Shown: positions 1 through 64,000 of the stretch, piece by piece
How the letters are laid out: each line of letters starts with the position of its first letter
How positions within the stretch are numbered: the first letter of the stretch is position 1
DNA from: Salinicola acroporae
Lineage (GTDB): Bacteria > Pseudomonadota > Gammaproteobacteria > Pseudomonadales > Halomonadaceae
Direction of reading: 5' to 3'
Assembly (NCBI RefSeq): GCF_003206615.1
Contig: NZ_PZJW01000003.1
Span: 124,001-188,000, forward strand
DNA length: 64,000 nucleotides
Program-made: the position numbers and the translations under genes
Notes under the pieces: generated by a model
What the model was told of the DNA's origin: nothing
Seen by the model: only the letters and a program-made list of their open reading frames with translations
Database searches by the model: none

Positions 1-500
1 TGCAGCCGGCAGCCGTGACCGACCGCGAGGCGCGCGATCTGCTCGCGCAATTCGGGGCGCCCGTGCAGGGTATCGTAGTTGAGCCCGATCAGGTCCTGAC
101 GCCGAATGACACGGGACAGCGCCCGGAGCAGCGGCTTGAGCGTCGGCGCATCGATGTCCGGCATCCCTCGGCCCAGGTTGTCCATGCTGGCGTCCGGCAG
201 TACGCAGGTGCCCTCGCGCACCTGTTCCCACTGCGAGACTTCCACTGGCCGCTGCGCCGTTCGTCCAGCCGGTGGCGGCAGCGGCCGCTCCCGCTGAGGC
301 GAGACGAAATAACCTGACTTGGGCCGCGCCTCGATCAGTTGTGCATCTTCCAGTTGATGGTAGGCGTGCTGCACGGTGGAGAGGCTGACCCCATGTGCCT
401 GTGCCAGGGCGCGCACCGAGGGCAACCGGTCGGCGGGCCGGTAATAGCCCTTCTGGATGCGCTCGCGCAGATGATCGGCCAGTCGTTCGTAGCGGTGCAT
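1..500 (-). CDS. MocR/PdxR-type GntR regulator with aminotransferase-like domain (3' part outside window)
   Basis: About 166 N-terminal codons are visible; the gene runs off the left edge. Residues 1-70 form a GntR-type winged helix: MHRYERLADHLRERI opens it, RLPSVRALAQAHGVS is the recognition region, and LIEARPKSGYFV is the wing. A linker follows, then the beginning of a fold-type I aminotransferase domain (LGRGMPDIDAPTLKPLL, YDTLHGRPELREQI). This order defines MocR regulators, in which the PLP-binding domain senses a ligand such as an amino acid or B6 vitamer. The PLP lysine lies outside the window. The gene is divergent from the DUF1127 gene at 694, and four ATACAGA/TCTGTAT motifs lie between them, probably its operator. 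The ligand is unknown. Confidence 0.85.
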   Translation of the reverse strand, partial: MHRYERLADHLRERIQKGYYRPADRLPSVRALAQAHGVSLSTVQHAYHQLEDAQLIEARPKSGYFVSPQRERPLPPPAGRTAQRPVEVSQWEQVREGTCVLPDASMDNLGRGMPDIDAPTLKPLLRALSRVIRRQDLIGLNYDTLHGRPELREQIARLAVGHGCRL

Positions 501-554
501 GGGACCTCCGGAGACTATGGCCTCATTGTGTATGCTCGCTGCCGTCACTTCACG

Positions 555-637
555 ATACAGATGCTGTCGAAGTCGGGCATACAGATGGCCTCATCGGGTT
601 TCTGTATCCTCGATATAGCATTTTTCTGGATCTGTAT
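555..637. promoter_or_regulatory. Four ATACAGA/TCTGTAT repeats, candidate MocR operator
   Basis: ATACAGATG occurs at 555-563 and 579-587, and its inverse TCTGTAT at 601-607 and 631-637. They lie between the divergent MocR-type regulator and the DUF1127 gene. MocR proteins commonly bind repeated short motifs next to their own gene. Assignment to this regulator is inferred from position. Confidence 0.5.
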
Positions 638-693
638 GGAGCCATCTTCTCGCCGTAGTCTGGATCCATCGTTCAGATACCGGGAGTCGTCCC

Positions 694-927
694 ATGCGCC
701 TTGCCCTGTTTTCTCCTCTGTTTCCGGCTTTTTCCCGCTGGAGAGCCGCGTCGAGCACAACTCAGAAGTCCGGCATCCAGGACACCCGACGCATCTACCG
801 GCCCGGGCCCTGGGTGCGCTGGCGTACCCGCCAGCAGTTGGCACAATTGGATGCGCGACAGCTAGCGGATATCGGGCTCACGCCGGCCCAGGCACGACAC
901 GAGATCCATCAGCCGTTCTGGCGCTAG
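694..927 (+). CDS. Small DUF1127 domain protein
   Basis: A 77-residue protein. The C-terminal half (RTRQQLAQLDARQLADIGLT then PAQARHEIHQPFW) is a typical DUF1127 (YjiS-like) motif, in which a short helix pair ends in DIG(L/I)T and a terminal FW. The N-terminus is basic and aromatic without a clear domain. The ATG follows GGGAG at a spacing of about 8. DUF1127 proteins are small, often stress- or phosphate-related, and some bind RNA; the role here is not known. The gene lies downstream of the putative MocR operator, so control by that regulator is plausible. Confidence 0.75.
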   Translation: MRLALFSPLFPAFSRWRAASSTTQKSGIQDTRRIYRPGPWVRWRTRQQLAQLDARQLADIGLTPAQARHEIHQPFWR

Positions 928-970
928 TCCCCAACCCCGAGAAGAGGTCCATCCACGACAAGGAGAAGGC

Positions 971-1870
971 ATGACCCAAACGTTACAAACTCAGATACCG
1001 GTCGGGAAACGCGAGCCCTATCGCTACATTCTGCTGGATGTCTTCACCGATACCCCTTTCGCGGGCAACCCGCTGGCGGTATTCCCCGATGCAGCCGACC
1101 TGGATGGCGATGCCATGAAGCGCATCGCCAAGGAGCTTAATCTTTCGGAAACCGTGTTCATTACCGATCGCCGGCAGATCGATAACGTCAGCATTCGGAT
1201 ATTCACGCCCGTGGGAGAAATTCCTTTTGCAGGGCACCCCACCGTGGGTACCGCTTGCTTGCTGAAAGCGCTGGGTTGGCACGATGGTGAACGTCCCCTG
1301 CTGTTGAGGGAAGGCGTTGGTGATGTGCCGATCCGCTTCATGGGCAAACGTGCGCGCCTGACCACGGCGATGCCGCTCGAGATCAGCCCGTGTCCTCTCA
1401 CGATCGAGATGGCAGCAGAATCACTTGGTCTGCCGACGATTGCCATTGCCTCACCACCCGTGGCCGCGTCCTGCGGTATACGCTTCAATCTGATCGAGAT
1501 AACCGACCTCGACAGTCTCCGACAGGCCCAGGTCAATGTTGCCAGGCTTCAAAGCGTGTTCCCGAATCCCGCTGATCGCGACCTCTATCTTTATGTTCGC
1601 CAATCGGCGCAGCAGTTGCGCACACGCATGTTCGCACCTGCGATGGGGATTCCCGAAGATCCCGCAACGGGTAGCGCAGCGGCGCCTTTGATCGGTTATC
1701 TCTCCCGCCAAGCGTCCTTCGATCGAACGCTGGATTGGCATCTGATACAGGGCGTCGAGATGGAGCGCCCCAGCCATATCTACGGCCAGGTCGAGCATGG
1801 GACCCACGGAGATCTCATTCATATCGAAGGCGAAGCCGTCATCGTCGGCGAGGGAACTCTCTATCTCTGA
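971..1870 (+). CDS. PhzF family isomerase/epimerase
   Basis: 299 residues, the usual length for PhzF proteins, which adopt a diaminopimelate-epimerase-like fold of two similar halves. Family motifs include DVFTDTPFAGNPLAV near residue 24, NLSETVFI (the Glu aligns with the PhzF catalytic glutamate), PFAGHPTVGTA in the first half, and EDPATGSAAAPLIGYL in the second. An AAGGAGAAGGC ribosome-binding site precedes the ATG. Outside phenazine producers the substrate is generally unknown, and no phenazine genes are nearby, so a phenazine role should not be inferred. It is followed 68 bp later by the lipoate ligase gene, probably a separate function. Confidence 0.88.
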   Translation: MTQTLQTQIPVGKREPYRYILLDVFTDTPFAGNPLAVFPDAADLDGDAMKRIAKELNLSETVFITDRRQIDNVSIRIFTPVGEIPFAGHPTVGTACLLKALGWHDGERPLLLREGVGDVPIRFMGKRARLTTAMPLEISPCPLTIEMAAESLGLPTIAIASPPVAASCGIRFNLIEITDLDSLRQAQVNVARLQSVFPNPADRDLYLYVRQSAQQLRTRMFAPAMGIPEDPATGSAAAPLIGYLSRQASFDRTLDWHLIQGVEMERPSHIYGQVEHGTHGDLIHIEGEAVIVGEGTLYL

Positions 1871-1938
1871 GCGACACGATTCCGCACCAGCCAGCGCTAT
1901 ACTGGCGGCAATGCAAGCGTTCAGGGCGAGGCGAGACG

Positions 1939-3018
1939 ATGTCGGAAGCGGTCAACGGTGACGCAGGGGTTTACCACGGCGAATACAAGGTACCAGGCGG
2001 GAAACTGCTGGTGGCGGATGTCACGGTCCGCGACGGGCGACTGGCCTCGGTGCAGCTGTCCGGGGATTTCTTCCTCGAGCCCGACGATGCGCTGGAAGCG
2101 ATCGACCGCGCCCTCGAGGGCGAATCGGTCGATGCCGCTACCAACACCCTGATCGCGACGATTCAATCCGCGCTGCCATCGCAGACCGAAATGGTCGGGC
2201 TGTCCGTGCCGGCCATCGCCACCGTGATACGACGCGCGCTCTCCCGGACCTCGGATTGGCGCGACCACCGGTTCGGCCTGATTCACCGCGCGCCGGAGCC
2301 ACCCTTGCTGCACATGGCGCTGGACGAAGTGCTGACCCTCGAAGTGGCCGAAGGTCGCCGCGGCCCGACGCTGAGGGTGTGGGAGTGGGATCGCGCCGCC
2401 ATCATCATCGGCGTGTTCCAGTCGCTGACCAACGAGGTCGACAGCGATGCGGCGGCTGCCGAGGGCATCGAAGTGGTCAGGCGCATCAGCGGCGGCGGCG
2501 CCATGTTCGTCGAGCCGGGCAACACCATCACCTGGTCGCTGATCGTGCCGGAGACCCTCGTCCAAGGGCTTACCTTCGTTGAAAGCTACGCCTTTCTCGA
2601 CGACTGGGTGATCCAGGCACTGGGCGACATGGGCATCAAGGCCTGGTACGTGCCGATCAACGACATCACTTCGCCGGGCGGCAAGATCGCCGGCGCCGCG
2701 CAGAAGCGCATCAATGGCGCCGTTCTCCATCATGTCACCATGGCCTACGACATCGACGCCGACAAACTGACCCGCGTGCTGCGGATCGGGCGCGAGAAGC
2801 TCTCCGACAAGGGCACCGCCAGTGCCGGCAAGCGCGTCGATCCCCTCAGGCGCCAGACCGGGCTCGAGCGCGAGACGATCATCCAGCGCATGGTCGACTC
2901 GTTCGCCGCACGCTTTACCCTGATGCCAGCCTCCCTCACCGAAGACGAGCTGGAGCAGGCACATGCCCTGGCCAACGACAAGTTCTCGAGCGAGGCCTGG
3001 TTGCGACGCGTTCCCTGA
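1939..3018 (+). CDS. Lipoate-protein ligase with N-terminal accessory domain (reversed domain order)
   Basis: 359 residues. Residues 10-100 resemble the small accessory domain normally found at the C-terminus of LplA (GGKLLVADVTVRDGRLASV, then GDFFLEPDDALEAIDRALEG). Residues 115-330 are the LplA/BirA-like catalytic domain: RRISGGGAMFVEPGNTITWS is the lipoyl-AMP loop and GGKIAGAAQKR the substrate-binding lysine segment, followed by LHHVTM. It should activate lipoate with ATP and transfer it to E2/GcvH lysines. The ATG at 1939 was preferred over longer in-frame starts because the accessory domain begins directly after it and the longer version would overlap the PhzF gene. The domain order is the opposite of E. 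coli LplA. Confidence 0.85.
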   Translation: MSEAVNGDAGVYHGEYKVPGGKLLVADVTVRDGRLASVQLSGDFFLEPDDALEAIDRALEGESVDAATNTLIATIQSALPSQTEMVGLSVPAIATVIRRALSRTSDWRDHRFGLIHRAPEPPLLHMALDEVLTLEVAEGRRGPTLRVWEWDRAAIIIGVFQSLTNEVDSDAAAAEGIEVVRRISGGGAMFVEPGNTITWSLIVPETLVQGLTFVESYAFLDDWVIQALGDMGIKAWYVPINDITSPGGKIAGAAQKRINGAVLHHVTMAYDIDADKLTRVLRIGREKLSDKGTASAGKRVDPLRRQTGLERETIIQRMVDSFAARFTLMPASLTEDELEQAHALANDKFSSEAWLRRVP

Positions 3019-3226
3019 CCCAATACGGCGGTTTCGCTCACGGCTGCTAAGCTGAATCGGGTCAGCCGATATGCACCCTGCGAGTGCACGGCATCGAATA
3101 ACATCGGTTATGGTTATGGCTAAAAATCGATAATATCATCTTATAATAAAGGCGGTTTTTGCGATCGCCAGCCCCTTCGGCACGCTTACTGCATGGATTG
3201 ATTCGAGCGATGGCAAGGAGAAGGCT

Positions 3227-4522
3227 ATGTGGTCGTTACTGCGACCCATTCGGGCGTTGCTGGGAAGTGTGGCGCTACTGCTGCTCGGCAATGGCCTGAT
3301 CAACACCCTGTTGACACTGCGTGGCGCCGATGAGGGATTCTCGACCAGCCTGATCGGCATCATCATGTCCGGTTACTTCATCGGCTTCATTGGCGGTACC
3401 TGGATCAGCGGCCGGCTTATCAAACGCATGGGCCACATCCGGACCTTCGCGTTCTGTGCCGGCCTATGCGCCTCGTCCGCGCTGCTTCACCTGATCTTCA
3501 TCAACCCTTGGGTCTGGCTGGGTCTGAGGGTGATCTACGGCCTCTCCTTCATCACCCTGATGACGGTGATCGAGAGCTGGTTGAACAGCCAGGCCTCCAG
3601 CCACCAGCGGGGGCGGGTCTTCGCGATTTACATGGTGGTCAACCTGGGGGCGCTGGCTATCGCCCAGCAGATCCTGCGCCTGGATACCCCGGACGGCTTC
3701 CTGCTGTTCGCGCTGACGTCGATCCTGATCAGTTGGGCGCTGTTGCCGATCACGATCACCAAACGCAGCCAGCCGGTCATGAGCGCTCGCCCGAAAAGCA
3801 GCCTCAAGGCGCTGCTGAACTTCGCACCGCTGGCCGTTGCCGCCTCGATGATGTCCGGGCTGGCGATGGGCGCTTTCTGGACGATGACACCAGTGTATGC
3901 GCGCGGCGTCGGCTTCGACGTGGCCGGGGTCGGCGTGGTGATGAGTTGCGCCATTCTCGGTGGTGCGCTGCTGCAGATTCCCATCGGTCGATTTTCCGAT
4001 ACTCACGACCGCCCCCGGGTCATGACCTACGTCGTGATTCTGGCTGCCATCGCAGCGGTCGCCATGCCATTCGCCCCCAACCAGATGACGCTGCTCGGAC
4101 TATATTTCGTCTGGGGCGGTCTGTCGTTCTCGATCTACCCGATTGCCGTGGCCCAACTGGTCGATCAGTTGCATCCCGATGAAATCGTCGCCGGTTCAGC
4201 TGATATGCTGGTCGTACAAGGTGCCGGCAGTGCCGTTGCCCCGATTCTGGCCGGAGTGATCATGCATAACGTCGGCAACCAGGGATTACCGCTCTACATT
4301 GCCGCCGTCCTGGCGATGCTCGCTGGCTACGCCATCTACCGCCGACGTCGTGTATCGGTGCTGGTCAGCGGCGATACGGCCCATTTCGAACCCATGACAC
4401 CCACCAGTAGCCAAGCCCTGGAGATGATGTACGACGACGTGCAGAGGGATCTGTTCGCCGACCCCAGTTTCTACGAAGAGCACGAACGCCAGCGAATCGT
4501 CGAGATGGCCAGCAAGGCCTGA
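3227..4522 (+). CDS. MFS transporter, YcaD-like
   Basis: 431 residues with about 12 hydrophobic segments, ending in a soluble acidic tail of about 45 residues (from ALEMMYDDVQRDLFADPSF). The first half has the MFS loop GRLIKRMGHIRTF between TM2 and TM3 and the FITLMTVIESWLNSQ segment typical of the YcaD/YfkF branch. Substrates in that branch are not established, so none is assigned. The start is set by an AAGGAGAAGGCT ribosome-binding site. The 208-bp upstream gap is locally AT-rich and holds a TATAAT hexamer at 3142-3147 without an obvious -35 element. The gene appears monocistronic. Confidence 0.85.
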   Translation: MWSLLRPIRALLGSVALLLLGNGLINTLLTLRGADEGFSTSLIGIIMSGYFIGFIGGTWISGRLIKRMGHIRTFAFCAGLCASSALLHLIFINPWVWLGLRVIYGLSFITLMTVIESWLNSQASSHQRGRVFAIYMVVNLGALAIAQQILRLDTPDGFLLFALTSILISWALLPITITKRSQPVMSARPKSSLKALLNFAPLAVAASMMSGLAMGAFWTMTPVYARGVGFDVAGVGVVMSCAILGGALLQIPIGRFSDTHDRPRVMTYVVILAAIAAVAMPFAPNQMTLLGLYFVWGGLSFSIYPIAVAQLVDQLHPDEIVAGSADMLVVQGAGSAVAPILAGVIMHNVGNQGLPLYIAAVLAMLAGYAIYRRRRVSVLVSGDTAHFEPMTPTSSQALEMMYDDVQRDLFADPSFYEEHERQRIVEMASKA

Positions 4523-4660
4523 CCCCGAATTCAGGGACTGTCGCCATGCACGGCGGCGCCAAACGGCAACAGCCCCTACGCCACAGCCACTCGACGAACG
4601 CGCGAACCGCTCGCGCAGGGAAAATCGTCCCGGCCCCCTGAGGCCGGACAGGAGGAAAAC

Positions 4661-6940
4661 ATGCTACTTGCAACCGATCTCGACGGCACCTTTCTGGGCG
4701 GCGACTCCGAAGCCCGCCTGAGCCTTTACCAGACCATTGCCGCGCATCCGGACATCAAGCTCGCCTACATCAGTGGCCGCAGTCTGGAAGCGATCCTGCC
4801 GCTGCTGTCCGACCCAACGCTGCCTCAGCCGGACTATATCGTCGCCGATGTCGGCGCCAGCCTCTATCTGGGTGACAGCCTGCAGCCGATCCAGCCGCTG
4901 CAGAACGAGATCGATTCCCGCTGGCCCGGCGAATCCCGGATCGCCAGCGCCATGCAACGCTTTCCCGACGTGGTGCGCCAGGACGAACCGCAGCTGCGAC
5001 GCTGTTCCTACTACTGCCCGCCCGAGCGCGCCACGGACGAGGCCCTGGTCGCCCTCGCCCGGGAACTGGACTGCGAGATGCTCTACTCGGCCGAGCGCTA
5101 CCTCGATTTCCTGCCGAAAGGGGTCAACAAGGGCAGCAGCCTGCAGAAACTGGTCGAATGGCTCGAGATCGACGAGGAAGAAGTACTGGTGGCCGGCGAC
5201 ACCATGAACGATCTCGCCATGCTCACCGCCGGTTTCAAATCCGTCTGCGTCGGCGGATCCGAACCCAAACTGCTCGAGCAGACCCAGAACCAGACGCGGG
5301 TGATGCACGCCGAGAACACCGGCTGTGCCGGCATCATCGAAGCGTTTGCCCACTTCGGCTTTCTCGGCGCCCATGGCGTGGCGGCGGAGAACCGTCGCGA
5401 CGAAACCCAGACCGGCAAGGCCGAGCTGGTGATGGTCTACCACCGCCTGCCTTACGAGGAGTATCGGGTCGACGGCAAGATCCAGCGCCGCCGTCCGACC
5501 TCGCCCAACGGCATCATCCCGACGCTACTGAGTTTCTTCGCCGACCAACGCGGTTCGTGGATCGCGTGGTCGATCTACGAGGAGGAGGACGAAGAGGAAT
5601 TCGTCACCCACACCAGCGTCGATGCCAAGCAGTATCCGCTGCTGACGGCTGCCCGCGTTCCGCTGACCAAGGTCCAGGTCGACACTTTCTACAAACGCTT
5701 CTCCAAGGAGGCGTTCTGGCCGACCTTGCACACCTTCTGGGAGCGTGCGCACTTCCGCGAGGACGACTGGGAAGTCTACTGCGAGGTGAACCGCGCCTTC
5801 GCCGAACGCACCGCCGAAGAGGCCGCCGAGGGGGCGCTGATCTGGATTCACGATTACAACCTGTGGATGGTGCCGGCCTATCTCCGCGAGATGCGTCCCG
5901 ATCTGCGTATCGCCTTCTTCCATCACACCTATTTCCCTTCGGCGGATGTCTTCAATGTGCTGCCATGGCGCCGCGAGATCATCGGCAGCCTGCTGCAGTG
6001 CGACTATGTCGCCTTCCACATCCCGCGCCAGGTCGAGAATTTCGTCGATGTCGCCCGCGGGGTCGTCCCGCTGACCACGTTGTCCCGCCAGGGCTGCGCG
6101 CCGCGATTCCTGACCTACGGCTGCGCGGTGGGACTCGAGACCATGACCACGGCGGTCGATACCGGCTCACGGGTGGTGAGGCTCGGCGCGCACCCGGTAG
6201 GACTGGATCTCAACCGGATCAGGAACGCGCTCGACCAGGAGGGCGCCAGTTCGCGCATGGCCGAACTGCGCCAGGAGTTCGAAGGCGTCAAACTGATTCT
6301 GTCGGTCGAACGACTCGATTACACCAAGGGCATTCTCGAGAAGCTCCAGGCCTACGAGCTCCTGCTCGACGAGAATCCCGAGCTGCGCGGCAAGGTCACC
6401 CTGGTCAGCATCTGCGTGCCCGCCGCCCGCGAGATGACCATCTACAACGAACTGCAGACCCAGATCGAGCAGACCATCGGTCATATCAACGGCCGCTTCG
6501 CCGATGTCGGCTGGACGCCGGTTCAATTCTACTTCCGCGGGTTCCCGTTCGAGGAGGTCGTCGCCTGGTACGCGATGGCCGACGTGATGTGGATAACACC
6601 GCTGCGTGACGGCCTCAATCTGGTCGCCAAGGAGTTCGCTGCCACCCAAGGCATGACCCAGGGCTGCGGCGTGCTGGTGCTGTCGGAGTTCGCCGGCGCA
6701 GCGGCGGAGTTGAAGGGCGCGATCCTGACCAACCCCCACGATCTTCACGATCTGGCCCGGACCTGCTACCTGGGGCTCAACCTGCCTCGCGCGGAAGCGG
6801 AGGCACGCCTGCGCCAGTTGAACGACATCGTCAGCTACAACGATATCCGACGCTGGGGCGACGAATTCATCGCCGCCATTCAGGGCCAGGAACCCGAAGG
6901 CACCGAAAGCCCGGCCAATCCGACCAGCGATCTGGTCTGA
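4661..6940 (+). CDS. ggpPS: Bifunctional glucosylglycerol-phosphate synthase/phosphatase
   Basis: 759 residues. The N-terminal 240 residues are a sucrose-phosphatase-like HAD domain, with nucleophile motif DLDGT at 6-10, KGVNKGSSLQKL at 153-164 and GDTMNDLAML at 179-188. From about residue 254 the protein is a GT20 glycosyltransferase related to trehalose-6-phosphate synthase: IWIHDYNLWMVPAYL, ERLDYTKGILEKLQAYE and PLRDGLNLVAKEF are visible. Phosphatase-first fusions of this size are the GgpPS enzymes of halotolerant gammaproteobacteria, which make glucosylglycerol from ADP-glucose and glycerol-3-phosphate in one polypeptide. Glucosylglycerol is an osmolyte. A trehalose-type product is the main alternative. 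The ribosome-binding site AGGAGG lies just upstream. Confidence 0.88.
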   Translation: MLLATDLDGTFLGGDSEARLSLYQTIAAHPDIKLAYISGRSLEAILPLLSDPTLPQPDYIVADVGASLYLGDSLQPIQPLQNEIDSRWPGESRIASAMQRFPDVVRQDEPQLRRCSYYCPPERATDEALVALARELDCEMLYSAERYLDFLPKGVNKGSSLQKLVEWLEIDEEEVLVAGDTMNDLAMLTAGFKSVCVGGSEPKLLEQTQNQTRVMHAENTGCAGIIEAFAHFGFLGAHGVAAENRRDETQTGKAELVMVYHRLPYEEYRVDGKIQRRRPTSPNGIIPTLLSFFADQRGSWIAWSIYEEEDEEEFVTHTSVDAKQYPLLTAARVPLTKVQVDTFYKRFSKEAFWPTLHTFWERAHFREDDWEVYCEVNRAFAERTAEEAAEGALIWIHDYNLWMVPAYLREMRPDLRIAFFHHTYFPSADVFNVLPWRREIIGSLLQCDYVAFHIPRQVENFVDVARGVVPLTTLSRQGCAPRFLTYGCAVGLETMTTAVDTGSRVVRLGAHPVGLDLNRIRNALDQEGASSRMAELRQEFEGVKLILSVERLDYTKGILEKLQAYELLLDENPELRGKVTLVSICVPAAREMTIYNELQTQIEQTIGHINGRFADVGWTPVQFYFRGFPFEEVVAWYAMADVMWITPLRDGLNLVAKEFAATQGMTQGCGVLVLSEFAGAAAELKGAILTNPHDLHDLARTCYLGLNLPRAEAEARLRQLNDIVSYNDIRRWGDEFIAAIQGQEPEGTESPANPTSDLV

Positions 6941-6950
6941 CGGGCTCAGG

Positions 6951-7020
6951 GGCTACGGGCTACGGGCTACGGGCTACGGGCTACGGGCTACGGGCTACGG
7001 GCTACGGGCTACGGGCTACG
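6951..7020. repeat. Ten perfect tandem copies of a 7-bp unit (GGCTACG)
   Basis: Exactly ten head-to-tail GGCTACG units fill 70 bp, starting 10 bp after the ggpPS stop codon; a degenerate copy (GGGCTCA) precedes them. The array is noncoding and ends 33 bp before the 3' end of rlmJ. Because 7 is not a multiple of 3 and no copy has diverged, it looks like a recent slippage-prone array. Confidence 0.97.
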
Positions 7021-7053
7021 AAAGCAGCAGGATGACGGCGCCGGGCGGCGCCG

Positions 7054-7905
7054 TCACGTTTCCTCGGTCCACCATTGGCCCTGGTGCCTGGCGTCATCGG
7101 CCAATACCGAGGCCAGCGTGGTGAAAGCCTGGTCGAGCTCGATGTCGAGCTGCCAGGGCGGGTTGAGCATCAGCAGCCCGCTGCCGTACATGCCACGCTC
7201 GGCAGCCGGCTCACGGATTTTCAATTCGCTGCGCCACAGCTTGGGAATGCCGGCTTGTCGCAGCGTGTCCAGCATCAGTCGATGGCGTCCGGCCGGCAGC
7301 AGCGGATACCAGATCAACACCACCGCATGCCGCACCTTTCGCACCACCTGAATCAGCGTCTCGGCGACCTCTTCGTACTCATCTTTTCTCTCGTAGCTGG
7401 GATCGACCAGCACGCACAGCCGCGGCGTGGAAACCGGCACCAGCTTCACTAGCCCCTTGAGACCATCCGCATGTCGGTGCTGCACGCCGGCGTGGGGCGA
7501 TACCGTCTGATCCGACAGGTGCCGGTGCTCGCCCGGGTGCAGCTCGAACAGCGTCAGCCGGTCCTGGGGGCGCAGCATCGAGCCCAGCCACCAGGGAGAG
7601 CCGGGATAGCGACTCAGTTCGGTCCCGGACTGCAGTGTCGACAACGAGGTCAGCCACTCCCCGACGGGCGACTCGACGGCAAAGCTGCGACGCCTCTGCC
7701 ACAGTCGCTCGACACCGTCACGAAACTCGCCGAGCTTCTGCGTTTCTGCTGCAGCCAACGGATAGAGACCGCGGCCGGCATGGGTATCGACGAAGCTGAT
7801 GGCGGAGGATTTTCGCATCATCGCCGAGATGAGTCGCCTCAGGCCGAGATGCTTGTGAACATCGGCAAAATTGCCGGCGTGATAAGCGTGCTGGTAGGCA
7901 AGCAT
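7054..7905 (-). CDS. rlmJ: 23S rRNA (adenine2030-N6)-methyltransferase RlmJ
   Basis: 283 residues, close to the 280 of E. coli RlmJ. The start was placed at MLAYQHAYHAGNFADVHKH because that is the conserved family N-terminus; 13 extra in-frame codons upstream are not conserved. SFVDTHAGRGLYPL is the SAM-binding motif I, and VLVDPSYERKDEY carries the DPPY-type catalytic motif (here DPSY). It methylates A2030 of 23S rRNA. It is convergent with ggpPS across the 7-bp repeat array and appears to be transcribed alone. Confidence 0.92.
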   Translation of the reverse strand: MLAYQHAYHAGNFADVHKHLGLRRLISAMMRKSSAISFVDTHAGRGLYPLAAAETQKLGEFRDGVERLWQRRRSFAVESPVGEWLTSLSTLQSGTELSRYPGSPWWLGSMLRPQDRLTLFELHPGEHRHLSDQTVSPHAGVQHRHADGLKGLVKLVPVSTPRLCVLVDPSYERKDEYEEVAETLIQVVRKVRHAVVLIWYPLLPAGRHRLMLDTLRQAGIPKLWRSELKIREPAAERGMYGSGLLMLNPPWQLDIELDQAFTTLASVLADDARHQGQWWTEET

Positions 7906-7993
7906 GTGCGTCTGTCCATCAAAAAGGGCGCGGCTCTTGGCCACGCCCGGATCCGAGATCGGTACGTCGACCGTCCCGGTAAGGCTGGTCGTC

Positions 7994-8686
7994 TCAGGAC
8001 TGCCGGGTCGGCGTCAGGGTGATTTCGACGCGACGATTCTGGGCGCGCCCGGCATCGGTATCGTTGCTGGCGACCGGGCGTGTTTCGCCATAGCCGACCG
8101 CGTTGATCCGGCCGGCTTCGACACCACCCTGCTCGAGGTAGGTCGCCACCGACTGTGCGCGGCGCTCGGACAGCTTCTGGTTGTAGCTTTCCGAACCGGT
8201 GCTGTCGGTGTAGCCGGCCACGTTGATGCGAGTTTCCGGATAGGAGCGTAGCACCGCGTTGACATCGTTGAGGGCCTGTCTTGCCGGCGTCTGCAGATCG
8301 CTGGAATCGACTTCGAACGTCACGCTGCTCGGCATGTTGAGGATCAGGTCGTTGCCGTTACGCTCGACGCCGATGCCCGTGCCGTCCAGGCGATTGCGCA
8401 GTTCCTTCTCCTGGGAATCCATGTAGGCGCCGACGCCACCGCCAATCGCCGCGCCCGCTGCCGCACCGATCAATGCACGGTCCCGCGTGCTGCTGCCGCC
8501 ATCACCGGTGAGCGCCCCGACGACGGCACCCGCCACCGCACCGATGCCGGCGCCGCCCCAGGTATTGGAGTTGCCGCCACCCTGCTGCTGCTGCTGGGTA
8601 TCGGCACCGTTGGAGGCGCAGCCTGCCACCCCGACCGCCACGGCAACCGGAATGGACAACCAGAACGTCTTTTTCATCATCTTCAT
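7994..8686 (-). CDS. OmpA-family outer-membrane lipoprotein with glycine-zipper segment
   Basis: 230 residues. A lipoprotein signal peptide (MKMMKKTFWLSIPVAVAV) ends in a lipobox at VAGC. A Gln/Gly-rich linker follows, then a glycine-zipper region (GAGIGAVAGAVVGAL and GAAAGAAIGGGVGAY) and a C-terminal OmpA domain of about 110 residues. That domain contains the peptidoglycan-binding elements NVAGYTDSTGS and LSERRAQSVATYL, then ALVARP-type residues ending AQNRRVEITL. This is the YiaD-like architecture, anchoring the outer membrane to peptidoglycan. An AAGGAG site 10 nt before the ATG supports the first of several candidate starts. Confidence 0.9.
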   Translation of the reverse strand: MKMMKKTFWLSIPVAVAVGVAGCASNGADTQQQQQGGGNSNTWGGAGIGAVAGAVVGALTGDGGSSTRDRALIGAAAGAAIGGGVGAYMDSQEKELRNRLDGTGIGVERNGNDLILNMPSSVTFEVDSSDLQTPARQALNDVNAVLRSYPETRINVAGYTDSTGSESYNQKLSERRAQSVATYLEQGGVEAGRINAVGYGETRPVASNDTDAGRAQNRRVEITLTPTRQS

Positions 8687-8785
8687 GCTTGGAGAGCTCC
8701 TTGCTTGCCGACCGTCACGCCTCGCCCAGTCACGAGGTGCGTGACGATGAATCCATCACTGCCCGGCCTTGGCCGGCGGGGAGAG

Positions 8786-9958
8786 CTACGCCTCCTCGTC
8801 GAACAGTGCGAGCAGATCGTTCAAGAATAACAGGCCTTGCGGGGTCGCTTGCAGACGTGATGGCGAAGTCATCAGCAGACCTTTGCGTCGCGCCGCGTCC
8901 AGGCGAGGCGTTAGCTCAGACAGCGGTCGCCCGGTATGGTTTTCCCAATCCTCGGCATCGACGCCTTCGGTCAGGCGCAGAGCGTTCATCAGGAATTCCA
9001 GGGGCAATGCCTGCCCCTCCACGTGCTGGCTTCCCGCCACGAATCCCCGCGGGTCGTTCATTCGGCGCAGATAGGCTTCCGGCTGCCGAGTCTTCCAGCG
9101 CCGCTCGATCCGCCACTGCCCTGCCGGGTCGATAGAGGACAGTTTGCCGTGGGCCCCGGCGCCGATTCCCAGATAGTCGCCGAAGCGCCAGTAGTTGAGA
9201 TTGTGACGCGCTTGTCGCCCGGGTCGGGCGTAGGCGGAAATCTCGTAGCGCGAGAAGCCGGCCGACTCGAGCAGATCATGCCCCGCATCCTGGATATCCC
9301 AGAGCCTATCCTCATCGGGAAGCGACGGCGGATGGGAGAAGAACTCGGTGTTGGGCTCCAGCGTCAGTTGGTACCACGACAGATGTGTCGGCTCCAGCGC
9401 CAACGCCTGCTCGATGTCGCCCAGCGCGGTCGCCAGCGTCTGTCCCGGCAGACCGTGCATCAGATCGAGGTTGACGTTGTCGAAGCCCGCCTCCCGGGCG
9501 CTGGACATCGCGCGCTTCGCTTCCTCGCCACTGTGGATACGTCCCAGTGCTTCGAGTTGACCGGCGGCAAAACTCTGTACGCCAATGGAGAGCCGATTGA
9601 TCCCCGAGCGCCGATACCCCTCGAAGCGCGCCTGCTCCACCGTCCCCGGATTGGCTTCCAGCGTGATCTCGATGTCCGGGGCAAAGACGAGACGCTGGCG
9701 CAGACCGTCGAACAGACGCTGGTAGGCCGCGGGGGAGAACAGGCTCGGCGTCCCGCCACCGATGAAGATGCTGACGATCTCGCGACCCTGCACTGCCACC
9801 AGATCCTGTTCGAGATCGGCCAGCAAGGCATCGACGTACCGACGTTCCGGCAACTCGGCGCCTCGACCCACGCTGTGCGAATTGAAGTCGCAATAGGGGC
9901 ACTTGCGCACGCACCAAGGGACGTGGATGTATAGCGCCAGCGGTGGTAGATCCATCAT
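8786..9958 (-). CDS. hemW: Heme chaperone HemW (radical SAM, HemN-like)
   Basis: About 390 residues. The radical-SAM cluster motif is [10 protein letters not shown] near residue 16 after [10 protein letters not shown]. The SAM-binding segment [22 protein letters not shown] and the C-terminal HemN domain ([19 protein letters not shown]) follow. The protein lacks the N-terminal extension of true HemN coproporphyrinogen dehydrogenases, which supports a HemW heme-chaperone role. Its ATG overlaps the rdgB stop codon (ATGA), and a second in-frame ATG follows immediately. The rdgB-hemW order is conserved across gammaproteobacteria and suggests translational coupling. Confidence 0.92.
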
Positions 9959-10587
9959 TCCCGTTGCTTTTCCGATTCCCTGAGTTGCGCCAACAGTGCC
10001 TGCAGCGCACGTCCCCGGTGGCTCAGCCGATTCTTCTCCTCGGCGCTCAGTTCGGCAACGCTCATGCCCCGTTCGGGAACCCAGAACAGCGGGTCGTAGC
10101 CGAATCCCCCCTCGCCACGCGGGTAAGCCAGGATATCGCCAGGCCAGTCGCACTGGACGATCAGCGGTACCGGGTCATCCGCATGACGCAGGTAGACCAG
10201 CACACACCAGTATCGCGCCGTTCGCTTCCCCTCGGGGATCTCCTTGAGCGCTTCCAGCAGCTTGGCGTTGTTGGCGCTGTCCCTGGACTCGCCACTTCCG
10301 GAGTCCCCGGCATAGCGCGCCGAGTAGATACCTGGCGCGCCCGCGAGGGCATCGACCGCCAGACCGGAGTCGTCGGCCAGCGCCGGTAGACCACTGGCAC
10401 GGGCGGCGGCGCGCGCCTTGAGGATGGCATTTTCGACGAACGTCAATCCGGTCTCCTCGACGTCGTCGACGCCGAAGTCCGACTGCGGCTGGACCTGCAG
10501 CCCCAACGGACTGAGAAGCTGTTGAAATTCAACCAGCTTTCCAGGATTGCCACTGGCGACGACCAAATTTTCTGTGGGCGGGTTCAT
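9955..10587 (-). CDS. rdgB: dITP/XTP pyrophosphatase RdgB
   Basis: 210 residues, slightly longer than E. coli RdgB (197). The start is at [21 protein letters not shown] because the conserved N-terminal SGNPGK nucleotide-binding motif lies nine residues in and an AGGAA site lies 8 nt upstream. Further signatures are [33 protein letters not shown] and the C-terminal [10 protein letters not shown]. It hydrolyses non-canonical purine triphosphates (ITP, dITP, XTP) and keeps them out of DNA and RNA. It is the promoter-proximal gene of the rdgB-hemW pair. Confidence 0.94.
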
Positions 10588-11019
10588 GGAGTAGATTCCT
10601 GGCAAAACGTTCATTCTACGGGGCGTGGCATTCGAGGCATAGGAAACCTGGGCCGGGAAGCCATCAACCACTCATCATATCGGGATGAGAAACCTCAGTA
10701 ATTTTCCTGTCGAAGTTTCCGAACCCTCGCGAGCGCTAGCGTGTTTTTTCTCGAAAAGGAAACATTGGTTTTTAAAAAGGCTACGAAAAAATGAAACCTA
10801 AGCGATTGATTCAAAATGTAAAAAAAGAAAAATTAAGGAACGCTTAGCTGTCGTCTCCATGTCACTTTTTGAAAACCTCAATACCCTATATTTACAACGC
10901 ATGGGTTTTATTAACACTATTGAGCTCCAACAATCACGGAGCCGCAGTAGGTTGCTCAGCCAAGGGTCACAGCGAAAAAGCGTAAAACACTAATTAAAAT
11001 CCTTCGAAGGGATCAGACC
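10588..11019. other. 432-bp AT-rich intergenic region upstream of the CsgD-like gene
   Basis: No convincing gene. From about 10740 to 10900 the base composition drops sharply below the surrounding genes, with A-rich tracts. An 8-bp palindrome CGCTAGCG lies near 10733-10740, followed by a T-run. The region must carry the rdgB promoter on the left and the promoter of the regulator at 11020 on the right. Long AT-rich control regions are typical of csgD-type biofilm regulators, often as sites for nucleoid proteins. Confidence 0.5.
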
Positions 11020-11697
11020 ATGAACACCGAACACACCGATATCGTTCTTGTTACGGATTGTAACTCTCAATCCGTACTATTTCTGGATTACATACATCAG
11101 AAAACGGGTTGCCGAGTTTCGGCACTCAGCCCCCAGGATCGTTTCCCGGTACCCGAGGGCAGCAGGGTACTCGTACTACTGGATGGAGATCACGTTCAAG
11201 AGAAAGACCTGCTGGCCTGGAACACCAGAGCCGAGGAGAACGATGCCATCATCCTGTCGGCTTTCAATGTCCGCGACAACAAGCAGGTCATGGAGCTGCT
11301 GATCGGCATCCACCTCCGCGGCGTTTTCTATCGTCAGGACAGTCTCGAGCTCATCTGTAAGGGGATCATCAAGCTTCTCGGCGGAGAACTCTGGATCTCC
11401 CGGCCACTCTCGGCAATGTTGATCGACTTCTATCGCCGCCAACAGGTCAACACCTACCGGCCCGTGTGCGGTCTGACACGAAGGGAACTGGAGATCGTCA
11501 CGCTGCTGGTTTCCGGAGCGAGCAATACGGAGATCGCGGAAAAGCTGTTCGTGAGCGAGCATACAGTCAAGTCGCACCTCTACAACCTCTTCCGCAAGAT
11601 CAACGTCCACAACCGCATTCAGGCAACCAACTGGGCACGGCAGAACCTGGGAACGATTCCGGTCATGGCCTCGCGCTATGCCAACGGGCGTCGCTAA
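11020..11697 (+). CDS. CsgD-like LuxR-family transcriptional regulator
   Basis: 225 residues, near the 216 of CsgD. The C-terminal 65 residues are a LuxR/FixJ helix-turn-helix: LTRRELEIVTLLVSGASNTE, then KLFVSEHTVKSHLYNLFRKI. The N-terminal half has the pattern of an atypical receiver (IVLVTDCNSQSVLFLDYI; VLVLLDGDHVQ) without the normal acidic pocket, as in CsgD. It is likely a biofilm or surface-structure regulator, but no curli or cellulose genes lie in the window, so its targets are unknown. It is monocistronic, with a long AT-rich region upstream and a strong hairpin downstream. Confidence 0.75.
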   Translation: MNTEHTDIVLVTDCNSQSVLFLDYIHQKTGCRVSALSPQDRFPVPEGSRVLVLLDGDHVQEKDLLAWNTRAEENDAIILSAFNVRDNKQVMELLIGIHLRGVFYRQDSLELICKGIIKLLGGELWISRPLSAMLIDFYRRQQVNTYRPVCGLTRRELEIVTLLVSGASNTEIAEKLFVSEHTVKSHLYNLFRKINVHNRIQATNWARQNLGTIPVMASRYANGRR

Positions 11698-11723
11698 ACC
11701 TGCCGAGTAACACCCTGTCACCT

Positions 11724-11757
11724 AGCCGGGAAGCCAGTGAAACATGGCTTCCCGGCT
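11724..11757. terminator. 13-bp perfect hairpin between convergent genes
   Basis: AGCCGGGAAGCCA pairs with TGGCTTCCCGGCT around an 8-nt loop. It sits between the CsgD-like gene (stop 11697) and the 3' end of the convergent kinase gene (11761). No long T-tract follows on either strand, so it is a likely but not canonical bidirectional terminator. Confidence 0.65.
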
Positions 11758-11760
11758 CTC

Positions 11761-13323
11761 TCAGTTAAGCCGCATCCTCTCCTGAATCAGAGACGCGAGC
11801 GTCAGATTGGCATCCGGCGCGGTGGTATCGAGATGTACCAGGTGGGTCGTCTCGTCACTGGCGAACGGCTCGAAACGCTGAAGCTGCCGTTCCAGAATCG
11901 AAAGACTCCGCTCGGAAGGCTCTCCGCTACGCCTGGCACGTTTGACGATACGGGCCCGCAATGTCGCCCGGTCGGCCTCGAAACTGACGATCAGTACCGG
12001 CAGGCCACGCTTCTCGGCTTCGAAACGTAGCCGCTTGCGCTGTTCCAGCAGCAGGCAGGTGGCATCGATGCATGCCGGCAACCCCGCTTCGAGTACCGTC
12101 CCTGTCAGTTCGGCCAGGCGACGATAGGTCTGGTCGGTCGCTGTCTCGCTGTAGACGGCTTTTGCATCGTCGGGTGCCGCGGTGAAATCGAAAAGCCGCT
12201 TGCGTTCGACATCGGACCGGATCCGCACCCCGCCCAGCCGCCGCACGATCTCCTCGGTGAACCGGCTCTTGCCACTGCCGGAGACGCCGACCGCCAGGAT
12301 CAGGTAAGGAAAGCGGAACTCGCTGTACTCCTGAGCCATTGTCAGATAACGGCGGAAGACCTCTATCGGTTCGCCACCGGGCAGATCGTCCATCACCCCG
12401 GCATCGTGGTCCCGTACCAGCTCGATCCGGGCTCTCAGCAAGGCTCGATAACGCTTGTAGAAGTTGAGCAGCCGCACCGCCTGGTAGTCGCCGGACAGCT
12501 CGAGATACCGGTTGAGCGCATAATGGGCGAATTCCCGCTCGCCACGGGCTTCCAGATCCATGATCAGGAAGGCGAGCTCGCAGGCCACGTCGCACCAGCG
12601 CAGTCGATCGTTGAACTCGATGCCGTTGAACAGGATCGCCTTGCCTTCGAACCGCACCGCATTGCCAAGATGGATGTCACCATGGCTCTCGCGGATGAAG
12701 CCCTCTCTCCAGCGCGATGCCAGAATGGGTTCCAGGCGCGCGAAGCTCTCGAGCGTCAACGTCTTGACGTTGGCTAGCTGCTCGAGATCGCGAGGCGATT
12801 CCAGCAGCGGCTCGATCACGTCGAATTCGTCGACCAGCATTTCGTGAATGCTCGACGGCGACCCCAGGGGATTGTCCCCCGAGGCGCTGGGAGCGGATTC
12901 GTGAAGCGCCACCAGTTGGTCGATGAGATCGTCGATCAGCTCCGCCGACAGTTCTCCACTGGCCTGCAGCGAACTCAGCAGATGACGGGTGCTGAACTGG
13001 CGCATCTTGACCGCGTACTCGATCGGCGCGCTGTCGTCGTTGACCCTGGGCGCCTCCTCGGTGCCCGAGATGGCCACACAGCCAAGGTAGAGCGCCGGCG
13101 CCACGCGGCGATTCAGCGCGACCTCCTGCTCGCAGAGGCGCCGGCGCTTCTCCAGCGTCGAGAAATCGAGAAAGCTACCGTAATCCAGCGACTTCTTGAT
13201 CTTGTAAGCATAATCGCCGGTCGATACCACCCAGGAGATGGGGGTTTCGAACACTTCGACGGCGCCGATCGGATGATCGAAACAATCACTCTCCTTGAGC
13301 GCCTGTATCAGCGTTCGGCTCAT
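11761..13323 (-). CDS. Fused aminoglycoside-phosphotransferase-like / AAA P-loop kinase protein
   Basis: 520 residues. The first 330 resemble the APH/COG2187 phosphotransferase fold, with GDYAYKIKKSLDYG as the ATP-lysine region, ESHGDIHLGNAVRFEG as the catalytic HGDxHxxN loop, and FNDRLRWCDVACELAFLIMD as the metal-binding segment. The C-terminal 170 residues form a zeta-toxin/gluconate-kinase-like P-loop domain with Walker A GVSGSGKSRF. Such fusions are widespread in proteobacteria and uncharacterised; there is no reason to call it antibiotic resistance. The start at MSRTLIQAL leaves 31 bp to the hemL stop codon upstream, suggesting co-transcription with hemL. Confidence 0.8.
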   Translation of the reverse strand: MSRTLIQALKESDCFDHPIGAVEVFETPISWVVSTGDYAYKIKKSLDYGSFLDFSTLEKRRRLCEQEVALNRRVAPALYLGCVAISGTEEAPRVNDDSAPIEYAVKMRQFSTRHLLSSLQASGELSAELIDDLIDQLVALHESAPSASGDNPLGSPSSIHEMLVDEFDVIEPLLESPRDLEQLANVKTLTLESFARLEPILASRWREGFIRESHGDIHLGNAVRFEGKAILFNGIEFNDRLRWCDVACELAFLIMDLEARGEREFAHYALNRYLELSGDYQAVRLLNFYKRYRALLRARIELVRDHDAGVMDDLPGGEPIEVFRRYLTMAQEYSEFRFPYLILAVGVSGSGKSRFTEEIVRRLGGVRIRSDVERKRLFDFTAAPDDAKAVYSETATDQTYRRLAELTGTVLEAGLPACIDATCLLLEQRKRLRFEAEKRGLPVLIVSFEADRATLRARIVKRARRSGEPSERSLSILERQLQRFEPFASDETTHLVHLDTTAPDANLTLASLIQERMRLN

Positions 13324-13354
13324 GCGTCGTCTCCCTGTCAGTGGCGTTCGTGAC

Positions 13355-14644
13355 TCATTGTTGACGCATGGCGGCGAAGGCACGCTCGCTGGCCATCAAG
13401 GTCGTCTGAATATGGTCATGGGTGTGAGCGCTGGACATGAATCCGGCCTCGAATGCCGAGGGTGCCAGGTAGACGCCGGACTCGAGCATGTGCGAGAAGA
13501 AATCGCGGAACGCCTGGGCATCGCACGCCATGGTCTGGCCAAAATTATCGACCCGCTGTTGGGCGGTGAAGAACAAGCCGAACATGCCGCCGGCACGCTG
13601 GGTGATCATCTCGATACCGGCATCGCGGGCGCGTGTCTCGAGCCCGTCGCAGAGCGTCTCGACCCGGGTGGACAGCGCCTCGTGAAAGCCTGGCTGGCGT
13701 ACCTTCTCGAGCAGCGTGATACCGGCCGCCATCGCCAGCGGATTCCCCGATAGCGTGCCGGCCTGATAGACCGGACCCAGCGGTGATATCTGTTCCATGA
13801 TGTCGCGCTTGCCACCGAAGGCGCCGACCGGCATGCCACCGCCGACGATCTTGCCGAGGCAGGTCAGATCCGGCGTGATCCCGTAGTGCGCCTGGGCACC
13901 GCCCAGCGCCACCCGGAAGCCGGTCATCACCTCATCGAAGATCAATACGCTGCCGTGGCTGTCGCACACCTCGCGCAGGGCTTCCAGGAAACCGGGCTGC
14001 GGCGGTATGCAGTTCATGTTGCCGGCCACCGGCTCGACGATGATGCAGGCGATCTGTTCGCCCATGGCCTCGAAGCATTCATGCACGGCTTCGATGTCAT
14101 TGTAAGAGAGCGTTATGGTGTGTTCGGCCAGTGACGCCGGCACGCCGGGCGAACTGGGCTCGCCGTGGGTCAAGGCACCGGAACCGGCTTTCACCAGCAG
14201 CGAGTCCGAGTGACCATGGTAGTTGCCCTCGAACTTGACGATCTTGTCGCGTCCGGTATATCCCCGCGCCAGCCGGATCGCCGACATGGTCGCCTCGGTA
14301 CCGGAGTTGACCATGCGTACCATGTCGATGGAGGGAAGGATCTCGCAGATCAGGTCGGCCATGGTGGTCTCGATCGCTGTCGGCGTCCCGAACGAGAGCC
14401 CACTGTCGAGCCGCTCGCGGACGGCGTTGAGCACCTCGGGATCGGCATGTCCTGTGATCATCGGCCCCCAGGAGCCCACGTAGTCGATATAACGCTTGCC
14501 CTCGACGTCGAACAGATAGGCACCCTGAGCGCGCTCGATGAAGACCGGCGGCTGGGACATGCCCTTGAAGGCTCTTACCGGAGAGTTTACGCCGCCGGGA
14601 ATGTGGCGGCAGGCACGCTCGAAGAGTTCGGCGGATGTGGTCAT
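13355..14644 (-). CDS. hemL: Glutamate-1-semialdehyde 2,1-aminomutase
   Basis: 429 residues (E. coli HemL 426). The start is [20 protein letters not shown]; the conserved SPVRAFKG follows. Family features include [47 protein letters not shown] and the PLP lysine K265 in [17 protein letters not shown]. It converts glutamate-1-semialdehyde to 5-aminolevulinate, the committed precursor of haem, sirohaem and cobalamin in the C5 pathway. It lies 10 bp downstream of thiE in the same leftward series thiD-thiE-hemL, an order common in pseudomonads and halomonads. Confidence 0.96.
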
Positions 14645-14654
14645 GGTGTTCTCT

Positions 14655-15365
14655 CTAGCGTTGATCGATGACAGAGTGACGGTCGATCGTGGTATTCGGC
14701 GAAGCGCCATCGCCAATCTGGAGTTGGAGTTCGCGCACCGCCCGCGCGACATCCGGCCTACCGAAAACGGCATGGACCACCGCCAGGATCTCGGCACCGG
14801 CCTGTCGTGCCTCGGAGGCGGTGCGAGCATCGATGCCACCGATGGCGACCCGGGGCAACCCCAGATGAGCCACCTCCTCGAGTATCGATAGCGACGCCGG
14901 CGCAGCCTCCGGCTTGGTGCGCGAGGCGAAGAAGCGCCCGAACGCCAGATAGCTGGCACCCGATTCGGCCGCTTGGCGCGCCAGGACCGGTGAATCATGG
15001 CAGGTGGCACCGACGATGGCTCGGTCGCCCAGCCGTTGCCTGGCGGTTGCCAGCGAGACGTCGTCCTGACCGACGTGCAATCCGACGATATCCCCCCAAC
15101 GCTGCTGCAGTCGCAGCGCCAGTTCCAGATCGTCGTTGACGATCAGCGGCACCGCATGGCGCTCGCACAGTGCGGCCAAGGCATCGCCCTGCCGCCAACG
15201 CCGCGCGGTATCCGCGGATTTGTCACGGTACTGCAGCAGCGCGATCCCCTCGCTCAGCGCCGATTCGCAGGCCGCGAGCAGCGTGCGATCATCCGGCAAC
15301 AGCTGGCTGTCGGTGATCGCGTAAAGTCCATTCAGGGTCGATGAAGGCGGGCGCGTCGACATCAT
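14655..15365 (-). CDS. thiE: Thiamine-phosphate synthase
   Basis: 236 residues. A TIM-barrel enzyme with [10 protein letters not shown] at the first strand, [10 protein letters not shown] (pyrophosphate/HMP-binding QYRDK), [44 protein letters not shown] and the C-terminal phosphate loop VAIGGIDA. It joins HMP-pyrophosphate and the thiazole phosphate carboxylate to give thiamine monophosphate. The initiator ATG shares one base with the thiD TGA, so the two are probably translationally coupled. A second in-frame ATG follows directly. Confidence 0.94.
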
Positions 15366-16192
15366 CACTCCAGCGTGGCATCGAAGTCCGGCGCACGCCA
15401 GACCCGGTCCGGTAGATACTGGCCCTGACCCAGCGCCAGACCATTGTCCAGCGTATCCCAGGTGAACCGCTGCGCCTGGGCGCAGGCTGCCGCGAGTCCC
15501 TCGCCGGCGGCCAGCCGGGTCGCCAACGCCGACGCCAGCGTGCAGCCGGAGCCGTGATAGTCGGCAGGCAGGCGCGGCCACTGCCACTGCCGGTTGAGCT
15601 CGGGCGTGTGCAAGGTGTGAACCACGTGGGCCTGCGTCGATTCCTGCCCCAGGGGATCGGTACCGGTCACCAGCACCGCGGCGCACCCCAGCGACATCAC
15701 CTCGACCACTCGAGCCACTTCATCGGCGTCGTCGATCGTGGAAAGCAGCGCCAGTTCGCGACGGTTGGGTGTCAAGATATCCACAAGAGGTAGCAGACGA
15801 TGGCGAATCGGTTCGATCAGAGCGGGTGTGGATAAATCGGAACCGCGACCACTGCGCAGGACCGGGTCGACGATCAGCGGCGTGCCGGGGCTCATCCGGG
15901 CGACATCGATCACCGCTTCCAGCACCTCGAGATCGGGGATCAACCCCACCTTGATCGCCGCGATACGAAAATCGTCGAACAGCACGCGGGCCGCACGGCG
16001 AATGAAATCGCCGCTGCACGATTCGACGCTGACCACGTCGCGGGTCGACTGGACGGTCATGGCGGTGGGCACGGTCACCGGCCAGCCACCGCAGCCGCGC
16101 ACGGCCTCGGCATCCGCGACCAGCCCCGCGCCACCGCTGGGATCGTGGCCCGCCAGCACCATGACCACGGGCTTGTCCTCGTAGCGAATCAT
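15365..16192 (-). CDS. thiD: Hydroxymethylpyrimidine/phosphomethylpyrimidine kinase
   Basis: 275 residues with ribokinase-like features: VLAGHDPSGGAGLVADAEAV at the N-terminus (HMP binding), TAMTVQST, KVGLIPDLEVLEAVIDV, PLIVDPVLRSGRG, LTPNRRELALL and the C-terminal anion hole DYHGSGCTLASALAT. It phosphorylates HMP and HMP-P for thiamine synthesis. A strong GGGAGG site lies 6 nt upstream. The preceding 130 bp show no THI-box (TPP riboswitch) features that I could recognise. A possible 23-codon leader frame overlaps its start codon. Confidence 0.94.
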   Translation of the reverse strand: MIRYEDKPVVMVLAGHDPSGGAGLVADAEAVRGCGGWPVTVPTAMTVQSTRDVVSVESCSGDFIRRAARVLFDDFRIAAIKVGLIPDLEVLEAVIDVARMSPGTPLIVDPVLRSGRGSDLSTPALIEPIRHRLLPLVDILTPNRRELALLSTIDDADEVARVVEVMSLGCAAVLVTGTDPLGQESTQAHVVHTLHTPELNRQWQWPRLPADYHGSGCTLASALATRLAAGEGLAAACAQAQRFTWDTLDNGLALGQGQYLPDRVWRAPDFDATLE

Positions 16193-16260
16193 GACGTCCC
16201 TCCCGGGACGCTCGTCACCGCCAGGGAGCGTGTGGCGAGATGGCCGTTCATCTCTCGCAT
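16189..16260 (-). CDS. Possible 23-residue leader peptide overlapping thiD
   Basis: A short frame (begins MREMNGHLATRS, ends VPGGTS) has a good GAGGAG site about 7 nt before its ATG and a TGA that overlaps the thiD ATG. It has no recognisable domain and no run of regulatory codons. It may translationally couple to thiD or be fortuitous. There is no homology evidence. Confidence 0.25.
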   Translation of the reverse strand: MREMNGHLATRSLAVTSVPGGTS

Positions 16261-16324
16261 GGGTGCTCTCCTCATCGATCGCTTCGGTGTGTCCTGAGTC
16301 TCGACACCAGGCGCGTTCATCCTA

Positions 16325-18088
16325 TCAACGTTTACGTCGATAATAGTTCTCGATCGCCTCGCGAGTGATGATACCGGAAATCTTGCGAATCATCGGCGCC
16401 GTGGTGTGCTCGACGTAAAGCGCGTCGACACCGGATTCGTTGAGCGTGTCGTAAGCCTCGGAGAGCGTCGCCTCCAAGTGTACCGGCGCCAGATCGAGAC
16501 GCTGCCCCGGCACCTCCTCGAGATCGATACGCTCATGCTCCGCGAGCCAGTCCTCATCGTGCAGCACCCGCGCCAGGTGGGCAGCCTTCATCGCCAGTGG
16601 CGGCTTGTCCTTGTTGTCCTGGATGATCACCAGCCAGGTCGGCTTGGAATCGAGCAGCGCCTTGGCCCTGTCATGATCGATGATCCTCGGCGTGCGGACC
16701 AGATTGCGCTCCATCACTGCCGGTACGGCGACCCGCGACAACGCCTGCATCAGCGGTTGCTGCAGCGGATGGAGCCCTTGCTGGGTCAGGCTGGAGAGAA
16801 AGAATCCCTGACAGCGGCAGAGCTGGCGTGCGGTGAGAACGGCGACCACCACCGCCAGCATGCCCGGCAGCATGATCGATGAGTTGCGGGTCAGTTCCAG
16901 CAACGCCAACAGGGCTGCCAGCGGGGCCTGAAGCGCCGCCGCCATCATCGCCGCCATGCCAAGTACCGCGTAGAGATTGGGCGTGGTGACCACGCTCGGC
17001 AGCAGCGCCCCGCCGACCATGCCCATCACCGCGCCGACCGCCGCACCGGAAACCAGCATCGGCCCGATCACCCCGACCGGCACGCCACCCGCCATGCAGA
17101 GTCCGGTCAGCGCCAGCTTGACCACCGCCAGCACCAGCAGCACGTCCAACGCCATCGGCCCGTTGAGCATCTGCTCAAGACTGTCGTAGCCGATCCCCTG
17201 TACCTGCGGGTACCACCATGCCACGGCTCCGGTGAGCAGACCGATGGTCGCCAGCCGCAGGGCGAAGGGGACTCGGGCGATCGATGGATGCCCCTGGGCC
17301 AGGCGCACGAATCCACCGGCCAGGACACCGACGACCAGCGCGGTCAACACGATCCAGGGGAGGTCCAGCAACGAATTGAGCTGCAGCGGCGGCACGCTGA
17401 ACGCCGGCTCCGACCCGTAGACCGCCCACGACACCAGCGCGCCCATGGTAGCGGCGAGTATCACCGGCATGAAGCCGGCGATGGTGTACTCCATCATCAC
17501 CACTTCCATGGCGAAGATGACACCGGCGATGGGCGTGTTGAACGACGCGGAAATGCCCGCTGCGGTGCCACAGGCCACCAACACGCGCAGGCTGTTGTGC
17601 GGCAGCCGCAACCGCGAGCCAATCCAGCTCGAGGCCGCGGAGCCGAGATGGATCGCCGGCCCCTCGCGGCCAGCCGACAGCCCGCCGATGACCGAGATCA
17701 CCCCGACCCACCACTGGTTGATCCAGTTGCGCAGCGGCATCTTGCCCTGGTGGTAGGCGAGGCGCTCGATGACATGGCCGATCCCCATCTTCAGCGCCCG
17801 GCTGGGCTGCGGCCACAGCCAGAGTCCGATCAAGGCGACCGCGATCAGCGGGAGCACCGCGCGAAACGTTGGCGGCAGCGTCTCGAAGGCTTCGGGATTG
17901 TCACCGGGGATGAATAACAAGGCCCCGAACTCCAGCAACAGCCGGAAGACGACCATCACGGAACCCGTCAGAATGCCGGCGAAAATCCCCAGCAGGCAGA
18001 GTTGGGGCATGGCATCCACGCTCGCCAACTGGCGTCGGAAACGTTCGAGGCTGGGACGTCGTGGGACGAACCGCGGCACGCGTGACAA
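16325..18088 (-). CDS. ClC-family chloride transport protein with C-terminal CBS-like tail
   Basis: 587 residues from a TTG start with a strong AAGGAGG site 5 nt upstream; an ATG 138 bp further out is also in frame. The membrane core of about 430 residues has the ClC signature GREGP (residues 140-144, gating Glu142) followed by AIHLGSAAS, and the NTPIAGVIFAMEVV helix. The remaining 130 residues contain a CBS-type region (LDLAPVHLEATLSEAYDTL). Key motifs deviate from E. coli ClcA: the chloride-site GSGIP reads GIGHV, the GxFxP reads GVIGP, and the internal proton glutamate Glu203 aligns with Val196. It is therefore a divergent ClC, perhaps a channel rather than an exchanger. It is divergent from erpA. 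Confidence 0.85.
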   Translation of the reverse strand: MSRVPRFVPRRPSLERFRRQLASVDAMPQLCLLGIFAGILTGSVMVVFRLLLEFGALLFIPGDNPEAFETLPPTFRAVLPLIAVALIGLWLWPQPSRALKMGIGHVIERLAYHQGKMPLRNWINQWWVGVISVIGGLSAGREGPAIHLGSAASSWIGSRLRLPHNSLRVLVACGTAAGISASFNTPIAGVIFAMEVVMMEYTIAGFMPVILAATMGALVSWAVYGSEPAFSVPPLQLNSLLDLPWIVLTALVVGVLAGGFVRLAQGHPSIARVPFALRLATIGLLTGAVAWWYPQVQGIGYDSLEQMLNGPMALDVLLVLAVVKLALTGLCMAGGVPVGVIGPMLVSGAAVGAVMGMVGGALLPSVVTTPNLYAVLGMAAMMAAALQAPLAALLALLELTRNSSIMLPGMLAVVVAVLTARQLCRCQGFFLSSLTQQGLHPLQQPLMQALSRVAVPAVMERNLVRTPRIIDHDRAKALLDSKPTWLVIIQDNKDKPPLAMKAAHLARVLHDEDWLAEHERIDLEEVPGQRLDLAPVHLEATLSEAYDTLNESGVDALYVEHTTAPMIRKISGIITREAIENYYRRKR

Positions 18089-18339
18089 ACTCTCCTCCTT
18101 GCCCGATCTCGACCGCTCGTCTTTGGTGCGCGATACCTGCCATGGTGGGCGGTCACATCGTGCGAGCGTTACGTAACTGACATCATACACCGATCCACGA
18201 CTGTCGGCGGTGAGTGCCGCCGACACTAAAGTTGACCCTTTTACTCGGTATTAACGATAATGGAGCTGTGATGGCGGCCCCGCCGCCCTACGTCATTATC
18301 GACAGTCCGGTCACGGCCGGCACCAACGGGAGCGTGACG

Positions 18340-18693
18340 ATGAGTACAGTGGAGTCCTTCGCTCCAACCCCGATGTTCTTCACTGATGCCGCCGCCAGGC
18401 GGGTCAGGGCACTGGTCGCCGAAGAGAACAACCCCGAGCTGAAGCTGCGGGTCTATGTCACGGGTGGTGGCTGTTCGGGGTTCCAGTATGGATTCGACCT
18501 CGGCGACAAGACGGCCGAGGACGATACCGTCATCGACAACGGCGACGTCAGTCTGGTGGTGGATCCTCTCTCCTATCAGTATCTGGTGGGTTCGACGGTG
18601 GATTTCGAGGAGGGGCTCGCTGGCGCCCGATTCGTCATCAAGAACCCCAACGCCCAGTCCACCTGCGGCTGTGGGGCCTCGTTTTCTGTCTGA
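18340..18693 (+). CDS. erpA: Iron-sulfur cluster insertion protein ErpA
   Basis: 117 residues (E. coli ErpA 114). The A-type carrier cysteines are visible: [11 protein letters not shown] in the centre and the terminal [11 protein letters not shown]. The start was placed at [16 protein letters not shown]; upstream in-frame codons fall in noncoding-looking DNA. ErpA delivers Fe-S clusters to IspG/IspH, respiratory enzymes and others. Its spacing from flanking genes suggests a single-gene unit. Confidence 0.95.
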
Positions 18694-18761
18694 ACCGGCA
18701 GTGACTAACGGTCCGCCGTCCCTGGCTGCGGCCTAGGTCGACTTGACCTTCAGTAACAATC

Positions 18762-18810
18762 TTCCTCAAGGTAGTCATTGATTGTCCCGATCGAACAATG
18801 ACTTGAGGAA
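18762..18810 (+). promoter_or_regulatory. RBS-sequestering hairpin in the leader of the ABC transporter operon
   Basis: TTCCTCAA (18762-18769) and GTCATTG (18774-18780) pair with TTGAGGAA (18803-18810) and CAATGAC (18796-18802) across a 15-nt loop, with a small bulge on the 5' side. The 3' arm contains the GAGGA Shine-Dalgarno of the gene starting at 18814. Fifteen paired bases would hide the ribosome-binding site, suggesting translational control. Confidence 0.55.
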
Positions 18811-18813
18811 CTT

Positions 18814-19587
18814 ATGAAAAACAACATGACGCCGAGCCACTGGCTCGCCATCCCCGCCGTCGCACTCTCCCTGAGCGTTTCCGGGCTGGCCTCTGCTCAG
18901 GACACCACGCTCAAGGCCGTCACCGATCCCAGCTTCGTCCCGTTCGAGATGATGGATCAGGAGAGCGGAGAGATGGTCGGTTTCGATATGGACATCCTTC
19001 ACGAGATCGCCGATCGCGCAGGTTTCGACGTCGATCTCAACACCATGGATTTCAACGGCATCATCCCCGCCGTGCAAACCGGCAACGTCGACCTGGCCAT
19101 CGCCGGCATCACCATCACCGACGAGCGCCAGCAGATCGTCGACTTCAGCGATCCCTACTACGATTCCGGCCTGCGCATCCTGGTTGCCGATGGCAGCGAC
19201 GTCAGCTCGCTGGACGACCTCGAAGGCAAGCGCATCGCCACCAAGATCGGCTCCACCAGCTACGACTACCTGCAGGAAAAACTGGGCGATAGCGCCGAAA
19301 TCACGCCCTATCCGGGCAGTTCCGACATGTACATGGCCCTGATGGGCGGCAGCGCCGATGCGGTCTTCTACGACGCCCCCAACGTGGGCTATTTCGCCCA
19401 GACCAAGGGCGAGGGCAAGGTCAAGACGGTCGGTCCGCTCTACGAGGGCCAGCAGTACGGTATCGCCTTCGCCAAGGGGAGCGACTGGGTCGAGCCGGCC
19501 AATGAGGCGCTCGAGGCCATGCATGAGGACGGCACCTACGACGATATCCACAAGAAGTGGTTCGGCGAAGCACCGGAATCCGAGTGA
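18814..19587 (+). CDS. Polar amino-acid ABC transporter, periplasmic binding protein
   Basis: 257 residues with a Sec signal peptide (about residues 1-29, cut after SGLASAQ or nearby) and a type-II periplasmic binding fold of family 3: DPSFVPFEMMDQESGEMVGF, DMDILHEIADRAG, NGIIPAVQTGNVDLAIAGIT, FSDPYYDSGLRILV. The arrangement resembles GlnH/HisJ. Ligand-pocket residues cannot be assigned confidently, so glutamine is only one possibility. It is the first gene of a three-gene importer; its ribosome-binding site lies in the predicted hairpin immediately upstream. Confidence 0.9.
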   Translation: MKNNMTPSHWLAIPAVALSLSVSGLASAQDTTLKAVTDPSFVPFEMMDQESGEMVGFDMDILHEIADRAGFDVDLNTMDFNGIIPAVQTGNVDLAIAGITITDERQQIVDFSDPYYDSGLRILVADGSDVSSLDDLEGKRIATKIGSTSYDYLQEKLGDSAEITPYPGSSDMYMALMGGSADAVFYDAPNVGYFAQTKGEGKVKTVGPLYEGQQYGIAFAKGSDWVEPANEALEAMHEDGTYDDIHKKWFGEAPESE

Positions 19588-19723
19588 CCGCACCCGCCTG
19601 ACCGGGGGCCGACGCCAGTGGCGCGGCCCCCGGATGGTTTGTGGAGAACGCCACTCCCAGAGTGGCCGGAGATCTCTCGTCGTGACGCGATGAGAGATCT
19701 CATCGTTGCCAACGGAGATCCCC

Positions 19724-20392
19724 GTGGAATTCAACTTCCAGTTCGACTGGCAGGCGGCCATCGATTCGCTGCCGTTCCTGCTCAAGGGCTTGCCCTACAC
19801 CCTGCTCATCTCCTTCGCCGGCCTCGCCATCGGCTTCGTCATCGGCATCGTCTTCGGATTGATGCGAATCGGCCCTTCACGCTGGATACGCTGGCCCGCC
19901 GTCGTCTACGTGGAGGTGTTTCGCGGCACCCCAGTGCTGGTCCAGGTCCTGTTCATCTTCTATGGCCTGCCGACGCTACTCGGTGGCCCCATCGACGCAT
20001 TGACCGCCGGGATCGCGGCCATCGCCCTCAACGCCGGCGCCTATATCTCCGAGATCGTGCGCGGCGGCGTGCAATCGATCGAGCGGGGCCAGCGCGAGGC
20101 CGGGCTGTCGCTGGGGCTTTCCCCGCCCCAGACCTTTCGCTACGTGATCTGGCCACAGGCGCTACGCCGGATGATTCCCGCACTCGGCAACCAGGGCATC
20201 GTCAGTATCAAGGACACTTCGCTGTTCTCGGTCATCGGTGTGGGCGAGCTGGTCCGCCAGGGTCAGGTCTATATCGCCAATACCTTCACCGCGCTGGAGG
20301 TCTATTTCATGATCGCCCTGCTCTACCTGGCGATTACCCTGAGTCTGTCGTTGGCTCTGAGTCTGCTCGAACGCAAGGGGTTAGTGGGATGA
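19724..20392 (+). CDS. Polar amino-acid ABC transporter permease (HisM/GlnP type)
   Basis: 222 residues from a GTG with GGAG six bases upstream; a TTG 18 bp earlier is in frame but less well placed. There are five or so membrane segments and the EAA coupling loop [20 protein letters not shown], followed by [35 protein letters not shown] is the usual family signature. It forms the transmembrane channel with the ATPase encoded next, whose ATG overlaps its TGA. Confidence 0.93.
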
Positions 20393-21180
20393 ACGATAGC
20401 GCAAACCGGCAAGAGACCGCCCAATCGTCCGGCTCATCGCCGATCGTGCGTCTCGAAGGGGTCAACAAGCACTTTGGCCGCCTGCACGTGATGCAGGACA
20501 TCGACCTGAGCGTGGCCCAGGGCGAGGTCGTGGTAATCATCGGCGCCAGTGGCTCGGGAAAATCGACGCTGATCCGCTGCGTCAATGGTCTCGAGCCATT
20601 CCAGTCCGGTCGTATCGAGGTCGACGGCAAGACGCTGCTGCCCAATGGCGCCAGCGGCAAGTCGCTGCAGGCAGTCCGTACCGAGGTCGGCATGGTGTTC
20701 CAGCAGTTCAACCTGTTCCCGCATCTGTCGATCCGCGACAACGTCACCCTGGCGCCACGCAAGGTCCGCGGCATGACCCGGCGGCAGGCCAATGCCATCG
20801 CCGACAGGCTACTGGAGCGGGTCGGCATCTCGGATCAGGCCGACAAACATCCGACTCAACTCTCCGGGGGACAGCAACAGCGGGTGGCGCTGGCCCGGGC
20901 GTTGGCCATGGAACCTCGCCTGATGCTGTTCGACGAGCCGACCTCCGCGCTGGATCCGGAGATGATCGGTGAAGTGCTGGATGCCATGCGGGAACTGGTC
21001 AACGACGGCATGACCATGATGATCGTCACCCACGAAATGGGCTTCGCCCGCGAGGTCGCCGATCGCGTGGTATTCGTCCACGGCGGCCAGATCGTCGAAC
21101 AAGGCCCACCCGATCAGCTGTTCGATCAGCCCCGCCACGAGCGCACCCAAGCGTTTCTCTCCCGCGTGCTCAAGCACTAG
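20389..21180 (+). CDS. Polar amino-acid ABC transporter ATP-binding protein (GlnQ type)
   Basis: 263 residues, with an N-terminal extension of about 20 residues before the domain. Walker A is GASGSGKST, the Q-loop is [13 protein letters not shown], the signature is [15 protein letters not shown], Walker B is [14 protein letters not shown], and the H-switch is [10 protein letters not shown]. It powers uptake with the binding protein and permease encoded upstream; ATGA overlap indicates translational coupling. It is the last gene before the putative oriC region. Confidence 0.94.
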
Positions 21181-21339
21181 CGCTCGGTTCACAAACAGAA
21201 AGCGCGGATGGGTCTCCTCCGCGCCTCCCCCGATCCCTCTTTGTCTCCTCCCTTTTATTGGCTCATCCAGACCGGATTCGGTCCCAGGCGTCGTGCGATC
21301 GAGCTCGTCGGGGCCGGAAAAATCGATAGCGTGCCCCGG

Positions 21340-21780
21340 ATTTCATCACCCGTGGGTTATCCCGAAGCGTATTTTTTGCCTGTGGACAGTTTTTTCACCG
21401 ATCTGCCTCCAGCCCTGACGCCTCAGGCACCTCGGCACGATCGGGGGTTTGTTGACCGTCGCGGTAACAGCTACCGTATGCAGCGGTGGATAACCCGTGC
21501 GCGGTCGTGCCTGTGTACAAGAGACAAAGCTGTCCACAGGAATCAACGCCCTTGTCAGCAGGCTCGTCAGAGCTTGTCAAGCAATCGAATAACAATCCAA
21601 GAGCATGATTTTGTTATCGAATTTTTACTTATCCACGGAAAGTGTCCACACCAATAGTCACTATCACAACAGAACTTCTTTATATATTTTTCATTTTTTT
21701 ATAATGAATCTGATGACTGACCGATCGCCTCGATCCCGGTGTGGAAAACCCCTGACGGTTACCCACAGGAGGTTTATACT
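21340..21780. other. Putative chromosomal replication origin (oriC)
   Basis: Within the 748-bp gene-free stretch 21181-21928 there is a cluster of DnaA-box-like 9-mers matching TTATNCACA in eight of nine positions: GGTGGATAA (21485), TGTGTACAA (21512), TTATCCACG (21629), TGTGGAAAA (21740) and TTACCCACA (21759). Weaker copies lie at 21381, 21530 and 21642. A strongly AT-rich tract (about 21675-21712) could be the unwinding element, and several GATC sites are present. The neighbours mnmG-rsmG-parA-parB are the classic origin-proximal genes. Open frames across this region have no protein-like character. Confidence 0.8.
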
Positions 21781-21928
21781 GGGCGGCTTTCGTGGCCACC
21801 GAACCCTAGGGGCCATGCCATCGCCGTCGTGAACAGGACGGTAAAATCGGCTTGGCCGATTTCGTGATCCATTCATCGTCGGGTGCCCGCTCGAGCCAGA
21901 GCGCCGCGGGCACCTCGTGAGGTAAACC

Positions 21929-23820
<1,892 letters not shown>

Positions 23821-23824
<4 letters not shown>

Positions 23825-24468
23825 CACCGAGGTGTGAACGGATTCTCGATGAGGGGCTGGCGGCGCTGAGCGTCCCTTGCGACGCCGGTCAGCGTCAGAG
23901 ATTGCTGGCGCTGCTCGCGCTGTTGCACAAGTGGAATCGCGCCTATAACCTCACCGCAGTACGCTCGCCCGAGGCGATGGTCAGCCGTCATCTGCTGGAT
24001 AGCGCCAGCGTCGCTTTCGCCGTGGGTGGCACCAACTTGCTGGACGTCGGCTCGGGGCCGGGTTTCCCGGGACTGGTATTGGCGATTCTGGATCCCGGCC
24101 TTCAGGTCACGCTGCTGGACAGTAACGGCAAGAAAGTCCGTTTTCAGCGCCAGGCGGTGATGGAGCTGGGGCTCGCGAACGTGCGCTGCGAGCAGGTCCG
24201 GGTCGAATCCTTCGATGCCACGTTCGACCAGATCATCTCGCGTGCCTTCGCCGCGCTGGGGGATTTCATCGGGCTTACCGAGCCGTTGCTGGCCCAGGGC
24301 GGCGAGTGGCTGGCGATGAAAGGGGGCCTGGAACCCCGGGAACTCGAATCGTTGCCGTCCCATGTCGTGGTGCGCGAGCAGCTTGCCCTGGCGGTACCCG
24401 GTGTGGACGACGCCGAACGTCAGCTGCTACGCCTCGGGCGGGACGAACAGGCGGGCCGTCGCCAGTAG
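23821..24468 (+). CDS. rsmG: 16S rRNA (guanine527-N7)-methyltransferase RsmG (GidB)
   Basis: 215 residues. The SAM-binding motif is [36 protein letters not shown] and [10 protein letters not shown] precede it, as in E. coli RsmG, and [12 protein letters not shown] follows. It methylates G527 of 16S rRNA; loss gives low-level streptomycin resistance in model bacteria. It is translationally coupled to mnmG and lies 111 bp before parA. Confidence 0.96.
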
Positions 24469-24579
24469 GCTCGGCATGGGCCAGACGTGATGAATACCGG
24501 CGTCGTCGACGCCGGGCCGGATCAGCGCCAGCGGATCGCTCGCGATCCACAGGATCAGTCTCGACGAAGGGAGTCGCCA

Positions 24580-25347
24580 GTGACCAGAATCATTGCATTG
24601 ACCAACCAGAAGGGCGGCGTGGGTAAGACGACGACCGCGGTCAATCTGGCGGCTTGCCTGGCGGCGCTCGATCGACGGGTATTGCTGATTGATCTTGACC
24701 CCCAGGGTCATGCCACCATGGGCAGCGGCGTCGACAAGCACGACCTCGACGGCAGCGTCCTTGACGTGCTGCTCGGTGAGAAAAGTGCCGCCGAGGTGAT
24801 CGTCGATTGCGCGGTGGCCGGCTATGCACTGCTGCCGGGCAACGGCGACCTGACCGCCGCCGAGGTCGACCTGCTCGATCGCGATGGTCGCGAACGGGTG
24901 CTTCAGACCGCGATCCAGAGCGTTGCCGCCGACTACGACGTGGTGATGATCGACTGCCCCCCGTCCCTCAACATGTTGACGGTCAATGCGCTCACTGCCG
25001 CTCACGGTGTGTTGATCCCGGTACAGTGCGAATTCTATGCGCTGGAGGGATTGTCGGCGCTGCTCGACACCGTCGAGCAGATCCAGGAGAGCGTGAATCC
25101 CATCCTCGAGATCTTCGGCATCGTGCGCACCATGTACGACCCGCGCAACAGCCTGACCCGCGACGTCAGCAAGCAGCTCGGCCAGTATTTCGGCGATTCT
25201 CTACTCAAGACCACCATCCCGCGCAATGTGCGGGTGGCGGAAGCGCCCAGTCACGGCGTGCCCGTCACCAAGTACGCGCGGCTCTCGCGTGGCAGCCAGG
25301 CGCACCGCGTCCTGGCCAAGGAACTGATTCGCCGGCTGGCGCTGTAA
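24580..25347 (+). CDS. parA: Chromosome partitioning ATPase ParA (Soj)
   Basis: 255 residues from a GTG start with AGGGAG seven bases upstream; the start was chosen because MTRIIALTNQKGGVGKTTTA-type sequence is the conserved N-terminus. The deviant Walker A KGGVGKTT spans residues 11-18, and the A' and B motifs (LIDLDPQGHATMG; VMIDCPPSLNMLT) follow. It lacks the N-terminal DNA-binding extension of plasmid ParA proteins, so it is the chromosomal type. It segregates replication origins with ParB, encoded 28 bp downstream. Confidence 0.96.
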   Translation: MTRIIALTNQKGGVGKTTTAVNLAACLAALDRRVLLIDLDPQGHATMGSGVDKHDLDGSVLDVLLGEKSAAEVIVDCAVAGYALLPGNGDLTAAEVDLLDRDGRERVLQTAIQSVAADYDVVMIDCPPSLNMLTVNALTAAHGVLIPVQCEFYALEGLSALLDTVEQIQESVNPILEIFGIVRTMYDPRNSLTRDVSKQLGQYFGDSLLKTTIPRNVRVAEAPSHGVPVTKYARLSRGSQAHRVLAKELIRRLAL

Positions 25348-25375
25348 TGACGATGACTGCTGCGAGGAATACCCC

Positions 25376-26290
25376 ATGACGACGCGCAAACGCCCGCTGG
25401 GCCGCGGTCTCGATGCCCTGATCGGTTCCAGTGCCCGTCGCCGCGACAGCCTGTCGCCGGAGTCGGGATCCGACAAGCCCTCGCCAGCCCAGGCGCCGCC
25501 GGGATTCGATGCTACCGAGGAGCGGCTCGAGCGCCTGCCGTTGCGGCAGCTGACCCGCGGCAAGTACCAGCCGCGGCGCGATATCCAGCCCGAGGCGCTG
25601 GAAGAGCTGGCCGATTCGATCCGTGCTCAGGGCGTGATGCAGCCGATCGTGGTGCGACAAATTGGCGCAGAGCGTTACGAGATCATCGCTGGCGAGCGCC
25701 GCTGGCGAGCGTCGCAGCTGGCCGAACTCGAGACCATCCCCGCCGTCATCCGCGAAGTCAGCGACGAGGTCGCCCTGGCGCTCGCCCTGATCGAGAACAT
25801 CCAGCGCGAGAACCTCAATCCGGTCGAGGAGTCGATGGCGCTCAAGCGTCTGCTCGACGAGTTCGAGCTGACCCAGCAGCAGGTGGCCGATGCGGTCGGT
25901 CGGTCGCGGGCCCAGGTCGCCAATCTCCTCCGCCTGCTGGCGCTGGATCCGCAGGTGCTGACGCTACTCGAACGTGGCGATCTGGACATGGGCCACGCCC
26001 GTGCCCTGCTGAGTCTGCCGGCCGCCAAGCAGCGTCATGCGGCCCATGAAGTCGTGGCGCGCGAGCTCACCGTTCGCCAGACCGAGGCCCTGGTCAAACA
26101 GATTGCCAGTGGCCAGACCAAAGCCGATGCCAAGAAGCCGCCGGCGGACGTCGGCCGGCTCGAGAATCGTCTCGCCGATCTGCTGGGCGCGCCGGTCAAG
26201 ATTCACCACAACAGTTCCGGCAAGGGACGAGTCACCATTCGTTACACCAGCCTCGATGAGCTAGATGGCATACTCGGACACATTCGCTGA
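25376..26290 (+). CDS. parB: Chromosome partitioning protein ParB (Spo0J), CTPase
   Basis: 304 residues. The N-terminus RPLGRGLDALIG is the ParA-contacting segment. The ParB/Srx CTP-binding fold contains LTRGKYQPRRDIQPEALEEL, QPIVVRQ and IIAGERRWRA (the GERRxRA box), followed by a central helix-turn-helix (LTQQQVADAVGRSRAQVANLL) for parS and a C-terminal dimerisation region. It spreads from parS near the origin. I did not find a perfect parS (TGTTTCACGTGAAACA) in the window. Confidence 0.96.
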   Translation: MTTRKRPLGRGLDALIGSSARRRDSLSPESGSDKPSPAQAPPGFDATEERLERLPLRQLTRGKYQPRRDIQPEALEELADSIRAQGVMQPIVVRQIGAERYEIIAGERRWRASQLAELETIPAVIREVSDEVALALALIENIQRENLNPVEESMALKRLLDEFELTQQQVADAVGRSRAQVANLLRLLALDPQVLTLLERGDLDMGHARALLSLPAAKQRHAAHEVVARELTVRQTEALVKQIASGQTKADAKKPPADVGRLENRLADLLGAPVKIHHNSSGKGRVTIRYTSLDELDGILGHIR

Positions 26291-26405
26291 ATCCGCACCG
26301 GCCGTCGGTGTCCAGAGCTGTCAAAACATTTAGCGCGTTAACGGAAATTACGCACTTTTCGTGATCGTTTACTTGGGGAGACGCCTCAGATCGGTGCAGG
26401 TTCGG

Positions 26406-26434
26406 TTGAAGCGGCATGACCGCTTCTCTATAAT
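26406..26434 (+). promoter_or_regulatory. Sigma-70 promoter upstream of the atp operon
   Basis: TTGAAG (26406-26411) and a perfect TATAAT (26429-26434) are separated by 17 bp, placing transcription start near 26441, about 85 bp before atpI. The region between parB and atpI has no other gene. Confidence 0.75.
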
Positions 26435-26524
26435 CCGCCGAGATTTGCCAGGCTGACGCCGAACGCAGACAGCGCACGCGGAAATGTCACTATCATCCCA
26501 GGAATCAACGGCGAGACCGACGCC

Positions 26525-26935
26525 ATGCAACCAGCGGCACCGGCCAAGCTTCCCAGACCGCGAATCGCGGGGTTGATCCTGTTACAGTGCGGCGTGGTGA
26601 TGGGGCTGGTCCTCATCGGTTGGGGGTTCTGGGACCGCGGGACGGCGTTTTCCGCTTTGACCGGTGGTCTCGTTGCCGCCATGCCCAACGCCTTCTTCGC
26701 CTGGCGCGCCTTTCGCTATCAGGGGGCGGCGCAGGCGAGATACATAGTCAAGAGTTTCTACCACGCCGAGGCCGGCAAGTTCGGTTTGACGGCGGCACTG
26801 TTCACGCTGGTGTTCGTGACCGTGCCCCCCTCAAACCCCGCTTTCTTCTTTGGCGCTTATGTCGTGACGCTGCTGGCGCACTGGTTGGGGCCCTGGCTCC
26901 TGCGTCGCCCGTCACACATTCAATCTCGAGGCTGA
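26525..26935 (+). CDS. atpI: ATP synthase accessory protein I
   Basis: 136 residues with four hydrophobic segments, including GLILLQCGVVMGLVLIGW and the conserved ALTGGLVAAMPNAFFAWRAF. AtpI is a non-essential membrane protein that helps assemble the c-ring. It is the first gene of the atp operon and lies three bases before the atpB ATG region. Sequence is weakly conserved in this family, so the call rests on topology, the GG-x8-NAFFAWR motif and position. Confidence 0.9.
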   Translation: MQPAAPAKLPRPRIAGLILLQCGVVMGLVLIGWGFWDRGTAFSALTGGLVAAMPNAFFAWRAFRYQGAAQARYIVKSFYHAEAGKFGLTAALFTLVFVTVPPSNPAFFFGAYVVTLLAHWLGPWLLRRPSHIQSRG

Positions 26936-27805
<870 letters not shown>

Positions 27806-27822
27806 GTAGCGTTTCCCGTTAA

Positions 27823-28128
<306 letters not shown>

Positions 28129-28195
28129 CGTCGCCTCAAGGCCCTCGAGGCCCCGGTGACCCTAACCCCAAACCCGTGACGCGAGAGGTGCTGGC

Positions 28196-28666
28196 GTGAA
28201 TCTGAACCTTACACTGATTGGTCAGGCCATTGCCTTTGCCGTCTTCGTCTGGTTCTGCATGAAGTATGTATGGCCGCCGGTCATGCAGGCGCTGCAGGAA
28301 CGACAGAAGAAGATTGCCGATGGTCTGGATGCAGCCAGCCGTGCGACCCGTGATCTCGAACTGGCTCAGGAAAAAGCCGAAGAGACACTGCGGGAGAGCA
28401 AGGAGCAGGCGCAGCAGATCCTGGAACAGGCCAACAAGCGGGCCAATCAGATCGTCGAAGAAGCCCGTGACAACGCGCGGGCCGAAGGCGAGCGCATCAT
28501 CGAGAGCGCTCGCAGCGAAATCGATCAGGAGATCAATCGCGCGAAGGAAGAGCTGCGTGCCCAGGTATCGCTGCTGGCCGTGGCCGGCGCCGAGCGTATC
28601 CTGGAGTCCTCCATCGACGAAGCCAAGCATCGTGAGCTCGTCGACAAGCTCGCTGCCGAGCTCTAA
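28196..28666 (+). CDS. atpF: ATP synthase F0 subunit b
   Basis: 156 residues, start GTG. It begins [20 protein letters not shown], a single N-terminal membrane helix, then a long charged coiled coil (residues 35-140, [18 protein letters not shown]) that forms the peripheral stalk, ending near [19 protein letters not shown]. Length matches E. coli b (156). It lies 11 bp before atpH. Confidence 0.97.
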
Positions 28667-28677
28667 GGAGGCGCACC

Positions 28678-29220
28678 ATGGCTGAATCGTCTACCGTCGC
28701 TCGACCCTACGCCAAGGCGGCGTTCGAGTTCGCGCGCGATAACAAGGCGCTCCAAGCGTGGTCCCAGAGTCTGTCACTGGTCGCCCAGGCGGCCGGTGAC
28801 GCCGATGTCCGTGAACGCATACTCGGCAACCCGCGGCTGACCTTCGAGGACAAGACCCGGCTGCTGCTGGAAGTCTGCGAAGACCAACCCTTCGACGAGA
28901 GCGTGGGCAACTTCCTGCGCCTCGTCGGCGAAAAGGGGCGTCTGGCTGCGTTGCCCGACATCTTTGACGAGTTCGAGGCGCTGCGCGCCCAGGAAGAGAA
29001 GCGGGTCGATGTCACCATCGTCTCCGCCTTCGAACTGGACGATGCGCAGCAGAACGTGCTCGCCGAGGCTCTGAAGAAGCGCCTGAATCGTGAAATCTCC
29101 ATTACCACTCAGGTGGACCGCGAGCTGCTAGGCGGCGTGATCCTGCGTACCGGCGACACCGTCATCGACGGTTCGGTACGCGGTCGATTGCAACGTCTGC
29201 GCGAAGCGCTCACCGCCTGA
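28678..29220 (+). CDS. atpH: ATP synthase F1 subunit delta
   Basis: 180 residues. The N-terminal helical domain begins [13 protein letters not shown], the family signature, and the C-terminal part contains [20 protein letters not shown] then [15 protein letters not shown]. It links the peripheral stalk to the top of F1. A GGAGG site lies directly upstream. Confidence 0.96.
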
Positions 29221-29236
29221 GTTCGAGGGACATGGC

Positions 29237-30781
29237 ATGCAGCAACTGAATCCTTCCGAGATCAGCGACATCATCAAGCAGCGTATCGAAAAGCTGGATG
29301 TCGCCTCCGAGGCCCGTAATCAGGGCACCGTCGTCAGCGTCGCTGACGGCATCGTCCGCATCCACGGCCTGGCCGATGCGATGCTGGGCGAAATGATCGA
29401 ATTCCCCGGTGGCGTCTTCGGCATGGCGCTCAACCTCGAGCGCGACAGCGTCGGCGCCGTGGTCCTGGGCGACTATCTCGAGCTCGAAGAGGGCATGACC
29501 GCGCAGTGTACCGGTCGTATCCTCGAAGTGCCGGTCGGTCGCGAACTGATCGGCCGCGTGGTCGACGCACTGGGCAACCCGATCGACGGCAAGGGCGACA
29601 TCGACGCCAAGATGACCGACGCGATCGAGAAGGTTGCCCCGGGCGTCATCACCCGTCAGTCGGTCGACCAGCCGGTGCAGACCGGGCTCAAGTCGATCGA
29701 CGCCATGGTGCCGATCGGTCGTGGCCAGCGCGAGCTGATCATCGGCGATCGCCAGATCGGTAAATCCGCGGTGGCGATCGACGCGATCATCAACCAGAAG
29801 GGTACGGGGATCACCTGTATCTACGTGGCCATCGGTCAGAAGCAGTCGACCATCGCCAACGTGGTGCGCAAGCTCGAACAGCACGGCGCCATGGATCACA
29901 CCATCGTGGTTGCCGCCGGTGCCGCCGATCCGGCCGCCATGCAGTATCTGGCACCCTACGCCGGCTGCACCATGGGCGAGTACTTCCGCGACCGCGGCGA
30001 AGACGCGATGATCGTCTACGACGACCTCTCCAAGCAGGCCGTCGCCTATCGCCAGATCTCGCTGCTGCTGCGTCGTCCGCCGGGTCGTGAAGCCTATCCG
30101 GGTGATGTCTTCTACCTCCACTCGCGTCTGCTCGAGCGCGCCGCGCGCGTCAACGCCGAGTACGTCGAGAAGTTCACCAATGGTGAAGTGAAAGGCAAGA
30201 CCGGTTCCTTGACCGCGCTGCCGATCATCGAGACCCAGGGCGGCGACGTCTCCGCGTTCGTTCCCACCAACGTGATCTCGATCACCGACGGCCAGATCTT
30301 CCTCGAGACGGGGCTGTTCAACTCCGGTATCCGTCCGGCGATCAACGCCGGTCTGTCGGTATCGCGTGTCGGCGGTTCGGCCCAGACCAAGATCATCAAG
30401 AAGCTCGGCGGCGGTGTACGTCTGGCCCTCGCCCAGTATCGCGAGCTGGCCGCGTTCTCGCAGTTCGCGTCGGATCTTGACGAAGCGACCCGCAAGCAGC
30501 TCGAGCATGGGCAGCGCGTCACCGAACTGATGAAGCAGAAGCAGTACTCGCCGTTGTCGGTGGCCGAGATGGGCGTCACGCTGTACGCCGCCAACGAAGG
30601 CTTCCTGGACGACGTCGCGGTCGACAAGGTGTTGGATTTCGAGCGTGCCCTGCACGACTACATGAAGTCCGAGCACGCCGATCTGCTCGACAAGATCAAC
30701 CAGAGCGGCGGCTACGACGACGAGATCCAGAAGGGTCTCAAGTCGGGTCTCGAGTCGTTCAAGTCCACTCAGACCTGGTAA
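29237..30781 (+). CDS. atpA: ATP synthase F1 subunit alpha
   Basis: 514 residues (E. coli 513). The P-loop is GDRQIGKS at 170-177; the usual GDRQTGKT carries conservative changes. [20 protein letters not shown] and the alpha signature around [17 protein letters not shown] are present. The C-terminal helical domain is intact. It forms the noncatalytic nucleotide-binding subunits of the F1 hexamer. Confidence 0.98.
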
Positions 30782-30862
30782 GTGGCATGGCCCGCCTTCT
30801 TGTCCACGGACGAGAACGGGCCGGCCCGCCCGACTGAGCGGCATGAATCAGGGTGATCCGAG

Positions 30863-31753
30863 ATGGCAGCTGGAAAAGAGATCAAGTCCCAGATTGGGAG
30901 CATCAAGAACACGCAGAAAATCACCAGCGCCATGGAAATGGTCGCTGCGTCGAAAATGCGTCGGGCTCAGGAGCGCATGGCGGCCAGTCAGCCCTATGCC
31001 AAACTGATCCGCCGGGTGGTCGGCCACGTCGCCAAGGCCAATCCGGAATACCGTCACGACTACATGATCGAACGCGACGTCAAGCGCGTCGGTTATATCG
31101 TGGTCTCCAGTGATCGCGGGCTCGCCGGCGGCTTGAACGTCAACATGTTCAAGGCGGTGGTCAAGCACGCACGGGACTGGGACCAGAAGGGCGTGGGCGC
31201 CGATTTCGCGGCGATCGGCAGCAAGGCCGGTGGTTTCTTCCGCAAGCGCGGCGGCAACCTGCTGGCAGCCAAGAAAGGTCTTGGTGATGCGCCGGAAGCC
31301 CAGGATCTGGTCGGTAGCGTCAAGGTGATGCTCGATGCCTTCGATGAAGGCAGTCTGGATCGGCTCTACGTGGTGTACAACGAATTCGTCAACACCATGA
31401 GCCAGAAACCCGTCGTGCGTCAGTTGCTGCCTCTCGAGGCGGTCGATGACGAAGGTGATGGGGAAGAACAACCCGGTTCCGGCGACACGCACAAAAGCTG
31501 GGACTACCTGTATGAGCCGGATGCCAAGACCCTGCTCGATCACCTGCTGGTTCGCTATGTCGAATCCCAGGTGTACCAGGCCGTGGTGGAGAACGCGGCT
31601 TGTGAGCAGGCCGCGCGCATGATCGCGATGAAGAACGCGACCGACAACGCCGGCGATCTGATTGACGATCTTCAACTGGTGTACAACAAGGCGCGTCAGG
31701 CGGCCATTACCCAGGAAATTTCGGAAATCGTCGGTGGTGCCGCGGCGGTATGA
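30863..31753 (+). CDS. atpG: ATP synthase F1 subunit gamma
   Basis: 296 residues. The N-terminal helix begins [20 protein letters not shown] with [16 protein letters not shown], and the C-terminal helix contains [17 protein letters not shown], both strongly conserved. An insertion around residues 195-215 ([20 protein letters not shown]) lies in the variable globular part. It is the rotor shaft. Confidence 0.97.
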
Positions 31754-33213
<1,460 letters not shown>

Positions 33214-33214
<1 letters not shown>

Positions 33215-33359
33215 GGAAAATGCTGAATAAATCGACGAACAGGATGAAGCGCAAAGCGCACGGAGCGCAGAAGGCGAGACATAACATGGGGTTAGGCGAG
33301 TCTTCGAGCACCGCGCAACGCAGCGATTCGCCTGTGCAGTCATTTATGCAGTGTTTCCT
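33214..33359. mobile_element. 146-bp inverted-repeat (MITE/REP-like) element between atpD and atpC
   Basis: About 30-bp imperfect terminal inverted repeats: left 33214-33243 begins AGGAAAATGCTGAATAAATC and right 33331-33359, read in reverse, begins AGGAAACACTGCATAAATGA; both end in ACAGG. The interior also shows extended imperfect complementarity, so the transcript could fold end to end. No coding capacity. It separates atpD from atpC, which are normally close together. Confidence 0.7.
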
Positions 33360-33390
33360 AAGCCTGCAGACTCCCGGGAGATAAATCGCT

Positions 33391-33816
33391 ATGGCCACAT
33401 TTCAGTGTGACATCGTCAGTGCCGAGAAGGAGATCTTCTCGGGCAACGTCGAGCAGCTCATTGCTGCCGGCGTGGCCGGCGATCTGGGTATCCTGCGCGG
33501 TCACGCGCCGCTGCTGACCGAGCTCAAGCCCGGTCCGGTGCGCGTGATCCAGGAGAACGGCGAAGAAGAGCTCTACTACGTCACCGGCGGCTTCCTCGAA
33601 GTGCAGCCGGACGTGGTCTCGGTGCTGGCGGATACCGCCACCCGAGCCAGCGATCTCGATGAGGCGGAAGCCGAGCAGGCGCGGCAACATGCGCTGGCCT
33701 CGCTCAACGAGAAACAGAGCGAGCTCGACTACGCACGAGCCTCCGCCGAACTGGCCGAAGCCTCCGCTCAGCTGCGCACGCTGCAACAGCTGCGCCGCAA
33801 GGGCGGTCGCGGCTGA
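33391..33816 (+). CDS. atpC: ATP synthase F1 subunit epsilon
   Basis: 141 residues. The beta-sandwich domain contains [39 protein letters not shown] and [20 protein letters not shown]; the C-terminal helical pair (residues 90-138) is complete. It couples rotation and can inhibit ATP hydrolysis. It is unusually far (176 bp) from atpD because of the inserted inverted-repeat element. A strong terminator follows at 33860. Confidence 0.97.
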
Positions 33817-33859
33817 CGCGGCAGGCGCCCAGGCAGCATGCGCTGATGGCAGTACCCGA

Positions 33860-33885
33860 AGGCGACTCCCTGGAGTCGCCTTTTT
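33860..33885 (+). terminator. Rho-independent terminator of the atp operon
   Basis: AGGCGACTC pairs with GAGTCGCCT around a CCTG loop (33860-33881), followed by a run of T. It lies 44 bp after the atpC stop codon. Confidence 0.92.
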
Positions 33886-33977
33886 CATGCCTGGAGGCCA
33901 GACGATCGGATTCTGCCAGGTCGCCTCCGACACGCTAGAATGACGCCCGGTTTTCATTGATCAGAAGGAAGAACGCC

Positions 33978-35354
33978 ATGACTCTCGACGTCGTGATACT
34001 GGCCGCCGGCCAGGGCTCCCGCATGCGCTCGAAGACACCGAAGGTGTTGCACAAGCTGGCGGGGCGCTCCTTGGTTCAGCACGTCGTCGACACGGCATCG
34101 GGGCTGGAGCACGCGCGGCTGCACGTGGTCGTCGGTCATGGTGGCGAGATGGTGCGCCAGGCGTTGTCGACGCCTGCGGATCGCGAGCTCGCCTTTTGCG
34201 AGCAGGCCGAGCAGAAGGGCACCGGGCACGCCGTGGGGCAGGCGCTGGATAGCCTCGGCGATGGCAAGGTGCTGGTGCTCTACGGCGATGTGCCGCTGAT
34301 TCAAGCCAGAACCCTCGAGACCCTGCTGGAAGGCGTCGACGAGCGTCACATGGCGCTGCTGACGGTCACGTTGGACGACCCCACGGGCTACGGCCGCATC
34401 GTGCGTGACGGCAAGGGTTCGGTCGTCGCCATCGTCGAGCACAAGGATGCCGACAACCAGCAGCGTGCGATCCGCGAGTGCAATACCGGCATCATGGCCA
34501 TGACCGCCGCCCAGCTCCGGCGCTGGCTGCCCGAGCTTTCCGCCGAGAACGCCCAGGGCGAATACTACCTGACCGATGTGATCGCCATGGCGGCCGCCGA
34601 CGGCGTCGAGGTCACCGCCAGCCAGCCGGGTTCGCCGGTGGAGGTCGAGGGCGTCAACGACCGTCGCCAGCTCGCCTCGCTGGAGCGGGCCTTCCAGCGG
34701 CGTCAGGCCGATCGTCTGATGGCGGCGGGCGTGGGGCTGGCCGATCCCGAGCGATTCGATCTACGTGGTGATGTCACCGTCGGGCGCGATATCCAGATCG
34801 ACATCAACGTGATCCTCGAAGGCCAGGTGATCCTGGAGGATGACGTCGTCATCGGCCCCAACTGCGTGATCAAGGACAGCGTGTTGCGTCGCGGTGCTGT
34901 GGTGAAGGCCAACAGTCATCTGGAAGGCGCCGAAATGGGGGTGGAGAGCGACTGCGGGCCGTTCGCTCGGCTGCGCCCCGGCACCCGGCTCGGCACGCGT
35001 GCCCATGTCGGTAACTTCGTCGAGACCAAGAACGCCAGCCTCGGCGAAGGCGTCAAGGCAGGGCATCTCAGCTATCTGGGCGATGCCGAGATCGGCCGCG
35101 ACACCAATGTCGGTGCCGGCACCATCACCTGCAACTACGACGGTGCCAACAAGCACCTCACCCGGATCGGCGAAGCCGTGTTCATCGGCTCCAACAGTTC
35201 GTTGGTTGCACCGGTCACCATCGGCAACGGCGCCACCATCGGCGCTGGCTCCACGATCACTCGTGAGGTGAAGGATGGCGAGCTCGCCATCGGGCGCAGT
35301 CGTCAGGTGGCCAAGCCCGGCTGGCAGCGCCCGGTGAAAAAGCCAAAAAACTGA
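33978..35354 (+). CDS. glmU: Bifunctional N-acetylglucosamine-1-P uridyltransferase / glucosamine-1-P acetyltransferase
   Basis: 458 residues (E. coli 456). The start is [16 protein letters not shown]; seven in-frame codons upstream were excluded because the nucleotide-binding [20 protein letters not shown] should be near the N-terminus and AGGAAG lies 7 nt upstream. The uridyltransferase domain (1-230) has YGDVPLI and ECNTGIMA. The left-handed beta-helix (250-458) has [23 protein letters not shown] and [17 protein letters not shown]. It makes UDP-GlcNAc; glmS, encoding the preceding pathway enzyme, is further downstream in this window. Confidence 0.97.
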
Positions 35355-35396
35355 TTCTAGGCATTGCCAACTTCACCAGCGCTGGGATTAGCCACC

Positions 35397-35650
35397 CGAT
35401 AGCGCCTATCGAGCGCGCGCTGCGTATCACTCGCCAAGCTGGGTCTTGCGACATGGATGTCGCAAGAGGCGCGTTGGGACAGGGCAGAAAATTGCTCCTG
35501 CATTTTCTGCATTTTCTGCATTTTCTGCATTTCCGCCATCCATGGCGGTCAGATGTCCTTACGCGCCGACCCAAAGCGTGGGCGCGTGATACGCAGGGTT
35601 TCGTGCGCTTGTGGCGCGAAAAAGGGGAGCGCGAGGGGCTTGCCCCTCGC
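35397..35650. other. Structured gene-free region: five hairpins in series
   Basis: The 384-bp gap between glmU and the DUF1615 gene holds five short inverted repeats: CGATAG/CTATCG (35397-35411), CTTGCGACAT/ATGTCGCAAG with a 2-nt loop (35445-35466), CCGCCAT/ATGGCGG (35533-35548), ACGCGCC/GGCGCGT (35561-35587) and GCGAGGGGC/GCCCCTCGC (35631-35650). None has a following T-run. A 9-bp tandem repeat lies in the middle. Small open frames cross it but contain only low-complexity sequence. It could be a dispersed structured repeat or a noncoding RNA. Confidence 0.6.
35499..35534. repeat. Four tandem copies of a 9-bp unit (TGCATTTTC)
   Basis: Three perfect TGCATTTTC units and a fourth with one change (TGCATTTCC) run head to tail. 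The AT-rich unit contrasts with flanking GC-rich hairpins. Confidence 0.95.
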
Positions 35651-35738
35651 ATTCACGAGCAGAAGGCTGGTCTATGAGCCCACAGTGGTAAGCGCTCGGC
35701 ATTGAATCCAATCCGATACCTCCTCAAAGAGAATCTCC

Positions 35739-36827
35739 TCAACGACGCATACACTGCTGCCAGCGGTCGTCGACCCGCTTGGCGAACCATGCCGTGGTCA
35801 GGTTGCGGGTGATCTTGGGACTTTCGAGCTTGATTCCCGGCAGGCGTGCGTAGGGGATGGGCTGACCTTCCTGCTGTAGCGCCAGCGAATAGATCTTTTC
35901 GTAGAGCGCGGTCCGTTCGAATTCGAGGGAATCCTCTTTCTCCAGCGCATCGCGGATTTCACCGTCGTCCATATCCAACTGACGCTTCAAGGTGCGTACC
36001 GCCAACTCGGTCTGCCCGGCCTGACGCGAGCCGGGGATGATCAGGTCGCCGTCGAGGGCGAGCGGAATACCGGAAAGCTGGGTGACGGCGGCCTGGAAGG
36101 CGGCATTGCGACTGGCGTACCAGCCGGCGTTGAAGTCGGCGAAACGGTAGATCGGCTCGTCGTAGTTGGCCGGATAGCCGAGCAGGTGGGCGATACCAAA
36201 GAAGAGTCCGCCGCGCCGGGTGAACACCTCGTGACGGATCGAGCCGTCGATCGGGTAGGGGTAGTTGTCGGCGTGTTTTTCGGCGAAGTCGACGCTCACC
36301 TGCATCGGGCCGCCGGTGTGCACCGGGTTGAGGCTGCCGAACAGCTCCCGTCCGAGCGGCGCCATGTCGATGAAATCCTCGAAGATCTCGCTCATCTCTC
36401 GCTCGGTGGTGATGTGATCGAGGCGCTCGTTGTAGCTCTCGCCGGTGGGCGATTCGAGATTCAACCCGGCAGTCACCAGGAAACCGGGGATATGTAGTGC
36501 GCCAGCCCGGCGCTCGATCTCCTGGCGGGCAATGGCGGAGAGATTGGGCACGCTGGGATCGGCGTCGTAGGTCGATTCCTGCTCGATCACCGCCAGCGTG
36601 GCGCAGAGGTTGTCCTTCGTCGCGGGCAGGTTCTGGGCCGAGAAGGCGGCGGTGATATCCGTCGCCCAACCGTCACGCTCCTGCGTCGAGGCCGGGATCA
36701 ACCTGACGAGTTCACGCTTCACGCTTGCCGGGCGCTGCTCGAAGCCGGGCTGCGGTGGCTGGGTGCTGCAACCGACCAGCAGCATCAGGCCAAGGGCAGG
36801 TGCCCAGCGGAGTCGCCCCGAAATCAT
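35739..36827 (-). CDS. DUF1615 family lipoprotein
   Basis: 362 residues. The N-terminal signal APALGLMLLVGC ends in a lipobox cysteine. The body carries the DUF1615 pattern (WATDITAAFSAQNLPATKDN, CATLAVIEQESTYDADPSVP, NPVHTGGPMQVSVDFAE). The EQES..Y..DP arrangement resembles lytic-transglycosylase-like folds, which would suit an outer-membrane peptidoglycan role, but function is not established. Its ATG overlaps the argE stop (ATGA), so it is translationally coupled to argE. Confidence 0.82.
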   Translation of the reverse strand: MISGRLRWAPALGLMLLVGCSTQPPQPGFEQRPASVKRELVRLIPASTQERDGWATDITAAFSAQNLPATKDNLCATLAVIEQESTYDADPSVPNLSAIARQEIERRAGALHIPGFLVTAGLNLESPTGESYNERLDHITTEREMSEIFEDFIDMAPLGRELFGSLNPVHTGGPMQVSVDFAEKHADNYPYPIDGSIRHEVFTRRGGLFFGIAHLLGYPANYDEPIYRFADFNAGWYASRNAAFQAAVTQLSGIPLALDGDLIIPGSRQAGQTELAVRTLKRQLDMDDGEIRDALEKEDSLEFERTALYEKIYSLALQQEGQPIPYARLPGIKLESPKITRNLTTAWFAKRVDDRWQQCMRR

Positions 36828-37996
36828 GAATCTCCTCGCGCGCCGAGATGCTTCACCAGCCGCTGCATCATCGCGTCGCAGCGTTCGAGCTGCTCGATGG
36901 CGATGAACTCGTCCGGCTTGTGGCCCTGATCCATGCAGCCGGGGCCGCACACCACGGTAGGAATGCCCGCCTCGTGGAACAGTCCGCCCTCGGTGCCGTA
37001 GGCGACCGTGCCGAAGTCATCGCGATTCGCCAGGGTGGCGATCAATCGCGCCACGTCGCTAGAGGCCTCTGTGGTCAGCCCCGGATAGGCCTGCAGCGGC
37101 TCGAAGCGGATGTCGGTGTCGGGCTCGACGGCGCGCATGCGCGGGAGCAGTTCGGTGTCGGCGTAGTCGCGCATCTCGCGCTCGACCTCACCGGCATCGA
37201 AGCCTGGCAGCGAGCGCACTTCCCAGTCGAAGCGGCACTCAGACGGCACGATGTTGAGTGCCCGGCCTCCCTCGATCACGCCGGTCTGCACGGTCGAGAA
37301 GGGCGGATAGAAGCGCTCGTCGTGATGAGCTGGATCGGCCAGACGTTCACCGATCTCGGTGAGCTTGGTAATCATCTTCGCCGCGGTCTCGATGGCGTTG
37401 ACCCCTTCCGGCGCATAGGCGGAGTGGCAGGGCGCGCCCTTCACCTGGCAGCGCACGCCGAGTTTGCCCTTGTGGCCAAGTACCGGCTTGAGTTCGGTCG
37501 GCTCGCCGATGATGCAGGCGATCGGCCGATGCGGCTTGTCTTCCAGCATCGAGATGATCGAACGCACGCCAAGGCAGCCCACCTCTTCGTCATAGGAGAA
37601 CGCCAGATGAATCGGCGTTTCGAGTTCCGCCGCCTTGAAGCTCGGCACCGCCGCCAGCACGCAGGCGATATAGCCCTTCATGTCGGTCGATCCGCGGCCG
37701 TAGAGCTTGCCGTCCCGTTCGGTCATCTCGAAGGCCGGTACGGTCCATGGCTGGCCATCCACCGGCACCACGTCGGTGTGTCCGGAAAGCACCACGCCGC
37801 CACGGTCGGTGGGGCCGATCGTCGCCCACAGATTCGCCTTGCTGCCGTCCTCGTTGTGGATCAGTTCGCTATCGACTCCCTGTTCGGCAAGGTAATCGCG
37901 CACGAACTCGATCAGGGCAAGGTTGGAGTCGCGGCTGACGGTGGCGAAGCCGATCAGCTTTTCGAGGAGCGCTTGGCTGTTCAAAGAGGTCGACAT
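36824..37996 (-). CDS. argE: Acetylornithine deacetylase
   Basis: 390 residues (E. coli 383). M20 peptidase-family metal ligands are in VVLSGHTDVVPVDGQPW, YGRGSTDMKGYIACVLAA, AFSYDEEVGCLGVRSI and IIGEPTELKPVLGHKGK. The dimerisation domain (LGVRCQVKGAPCHSAYAPEG) and the final metal ligand in VVCGPGCMDQGHKPDEFI are present. It releases ornithine from N-acetylornithine in arginine synthesis. The start is MSTSLNSQALLEKLIGFATV, preceded by AAGGA. It is divergent from kdpF. Confidence 0.92.
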   Translation of the reverse strand: MSTSLNSQALLEKLIGFATVSRDSNLALIEFVRDYLAEQGVDSELIHNEDGSKANLWATIGPTDRGGVVLSGHTDVVPVDGQPWTVPAFEMTERDGKLYGRGSTDMKGYIACVLAAVPSFKAAELETPIHLAFSYDEEVGCLGVRSIISMLEDKPHRPIACIIGEPTELKPVLGHKGKLGVRCQVKGAPCHSAYAPEGVNAIETAAKMITKLTEIGERLADPAHHDERFYPPFSTVQTGVIEGGRALNIVPSECRFDWEVRSLPGFDAGEVEREMRDYADTELLPRMRAVEPDTDIRFEPLQAYPGLTTEASSDVARLIATLANRDDFGTVAYGTEGGLFHEAGIPTVVCGPGCMDQGHKPDEFIAIEQLERCDAMMQRLVKHLGARGDS

Positions 37997-38075
37997 GGCG
38001 CTTGTCCTTGTGAAGTCGGTGGTTATTGGTAGTCGATGATGCCGACCGCCGGCTCGTTGTGCCACCTGGCTTGGC

Positions 38076-38129
38076 ATTTTTACGCTTTCTTGACGCCTTG
38101 CGCCGAATTTCCTCATCGAATTTTTACGC
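38076..38129. promoter_or_regulatory. Two ATTTTTACGC direct repeats upstream of kdpFABC
   Basis: Identical ATTTTTACGC copies lie at 38076-38085 and 38120-38129, 44 bp apart start to start, in the argE-kdpF divergent region. T-rich TTTTTAC-like motifs are typical of KdpE sites, and kdpE is encoded downstream. Assignment is by position and resemblance. Confidence 0.5.
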
Positions 38130-38172
38130 ACCTCGACTCGACACTGGACCCTCTCGAACGAGGAGGTGAGCC

Positions 38173-38253
38173 ATGTCCTACCTGATGCTGGCGGTCGCCC
38201 TCGCGACCGCCGTCTACCTGCTGGCGACGCTCTGCTGGCCGGAGCGATTCTAG
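38173..38253 (+). CDS. kdpF: KdpF, small subunit of the K+-transporting ATPase
   Basis: 26 residues (begins MSYLMLAVALATAVYL, ends CWPERF), a single membrane helix followed by a short tail with the conserved PERF-like end. AGGAGG is 7 nt upstream. KdpF stabilises the KdpABC complex. Its size and position two bases before the kdpA ATG make the call secure. Confidence 0.93.
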   Translation: MSYLMLAVALATAVYLLATLCWPERF

Positions 38254-38255
38254 CC

Positions 38256-39950
38256 ATGAACGCGATGATGCTCTGCTACGCCCTGCTGATCGGGCTGGCG
38301 CTGCCGCTCGGGCTCTATATGGGTCGGGCGCTGGACAGCGATCGACCGAGCCCGCTGGATCGTCTCTTCGGGCCGGTGGAGTCGGTCCTGATGCGTCTCG
38401 CCGGCGTCGATCGCCGTGCCTCGATGTCCTGGTCGGCCTATCTGCTGGCGGTGTTGAAGCTTCATCTGCTGCTGGTCGCGCTGGCCTGGCTGGTCTTCAT
38501 GGGCCAGGGCGTGCTGCCGCTCAACCCCGACGGGATCCCCGGCATGAACTGGGATACGGCGCTGCATACCGCTGTCTCGTTCGCCACCAACACCAACCAG
38601 CAGCACTATTCGGGCCAGGCCCAGCTCTCCTACCTGAGCCAGACACTGGCCATCGTCACCCTGCAGTTCCTGACCCCAGCGACGGGGCTGGCGGTGCTGC
38701 TCGCCATCACCCGGACGCTGCTGCGACGCCAGCCTGCCACCAACGCCGGGGGCGGGGTGGGCAACTACTATGTCGACCTCACGCGGATCGTGATGCGAGT
38801 GCTGCTGCCGCTATCGCTGATCGTGGCGCTACTGCTGGTGTGGCAGGGCGTGCCGGCGACGTACCAGGGCGCCGAGCGGGTCATGATGCTCGATGGCGGC
38901 GCGGCCCAGGTGATACCGCGCGGCCCGGTGGCGCCGATGGTGGCGATCAAGCAGCTTGGTACCAACGGTGGTGGCTGGTACGGCCCCAACTCGACCGTAC
39001 CGCTGGAGAATCCGACTGGCCTGTCGAACCTGATCGAGACGATCGCGCTGATGCTGATACCGGTGGCCTCGCTGATCGCGGTGGGCGTCATCAGCGGTCG
39101 GCGTCGGCTGATGATGGGAATCGGCTCGGTGATGATCGTCTTCTCGCTGATCACCACCAGCCTGATCGTGGCGTCGGAGCGTCTGCCCAACGCCGCCCTG
39201 GCCGGGCTCGTCGTGGAAGGCAGCCCCAACCTCGAAGGCAAGGAGCTGCGCTTCGGTAGCGATCTCTCCGCGCTCTGGGGCAGCTGGACGACCCAGACCT
39301 CCAACGGCTCCGTCAACGCCATGCACGACAGCTTCAACCCGCTGGGCGGCCTGGGGCTGCTGATGGACATGTTCGTCAACGTCACCTTCGGCGGCATCGG
39401 CGTGGGCCTGATCGGCTATCTGCTCTACCTGATGCTGGCGGCGTTCATCGGCTCGCTGATGATCGGCCGTGCCCCGGAACTGTTCGGCAAGCCGCTGGAG
39501 ACCCGTGAGATGCGTTGGATCTCGCTGGCGATCCTGGCTCAACCCCTGATCATTCTCGGCCTGAGCGCGATCACCGTGACCTTCCCCGGCCTGACCGGCA
39601 ACTCCAACCCCGGCTTCCACGGCCTTTCCCAGGTGCTCTACGAATTCACCTCGGCGTTCGCCAACAACGGCTCGGGCTTCGAAGGGCTCGGCGACGCGAC
39701 GCCGTGGTGGAACCTGACCTGCGTGGTGGCGCTGGCGGTCGGCCGCTTCCTGCCGATGCTGGTGCCGCTGGCGGTGGCCGGCTGGCTGGCCGGTAAACGC
39801 ACGGCGCCGCAAGGGCGTGGCAGCCTGGCCGTGGAGAGCGGCGCCTTCGTCGGACTCACCGCCGGTGTCATCGTCATCGTCAATCTGCTCGGTTTCCTGC
39901 CCGCCCTGGTGCTGGGACCGATCGCCGAACAACTGGTACTCGCCCCATGA
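38256..39950 (+). CDS. kdpA: K+-transporting ATPase subunit A
   Basis: 564 residues (E. coli 557). The four SKT-type selectivity-filter segments are visible: [35 protein letters not shown] and [12 protein letters not shown]. It binds and conducts K+. The ATG follows kdpF by two bases. Its stop overlaps an ATG in frame with kdpB, although I place the kdpB start further downstream. Confidence 0.96.
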
Positions 39951-40024
39951 AGCCCATCGACGACAGTACCTTCGTTGCCCGTTCTCGCACGGGAAGAGAC
40001 AGCGGGAGCGATAGGGAGAGCCCA

Positions 40025-42091
40025 GTGAAGCGTGACCTGACCAGACGCCGACCCCGTGCCACGACAACGACCCTGCAGGTGCAGCCGCTGCTCCTGCTGG
40101 TGGAGTCCTTCAAGCGCCTGAATCCGACCAGCCTGGCGCGCAACCCCGTGATGGCGGTGGTCGCCATCGGCACGCTGATCTGCGCGCTCTACACCGCCCT
40201 CGCCTTTGCCGAGTCCAACGGCCAGGGCGGTTTCGCCTTGAGCGTGACGCTGATCCTGCTGGCCACGGTGCTGTTCGCCAACGCCGCCGAGGCGGTGGCC
40301 GAGGCCCGTGGCAAGGCTCACGCCGGCAGCCTGCGCGCCACCCGCGGTGAGTTGAAGGCACGACGGTTGACCCACAGCGGCGAGGAGACGGTTGCCGCCG
40401 ACCGACTTCGCCGCGGCGATCGTGTCCGCGTATCGGCCGGCGAGCTGATCCCCGCCGACGGCGAGATCGTCCAGGGTGCCGGTTCGATCAACGAGTCCGC
40501 CGTCACCGGCGAGTCCGCGCCGGTCCTGCGCGAGGCGGGCACCGACAACAGCGGCGTCAGTGCCGGGACCAAGCTGCTCTCCGACGAGCTGATCGTCGAG
40601 GTCAGCGTCGACCCCGGCGAGTCGCTGCTCGACCGGATGATCGCCCTGGTCGAGGGCGCCAGTCGCCAGAAGACGCCGAGCGAGCTGGCGCTGTCGGTGC
40701 TGCTCTCCACGCTGACGCTGGTGTTCCTGATCGTCGTGGTCACGCTGGTGCCGATGGCGCGATTCGTGGGGATAGAGACCTCGACGGTGATGCTGGTGGC
40801 GCTGCTGGTCTGTCTGATACCCACCACCATCGGTGGGCTGTTGCCGGCCATCGGCATCGCCGGGATGGAGCGGGCCATGCGCGCCAACCTCATCGCCAAG
40901 TCCGGCAAGGCGGTGGAGATCGCCGGCAGCATCGACACCCTGCTGCTCGACAAGACCGGCACCATCACCCTGGGCGATCGTCGCGCCACCGAGTTCGCGC
41001 CGTGCCACGGGATCGACATGAAGCGGCTGCGCGAGGTCGCCGGTATCTGCTCGCTCGAGGACCCGACGCCGGAGGGGCGCTCCATCGTCGTGCTGGCGCG
41101 GGAACAGGGCGCTTCGCTGGCGGACGAACAGGGCGCTTCGCTCACCCCCGCCGAAGACGCCGAAGTGGTGCCGTTTTCCGCCACCAGCCGGGTTTCCGGA
41201 CTCGATTTCGCCGACGGCCGACGCTGGCGCAAGGGCGCGCCGAACGCTATCGCACGGCAGGTGGAGGAAGCCGGCGGGCGGCTACCGGATGATTACGAGG
41301 CGCTGGTCGAACGGATCTCGCGCCACGGCGCCACGCCGCTGGCGGTGGCCGAGGGCAACGTACTGTTGGGCGTGATTGCGCTGTCGGACGTGATCAAGCC
41401 AGGTATCGCCGAGCGCTTCATGCAACTGCGCGAGATGGGCGTGAAGACGGTGATGATCACCGGTGACAACCCGATCACCGCCTCGGCGATCGCCGCCGAG
41501 GCCGGGGTCGACGACTACATTGCCGAGGCAACGCCGGAGCGCAAGCTGGCACTGATCCGCGAGGAGCAGGCTGCCGGCCGCCTGGTGGCGATGATGGGAG
41601 ATGGCACCAACGATGCCCCGGCGCTGGCCCAGGCGGATCTGGGCCTGGCGATGAACTCCGGCACCCAGGCGGCGCGGGAGGCGGCCAACATGGTCGACCT
41701 CGACTCCGACCCCGGCAAGCTGCTCGAGGCGGTGGAGATCGGCAAGCAACTGCTGATCACCCGCGGCGCGCTCACCACCTTCTCGCTGGCCAACGATGTC
41801 GCCAAGTATTTCGTCATCCTGCCGGCGATCTTCGCCGCCAGCGTGCCGGCATTGGGCGGTCTCGACGTGCTCGGCCTGCACTCGCCGGCCTCCGCCGTGC
41901 TGTCGGCGGTGATCTTCAACGCCCTGGTGATTCCCGCGTTGATTCCGTTCGCCTTGCGCGGGGTGCGGGTCCGTGCCACGGGTGCCAGCGCCATGCTGCG
42001 GCGCAACCTGTTGATCTACGGTCTCGGTGGCCTGCTGCTGCCGTTCCCCGCGATCAAGCTGATCGATCTGGTCGTCGGGCTGCTCATCTAG
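40025..42091 (+). CDS. kdpB: K+-transporting P-type ATPase subunit B
   Basis: 688 residues from a GTG with GGGAG six bases upstream; E. coli KdpB has 682. An ATG at 39947 would add 26 non-conserved residues. Phosphorylation site D309 is in [28 protein letters not shown] is the actuator TGES motif, [18 protein letters not shown] and [16 protein letters not shown] are the N/P-domain motifs. An eight-residue tandem duplication ([16 protein letters not shown]), from 17-bp direct repeats at 41102 and 41126, lies in the nucleotide-binding domain. Confidence 0.94.
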
Positions 42092-42123
42092 CCGATCGTC
42101 CCTTGCCAACGGAGGTTCTCGAA

Positions 42124-42720
42124 ATGTCATTCGCCTCGTTCCTGAACAGCACCCGCCGCGACAACACCGGCGGCGCAGTGACGGCACTTCGCTTCACCCT
42201 GCTCATGGCCGGGCTGCTCGGTCTGCTCTATCCGCTGGTCATCGTCGGCCTGGGGCAACTGGCGTTTCCCCACCAGGCTGACGGCAGCCTGCTGAGCGAC
42301 CGGGAAGGCCGGGTCGTCGGCTCCGCCTTGATCGGCCAGAAATTCTCCGGCGACCGCTATTTTCAGGGTCGCCCCTCGGCGGTCGACTACGCCGCCGATG
42401 CCGTCGCTGGCTCCAATCTGGCGCCGAGCAACCCGGCATTGCGGCAACGTGCCGAGGCCGACGCCCAGCGAATCACCGCCCGCGACGGAGTCCCGCCGGG
42501 GCGGATACCGGCGGATCTGCTGACCGCTTCGGGTTCCGGGGTCGACCCGCACATCAGCCCCGAGTCGGCCGCCGTTCAGGTTGCGCGTATCGCGAGGGTG
42601 CGCGGTCTGGCGCCGTCGGCTGTCACGGCGCTGGTCCAGCGCTATAGTGATCGCGGGAACCTTGGCGAGCCGAGAGTCAACGTGCTGGCGCTCAATCTGG
42701 CGCTGGACGGGCGCGAGTAA
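42124..42720 (+). CDS. kdpC: K+-transporting ATPase subunit C
   Basis: 198 residues (E. coli 190). One N-terminal membrane helix (LRFTLLMAGLLGLLYPLVIV), then the periplasmic part with LIGQKFSGDRYFQGRPSA, SNLAPSNPALRQR and the end GEPRVNVLALNLAL. ASGSGVDPHISPESA is the family signature. Start ATG follows GGAGG by 8 bases. Confidence 0.96.
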   Translation: MSFASFLNSTRRDNTGGAVTALRFTLLMAGLLGLLYPLVIVGLGQLAFPHQADGSLLSDREGRVVGSALIGQKFSGDRYFQGRPSAVDYAADAVAGSNLAPSNPALRQRAEADAQRITARDGVPPGRIPADLLTASGSGVDPHISPESAAVQVARIARVRGLAPSAVTALVQRYSDRGNLGEPRVNVLALNLALDGRE

Positions 42721-42790
42721 CGCCATTCGCGAGACATCAACCGCCCGCAGGAGTGTCCCGGACGGGCGAGTGACCAAGGGAGATCGTACC

Positions 42791-45541
42791 GTGAATGAGC
42801 CTCTTGCCATGCGCCGCCCCGACCCGGACGCACTGCTGGATACCACCCGGGCCCGCGCCGGTGGCGCGCTGCGGATCTTTTTCGGCGCCGCCCCCGGCGT
42901 TGGCAAGACCAGCGCCATGCTGCGCACCGCGCGGGAGCGCTTCGACGCCGGGGATGACATCGTGCTGGGGGTGATCGAGGCCCACGGTCGCGAGGAGACC
43001 GAGCGGCTCTGCAACGGCCTGCCGAATCTGGCGCTGGCGCCCAGGGAACGCCACGGGCGCACCTTTCATGAATTCGATCTCGATGGGGCGCTGGCCCGGC
43101 GCCCGGCGATCCTGCTGGTCGACGAACTGGCCCACCGCAATATCCCCGGCGGGCGCCACACCCGGCGCTGGCAGGATATCGAGGAGCTGCTGGAGGCGGG
43201 GATCGAGGTCTGGACCACGCTCAACGTCCAGCACATCGAGAGTCTCAACGACGATGTTGCCCGGATCACCGGCATCCGCATGCGCGAGACCGTTCCCGAT
43301 CGCCTGATCGCCCGGGCCCGGGACGTGTCTCTGATCGACCTCACCCCGCTGGAACTGATCGAGCGGCTCAAGCAGGGCAAGGTCTATGTTCCCGAGCAGG
43401 CACGCGCTGCGCTGGAGCACTACTTCTCCCCGGGCAACCTTACGGCGCTGCGCGAGCTGGCGTTGCGAGTGATGTCGGAGCGGCTGGACGCCGACGTTCG
43501 TCAGGTGATGGATGCCAGCGGCGTCGCCGGCCCATGGCCGGTACGGGCGCGGCTGCTGGTCGTCGTCGAAGGCCGCCGGGTCGATCACGTCCTGCTGCGG
43601 GCCGCCAGCCGCTGGGCACAGCGCCATCAGGCTCCGTGGCAGGTGGTGCAACTGACGCCGTTGCGGGACGCCGATCCGACCACCGAGAGCGAATCGAGCA
43701 ATCTGCGTCAGCAGGCCGAGCAGCTTGGCGGCAGTTGGGAGACCCTGAGCGGCGACGATCCTATGGCGGAGCTGCTCGATCATGCCGCGCGTCACAACAT
43801 CACCGCGTTGATGATCGGGCGTGGCGGTGCGGGTCGCCGTGCGGGTCGAGTCTCGAGCGAGATCGGCTGGCCCGCGAGCGGGTGGCGGCGTCCGCTGGTG
43901 GAGCGGTTGTTGGCGCGGCGCCCGCCGTTCGATCTGATCGTGCTGGCCGATGACGATAACCCCGCCCGGCGCTACCGGCCACGCTGGCAGTGGCCGCAGG
44001 CCCGCGAATGGCTGTGGCCGATCGCGACGACCGCGCTGGCGGCGCTGGCGGCACAGCTGCTCACGACCCAGGTACAGCTGGCCAACCTGTCGCTGATCTT
44101 TCTGACCGCCGTGCTGGCGAGCGCGCTGCGTGCCGGTACCCGGGCGGCGATGCTGACGGTGGCGTTCAGCACCCTGACCTACAACTTCCTGTTTACCGAG
44201 CCACGCTTCACCCTGGCGATGATCCAGCAGGACCAGATCCTGACGCTGGTGATCTTTCTGCTGGTGGCCGTGGTGGCGGGCCAACTGGCGGGCAAGGTGC
44301 GTCGACAGCTCGGTGCGCTGCGCCAGAGTCGTCACCAGATCCAGGAGATGCTGTCGATCTCACGTGCGCTGGCGGGGGCCGCCGATCATGATCGTGTTCG
44401 CGACATCGCGCTCAAGGCACTGGCCGATTCGCTGGCGCTACCCTGCGTATTCGTCGAGAGTGACGATCCGGCCGAGGCGCCTCGCGCCACCGCCGCCTAT
44501 CCGGGAAGCCTCGCCCTCGAGCCCGCCGCGCTCCAGGCCGCCCGCTGGACCCACCAGCACGGCAAGCCGAGCGGGCACGGTACCCAGACACTCAGCGCCC
44601 AGCGCTGGCGATTCCTGCCGGTGGGCGGGAGTGGTGCCACGCGCGGCGTACTGGGGCTGGCGCTGGGCGATCGCCAACAGCCGCTCGGCGTCGCCGAAGA
44701 GGCGTTGGTCGACAGTCTGGTCAATCAACTGGCCAGCGCGCTGGCGCGCACCCGGCTGGTCGCCGATCTCGGCGCCGCCCGGCTGGCGGAGGAAAACGAA
44801 CGCCTGCGCTCGGCGCTGCTGTCGTCGGTCTCCCACGATCTGCGCACGCCGCTGGCCTCGATCATCGGTTCGGCCAGTTCGCTGCGGGAGCTTTGGTCGC
44901 AGCTCGACGATGGCGACCGGGAGGAACTGCTGGATGGCATTCTCGGTGAGAGCGAGCGGCTCAACCGTTACATCCAGAACCTGCTCGACATGACCCGACT
45001 CGGTCACGGTGGGCTCAAGCTCGAGCGGGACTGGGTAGCGCTGTCGGACATCGTCGCCTCGGCGCTGAAGCGTCTCGGCTCGGTGGTCGAAACGCTCGAT
45101 ATCGAGCGCCACATCGCTGCCGACCTGCCGCTGCTCTACGTACACCCCGCGCTGATCGAACAGGCGCTGATCAACGTCATCGAGAATGCGGCCCGCTTCT
45201 CGCCGCCGGGCGGTCGGCTGCGGATCACCGCGGAGCGGGAGGCCGATCGCATCGCGATCCAGGTCAGCGACCAGGGGCCGGGTATTCCGGAAGCGCTGCG
45301 CGAGCGTATCTTCGACATGTTCTTCAGCGGTGGCGAGGGGGATCGCGGTCCTCAGGGCAGCGGCCTGGGGCTCGCTATCTGCCGTGGCATGATCGGTGCC
45401 CACGGTGGCGAGATCAGCGCCGGCCCGGCAGCATGGGGGCAGGGCACCACGATCCGGATCCTGCTGCCGATCTGGACGCCGCCAGCGGAGGAAGCGACAG
45501 TCGGGGACGGCGTCGAGAATGCCAGCGAAAGCGGGATCTAA
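42791..45541 (+). CDS. kdpD: Sensor histidine kinase KdpD
   Basis: 916 residues (E. coli 894), start GTG with GGGAG upstream. N-terminal KdpD domain with GAAPGVGKTSAML (Walker A-like) and LLVDELAHRNIPGGRHTRR, a Usp-like domain, four clustered membrane helices near residues 410-500, a GAF region, the dimerisation H-box (H682 in SSVSHDLRTPLASI), and the HATPase domain (NVIENAARFSP; GPGIPEALRERIF; GSGLGLAICRGMI). It senses low K+ or osmotic stress and phosphorylates KdpE. Confidence 0.95.
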   Translation: MNEPLAMRRPDPDALLDTTRARAGGALRIFFGAAPGVGKTSAMLRTARERFDAGDDIVLGVIEAHGREETERLCNGLPNLALAPRERHGRTFHEFDLDGALARRPAILLVDELAHRNIPGGRHTRRWQDIEELLEAGIEVWTTLNVQHIESLNDDVARITGIRMRETVPDRLIARARDVSLIDLTPLELIERLKQGKVYVPEQARAALEHYFSPGNLTALRELALRVMSERLDADVRQVMDASGVAGPWPVRARLLVVVEGRRVDHVLLRAASRWAQRHQAPWQVVQLTPLRDADPTTESESSNLRQQAEQLGGSWETLSGDDPMAELLDHAARHNITALMIGRGGAGRRAGRVSSEIGWPASGWRRPLVERLLARRPPFDLIVLADDDNPARRYRPRWQWPQAREWLWPIATTALAALAAQLLTTQVQLANLSLIFLTAVLASALRAGTRAAMLTVAFSTLTYNFLFTEPRFTLAMIQQDQILTLVIFLLVAVVAGQLAGKVRRQLGALRQSRHQIQEMLSISRALAGAADHDRVRDIALKALADSLALPCVFVESDDPAEAPRATAAYPGSLALEPAALQAARWTHQHGKPSGHGTQTLSAQRWRFLPVGGSGATRGVLGLALGDRQQPLGVAEEALVDSLVNQLASALARTRLVADLGAARLAEENERLRSALLSSVSHDLRTPLASIIGSASSLRELWSQLDDGDREELLDGILGESERLNRYIQNLLDMTRLGHGGLKLERDWVALSDIVASALKRLGSVVETLDIERHIAADLPLLYVHPALIEQALINVIENAARFSPPGGRLRITAEREADRIAIQVSDQGPGIPEALRERIFDMFFSGGEGDRGPQGSGLGLAICRGMIGAHGGEISAGPAAWGQGTTIRILLPIWTPPAEEATVGDGVENASESGI

Positions 45542-45598
45542 CGTCCAACCCACAACGAGAAGGCAGCGCATGCAGCAACCACCCACGGGGCTTGAGCC

Positions 45599-46303
45599 AT
45601 GAGCGATTCGACGCCCGGCCAGCACGGTCCGCGCATTCTGCTGATCGAGGACGAGCGCCAGATCCGGCGATTTCTGCGCATCAGCCTGACCTCGCAAGGG
45701 TTCGAGGTCGTCGAAACGGAGCATGGCAATGCCGGGATGGCGGCGTTCAACCGCCAGCGTCCGGATCTGGTGCTGCTCGATCTCGGGCTGCCCGACATGG
45801 ATGGCATGGAGGTGCTAGACGCCCTGCGGGCCCAGAGCGAGGTGCCGGTGATCGTGGTCTCGGTGCGGGCCAGCGAAGCGGAGAAAGTCGCCGCCCTGGA
45901 TGCCGGTGCCAATGATTACATCACCAAGCCGTTCGGGGTGCAGGAACTGCTGGCACGAGTGCGGGCGGCGCTGCGCAAGGCTACGCCCGGCACCGCCGGC
46001 GAAGGGCTCAGCCTCGGCGACGTGGTCATTGACCTGGCCGGACGCCGGGTCACCCGGCACGGCGAGAGCATTCACCTCACGCCGCGAGAGTTCAGCGTGC
46101 TGGCCGCGCTCGCCCGCCAGCCCGATCGGGTCATCACCCAGCACCAACTGCTGTCGGATATCTGGGGGCCGGTGCATGTCCATGACACCCACTATCTGCG
46201 CATCGTCATCAGCCGGCTGCGCCAGAAGCTTGGCGACGACCCGGACACCCCCGCGCTGATCCAGACCGAGGCCGGGATCGGCTATCGCCTGCTCTTGCGC
46301 TGA
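45599..46303 (+). CDS. kdpE: Response regulator KdpE
   Basis: 234 residues, OmpR/PhoB family. The receiver has acidic residues in ILLIEDERQIRRFL, phosphoacceptor D61 in LVLLDLGLPDMDGM and the conserved lysine in NDYITKPFGVQELLARV. The C-terminal winged helix contains HLTPREFSVLAALARQPDRV and HYLRIVISRLRQKLGDD. It activates kdpFABC when phosphorylated by KdpD, encoded 57 bp upstream. Confidence 0.95.
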   Translation: MSDSTPGQHGPRILLIEDERQIRRFLRISLTSQGFEVVETEHGNAGMAAFNRQRPDLVLLDLGLPDMDGMEVLDALRAQSEVPVIVVSVRASEAEKVAALDAGANDYITKPFGVQELLARVRAALRKATPGTAGEGLSLGDVVIDLAGRRVTRHGESIHLTPREFSVLAALARQPDRVITQHQLLSDIWGPVHVHDTHYLRIVISRLRQKLGDDPDTPALIQTEAGIGYRLLLR

Positions 46304-46490
46304 GAGGCAGGCACGTCGAAGCGATCTATCCACAGCCGGAAGGCAGCGTGGCCCGTGCCTTGTGTTGTCCACACCCGCTTTTTCCCGCCTCGCACGACCT
46401 CACTGTTCTGTGCACGGTCGCTCTATTCGTCGTCATTTCGCGCCGACGCCGAGCACCGATGCTTGACCCGATGATGCGTTTGGGTTTTGA

Positions 46491-46537
46491 TTCGAACCTA
46501 TTATCTTTCGAATCGAAACTTAAAAACGGAATTCGAA
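46491..46537. promoter_or_regulatory. Three TTCGAA motifs, candidate DeoR-family operator
   Basis: TTCGAA occurs at 46491, 46507 and 46532, each within an (A/T)TTCGAA(A/T/C) context, plus a TCGAAAC at 46513. All lie within 60 bp upstream of the DeoR-family gene, and the last ends 9 bp before its ATG. DeoR proteins bind repeated short motifs and are usually autoregulated. Confidence 0.55.
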
Positions 46538-46546
46538 ACTCACGCC

Positions 46547-47317
46547 ATGCCGAAACGCGATACCGCCCAGCGACGTCACGCCATCCTTGCCTACGTCAAC
46601 GCCCATGGCGAGACGCCGGTCGAGGTGCTGGCGTCGCGCTTCGCCATCTCCGAGGTCACGGTGCGCAAGGATCTCTCCTCACTGGAGAGCAGCGGCCTGT
46701 TGCTGCGCCGCTACGGCGGGGCGGCACCGCTACCTCAGGAGATGCTGGCCGAACCGGCGCAGACGCTCTCGCCCCACAAGCGCGCCATCGCGCGGGCGGC
46801 CCGCGCTCGCATCCGCGAGCACAACCGCATCATCGTCGACAGCGGCACCACCACGGCGGCGCTGATCGGTGAGCTCGGCGGCTTGCGCGGGCTGGTGGTG
46901 ATGACCAATTCGCTCGCCGTGGCCGGCGCCCTGCGTGAGCTCGAACCCGAGCCGGCGCTGCTGATGACCGGCGGCACCTGGGACCCGCACTCCGAATCCT
47001 TTCAGGGGCAGGTCGCCGAACAGGTGCTGCGCGCCTATGACTTCGATCAGCTCTTCGTCGGTGCCGACGGCATCGACATCGACCGCGGCACCACCACCTA
47101 CAACGAGCTGTTCGGCCTTACCCGCGTGATGGCGGAGGTCGCGCGTGAAGTGGTGGTGATGGTCGAGGCCGACAAGCTCGGCCGCCGTATTCCCAATCTG
47201 GAACTCCCCTGGGCACGTATCGACACCCTGGTGACCGACTGGCGCCTCGCGACGGCGGATGCCGCCGCCATCGAGGCCCAGGGCGTGACGCTGGTGGTCG
47301 CCGACGCGCCCCAATAG
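46547..47317 (+). CDS. DeoR-family transcriptional regulator adjacent to glmS
   Basis: 256 residues. The N-terminal winged helix (RRHAILAYVNAHGETPVEVL, AISEVTVRKDLSSLESSGLL, RRYGGAA) is the DeoR signature. The C-terminal sugar-phosphate sensor has DSGTTTAALIGELGG and LFVGADGIDIDRGTTTYNE. The conserved position 17 bp before glmS, as in pseudomonads, suggests control of amino-sugar synthesis in response to an amino-sugar phosphate. The start is at MPKRDTAQRRHAIL; in-frame upstream codons overlap the operator-like repeats. Confidence 0.85.
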   Translation: MPKRDTAQRRHAILAYVNAHGETPVEVLASRFAISEVTVRKDLSSLESSGLLLRRYGGAAPLPQEMLAEPAQTLSPHKRAIARAARARIREHNRIIVDSGTTTAALIGELGGLRGLVVMTNSLAVAGALRELEPEPALLMTGGTWDPHSESFQGQVAEQVLRAYDFDQLFVGADGIDIDRGTTTYNELFGLTRVMAEVAREVVVMVEADKLGRRIPNLELPWARIDTLVTDWRLATADAAAIEAQGVTLVVADAPQ

Positions 47318-47334
47318 CTTCGAGGACATCGGAC

Positions 47335-49176
47335 ATGTGTGGAATCGTCGCCGCGCTGGCAGCGCGCAACGTGCAGGGCATCCTGCTGGAAGGGCTCAAG
47401 CGGCTCGAGTACCGCGGCTACGACAGCGCCGGCATGGCGGTGCTGGGCGGCGATGGTGCGCTGGCACGCCGGCGCGCGCTGGGCAAGGTCGCGGCGCTGG
47501 AAGAGAAGCTCGCTGCGGAGGATCTCAAGGGGCATATCGGTATCGCCCACACCCGCTGGGCGACCCACGGCAAACCCTCCGAGGCCAATGCCCACCCGCA
47601 CGTCGCCGGACGCCGTCTGGCGCTGGTGCACAACGGCATCATCGAAAACTATGAACCGCTCAAGCGCGCTCTCGAGGCCGAAGGCGTGACCTTCCACTCC
47701 GAGACCGACACCGAGGTGGTGGCGCATCTGCTCGAACGCGCCTTCGACGCCCACGGTGATCTGCTCGCCGCGGTTCAGGCGACCCTGGCCCGGATCGACG
47801 GCGCCTACGCGCTGGCGGTGATGCACGTGGAGGCGCCGCGCGAGATCGTCGGCGCGCGCAAGGGCAGCCCGCTGGTGGTCGGCGTAGGGATCGACGAGCA
47901 CTTCCTCGCCTCCGACGCCCTGGCGCTTTTGCAGGTCACCGACCGCTTCATCTATCTGCAGGAGGGCGACGTGGTGCGCCTCTCCGACGCCCACGGTATC
48001 GAGATCCACAGTGCCGACGGCGAACGCGTCGAGCGCGAAGCCCACGTCTTCGAACATGGTGACGGCGCCGCCAGCCGCGGCGAGTATCGCCACTTCATGC
48101 TCAAGGAGATCCATGAGCAACCGGCGGTAGTCGCCGCCACCCTGGAGGGGCGCCTCAGCGGTAGCCGGGTACTGGAGAACAGCTTCGGGGTCGACGCCAA
48201 TGCACTGTTCGAGCGCGTCGAGCAGATCCATATCATCGCCTGCGGCACCAGCTATCATGCGGGTCTGGTGGCGCGCTACTGGCTGGAAAAGCTGGCCGGC
48301 ATCCCGACCCAGGTGGAGGTCGCCTCGGAGTATCGCTACCGCGAGGTGGTGGTGCCGAAGAATACCCTTTTCGTCACCCTCTCCCAGTCCGGCGAAACCG
48401 CTGATACCCTGGCCGCGCTGCGCTACGCCAAGGGCCGCACGGACGGCCAGCGCTATCTCGGCGCGCTGGCGATCTGCAACGTGCCGGGCAGCTCGCTGAC
48501 CCGTGAATCGGATCTGGCACTGATGACCCAGGCCGGTCCGGAGATCGGGGTCGCCTCGACCAAGGCGTTCACCACCCAGCTGGTGGCGCTGTTGCTGCTG
48601 ACCCTGGCGCTGCGCCGCGAGCGCGGCGATGCCCGCGAGACGGCGCTGGTGCAGGCCCTGCGCGGGCTGCCGGCGCTGCTCGAACAGGCGCTGGAGATGG
48701 ATGGCCCGATCGCCGAACTTTCGGAAGCCTTCGCCGAAAAGCACCATGCGCTGTTCCTGGGCCGTGGCACCCAGTTTCCGATCGCCCTGGAGGGCGCGCT
48801 CAAGCTCAAGGAGATCTCCTACATCCACGCCGAGGCCTATCCGGCGGGCGAGCTCAAGCACGGTCCGCTGGCGCTGGTCGACGCCGATATGCCGGTGATC
48901 GCGGTGGCGCCCAACGACGAGCTGCTGGAGAAGCTCAAGTCCAACCTGCAGGAGGTCCGCGCCCGCGGCGGTGAACTGTTCGTCTTCGCCGACGAAGGCG
49001 TGGGGCTGACCGCCGCCGCCGACCTGCGCGTGCTCCACCTGCCGCAGATCGACGAAGTGCTCGCACCGATTCTCTACACCCTGCCGCTGCAACTGCTCTC
49101 GTACCACGTCGCCGTGCTCAAGGGCACCGACGTGGATCAGCCACGCAACCTGGCCAAGAGCGTAACGGTGGAGTAG
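47335..49176 (+). CDS. glmS: Glutamine-fructose-6-phosphate aminotransferase (isomerizing)
   Basis: 613 residues (E. coli 609). The class-II glutaminase domain starts MCGIVAALAARN with Cys2 as nucleophile; HTRWATHGKPSEANAHPH and LVHNGIIENYEPL follow. Two SIS domains (ACGTSYHAGLVARYWLE and FLGRGTQFPIALEGALKLKE) bind fructose-6-P, and the end KGTDVDQPRNLAKSVTVE is the conserved tail. It makes glucosamine-6-P, the first step toward UDP-GlcNAc. It probably shares a transcript with the DeoR gene. Confidence 0.97.
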   Translation: MCGIVAALAARNVQGILLEGLKRLEYRGYDSAGMAVLGGDGALARRRALGKVAALEEKLAAEDLKGHIGIAHTRWATHGKPSEANAHPHVAGRRLALVHNGIIENYEPLKRALEAEGVTFHSETDTEVVAHLLERAFDAHGDLLAAVQATLARIDGAYALAVMHVEAPREIVGARKGSPLVVGVGIDEHFLASDALALLQVTDRFIYLQEGDVVRLSDAHGIEIHSADGERVEREAHVFEHGDGAASRGEYRHFMLKEIHEQPAVVAATLEGRLSGSRVLENSFGVDANALFERVEQIHIIACGTSYHAGLVARYWLEKLAGIPTQVEVASEYRYREVVVPKNTLFVTLSQSGETADTLAALRYAKGRTDGQRYLGALAICNVPGSSLTRESDLALMTQAGPEIGVASTKAFTTQLVALLLLTLALRRERGDARETALVQALRGLPALLEQALEMDGPIAELSEAFAEKHHALFLGRGTQFPIALEGALKLKEISYIHAEAYPAGELKHGPLALVDADMPVIAVAPNDELLEKLKSNLQEVRARGGELFVFADEGVGLTAAADLRVLHLPQIDEVLAPILYTLPLQLLSYHVAVLKGTDVDQPRNLAKSVTVE

Positions 49177-49212
49177 CGCGCCACGGTGACGTGCTGGAGT
49201 AGGCGATGCATC

Positions 49213-49908
49213 TCAGCTACCCGCATACGAGCGCATCGTCTGCTGGTTCCAGGTCTCGAAGTGATCGAACATGGCCTGACGCGCCAGGTCGGGGTCCCTC
49301 GCCTTGATCGCCGCGACGATGGCGATATGGGTTTCGTTGGTCTTCTTGAGGGACTGGGGGGATTGGCGCGCGAGTACGCGGCGGTGGTGGAGCACTTTTT
49401 TCAGCACCGACGAGAGTCCCTGGAAAATGATCAGAATGGCTGGATTGCCGGCCATGATTGCCAGCTGTTCGTGGAACTCGTAGTCGGCCTGGAGGCCGTC
49501 GTTGATATCCGTGGTGGTGACGATGCGCTCGCAGAGCTGCTCCAGTGTCTCCAGCTCCTGGGCGGTGTGATGCGTCGCCGCGGCCTGGATGATCTCGCGT
49601 TCGAACATCTCCCGCGCCGTTTCCATGTGATCGACGGAGATATAGTTCAGCTTCAGGGCCAGTTCGAAGTAGAGCTGGATGAAGACGGGTTCGGGCATTT
49701 TCAGGAACGTGCCCGAACCCTGGCGGCGCTCGATGAATCCCAGGCTCTGGAGCACCGACAGCAGATTCCTGACCGATGAGCGATGCATCGAGAAGCGCTC
49801 GCACAGCGTTCTTTCCGGCGGGAGTTTCAGACGTCCATCGCGGGACAGTTCCGATACCGAAACGAAGTCGTGCAATTTGGCCAGAAGGTCGGAATCAATC
49901 TCGCTCAT
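49213..49908 (-). CDS. GntR-family (FCD) transcriptional regulator of the adjacent catabolic operon
   Basis: 231 residues. An N-terminal winged helix (LKLPPERTLCERFSMHRSSV, LQSLGFIERRQGSGTFL) is followed by an all-helical FCD ligand domain with metal-type histidines (EFHEQLAIMAGN; HHRRVLARQ). It is the last gene of a leftward group starting at 57282, 53 bp after the SDR. FCD regulators bind TNGTNNNACNA-like palindromes; two similar palindromes lie upstream of the operon at 57298 and 57549. It is probably the local repressor responding to the substrate or an intermediate. Confidence 0.88.
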   Translation of the reverse strand: MSEIDSDLLAKLHDFVSVSELSRDGRLKLPPERTLCERFSMHRSSVRNLLSVLQSLGFIERRQGSGTFLKMPEPVFIQLYFELALKLNYISVDHMETAREMFEREIIQAAATHHTAQELETLEQLCERIVTTTDINDGLQADYEFHEQLAIMAGNPAILIIFQGLSSVLKKVLHHRRVLARQSPQSLKKTNETHIAIVAAIKARDPDLARQAMFDHFETWNQQTMRSYAGS

Positions 49909-49961
49909 AGGCGTTCCAGTCGCTGCCGTCGGTCGAAAGAGGTCGGCGGCAGCTTAGCATG

Positions 49962-50714
49962 TCAATGAATGTGCATACCGCCGTTCACATCGATCGTGGC
50001 ACCGGTGATATAGCTGGAGAGGTCGCTGGCCAGGAACAGGAATGCGTTGGCAACATCGTCGGGTAGACCGAGCCGCTTGAGTGGAATCCCCTCGAGGATC
50101 GGAGCCTTCATCTCCTCGGTCAACTTGCCGGCAGTGATGTCGGTATCGATCAGCCCGGGCGTCACCGAGTTGACGCGAATGCCAAAGGCGCCCAGCTCGC
50201 GGGCCATCGCCTTGCCCAGGCCCAGCATCCCGGCCTTGGCGGCGCTGTAGTGGGGGCCGCCGAAAATACCGCCACCGCGTTGCGCGGAAACCGAAGAGGT
50301 GTTGGCGATCGCGCCACCGCCCGCTGCCTTCATGTGCGGCACCACGGCCTGGGACATGTAGAGCATACCGCGCAGGTTGACGTCGAGGATGCGGTCGTAG
50401 CCCTCGGGGTCGATCTCTTCGAACTTCACCGGCTGGGTGATACCGGCGTTGTTGATGAGCACATCGATCTTGCCGAATCGTTCGAGCGCGCGCTCGACCA
50501 CGTCGCGGCACTCCTCGCGGCGGGTGACATTGGCCACCACCACCAGACAGCGCTCAGGGTCGAACGCCTGGCGTACTGCTTCGCAGGCCGCCTCGTCGAT
50601 ATCGGAAATGACGACGCTGGCGCCGTGTTCGTGGAATAGTCTGGCGGTCTTCAAGCCGATGCCACGGGCACCGGCGGCGCCAGTGATGAGGCAGACTTTG
50701 TTGTCGAGAAGCAT
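49962..50714 (-). CDS. Short-chain dehydrogenase/reductase (SDR)
   Basis: 250 residues. The start MLLDNKVCLITGAAGARGIG was chosen on GGAGA spacing; seven extra in-frame codons upstream include a second ATG pair. The NAD(P) motif is TGAAGARGIG (an expanded TGxxxGxG), NNAG is in DVLINNAGI, catalytic Ser is in NTSSVSAQ and Tyr/Lys in HYSAAKAGML. An acidic residue after strand 2 (VISDIDEA) favours NAD. It likely oxidises or reduces a polyol or keto-acid in the pathway encoded by the operon. The exact substrate is unknown. Confidence 0.88.
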   Translation of the reverse strand: MLLDNKVCLITGAAGARGIGLKTARLFHEHGASVVISDIDEAACEAVRQAFDPERCLVVVANVTRREECRDVVERALERFGKIDVLINNAGITQPVKFEEIDPEGYDRILDVNLRGMLYMSQAVVPHMKAAGGGAIANTSSVSAQRGGGIFGGPHYSAAKAGMLGLGKAMARELGAFGIRVNSVTPGLIDTDITAGKLTEEMKAPILEGIPLKRLGLPDDVANAFLFLASDLSSYITGATIDVNGGMHIH

Positions 50715-50731
50715 GCGGGTATCTCCAGGCA

Positions 50732-51565
50732 TCATTGAAGGTTGTCGAGCCGTTCGAGGGAACGGCCGAGTTTTTCCTCGATCAAATCGAGAGGCAGTGG
50801 CTTGTCGTCCCGCCAGGGTTGCGCCTGGGGGTCCCGGTGGAGCCGGAAGGGAAGTTCCAGCGAGAACGGCCGCTCGGCGGCCATGAGGGCGCGGAGCACG
50901 CGGGCCTCGTCGATATCGCTGTCGCCGAGTTCGGTGAAGTCGTACCCGTTGGCCGTGCGGTGGCAGGGCTTGATATGGAAGTGATCCGCTAGTGGCAGGG
51001 CCTGCTCGATGTCCGCCTCGGGTGAGCGTGCGGGCTGGTGCGAGAGCAGGTTGCCGCAGTCGTAGTTGATGCCGAAGGTCGCATCATCGAGGGTGGCCAT
51101 CAGCGCCGGGATGTCGCCGGCGTGATCGAGCATGTTGGGTTCACCGTTGCCGGGGTTCTCGAGCAGGATGCGCACGCCATGGTGGCGCGCGATATGACCC
51201 ATCCGCTCGGCATTGGCGAGAAAGCGTGCCCGGTTGCCGAGCGTCGCGGCATTGGTGATGACGAACTTGGCGCCGAGTGCTGCGGCGAATCGGCAGCGCG
51301 CTTCGAGTCGCGCCGGGGCGTTGTCCAGGCCGAGATCGATATGGCCGGAGAAGTAGCGGCAGTGCTGATCGAGACCGCGCATCTCGCGACACAGGTCGTC
51401 GGCCAGTGCCAGGGTCAGATCGGCATCGGTGAACGTCTCCACGTAGCCGTCGATGAAGGCGAACTCGACTTGGCGCACGCCGCAGCGAGCCAGGGACGGG
51501 AGGATACGGTCGAAGCCGTAACCGTCGTAGGCCGCGGTGCTGACGGAACACGAAAGCGCGCTCAT
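50732..51565 (-). CDS. Sugar isomerase/epimerase-like TIM-barrel protein (AP endonuclease 2 family)
   Basis: 277 residues. The xylose-isomerase-like barrel pattern is visible: VEFAFIDGYVETF, HIDLGLDNAPAR, ILLENPGNGEPNM (metal Glu), FGINYDCGNLLSHQ (metal Asp) and DHFHIKPCHRT, ending ERPFSLELPFRLHRD (metal Glu). These fit the divalent-metal ligands of the family. It probably isomerises a keto-acid or ketose. It overlaps the dehydrogenase gene by four bases and lies 17 bp before the SDR start. Confidence 0.82.
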   Translation of the reverse strand: MSALSCSVSTAAYDGYGFDRILPSLARCGVRQVEFAFIDGYVETFTDADLTLALADDLCREMRGLDQHCRYFSGHIDLGLDNAPARLEARCRFAAALGAKFVITNAATLGNRARFLANAERMGHIARHHGVRILLENPGNGEPNMLDHAGDIPALMATLDDATFGINYDCGNLLSHQPARSPEADIEQALPLADHFHIKPCHRTANGYDFTELGDSDIDEARVLRALMAAERPFSLELPFRLHRDPQAQPWRDDKPLPLDLIEEKLGRSLERLDNLQ

Positions 51566-52470
51566 GCCTGGGTGCCTCCCTCGGGGTCGCAGCCGTTGAG
51601 CCGGCGATAGGTGCGGATCAACTGGCTGTCGTCCAGGCGGCCCTCACCGCCCTCGGCCGTGGCCACGAAGAGCTGATGCGCGCTGTGGGCGAGAGGCGTG
51701 TAGGCCCGCGACGAGCCGGCGGCGTCGCAGACGATGCCCAGATCCTTGCAGAAGATGTCGATGGCGCTGGTGACCTCCCCCGGCGGTGCGACCATTCGCG
51801 GGCCACGGTCGCGCAGCATCCAGCTCGAGGCGGCCGACCCCTGGACCAGCTCGAGGGCGACCTGCCGGTCGATGCCGCTCTTCTCGGCCAGGGCCAGCGC
51901 TTCCGCCGCCGCTGCGATATGCACCCCGCATAGCAGTTGATTGACCGCCTTCATGGCCGCGCCCTGCCCGGGGCGATCGCCCACCTCGAAGATCGCCTGG
52001 CCGAGGATGTCGAACAGCACATGACAGCGCGCGAGTGATGGCGCCTCGCCGGCGGCCATGATGCTGAGCGTGCCGGCTTTCGCCCCCACCACGCCGCCCG
52101 ATACCGGGGCATCCACGTAATGAAGATCCGGCCGCACGGCCGCGACCTCGGCGGCCAGCGCTGCGGCATCGGCCGGCGCGACGGTGGACATCTGCACGAT
52201 GCAGGCGTCTGCGGGCAGTTGGGATACCAGCCCACCGGCGACGAGAACATCCGAGAACAGTAGCGCGCGAATCTGCGCGGCGTTGACCACCATGATCACC
52301 AGCGCCTCGACGCTATCGATAGCGGCTTTGTGACCGGACGCCTGGCGGTGAAAGGCGTCGGCGCGCTCGCTCAGGGCGTCCAGAGCGAGTACCTCGAGCC
52401 CGGCCTGGTCGAGGTTCTCGGCCATGGGCCAGCCCATGGCACCCAGGCCTGCAACAGCGACTCTCTTCAT
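51562..52470 (-). CDS. Beta-hydroxyacid dehydrogenase (LtnD/GarR-like)
   Basis: 302 residues. The Rossmann motif is VAVAGLGAMGWPMAENL, the substrate-binding segment DAPVSGGVVGAKAGTLSIMA (consensus DAPVSGG) and the catalytic lysine is in GQGAAMKAVNQLLCG. CKDLGIVCDAA is the C-terminal signature. Closest in motif content to L-threonate/tartronate-semialdehyde type enzymes, which oxidise a sugar-acid C2 or C3 hydroxyl. It sits between the TIM-barrel isomerase (4-bp overlap) and dctM. Confidence 0.86.
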   Translation of the reverse strand: MKRVAVAGLGAMGWPMAENLDQAGLEVLALDALSERADAFHRQASGHKAAIDSVEALVIMVVNAAQIRALLFSDVLVAGGLVSQLPADACIVQMSTVAPADAAALAAEVAAVRPDLHYVDAPVSGGVVGAKAGTLSIMAAGEAPSLARCHVLFDILGQAIFEVGDRPGQGAAMKAVNQLLCGVHIAAAAEALALAEKSGIDRQVALELVQGSAASSWMLRDRGPRMVAPPGEVTSAIDIFCKDLGIVCDAAGSSRAYTPLAHSAHQLFVATAEGGEGRLDDSQLIRTYRRLNGCDPEGGTQA

Positions 52471-52479
52471 CAGGATTCC

Positions 52480-53739
52480 TCAGTAAAGGATCATTGCGGG
52501 CACGTACGAGACGAGCAGCAGCACGCTGATCGCAACGAGATAGAACGGAATGAGTTCGCGCACGACGCTGCCGATGCGCTCGCGCGCGATGGCCGAGGCG
52601 ACGAACAGCGTGGTACCGATAGGGGGTGTGAACAGCCCGATGCTCAGGTTCACGCACATGATGATGCCGAGCTGGACCAGATCCATGCCGATGGCGTTGG
52701 CGATCGAGACCAGGGTCGGCCCCAGCAGCAGGATCGCCGCCGGTAGATCGAGGAACATGCCGATGAACAGCAGCAGCAGGTTGATCGCCAGAATGACCAG
52801 GATCGGATTGCCGAGGGTGTCCACCGCCCACTGGGCCACCGCCTGGGGCACACCACCGCTGGTAAGGATGTAAGCGATGATATTGGCGGCGGCGATGATC
52901 AGCATGACCATGCCGGTCGTCATCACCGTGCCCGAGAGCGCGGCGACCACGCGGGCGAGGGTCAGGTCGCGGTAGATCAGCGCGCTGACCATCAGCGCGT
53001 AGGCCACGGCGATGATGCTGACCTCCGTGGGCGTGGCGATACCGGTGCGCAGCAGCACCAGAATGATCACCGGCATCAGCAGGGCGGGCAGTGCGGTGAT
53101 CAGGATGCTCCGGACCTCCTGTGCGGTGTACTTCAAGGTGAGGCGGGGAAAGTTGCGGCGCTTTCCGGTCACGTAGCAGGCGGTCATCATCCCGATCGCG
53201 AGCATCAGCGCCGGCAGCACGCCGGCAATGAACAGCGCCGCGATGGAGACATTGGAGACCGTGGCGAACAGGATCAGCGGGATCGACGGCGGCATCAGAC
53301 CGGCGATCACCGACGACGAAGCGGTGACCGCGGCGCCGAAGGCGCCAGGGTAGCCCTCTCTCTTCTGCCAGGGGATGAGCATCGACCCCAGCGCCGACGC
53401 CTCGGCAACGGCAGAGCCGGAAACACCGCCGAAGATCGTCGAACCGACCACGTTGACCTGGCCGAGCCCGCCGGGGTACTTGCCGACCAGCATCGAGGCG
53501 AGCGCCACCAGGCGTTGCCCCAGCTTGCCGGACATCATCAGGCTGCCGGAGAGCACGAAGAACGGAATCGCTAGCAGCGGAAAGCTCTGGGTCGGCTGGA
53601 AGATCTTCATCACCACCATGCTCGAAGGCATCGAGCCGAACACCGACAGCGCCGTCCAGCCGCTGATCACCAACGAATAGCCCACCGGCATCGCCATCAG
53701 CATGAGCAGCACGAAGGAGATCAACATGTTGACCGTCAT
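52480..53739 (-). CDS. TRAP transporter large membrane subunit DctM
   Basis: 419 residues, about 12 hydrophobic segments. TRAP-M signatures include MAMPVGYSLVISGW, FPLLAIPFFVLSGSLMMSG, GGVSGSAVAEASALGSMLIP and FTPPIGTTLFVASAIA. It uses an ion gradient, usually Na+, to drive solute uptake delivered by the binding protein DctP. The start ATG overlaps the dctQ stop. Confidence 0.94.
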   Translation of the reverse strand: MTVNMLISFVLLMLMAMPVGYSLVISGWTALSVFGSMPSSMVVMKIFQPTQSFPLLAIPFFVLSGSLMMSGKLGQRLVALASMLVGKYPGGLGQVNVVGSTIFGGVSGSAVAEASALGSMLIPWQKREGYPGAFGAAVTASSSVIAGLMPPSIPLILFATVSNVSIAALFIAGVLPALMLAIGMMTACYVTGKRRNFPRLTLKYTAQEVRSILITALPALLMPVIILVLLRTGIATPTEVSIIAVAYALMVSALIYRDLTLARVVAALSGTVMTTGMVMLIIAAANIIAYILTSGGVPQAVAQWAVDTLGNPILVILAINLLLLFIGMFLDLPAAILLLGPTLVSIANAIGMDLVQLGIIMCVNLSIGLFTPPIGTTLFVASAIARERIGSVVRELIPFYLVAISVLLLVSYVPAMILY

Positions 53740-54299
53740 GAGGCTTTCTCCCCGTGGGTCGCCAGCGACTCGGTGACCGTCAACCGGCGGTCGAGCGCGA
53801 TGAGAACGTTGAGCAGGGAAACCAGTGCCAGGCCAGTAAAGCCGACGACGACCGACCAGTAGGACCACGACATGGCGATGCCGGTAATGGGCAGGCGCTG
53901 GCCGCCCGCGATGGCGACCACGTCCAGCCCGTGCCAGGCGATGAGTGCGAAGGCGACGACCGCGAGCAGGTTGGTCGCGAGCCCGATCACACGTCGCAGC
54001 GGCTGCGGCAGCCGTTCGACTACTGCCTCGATCCCGATATGCTCGTTCTTGGCTGCGGTCGCGACGATCGCGCACATGGTGAGCCACGGAAACAGGATGT
54101 TGGGGACTTCCGACGTCCAGTCGAGATTCGTCTCCCACACGTAGCGCACGAACACGGCCGCCAGCAGCGTGGCGAACATCACCAGCAGCGAGAGAATGCC
54201 GAGCCACTTGAACAGGTGATGAATCGCGGCTTTCAGGCGCAGTGGTGGCGAACCGGGATGCCCCGGTTCGCCATGCCTTCCTGCGATGACATCAGACAT
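53736..54299 (-). CDS. TRAP transporter small membrane subunit DctQ
   Basis: 187 residues, four membrane helices: KWLGILSLLVMFATLLAAVF, VPNILFPWLTMCAIVATAA, LATNLLAVVAFALIAWHGL, SYWSVVVGFTGLALVSLLNV. VRYVWETNLDWTSEVPN is the typical first-loop signature. The N-terminal 25 residues are a soluble polar extension. It pairs with DctM. Confidence 0.9.
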   Translation of the reverse strand: MSDVIAGRHGEPGHPGSPPLRLKAAIHHLFKWLGILSLLVMFATLLAAVFVRYVWETNLDWTSEVPNILFPWLTMCAIVATAAKNEHIGIEAVVERLPQPLRRVIGLATNLLAVVAFALIAWHGLDVVAIAGGQRLPITGIAMSWSYWSVVVGFTGLALVSLLNVLIALDRRLTVTESLATHGEKAS

Positions 54300-54314
54300 G
54301 GCGAACGCTCCCGT

Positions 54315-55337
54315 TTACTGTGACGCGTTTTTCGCGGCTTCGACGACCATGTCGACCATCTTCGGGTACTTCTGCCGCCAGGCATCGTAGACGCCGCGCG
54401 TGGCCTCGATGAAAGGCGCCTGATCCACCTCGTTGAACGCCACCCCCGCCTGCTCCATCTTCGCGCGGAGCTCCTTGTCGGCCGCGAGCGAGGCCTGCCG
54501 GTTGTACTTTCCGGCTTCGATGGCGGCGTTCTGGATGACCTTCTGTTGCTCGGGAGAGAGTCCGTCCCAGACGATCTTGCTCATCAGCAGTGGCGTGGAC
54601 TCGTACTTGTGGCCGGTGAGCGAGATGTACTTCTGCACTTCATAGAGCTTCGACGAATAGATGTTCATCAGCGGGTTTTCCTGGCCATCCACCACGCCCT
54701 GCTGCAGCGCGATATAGAGCTCGGAGAAGTTCATCGGGGTTGGCGTCGCCCCCAGCGCGTCGAAGATATCGACGGTCATCTCGTCCGGCGGCGTGCGGAT
54801 CTTGAGCCCCTTCAGATCGGCGGGCTTCTCAATCGGGCGGACGTTGTTGCTGACGTGGCGGATGCCGTTGTCCCACATCGCCAGCAGGACCAGCCCCTGT
54901 TCCTGCGCCAGGCGCTTGAGTTCGTCGCCGACCTCGCCATCCATTACCTTCCAGGCGGTGGGCAACGAATCGAACAGAAACGGCAGCCCCAGCACGGAGA
55001 ACTGCGGGACGATGCTCGCCACCGGGCCCTGGCTGTTGGCGCTGAACGCTAGGCTGCCCATGCGCATCAGGGTCAGCGCTTCCATATCGTCGCCGTATTG
55101 GGCGTTGCCACCCACATCGACGTGGATCTCTCCGTGGGTGCCCTCCTCGACGAGCTTGGCGAAGCGCACGGAGGCTTCCCATTTGGGATTGCCCTCGGCG
55201 GCGTTGTGGGCCAGTTGCAGGGTTTGCGCTGCCAGCGCCGGCGTGGTGGCGGCGAGAGCGGCAACCAAGGCCGTGGTTTTCAGGGTCTCTGTCGGGATCG
55301 CTTTCAGAATCGCTTTAATCATTGTCGTTGCGCTCAT
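54315..55337 (-). CDS. TRAP transporter substrate-binding protein DctP
   Basis: 340 residues with a signal peptide (about 1-37, cut after ATTPALA). The mature protein has the TRAP fold: AEGNPKWEASVRFAKLVEEG, LPFLFDSLPTAWKVMDG, PADLKGLKIRTPPDEMTVD (the conserved Arg that grips the carboxylate), MNFSELYIALQQGVVDGQEN. That Arg means the ligand is probably an acid. It precedes dctQ by 15 bp. Confidence 0.92.
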   Translation of the reverse strand: MSATTMIKAILKAIPTETLKTTALVAALAATTPALAAQTLQLAHNAAEGNPKWEASVRFAKLVEEGTHGEIHVDVGGNAQYGDDMEALTLMRMGSLAFSANSQGPVASIVPQFSVLGLPFLFDSLPTAWKVMDGEVGDELKRLAQEQGLVLLAMWDNGIRHVSNNVRPIEKPADLKGLKIRTPPDEMTVDIFDALGATPTPMNFSELYIALQQGVVDGQENPLMNIYSSKLYEVQKYISLTGHKYESTPLLMSKIVWDGLSPEQQKVIQNAAIEAGKYNRQASLAADKELRAKMEQAGVAFNEVDQAPFIEATRGVYDAWRQKYPKMVDMVVEAAKNASQ

Positions 55338-55384
55338 GGTTGCTGACGGGATGTGGTGAAGTCCTCGCTGTGGCGCGTTTCGGC

Positions 55385-56395
55385 TCAGCTGGCGTGCGTG
55401 AGCGAGATCCGGGACGCCAGGGTCTTCACCATTGCCTGGGTCGAGATGCCATAGCGGTCATGCAGGGTGGGCAGTGCGCCGGCGTCGAGAAACGTGTCCG
55501 GCAGCCCGATCTGGTGGAACTCCGGGTGCACGCCGGTATTCATCAGGAGTGCGGCCACGCTCTCGCCCAGCCCGCCGATGACGGAGTGATTCTCCGCCAC
55601 GTAGACGGGACGCTGGGGATGACGCCGGATCTCCTCGAGAATCGTCTGCGCATCCAGCGGCTTGATGGTGGGGGAATGGAGGACACCTACATGCATGCCG
55701 CGCTCGGCGAGGAGATCGGCCGCTTCGACGGCACGCATGGTCATCAGCCCGGAGGAGACGATCAGGGCATCCTCGCCATCCATGAGTCTGCGCGCCTTGC
55801 CGATCTCGAAGCGGTAGTCCGGAAAACGATCGAGCACGCGGGGCACCTTGCCGCGCAGCAGACGCAGGTAGACCGGCCCATCGTGGGCGGCCATGGCATG
55901 GGTAGCCTGCTCGATATCCACCGCATCACAGGGGTCGACGATGGTGAGGTTCGGCATGCCGCGGAAAATCGCCATATCCTCGGTCGCCTGATGGCTCGGC
56001 CCGTAACCGGTGGTGAGGCCCGGCAGCGCGCAGACGATCTTGACGTTGAGTTTCTCCTCGGCGATCGCCATGCAGATGAAGTCATAGGCCCGGCGTGAGG
56101 CGAAGACGCCATAGGTGGTCACGAACGGTATGAAACCCTCGCGTGCCATGCCGGCACCGGCACTCATCAGCAGCTGCTCGGCCATCCCCATCTGATAGTG
56201 GCGCTCGGGATAGGCCTGGGCGAAGACGTGTAGATCGGTGTACTTGCCCAGATCTGCGGTCATGCCGACGATACGCTCATCGGCCGCGGCCGCCTCGACC
56301 AGGGCGTGGCCGAAGGGTGCCGAGGTGGTCGGCTGACCTTCCGCCGCCAGTGAAGCGATCATCGCGGATGTCTTGAGTCGCGGTTGGGTCGTCAT
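55385..56395 (-). CDS. Transketolase, C-terminal (pyrimidine/catalytic) half
   Basis: 336 residues. This is the second half of a split transketolase: FGHALVEAAAADERIVGMTA, MGMAEQLLMSAGAGMA (the Glu that activates the thiamine ring), TTYGVFASRRAYDFI and the transketolase C domain (ALIVSSGLMTMRAVEAADLL). It overlaps the N-terminal half gene by four bases. Split transketolases occur in sugar-acid catabolic operons where they act on keto-sugars with no phosphate or an unusual one. Confidence 0.9.
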   Translation of the reverse strand: MTTQPRLKTSAMIASLAAEGQPTTSAPFGHALVEAAAADERIVGMTADLGKYTDLHVFAQAYPERHYQMGMAEQLLMSAGAGMAREGFIPFVTTYGVFASRRAYDFICMAIAEEKLNVKIVCALPGLTTGYGPSHQATEDMAIFRGMPNLTIVDPCDAVDIEQATHAMAAHDGPVYLRLLRGKVPRVLDRFPDYRFEIGKARRLMDGEDALIVSSGLMTMRAVEAADLLAERGMHVGVLHSPTIKPLDAQTILEEIRRHPQRPVYVAENHSVIGGLGESVAALLMNTGVHPEFHQIGLPDTFLDAGALPTLHDRYGISTQAMVKTLASRISLTHAS

Positions 56396-57282
56396 GAGTG
56401 CTCGCTCCCTGCGGCGTGGGATGAATGGGCATAGGTATCGTCGAGTTGCTTCAGGGCGATGCGCCACTCGTCTTCGTCGACGCGTATGAAGTGGGTCTTG
56501 TCGCGGTCTTCGAGCAGCGGCACGCCGCGCCCCATCAGGGTGTCGCAGATGATGACGCAGGGTTTGCCGTCGGCGCTTTCCAGTGCGCTATCGAAGGCCT
56601 CGACCAGCGCGGCGATGTCGTTGCCGTTCACCCGTAGCGCGGTCCAGCCGAAGGCGCGCCACTTGTCGGCGATGGGCTCGTAGTCGAGTACGCTCGACGA
56701 CTTGTCGTCGGCCTGCTGATCGTTGACATCGACGATGGCGACCAGGTTGTCGAGCTTCCAGTGGGCGGCCGAGGCGGCGGCCTCCCAGGTCGAGCCCTCG
56801 TTGAGTTCGCCGTCGGAGAGCAGGTTGAAGATGCGCGAATGGCTCTGCTTGCGCTTCAGGCCGAGCGCCATGCCGACACCGATTCCCAGCCCGTGGCCCA
56901 GCGAGCCGCCGGTGATCTCCATGCCGGGGGTGTAGGCCGCCATCCCCGACATCGGCAGCATGCTGTCGTCGCTGCCGTAGTTCTCGATTTCGCTCTCGCT
57001 GATGACGCCTGCCTCGATCAACGCGGCATAGAGAGCGATGGCGTAGTGACCGATCGACAGCAGGAAGCGATCGCGCTCTTCCCATTCGGGGTCGTCGGCG
57101 CGCAGGTTCATGGCATGGAAGTAGGCGACCGCGAGGACGTCGGCGATGCCCAGGGCCTGGCCCACGTAACCCTGGCCCTGCACTTCTCCCATGAGGAGCG
57201 CATGGCGACGGATCCGATAGGCGCGTCGTCGAAGGGCGGGGATATCGGCGGGGGCGATCACGCGGTGGGTAGCCGGCTGCAT
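56392..57282 (-). CDS. Transketolase, N-terminal (TPP-binding) half
   Basis: 296 residues. The TPP-binding motif is LLSDGELNEGSTWEAAASAA, followed by LDNLVAIVDVNDQQADD; GGSLGHGLGIGVGMALG and LLSIGHYAIALYAALIE are also characteristic. It should form a heterotetramer with the downstream half. It is the promoter-proximal gene of the operon. A weak GGAA ribosome-binding site and the 16-bp palindrome AATTGGTTGACCAATT lie 16-31 bp before its ATG. Confidence 0.92.
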   Translation of the reverse strand: MQPATHRVIAPADIPALRRRAYRIRRHALLMGEVQGQGYVGQALGIADVLAVAYFHAMNLRADDPEWEERDRFLLSIGHYAIALYAALIEAGVISESEIENYGSDDSMLPMSGMAAYTPGMEITGGSLGHGLGIGVGMALGLKRKQSHSRIFNLLSDGELNEGSTWEAAASAAHWKLDNLVAIVDVNDQQADDKSSSVLDYEPIADKWRAFGWTALRVNGNDIAALVEAFDSALESADGKPCVIICDTLMGRGVPLLEDRDKTHFIRVDEDEWRIALKQLDDTYAHSSHAAGSEHS

Positions 57283-57297
57283 AGAACGGGTTCCGTG

Positions 57298-57313
57298 AAT
57301 TGGTTGACCAATT
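57298..57313. promoter_or_regulatory. GntR-type operator O1 (AATTGGTTGACCAATT)
   Basis: Seven-base arms AATTGGT/ACCAATT around a TG centre, directly upstream of the transketolase N gene. The TGGTNNACCA core is typical of FCD-family GntR regulators (the PdhR/LldR type uses a 3-nt centre). It probably binds the regulator encoded at 49213. Confidence 0.65.
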
Positions 57314-57548
57314 AACGGTAATGAGGGCCTGCAGTGAAAAGAAGACCGACTTTGGTCGCAGCAGCGCTATCACCCGAAGCGGGTGAATCGACTCAACCCC
57401 GTCTGAACGGAAGAAGCGGCCACGCTATATCCAAAGAATGATTATGTTTATCAGATAATTACGGGATTCTTGAGTGACGTCTGTCTGTTACGGCGAGGTA
57501 CGTCCAGGCAGGGGGCTGGAAGGGATCGGCTACTGCCAAGCTGAGACT

Positions 57549-57562
57549 AATGGTTAACCATT
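57549..57562. promoter_or_regulatory. GntR-type operator O2 (AATGGTTAACCATT)
   Basis: A perfect 14-bp palindrome sharing the core TGGTTRACCA with O1, 250 bp further upstream. The pair could support looping or serve a promoter in between. The region 57283-57681 has no gene. Confidence 0.5.
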
Positions 57563-57599
57563 TTAAGGGTGCTGGCGGCAGGTACGAGACGAGGCGTCT

Positions 57600-57680
57600 T
57601 TAGCTCACCGCCACCAGCAGGCTCTCCAGCGACTCGCGCGGAATGTCGCGGGTGATGAACACCGGCCGCGCAGCCGGGCT
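57600..57680 (-). pseudogene. Remnant: C-terminal tail of a CobW-like GTPase (COG0523)
   Basis: A 27-codon leftward fragment ends with RPVFITRDIPRESLESLLVA then VS and a TAA. The VFITRDIPRE(S/T)L segment resembles the C-terminal end of CobW/YjiA-type metal-chaperone GTPases. Its upstream part is missing; the fragment stops where the terminal repeat of the adjacent element begins. Assignment from so short a fragment is tentative. Confidence 0.4.
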
Positions 57681-57810
57681 AGGCACTGTCTAAAAAGTAC
57701 TGTGCTCGCCCATGCGGCGTTAAACATCGGCTTGCGCACCAGCCCGGTCCGGTTTCGCCGATTTTTGCCTTACCTGGCCTTCGCTCGTCGACTTTTCAGA
57801 CAGCGCCTAG
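57679..57810. mobile_element. 132-bp MITE-like element with 20-bp terminal inverted repeats
   Basis: Left end CTAGGCACTGTCTAAAAAGT (57679-57698); the right end (57791-57810) reversed reads CTAGGCGCTGTCTGAAAAGT, 18 of 20 identical. CTAG at both tips is consistent with a 4-bp target duplication, as seen with IS5-family elements. There is no transposase inside, so it would be a non-autonomous derivative or a deletion remnant. Confidence 0.7.
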
Positions 57811-57913
57811 GCGCTTCTCCGTTGAATGAGCAGGAGGAAGGCCGGGAGACAAAACGATGGAGGGATACAGTGAAGAGGCTAGGGCGACCTCTACAACCTG
57901 GCATTCGTTGCCA

Positions 57914-58621
57914 TCAACGCTCCAGAGGCAATTGGTATATCTCGGGAGAGTCGGAGAGCGACTGATGCACGCTTCGTGAAATCTCGTCGGCGAGCACCTC
58001 TCTCGCATTCGCCTCGAGCGCTGCATAAGTCGTATCCACGACCTCGCCAGGAGCCGTCTTGGGCACATCTAGATCGCGGGTGAGATCGGTGTCGATAAAG
58101 CCGACATGTAGCGCCAATACTTGGGTTTGCTGCTCGGTGAGCGCGTGTCGCAGGCCATTTGTCAGCGACCAGGCCGCGGCCTTGCTGACGCCGTAGGTGC
58201 TAAGAAAAGGCGTATTGATCCAACTGGCGACCGAGAGCACGTTGATGATTCCGCCACCACCATTGGCCTTCAGCACGGGTGCAAAGGCCTTTGTGACACG
58301 CAATGGGCCGAATAGATTCACCGCCAACTCTGCTTGCATGGCGATTTCCGCCTCAGCATCGAGAAGCGGGCGCGAGTCGGCAATGCCGGCGTTGTTGATC
58401 AGAAGGGTGACGTCATGGCAGCGCTTGGCTGCGATCTTCACCTCGTCAGGTGAAGTCACGTCCATTTGAACCGGTATCACGCCCGGGATGGCTACTCCAT
58501 CAGGGTTGCGTGCTGCGCCATAGACCTTTTTCGCGCCCAACGTCAGTGCACGCTCGGCAAAGGCCTTTCCCAGGCCACGATTGGCGCCAGTCACGAGGAC
58601 GACGGCATCTTTGAGTTTCAT
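57914..58621 (-). CDS. Short-chain dehydrogenase/reductase divergent from a TetR gene
   Basis: 235 residues. NAD(P) motif TGANRGLGKAFAERAL, VYGAARNPD with Arg after strand 2 (NADP preferred), DVTLLINNAGIAD, catalytic Ser in VLSVASW and Tyr/Lys in TYGVSKAAAWSL. Typical of small SDRs induced together with a TetR repressor for reduction of toxic carbonyls. A 24-bp inverted repeat lies between it and the TetR gene. Confidence 0.88.
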   Translation of the reverse strand: MKLKDAVVLVTGANRGLGKAFAERALTLGAKKVYGAARNPDGVAIPGVIPVQMDVTSPDEVKIAAKRCHDVTLLINNAGIADSRPLLDAEAEIAMQAELAVNLFGPLRVTKAFAPVLKANGGGGIINVLSVASWINTPFLSTYGVSKAAAWSLTNGLRHALTEQQTQVLALHVGFIDTDLTRDLDVPKTAPGEVVDTTYAALEANAREVLADEISRSVHQSLSDSPEIYQLPLER

Positions 58622-58665
58622 GGCTTTCTCCAGTGAAAACTATGGGACGTACTTCTCGAATGACA

Positions 58666-58689
58666 TAATCAATTTAGCCTGATAGATTA
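58666..58689. promoter_or_regulatory. Inverted repeat in the SDR-TetR divergent region
   Basis: TAATCAAT (58666-58673) and ATAGATTA (58682-58689) are inverted copies with one mismatch, 8 bp apart, located between two divergent genes. Likely TetR operator. Confidence 0.45.
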
Positions 58690-58716
58690 CGAGTGTCATC
58701 TAAAAAGAGTCGAAAG

Positions 58717-59268
58717 ATGAGTCGAGTTTCCAAGGAACGTGCCGCCCTCAATCGCGAAGCCGCTGTGGTGGCGGCGTCCGCCCTCATCCGCGAAAAGGGA
58801 CTGAACGGTATCGGCGTGCGAGAGCTGATGGCGTCGGTGGGTCTGACCCAAGGCGCTTTGTCGAAGCAATTCGGTAGCAAGGAACAACTGGCTGCCGAGG
58901 CCTGTCGTCACGCTTTTGAGAGCGCGAGCGAAGCATTGAGCGCTGCTGCGGGCGCGAGCGATGCCGATCAGCCGCGGCGTCTGACCGCGTTTTATCTCGA
59001 ACCCAAGGCGGCGGATCGGAGCTGCCCGATGGCGATGCTCTCGTCAGACGCTGCGCGCTGTCCGCAGGCGAGCGCTTTCCGCCAAGCTTATGATGAGGGA
59101 CTCAGCGCGATGATCACCGACTTCACCGGTAATCCGCCGTCACGTGATCGTTTGGCGCTGGTTGCTGCTTGGGTGGGCGCGGCGCTGTTGATCAACGCCA
59201 CGCAGGATGAGGCGCTGATCTTGCAGATTAGGCAGGCGGTCGAGCAACTGAGCGAGACGATAGCCTAG
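58717..59268 (+). CDS. TetR-family regulator
   Basis: 183 residues from the ATG at MSRVSKERAALNREAAV; a GTG 24 bp upstream is in frame. The N-terminal helix-turn-helix is VVAASALIREKGLNGIGVRE then LTQGALSKQFGSKEQLAAE, close to the AcrR/YxaF type. The C-terminal ligand domain contains LSSDAARCPQASAFRQAY. Divergent from the SDR, probably its repressor. Its 3' end overlaps the convergent TetR gene by 4 bp. Confidence 0.87.
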   Translation: MSRVSKERAALNREAAVVAASALIREKGLNGIGVRELMASVGLTQGALSKQFGSKEQLAAEACRHAFESASEALSAAAGASDADQPRRLTAFYLEPKAADRSCPMAMLSSDAARCPQASAFRQAYDEGLSAMITDFTGNPPSRDRLALVAAWVGAALLINATQDEALILQIRQAVEQLSETIA

Positions 59269-59903
59269 TTGGATTCCGCTGGTGCAGTGGCGGGAAAGCG
59301 CGCGCGATGGCGGTCGGCGAAGCGCGCCAGGTCCGCCTCGGTGCAGGGCTGACCGGTAAAGATGCGAACGTACTCGGCGACCCGGGTGATGCGGGTGTCC
59401 TTGCTCTCCTGTACGTGCATGGAGATGTAACCGATCTGGAGCAGGTAGACGGTCCTCGCGCGAGTATCCGCCTCCAGCGCGGGGTAGCCGAAGCGCGAAA
59501 ACATCGCCTGGATCGCGGCCAGCCGCTCGGCGTCGGCGCGCTGCACGCGCTCGGCCACCGCCGGGTCCTGCAGACTCCAGCTGCGTATGGCGTATTCGAA
59601 TTCGGAATCGAACACCGCGGGATCGAACCAGCAGTCGAAGACGTTGAGCGTAGCTTCGACGATCGAAGCGGCGTAGCGCTCGCTCTGGGTGATGACGGCC
59701 TGGGTGTTCTGCGCCTCCCAGCGCGCCAGCAGCGCCTCCAGAATCTCCTCGCGATCCTTGAACAGCCAGTAGAAGCTGGTCCGCGAGGTCTTCAACTGCT
59801 TGGCCAGCGGCATGATCTTGACCGCGCCGACCCCGGCGCCGATCAACAGCGTATAGGCGGCATCGACCCACGCCTTGCGGTTGTTGGCGAGTTCGTCTTT
59901 CAC
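59265..59903 (-). CDS. TetR-family regulator of the dgcA-like gene
   Basis: 212 residues. HTH: DAAYTLLIGAGVGAVKIMPL then LKTSRTSFYWLFKDREEILE. The ligand domain is predominantly helical with EYAIRSWSLQDPAVAERV. It is divergent from the DgcA-like gene across a 37-bp near-perfect palindrome and is probably its controller. Confidence 0.88.
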   Translation of the reverse strand: MKDELANNRKAWVDAAYTLLIGAGVGAVKIMPLAKQLKTSRTSFYWLFKDREEILEALLARWEAQNTQAVITQSERYAASIVEATLNVFDCWFDPAVFDSEFEYAIRSWSLQDPAVAERVQRADAERLAAIQAMFSRFGYPALEADTRARTVYLLQIGYISMHVQESKDTRITRVAEYVRIFTGQPCTEADLARFADRHRARFPATAPAESN

Positions 59904-59984
59904 GATGAGTCCTTGGTGACGGTGGGCAGGATGCTGAGCGTAGCAGGCCGGAGGCCGGTGTTTTAGACCCGCCTTGACCTTTCG

Positions 59985-60021
59985 TGTACACCAGTGTCAT
60001 TTAAATTGACACTGGTGTACA
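59985..60021. promoter_or_regulatory. 37-bp palindromic operator between TetR and dgcA-like genes
   Basis: TGTACACCAGTGTCA (59985-59999) and its exact inverse TGACACTGGTGTACA (60007-60021) flank TTTAAAT. Each arm itself has an ACACCAGTGT/ACACTGGTGT core of dyad form, so two TetR dimers could bind side by side. Confidence 0.75.
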
Positions 60022-60069
60022 GGCGGCGCTAGCGTGGAGTTCACCCCACAATAACAAGGGTGCCTGACC

Positions 60070-62112
60070 GTGAAGAACGATCCCCTGCTGCAGCCGCTGA
60101 CGATCAAGAACCTGACGCTCAAGAACCGCGTCATGCTGACCTCCCACGAGCCTGCCTATCCCGAGGACGGCATGCCCAAGGCGCGCTATCGGGCCTATCA
60201 CGTCGAGCGCGCCAAGGCCGGTGTGGCGCTGACCATGACCGCCGGCTCGGCGGCGGTATCCCGCGATAGCCCGCCGGTGTTCAACAACATCCTCGCCTAC
60301 CAGGACGAGGTGGTGCCATGGATGCGCGAGCTGAGCGACGCCTGCCACGAGCATGGCACCGCAGTGATGATCCAGCTCACTCACCTGGGACGGCGCACGC
60401 GCTGGGACAAGGGCGACTGGCTGCCGGTGGTATCGGCTTCCAACCACCGCGAGGTCGCCCACCGGGCCTATCCCAAGAAGGCCGAGCCGTGGGATATCGA
60501 GCGTGTGATCCAAGACTATGTCGATGCTGCCGAGCGCATGCATGCCGCGGGGCTCGACGGGCTCGAGATCCAGGCCTATGGCCATCTCATGGATCAGTTC
60601 TGGTCCCCCCTGACCAACGAACTCAACGGCCCCTACGGCGGTAGCCTGGACAACCGCCTGCGCTTCACCTTCGAGGTGCTCTCGGCAATTCGTGACCGGG
60701 TCGGCGACGACTTCCTGCTGGGCGTGCGCTACACCGGTGACGAGTGTCTGCCCGGTGGCCTCGACGCCAATGACGGCATGGAGATCTCGCGCCGGCTCAA
60801 GCACAGCGGACTGATCGACTTTCTCAACGTGGTCAAGGGGCACATCGACACGGATGCCGGCCTCACCGACGTCATCCCCATCCAGGGCATGCCCAGCGCG
60901 CCGCATCTCGATTTCGCCGGCGACATCAAGCGTGAAATCGACTTCCCCACCTTCCATGGTGCCAAGATCCAGGACGTCGCCACTGCACGTCACGCCATCG
61001 ACTCGGGCAAGGTCGACATGATCGGCATGACCCGTGCACACATGGCCGACCCTCACCTGATGCGCAAGGTGATCGAGGGGCGCGAGGAGGAGATCCGGCC
61101 CTGTGTCGGCGCCAACTACTGTCTCGATCGCATCTATCAGGGTGGCGCCGCCTACTGCATTCATAACCCGGCCACCGGGCGCGAGACGAGCATGCCGCAC
61201 ACCATTGCGCCGGCCGCGACGCGGCGCAAGGTGGTGGTGGTGGGAACCGGCCCCGGGGGAATGGAAGCGGCCCGGGTCGCCGCCGAGCGCGGCCACGAGG
61301 TGGTGGTGTTCGAGGCCGCCGACGCCCCGGGCGGGCAGATTCGCCTCACCGCTCAGAGCGAGCGTCGGCGCGAGATGATGGGCATCATCGACTGGCGCTA
61401 CGAGCGCTGTCAGGCGCTGGGTGTCACCTTCCACTTCAATGTCTTCGCCGAGCAGGAGGAGGTGATCGCCGAGTCGCCGGAGGTGGTCATCGTCGCCACC
61501 GGCGGTTTGCCCAACGAGCAGGCGCTGAGCCAGGGCAACGAACTGGCGGTGACCGGCTGGGACATTCTCTCGGGGCATGCCAAGCCGGGGCGCAACGTGC
61601 TGGTCTACGACGATGCCGGTGATCATACCGCGCTGCAGGCCGCCGAGATCATCGCCAGGAGCGGGGCCCGGGTCGAGTACATGACCGCCGACCGCGCGCT
61701 GGCGCCCGAGGTGATGGCGATGAACCTGGTGCCCTACCTGCGTTCGCTGCAGGTGCTCGATACGACCTTCACGCCGACCTTCCGCCTGGTCGCGCTGCGG
61801 CGCGAGGGTGACGAACTGGTGGCGTCGGTGGAGAGCGACTACACCCGCGTGGGCAAGGAGCGCCGCGTCGACCAGGTGGTGGTCAACTTCGGCACCCTGC
61901 CCATGGAGGATCTCTACGAGTCGCTCAAGCCGCTGTCGAGCAACCAGGGCGCGGTGGACTACGACAAGCTGATCGTGGGTGACCCGCAGCCGATCGTGAA
62001 ACCTGTGGACACGGCCGGGGGATTCCAGCTGTTCCGGATCGGCGATGCGATCTCGCACCGCAATACCCATGCCGCGATCTACGACGCCCTGCGTCTGATC
62101 AAGGATCTGTGA
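60070..62112 (+). CDS. DgcA/StcD-like FMN-dependent N-demethylase (NADH:flavin oxidoreductase family)
   Basis: 680 residues, start GTG with AAGGG upstream. An Old-Yellow-Enzyme-type FMN barrel (1-330: LTIKNLTLKNRVML, QLTHLGRR, GLEIQAYGHLMDQF, SLDNRLRFTFEVL) is followed by an Fe-S segment and a C-terminal FAD/NAD part (KVVVVGTGPGGMEAARVAAE). This is the trimethylamine dehydrogenase/DgcA/N-methylproline demethylase architecture. Cysteines align with three of the four Fe-S ligands of TMADH (C345, C351, C363); the second is A348. Substrate probably a methylated amine such as dimethylglycine or N-methylproline from compatible solutes (betaine, stachydrine). Controlled by the divergent TetR. Confidence 0.83.
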   Translation: MKNDPLLQPLTIKNLTLKNRVMLTSHEPAYPEDGMPKARYRAYHVERAKAGVALTMTAGSAAVSRDSPPVFNNILAYQDEVVPWMRELSDACHEHGTAVMIQLTHLGRRTRWDKGDWLPVVSASNHREVAHRAYPKKAEPWDIERVIQDYVDAAERMHAAGLDGLEIQAYGHLMDQFWSPLTNELNGPYGGSLDNRLRFTFEVLSAIRDRVGDDFLLGVRYTGDECLPGGLDANDGMEISRRLKHSGLIDFLNVVKGHIDTDAGLTDVIPIQGMPSAPHLDFAGDIKREIDFPTFHGAKIQDVATARHAIDSGKVDMIGMTRAHMADPHLMRKVIEGREEEIRPCVGANYCLDRIYQGGAAYCIHNPATGRETSMPHTIAPAATRRKVVVVGTGPGGMEAARVAAERGHEVVVFEAADAPGGQIRLTAQSERRREMMGIIDWRYERCQALGVTFHFNVFAEQEEVIAESPEVVIVATGGLPNEQALSQGNELAVTGWDILSGHAKPGRNVLVYDDAGDHTALQAAEIIARSGARVEYMTADRALAPEVMAMNLVPYLRSLQVLDTTFTPTFRLVALRREGDELVASVESDYTRVGKERRVDQVVVNFGTLPMEDLYESLKPLSSNQGAVDYDKLIVGDPQPIVKPVDTAGGFQLFRIGDAISHRNTHAAIYDALRLIKDL

Positions 62113-62136
62113 GCGATCTCACGCGAATGGCACGGC

Positions 62137-62955
62137 TCAACTCTCGCGCAGCATCTGCTCCAGCATCGCGGCGTTGGGATCGTCGGGCTGGCTGACGATG
62201 GCATAGTTGTAGTTGCCCTTCGACCAGTACTGCGCCATGAGCTTGCCGTCGACTCGCTTGCCCGGCTCCAGCATGTGGTGACCGGCCCCCGGCGGGCGGA
62301 TATACATCATCATCTGGCGTCCGCTCTGGTCGCGATAGACCACCATCGCGGCGGGCCCTTGATCGGTGGCAAGCAGACGGGCGTCGGTCATCTCCAGGCC
62401 GGCGGCGCTGAGATCCGGCGGCATGATCCCGTCGCTGAAATGGGCCCGGAATAACCTGGCGATCTGTTCCCGACCGTGGCTGGCCGGCACAGGCGCCGTG
62501 GTGGCCGTGGCGTCATTGGCATCGACGATATGGCCCTTGTCGATGGCGTCATGGCCGTCGAGCGAAACGTCAGCGGTGAACAGGCGGTAGGCCTGGACCG
62601 CATCCGCCATTGGCGGTGGCGAGTCCGGACTCGTCATGTCGCGCATCGTCCAGCCGCCGGTCAGGCCGATACCCAGGGCCATGACCAACATGGCAGCCGT
62701 GGCCAGCCAGCGCCGCTGCCCCGCTCGCTGACGGCGGCGAATCGCAGCCGGATCGAGTGCGGGGTTGGCCGGCCACTGTTCCGGATTGGCGTAGCGCGCG
62801 CGCAAGTGTTGGGCGTCCCGACGCCACGCCTCGAGTTCCGCCGCCCGCTCCGGATTGGCCTGGAGCCAGGCTGCCACCCACTGCCGGCGCTCGGCGTCCA
62901 ACTGGTCGTCGAGATAGGCGTGCAGGTCCTGTTCGGTGGGTTGATTCGGGTTCAT
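62137..62955 (-). CDS. Membrane anti-sigma factor
   Basis: 272 residues. Cytoplasmic N-terminal part resembles anti-sigma domains (TEQDLHAYLDDQLDAERRQW), one membrane helix at about 83-103 (LATAAMLVMALGIGLTGGW) and a periplasmic part with an unknown-function sensor-like domain (VQAYRLFTADVSLDG; RQMMMYIRPPGAGHHM). It lacks the zinc-binding HxxxCxxC motif. Its ATG overlaps the sigma factor stop codon (ATGA), the classic arrangement. Confidence 0.9.
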   Translation of the reverse strand: MNPNQPTEQDLHAYLDDQLDAERRQWVAAWLQANPERAAELEAWRRDAQHLRARYANPEQWPANPALDPAAIRRRQRAGQRRWLATAAMLVMALGIGLTGGWTMRDMTSPDSPPPMADAVQAYRLFTADVSLDGHDAIDKGHIVDANDATATTAPVPASHGREQIARLFRAHFSDGIMPPDLSAAGLEMTDARLLATDQGPAAMVVYRDQSGRQMMMYIRPPGAGHHMLEPGKRVDGKLMAQYWSKGNYNYAIVSQPDDPNAAMLEQMLRES

Positions 62956-63473
62956 TTGAGCCTCCTGAGTGACGGTGCCGGACGCTTCTCGCGTGATTCT
63001 CCTTCATCCAGCTCGCGCAGGGATCGACGCGCTCTTGAGAGTCGCGACATGACCGTTCCCATCGGAATATCCAGGGTTTCGCTCACCTCGCGATAGCTCA
63101 ACCCCTCCACCGAAACGAGCATGAGCAGGGCCCGCTGCTCGGGGGGCAACTGGTCGAAGGCGTCCCAACTGGCATTGACCACGACGATATCTTCCGCCGA
63201 GGCGCTGGTCTGAGGTTCGCTGGTGAACAGCTGCAGCAGCCGGGCATAGCGTCCGGCGCGACGCCGACCGTCGAGGAACTGCCGATACAGAATCGAAAAC
63301 AGCCAGGCGCGAAGATCGCCGTCGGGGCGGCGGCGCTGCCAGTGGCCGATCGCTTTTTCCATCGTCGCCTGCACCAGATCGTCGGCATCGCTGGGATCGT
63401 GGGTCAGCGACACGGCAAAGCGCCGCAAACGGGGCAGGATTTCACGCAGTTGATCGTCATCGGGTGGATTCAT
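62952..63473 (-). CDS. ECF-family RNA polymerase sigma factor
   Basis: 173 residues. Region 2 (LRRFAVSLTHDPSDADDLVQ, ATMEKAIGHW, DLRAWLFSILYRQFLDGRRR) and region 4 (LPPEQRALLMLVSVEGLSYR, VSETLDIPMGTVMSRLSRAR) are complete, separated by a short linker. Co-transcribed with the anti-sigma gene. It is divergent from a catalase-like peroxidase gene; matching promoters suggest autoregulation. Confidence 0.95.
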   Translation of the reverse strand: MNPPDDDQLREILPRLRRFAVSLTHDPSDADDLVQATMEKAIGHWQRRRPDGDLRAWLFSILYRQFLDGRRRAGRYARLLQLFTSEPQTSASAEDIVVVNASWDAFDQLPPEQRALLMLVSVEGLSYREVSETLDIPMGTVMSRLSRARRSLRELDEGESREKRPAPSLRRLK

Positions 63474-63503
63474 GGAGGTTCCAGCGTATCGAAGGAAGTC
63501 GCT

Positions 63504-63532
63504 GTAGGACGAACCGGAGGGAATTCTATTCC
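63504..63532 (-). promoter_or_regulatory. ECF-type promoter of the sigma/anti-sigma operon
   Basis: On the minus strand GGAATA (63532-63527) and CGTCCTAC (63511-63504) are separated by 15 bp. The same elements and spacing occur on the plus strand for the peroxidase gene. Start of transcription would fall near 63498, about 25 bp before the ATG. Confidence 0.8.
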
Positions 63533-63596
63533 CTTTCATCGTCAAGGGAATCGTCAATCGCTCTCCGGCGGGATTCAGGTACGCAATGACCGAGCG

Positions 63597-63625
63597 GGAA
63601 TAAAGTATCGGCAGCGGCGTCCTAC
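63597..63625 (+). promoter_or_regulatory. ECF-type promoter of the catalase-like peroxidase gene
   Basis: GGAATA (63597-63602) and CGTCCTAC (63618-63625) with a 15-bp spacer, identical in both boxes and spacer length to the divergent promoter at 63504-63532. Typical of ECF sigma targets. Confidence 0.8.
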
Positions 63626-63658
63626 TCGCTCCATGCAGGCCACCTCCCCGGAGCAGAC

Positions 63659-64000
63659 ATGACCCCGAAAAACCCACCACCGCTGAACACGATATTCCGG
63701 TTCACGGTCATCGGACTCGTTGTCGCCATCCTGGCGACGGCCTTCGCCTATGTTGGCGGCTGGCTGGACCCCGGCCGGCTGACCCCGGATCGGATGATCA
63801 ATACGCTGGAAGACAACGCCGGCGTTCATGAAGGTTATCGCCGCAATCACGCCAAGGGGTACTGCGTGGTGGGCAGTTTCGAGAGCAATGGCAATGCAGA
63901 GAGTCTCTCGCGTGCCACGGTTTTCGCGACGGGACAGGTCAGCCCGCTCATCGGCCGCCTTGCGATCCCCGGAGGCAACCCCCATGCCGATGATGGCATG
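63659..64000 (+). CDS. Membrane-anchored catalase-related peroxidase (3' part outside window)
   Basis: 114 codons are visible, start ATG with GGAG 7 bases upstream. Residues 12-33 form a single hydrophobic helix (IFRFTVIGLVVAILATAFAY), likely an anchor. Then LTPDRMINTLEDNAGVHEGY and RRNHAKGYCVVGSFESNG match the start of catalase-related peroxidases; the His in RNHAKG is the expected distal haem histidine. Position next to the ECF sigma factor, with a matching promoter, points to an oxidative-stress role. Confidence 0.82.
   Translation, partial: MTPKNPPPLNTIFRFTVIGLVVAILATAFAYVGGWLDPGRLTPDRMINTLEDNAGVHEGYRRNHAKGYCVVGSFESNGNAESLSRATVFATGQVSPLIGRLAIPGGNPHADDGM

Follow-up and report, generated by a model that had tools for sequence, protein, structure and literature searches.

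Which compound is broken down by an operon that joins a split transketolase to a TRAP-type importer? Such an operon lies in the 64,000-nucleotide stretch of the Salinicola acroporae genome analysed here (the window). A sequence-only reading had proposed a nine-gene operon, and Pfam and NCBIfam searches supported all nine identities; the gene order is tktN-tktC-dctP-dctQ-dctM-HADH-TIM-SDR-gntR. The genes are tightly packed on the minus strand. tktN (56392..57282) encodes a 296-aa N-terminal, ThDP-binding transketolase subunit (PF00456, 131.7 bits; N chain of 6yak, E=1.1e-58) and tktC (55385..56395) the Pyr and C-terminal subunit (PF02779, PF02780; 6yaj, E=3.2e-63), with all three domains above cut-off. 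The DctP-type TRAP transporter consists of the solute-binding protein DctP (54315..55337; TIGR00787, 296.6 bits, cut-off 175), the small permease DctQ (53736..54299; PF04290, 100 bits) and the large permease DctM (52480..53739; TIGR00786, 412.9 bits, cut-off 268), all above curated cut-offs. HADH (51562..52470) is a beta-hydroxyacid dehydrogenase of the LtnD/tartronate-semialdehyde-reductase type, and TIM (50732..51565) is a xylose-isomerase-like TIM barrel of its own subfamily (PF01261; AlphaFold2 mean pLDDT 86.5). SDR (49962..50735) is a probable aldonate dehydrogenase (7krk, E=2.5e-91) whose start may be at 50714, where the homologue 7krk begins, and gntR (49213..49908) encodes an FCD-GntR regulator (PF07729, PF00392). 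At four junctions (tktN/tktC, as ATGA, dctQ/dctM, HADH/TIM and TIM/SDR) neighbouring genes share 4 bases and the remaining four gaps are 9-53 bases long, consistent with a single predicted transcript. As had been proposed, profile searches found no kinase, aldolase or dehydratase among the nine genes.

tktN is probably the first gene, since the genes upstream of it vary among four scanned relatives (cobW, lacI, gntR, dctP). Two palindromes lie in front of it: putative operator 1 (ATTGGTTGACCAAT; 57299..57312), 16 bases upstream of the tktN start and with similar sites in relatives, and putative operator 2 (AATGGTTAACCATT; 57549..57562), 250 bases from operator 1. The pattern AWTGGTNNACCAWT was found at both sites and in none of 100 shuffles of the window. 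These two are its only exact matches in the 4.37-Mb genome, which makes it unlikely that a distant kinase gene is controlled by the same exact pattern. The looser pattern TGGTNNACCA, which has one further copy in the window, at 5433, occurred at least once within ~400 bases upstream of tktN in all 18 fetched Halomonadaceae loci with tktC, and twice in 15 of them. We infer that GntR binds the palindrome pair. Scanning 57560-57920 for inverted repeats and 57200-57900 for sigma-70 promoters and terminators gave no match.

The L-threonate pathway (LtnD-OtnI-OtnK-OtnC) likewise has an LtnD-like dehydrogenase and a PF01261 TIM barrel adjoining an acid transporter; it differs in that the present operon contains neither OtnK nor OtnC. 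The 3-oxo-tetronate kinase and 4-phosphate decarboxylase missing from the nine genes are both found in a complete LtnD-OtnK-OtnC-OtnI operon elsewhere in the genome, all four members of which score above curated cut-offs. HADH reached 268.9 bits against the LtnD equivalog NF043037 (cut-off 350; 453.6 for the genome's other copy) and 169.7 bits against TIGR01505 (cut-off 340.75). TIM had no NCBIfam match to OtnI down to 1e-5, and BLASTP against the genome's OtnI gave E=5.7. On these grounds we rejected the L-threonate pathway, in agreement with the sequence-only reading. TIM also had no NCBIfam match to hydroxypyruvate isomerase Hyi (TIGR03234) down to 1e-5, and a sequence search of solved structures returned no match. 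The nearest solved folds are mostly ketose 3-epimerases, which at 11-18% identity are too distant to assign a function; TIM is probably an isomerase or epimerase.

AptAB, the apulose-4-phosphate transketolase of the D-apiose pathway, is a catabolic split transketolase that needs an apulose kinase and a phosphorylated donor. It resembles TktN/TktC in being dedicated to a catabolic pathway and is set apart by the lack of a kinase in the present operon and by the loss of phosphate residues described below. No apulose kinase was found among the nine genes, and their NCBIfam matches include no AptA or AptB model. D-apionate pathways use ApnO/OiaK/OiaC/OiaX; the OiaK kinase (NF042436, a model in the library) was not among the NCBIfam matches of the nine proteins, which for SDR are the best 25 of 229 families. 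A literature search by titles and abstract openings found no published description of the present operon.

The substrate of the transketolase was considered from its phosphate site, using 62 fetched loci with a TktC of at least 60% identity (18 Halomonadaceae, selected via the TIM gene, and 44 others). The phosphate-binding residues R358 and H461 of canonical transketolase (EC 2.2.1.1; E. coli TktA numbers) are both absent. The motif LPGLT[TS]GYGPSHQ is present in 62/62 TktC relatives and leaves the H461 position without His. Alignment of the window's protein to 6yaj shows no Arg at the R358 position, and no Arg precedes APF in any of the 62; this column is gapped in a MAFFT alignment to the canonical transketolase, which we count against the pentonate reading set out below. 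The C-terminal Arg (R520) is retained in all 62. On this pattern, the split enzyme probably uses a non-phosphorylated substrate. The closest solved homologue by sequence, 6yaj/6yak, has the same two-chain architecture but retains Arg, His and GED at the phosphate/acceptor positions. The sulfo-transketolase pathway of sulfoquinovose breakdown (SqwGH, SqwI) is described as including an isomerase and a two-subunit transketolase that acts on a non-phosphorylated acidic sugar derivative and has an altered phosphate-binding motif (PMC11659671). In SqwGH the RSFHR motif reads RAFDR, with both Arg retained, whereas TktC lacks the first Arg, does not have Asp at the His position and keeps the last Arg. 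The present operon has an SDR and a TRAP importer, whereas for sulfoquinovose an ABC transporter is considered the likeliest importer (PMC11659671), and neither an SQ isomerase nor sulfonate end-product genes were recognised among the nine genes by Pfam and NCBIfam.

The split transketolase is a member of a large family, and clusters of this SDR/split-transketolase kind occur in Halomonadaceae, Pantoea, Klebsiella, Acinetobacter, rhizobia, Azospirillum, Burkholderiaceae, Rhodobacterales and Arthrobacter. The same nine genes in the same order were present in 14 of the 18 Halomonadaceae loci, and the set is thus more than a chance assembly; three others (L044, L052, L053) lack only HADH, and L037 has a rearranged order without HADH. 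Across the whole set, an SDR homologue lies near the split transketolase in 59/62 loci, usually with an acid importer, compared with 22/62 for HADH and 23/62 for TIM. SDR, transketolase and importer thus form the core, and HADH and TIM are accessory. The proposed route had run from HADH through the isomerase to transketolase. Its import of an acid and its non-phosphorylated transketolase substrate are both probable, but its order of steps does not agree with SDR being the constant partner: SDR is the likelier entry dehydrogenase, with HADH and TIM more likely downstream of transketolase. We therefore rejected HADH as a universal first enzyme, although it may be the entry step in L073 and L097, two of the three loci without SDR.

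We tentatively favour the reading, somewhat short of an even chance, that the operon serves pentonate catabolism, and infer the following steps. The TRAP system would import a pentonate, and SDR would oxidise the carbon adjoining the CH2OH end to give a 4-keto-pentonate (HOCH2-CO-CHOH-CHOH-COO-). The split transketolase, its phosphate clamp lost, would move the HOCH2-CO- unit to an acceptor (a sugar phosphate or small aldehyde) and free the three-carbon acid tartronate semialdehyde. HADH would reduce this to glycerate, to be phosphorylated by the chromosomal glycerate kinase. TIM could interconvert tartronate semialdehyde and hydroxypyruvate, or epimerise or isomerise the keto acid, and either the acid or an intermediate would dislodge GntR from both operators. 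Transketolases prefer a 3S,4R donor, which makes D-arabinonate and L-xylonate, both leading to 4-keto-D-arabonate, the best single candidates. 4-Keto-D-arabonate and 4-keto-D-ribonate are described as oxidation products of acetic acid bacteria (PMC9171043). Further points weigh against a pentonate: TIM is not recognisable as a hydroxypyruvate isomerase, and the engineered precedent for such chemistry concerns a C6 keto acid. For this precedent, E. coli TktA R358I/H461S/R520Q, a 55.3% gain in activity on 5-keto-gluconate is reported (PMC12016104). It is altered at the same two phosphate positions and takes a keto-aldonate donor, but is man-made and single-chain, with R520, kept in TktC, changed as well.

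The same precedent bears on a six-carbon substrate. SDR would oxidise a hexonate (gluconate, idonate, gulonate or mannonate) to a 5-keto-hexonate, and transketolase would yield tartrate semialdehyde and a C2 unit, perhaps with isomerisation by TIM and a second round to glyoxylate. The phosphate-clamp mutant of TktA is described as making tartaric semialdehyde from 5-keto-gluconate (PMC12016104), and sulfo-transketolase as running two rounds with an isomerase in between (PMC11659671). The SDR-TRAP-TIM-tktN-tktC arrangement of Sphaerotilus and the idonate/gluconate-type genes upstream in A. larrymoorei are compatible with a hexonate, as are PaoABC aldehyde oxidoreductase genes adjoining the LysR gene in Azospirillum ramasamyi and an aldehyde dehydrogenase ~7 kb from tktC on a Pantoea plasmid. 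However, no further aldehyde dehydrogenase was identified among annotated neighbours or recurring clusters, and the additional genes of several relatives, considered next, fit a C3 acid better; we regard a hexonate as unlikely.

In L110 and L111, the arrangement is LysR | SDR-tktN-tktC-TRAP, followed by a D-2-hydroxyacid dehydrogenase and a gene of the glycerate-2-kinase family (PF13660, PF05161). The Azoarcus, Skermanella and Azospirillum oryzae operons contain both HADH and a D-2-hydroxyacid dehydrogenase. Given such hydroxypyruvate/glyoxylate-type reductases in some relatives, with a glycerate-kinase-family gene in one genus, a C3 acid is probably among the products. The kinase gene is contiguous in that genus only (L110, L111; NCBIfam glycerate 2-kinase, 167.8, cut-off 550); L105 has a 48% glycerate-kinase match ~8 kb away. 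The window's genome has no PF13660 glycerate kinase and does have one of the GlxK type. Because the D-2-hydroxyacid dehydrogenases score under every NCBIfam cut-off listed, hydroxypyruvate, glyoxylate and 2-keto-aldonates are all possible substrates. L082, L110 and L111 have this enzyme without TIM or HADH, a gene content that would be more in keeping with hydroxypyruvate than with tartronate semialdehyde.

Hydroxypyruvate, on which a D-2-hydroxyacid dehydrogenase could act at once, would arise together with a C2 unit from a branched C5 keto acid such as 3-oxo-isoapionate, derived from D-apionate; apulose-4-phosphate transketolase likewise splits a phosphorylated analogue. A gene with a DRL catalytic domain is divergent from tktN in L104, L106 and L107, and the DXR-like chemistry of this family could migrate a hydroxymethyl group. 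DRL is present in just 3/62 loci, the nine genes include no OiaK-type kinase, and the SDR near 59 loci is left without a clear role; this origin is distinctly unlikely. Under the glyoxylate option, oxidation of a tetronate would give 3-oxo-tetronate, cleaved in turn to glyoxylate and a C2 unit, and the D-2-hydroxyacid dehydrogenase could be a glyoxylate reductase. HADH is closest to the LtnD model and shares 44% identity with the LtnD encoded in the threonate operon of this genome, and the 3S,4R rule fits L-threonate and D-erythronate. Such a route is improbable given the genome's separate threonate operon; the glycerate-kinase-family gene of L110 and L111 would be unneeded, and no glyoxylate carboligase (Gcl) is above cut-off in the window's genome.

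Importers and lactonase-type genes in relatives are compatible with an aldonate substrate such as a pentonate. The importers are TRAP systems or MFS proteins nearest to D-galactonate or shikimate/metabolite-symporter models, all below curated cut-offs, and these types point to a small acid. The ligands of DctP's best solved relatives, which we take to be C4-C6 sugar acids, leave the chain length undecided. In eight loci a lactonase-like amidohydrolase accompanies a sugar ABC transporter (the one amidohydrolase scanned gave 111 bits with the L-fucono-lactonase model, cut-off 400) and two have an SMP-30/gluconolactonase-family gene; these lactonase-type genes suit an aldonate.

In six Halomonadaceae loci TRAP-TIM-SDR forms part of an island that also carries DAK, a TPI homologue and RpiB, with no split transketolase in the fetched stretch, an arrangement that the pentonate reading does not directly explain. 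The window's genome has a DAK/TPI/RpiB island on another contig, without TRAP-TIM-SDR, and RpiB and DAK adjoin the operon in Arthrobacter L079 and Halomonadaceae L052. SDR and TIM might instead produce erythrulose from the imported acid by oxidation and loss of CO2, for use by transketolase or a dihydroxyacetone-type kinase. Outside Halomonadaceae, TIM is near in just 5/44 loci (L083 being fetched through TIM) and DAK in 4/44. RpiB passes the ribose-5-phosphate isomerase B cut-off but fails that of D-erythrulose-4-phosphate isomerase (172.8, cut-off 240), so that erythrulose itself is conjectural, and we give this scheme a small chance. A one-substrate reaction of transketolase is reported to make erythrulose (PMC7403953), which could account for DAK and RpiB under the pentonate reading too.

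More broadly, there is nearly an even chance that these loci represent an undescribed, phylogenetically broad breakdown of sugar acids, in which SDR oxidises the penultimate carbon and a phosphate-blind split transketolase ('aldonate transketolase') then removes C2 directly. Neither phosphorylation nor dehydration nor aldol cleavage would act on the sugar acid itself. Pentonates would give tartronate semialdehyde; acids with one carbon more or fewer in the chain would give the homologous semialdehyde acid. If so, a general route for non-phosphorylated aldonates would rely on transketolase to cleave the C-C bond, and the two phosphate positions that engineers altered in TktA would be the same two that evolution altered. 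Many genes named 'transketolase family protein', 'glucose 1-dehydrogenase' or 3-oxoacyl-ACP reductase, including that for the protein of structure 7krk, would gain a function, and biocatalysis a natural phosphate-free transketolase. A genome-contig scan with TIM as query returned 7 loci, and HADH, TIM and the D-2-hydroxyacid dehydrogenase are scattered over a quick TktC tree.

The nine-gene operon proposed in the sequence-only reading is present as described by gene reading and family searches, which back each gene name. All genes (tktN-tktC-dctP-dctQ-dctM-HADH-TIM-SDR-gntR; 49213..57282) lie on the minus strand, with overlaps of 4 bases at four junctions and gaps of 9-53 bases at the remainder. 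Two palindromes of the form AWTGGTNNACCAWT were found upstream of tktN, 250 bases apart and with no further exact match in the 4.37-Mb genome. In all 18 Halomonadaceae loci that hold tktN, at least one TGGTNNACCA was also located within ~400 bases upstream of that gene. Together, these sites suggest that a dedicated local regulator probably controls the operon. A short open tail ending VFITRDIPRESLESLLVAVS lies ahead of the operon (57597-57680, minus strand); since in one relative (L040) a cobW-type gene lies upstream of the operon's tktN, this tail may be a cobW remnant.

TktC was aligned with the Carboxydothermus split enzyme at the phosphate-binding positions of E. coli TktA, numbered according to PMC12016104 and mapped onto the window by ourselves. 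Arg was missing at R358, His was missing at H461 and GED was replaced by GY; Arg at R520 was retained. Alignment to the genome's own canonical transketolase also revealed the H461 loss, with the R358 column gapped. The motif LPGLT[TS]GYGPSHQ and the retained Arg were observed in all 62 relatives, none of which had Arg directly before the APF motif. These changes point to a non-phosphorylated, probably carboxylated donor and do not single out one compound. PMC12016104 credits the R358I/H461S/R520Q variant of TktA with a 55.3% gain in activity on 5-keto-gluconate, and sulfo-TK has RAFDR in place of RSFHR (PMC11659671); the family of the window enzyme differs from both. Sister split transketolases (L115-L121, 45-52% identity) keep most of the phosphate-free motif in six of seven loci, with an enolase-superfamily gene nearby in L116 and L120 and a homologue of one in L121, and possibly serve another sugar-acid pathway.

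Gene neighbourhoods were counted at 62 loci with TktC identity of at least 60%, several of them near duplicates and the window left out; 18 were Halomonadaceae picked via TIM and 44 were picked mostly via TktC. Genes counted near tktC were tktN (62 loci), SDR (59), DctP (46), TIM (23), HADH (22) and DAK (six). From these counts, the core is an acid importer, the SDR and the transketolase. The SDR was not near tktC in L073, L095 and L097, the first and last of which have HADH and a shikimate-type MFS transporter. Loci without TRAP often carry an MFS gene whose closest models, those of D-galactonate or metabolite/shikimate symporters, it matches under the cut-off. In eight loci there is also a sugar ABC transporter together with an amidohydrolase; the single amidohydrolase scanned came closest to L-fucono-lactonase (111 bits against a cut-off of 400). 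Two loci have an additional SMP-30/gluconolactonase-family gene. A DRL catalytic domain gene (PF21135) is divergent from tktN in L104, L106 and L107, near an FAA-hydrolase gene in all three and an enolase-superfamily gene in L104 and L106, perhaps as two neighbouring aldonate routes.

Among solved structures, the window SDR matches 7krk best, an entry deposited as a 3-oxoacyl-ACP reductase. Its first 60 residues show two differences from an Acinetobacter baumannii SDR (L136:2975-3724) encoded in a LysR-SDR-MFS-tktN-tktC cluster, and the 7krk protein probably acts as a dehydrogenase of sugar acids. If the transketolase yields a C3 product and a C2 unit, its donor would be a C5 keto acid whose HOCH2-CO- end is free. 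The simplest such donor is a 4-keto-pentonate, which the SDR would form from a pentonate. Tartronate semialdehyde would then be the C3 product, and it is of a kind that HADH-family enzymes naturally use. Transketolases have a usual stereochemical preference for their donor, by which D-arabinonate or L-xylonate would fit best, each giving 4-keto-D-arabonate. Acetic acid bacteria make this compound (PMC9171043). The C2 unit would be handed to a sugar phosphate or aldehyde; in the engineered TktA system it is coupled to formaldehyde and glycerone kinase (PMC12016104). Transketolase without acceptor forms erythrulose (PMC7403953); this could account for DAK and RpiB adjoining the operon in L052 and L079. 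The TIM protein is the least certain part of the mechanism: its predicted model (8 sequences, mean pLDDT 86.5) is closest to ketose 3-epimerases at 11-18% identity, and BLAST found no similarity to the genome's own OtnI.

In L110 and L111, from one genus, the operon continues with genes for a D-2-hydroxyacid dehydrogenase and a glycerate 2-kinase family protein (PF13660 and PF05161), joined in L110 through a gap of 3 bases and an overlap of 4; both score under NCBIfam equivalog cut-offs and are named by family. Among genomes picked for matching HADH or the reductase, Azoarcus has tktN-tktC-SDR-HADH-TRAP-full-length transketolase-D-2-hydroxyacid dehydrogenase, Skermanella has SDR-tktN-tktC-TRAP-HADH-D-2-hydroxyacid dehydrogenase-full-length transketolase, and Azospirillum oryzae resembles Skermanella without the full-length transketolase. 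Taken together, these genes suggest a C3 acid as a transketolase product. As they are spread over several clades of a quick TktC tree (74 rows, many weakly supported forks), they look to have been recruited more than once. L082, L110 and L111 have the dehydrogenase without TIM or HADH, which would suit release of hydroxypyruvate from a branched C5 keto acid and so counts against the linear pentonate model, although we consider the branched reading improbable. The window's genome has a GlxK-type glycerate kinase, eight further HADH-family matches and two DAK genes, and it contained no PF13660 gene and no glyoxylate carboligase match above the curated cut-off.

The window's genome is close to Salinicola: its TIM is 88-93% identical to that of four named Salinicola contigs, with 97% identity to that of 'Gammaproteobacteria bacterium MFB021'. 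In the family, 28 of 201 genomes have TIM (the window's own counted; two matches weak). When 25 stretches around the other stronger matches were fetched, 18 contained tktC and one (L034) was cut by a contig end. Six (L035, L036, L054-L057), five from Halomonadaceae of another genus and one from the window's genus, have TRAP-TIM-SDR without split transketolase in the fetched stretch, with a genome-wide test for G015 only. These sets sit in an island with DAK, a TPI homologue, RpiB and a canonical transketolase, and count against the linear pentonate model. One RpiB scanned passed the ribose-5-phosphate isomerase B cut-off and scored 172.8 against 240 for D-erythrulose-4-phosphate isomerase. The window's genome has such an island on another contig without TRAP-TIM-SDR (C9, L142:4555-19892), likely for tetritol/erythrulose, which also holds a SorC-type regulator, two ribose-type ABC sets and a Zn alcohol dehydrogenase. 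The sole engineered precedent is C6, and aldehyde-oxidising genes lie near two relatives; both favour a hexonate route through 5-keto-hexonate, releasing tartrate semialdehyde and a C2 unit, which is nevertheless unlikely. Given the contrary results and the C6 precedent, the linear route from pentonate through 4-keto-pentonate to tartronate semialdehyde is held tentatively, at somewhat below an even chance. Just short of an even chance is a broader aldonate route, in which the SDR would oxidise the penultimate carbon and a phosphate-blind split transketolase would remove C2 to leave a semialdehyde acid, chain length left free.

The genome has a complete L-threonate operon on the window's contig, outside the window (C23:21488-25276; L134:6489-10277), with LtnD (453.6 bits), OtnK (621), OtnC (318.8) and OtnI (420) all above curated cut-offs. 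Sulfo-TK and apulose-4-phosphate transketolase work partly like the window enzyme, but this enzyme does not have the RAFDR motif of the former, and neither an SQ isomerase nor the apulose kinase that marks the latter was recognised among the nine genes. Non-phosphorylative pentose routes run via 2-keto-3-deoxypentonate (PMC6336799); the operon has no dehydratase for it, as the sequence-only reading had noted. Halomonas sugar-acid use was reconstructed with a different arabinonate pathway in PMC5507952, the available text of which has no occurrence of 'transketolase', and the literature searched held no pathway assignment for the operon. We read it as a transketolase-based catabolism differing from known cases.

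The operon is conserved and more widespread than could be seen from the window. TktC relatives (E <= 1e-70) were counted in 24 of 398 genomes of the phylum, the window's genome among them (two at 51-52% identity), and in 14 of 385 genomes from the class of G496 (five at 45-51%), the two samples sharing some genomes. PLSDB yielded 188 records at E <= 1e-100, all 60-80% identical and some megabase-sized. In Photobacterium sp. GJ3 (NZ_CP073579.1:1489411-1495138), TIM (46%), HADH (46%) and TktC (72%) lie on one strand within 6 kb, apparently the same set outside Halomonadaceae. In another genome (G510, contig C24:278748-279722; L102), a TGA interrupts tktC, reflecting either gene decay or an error in sequencing.
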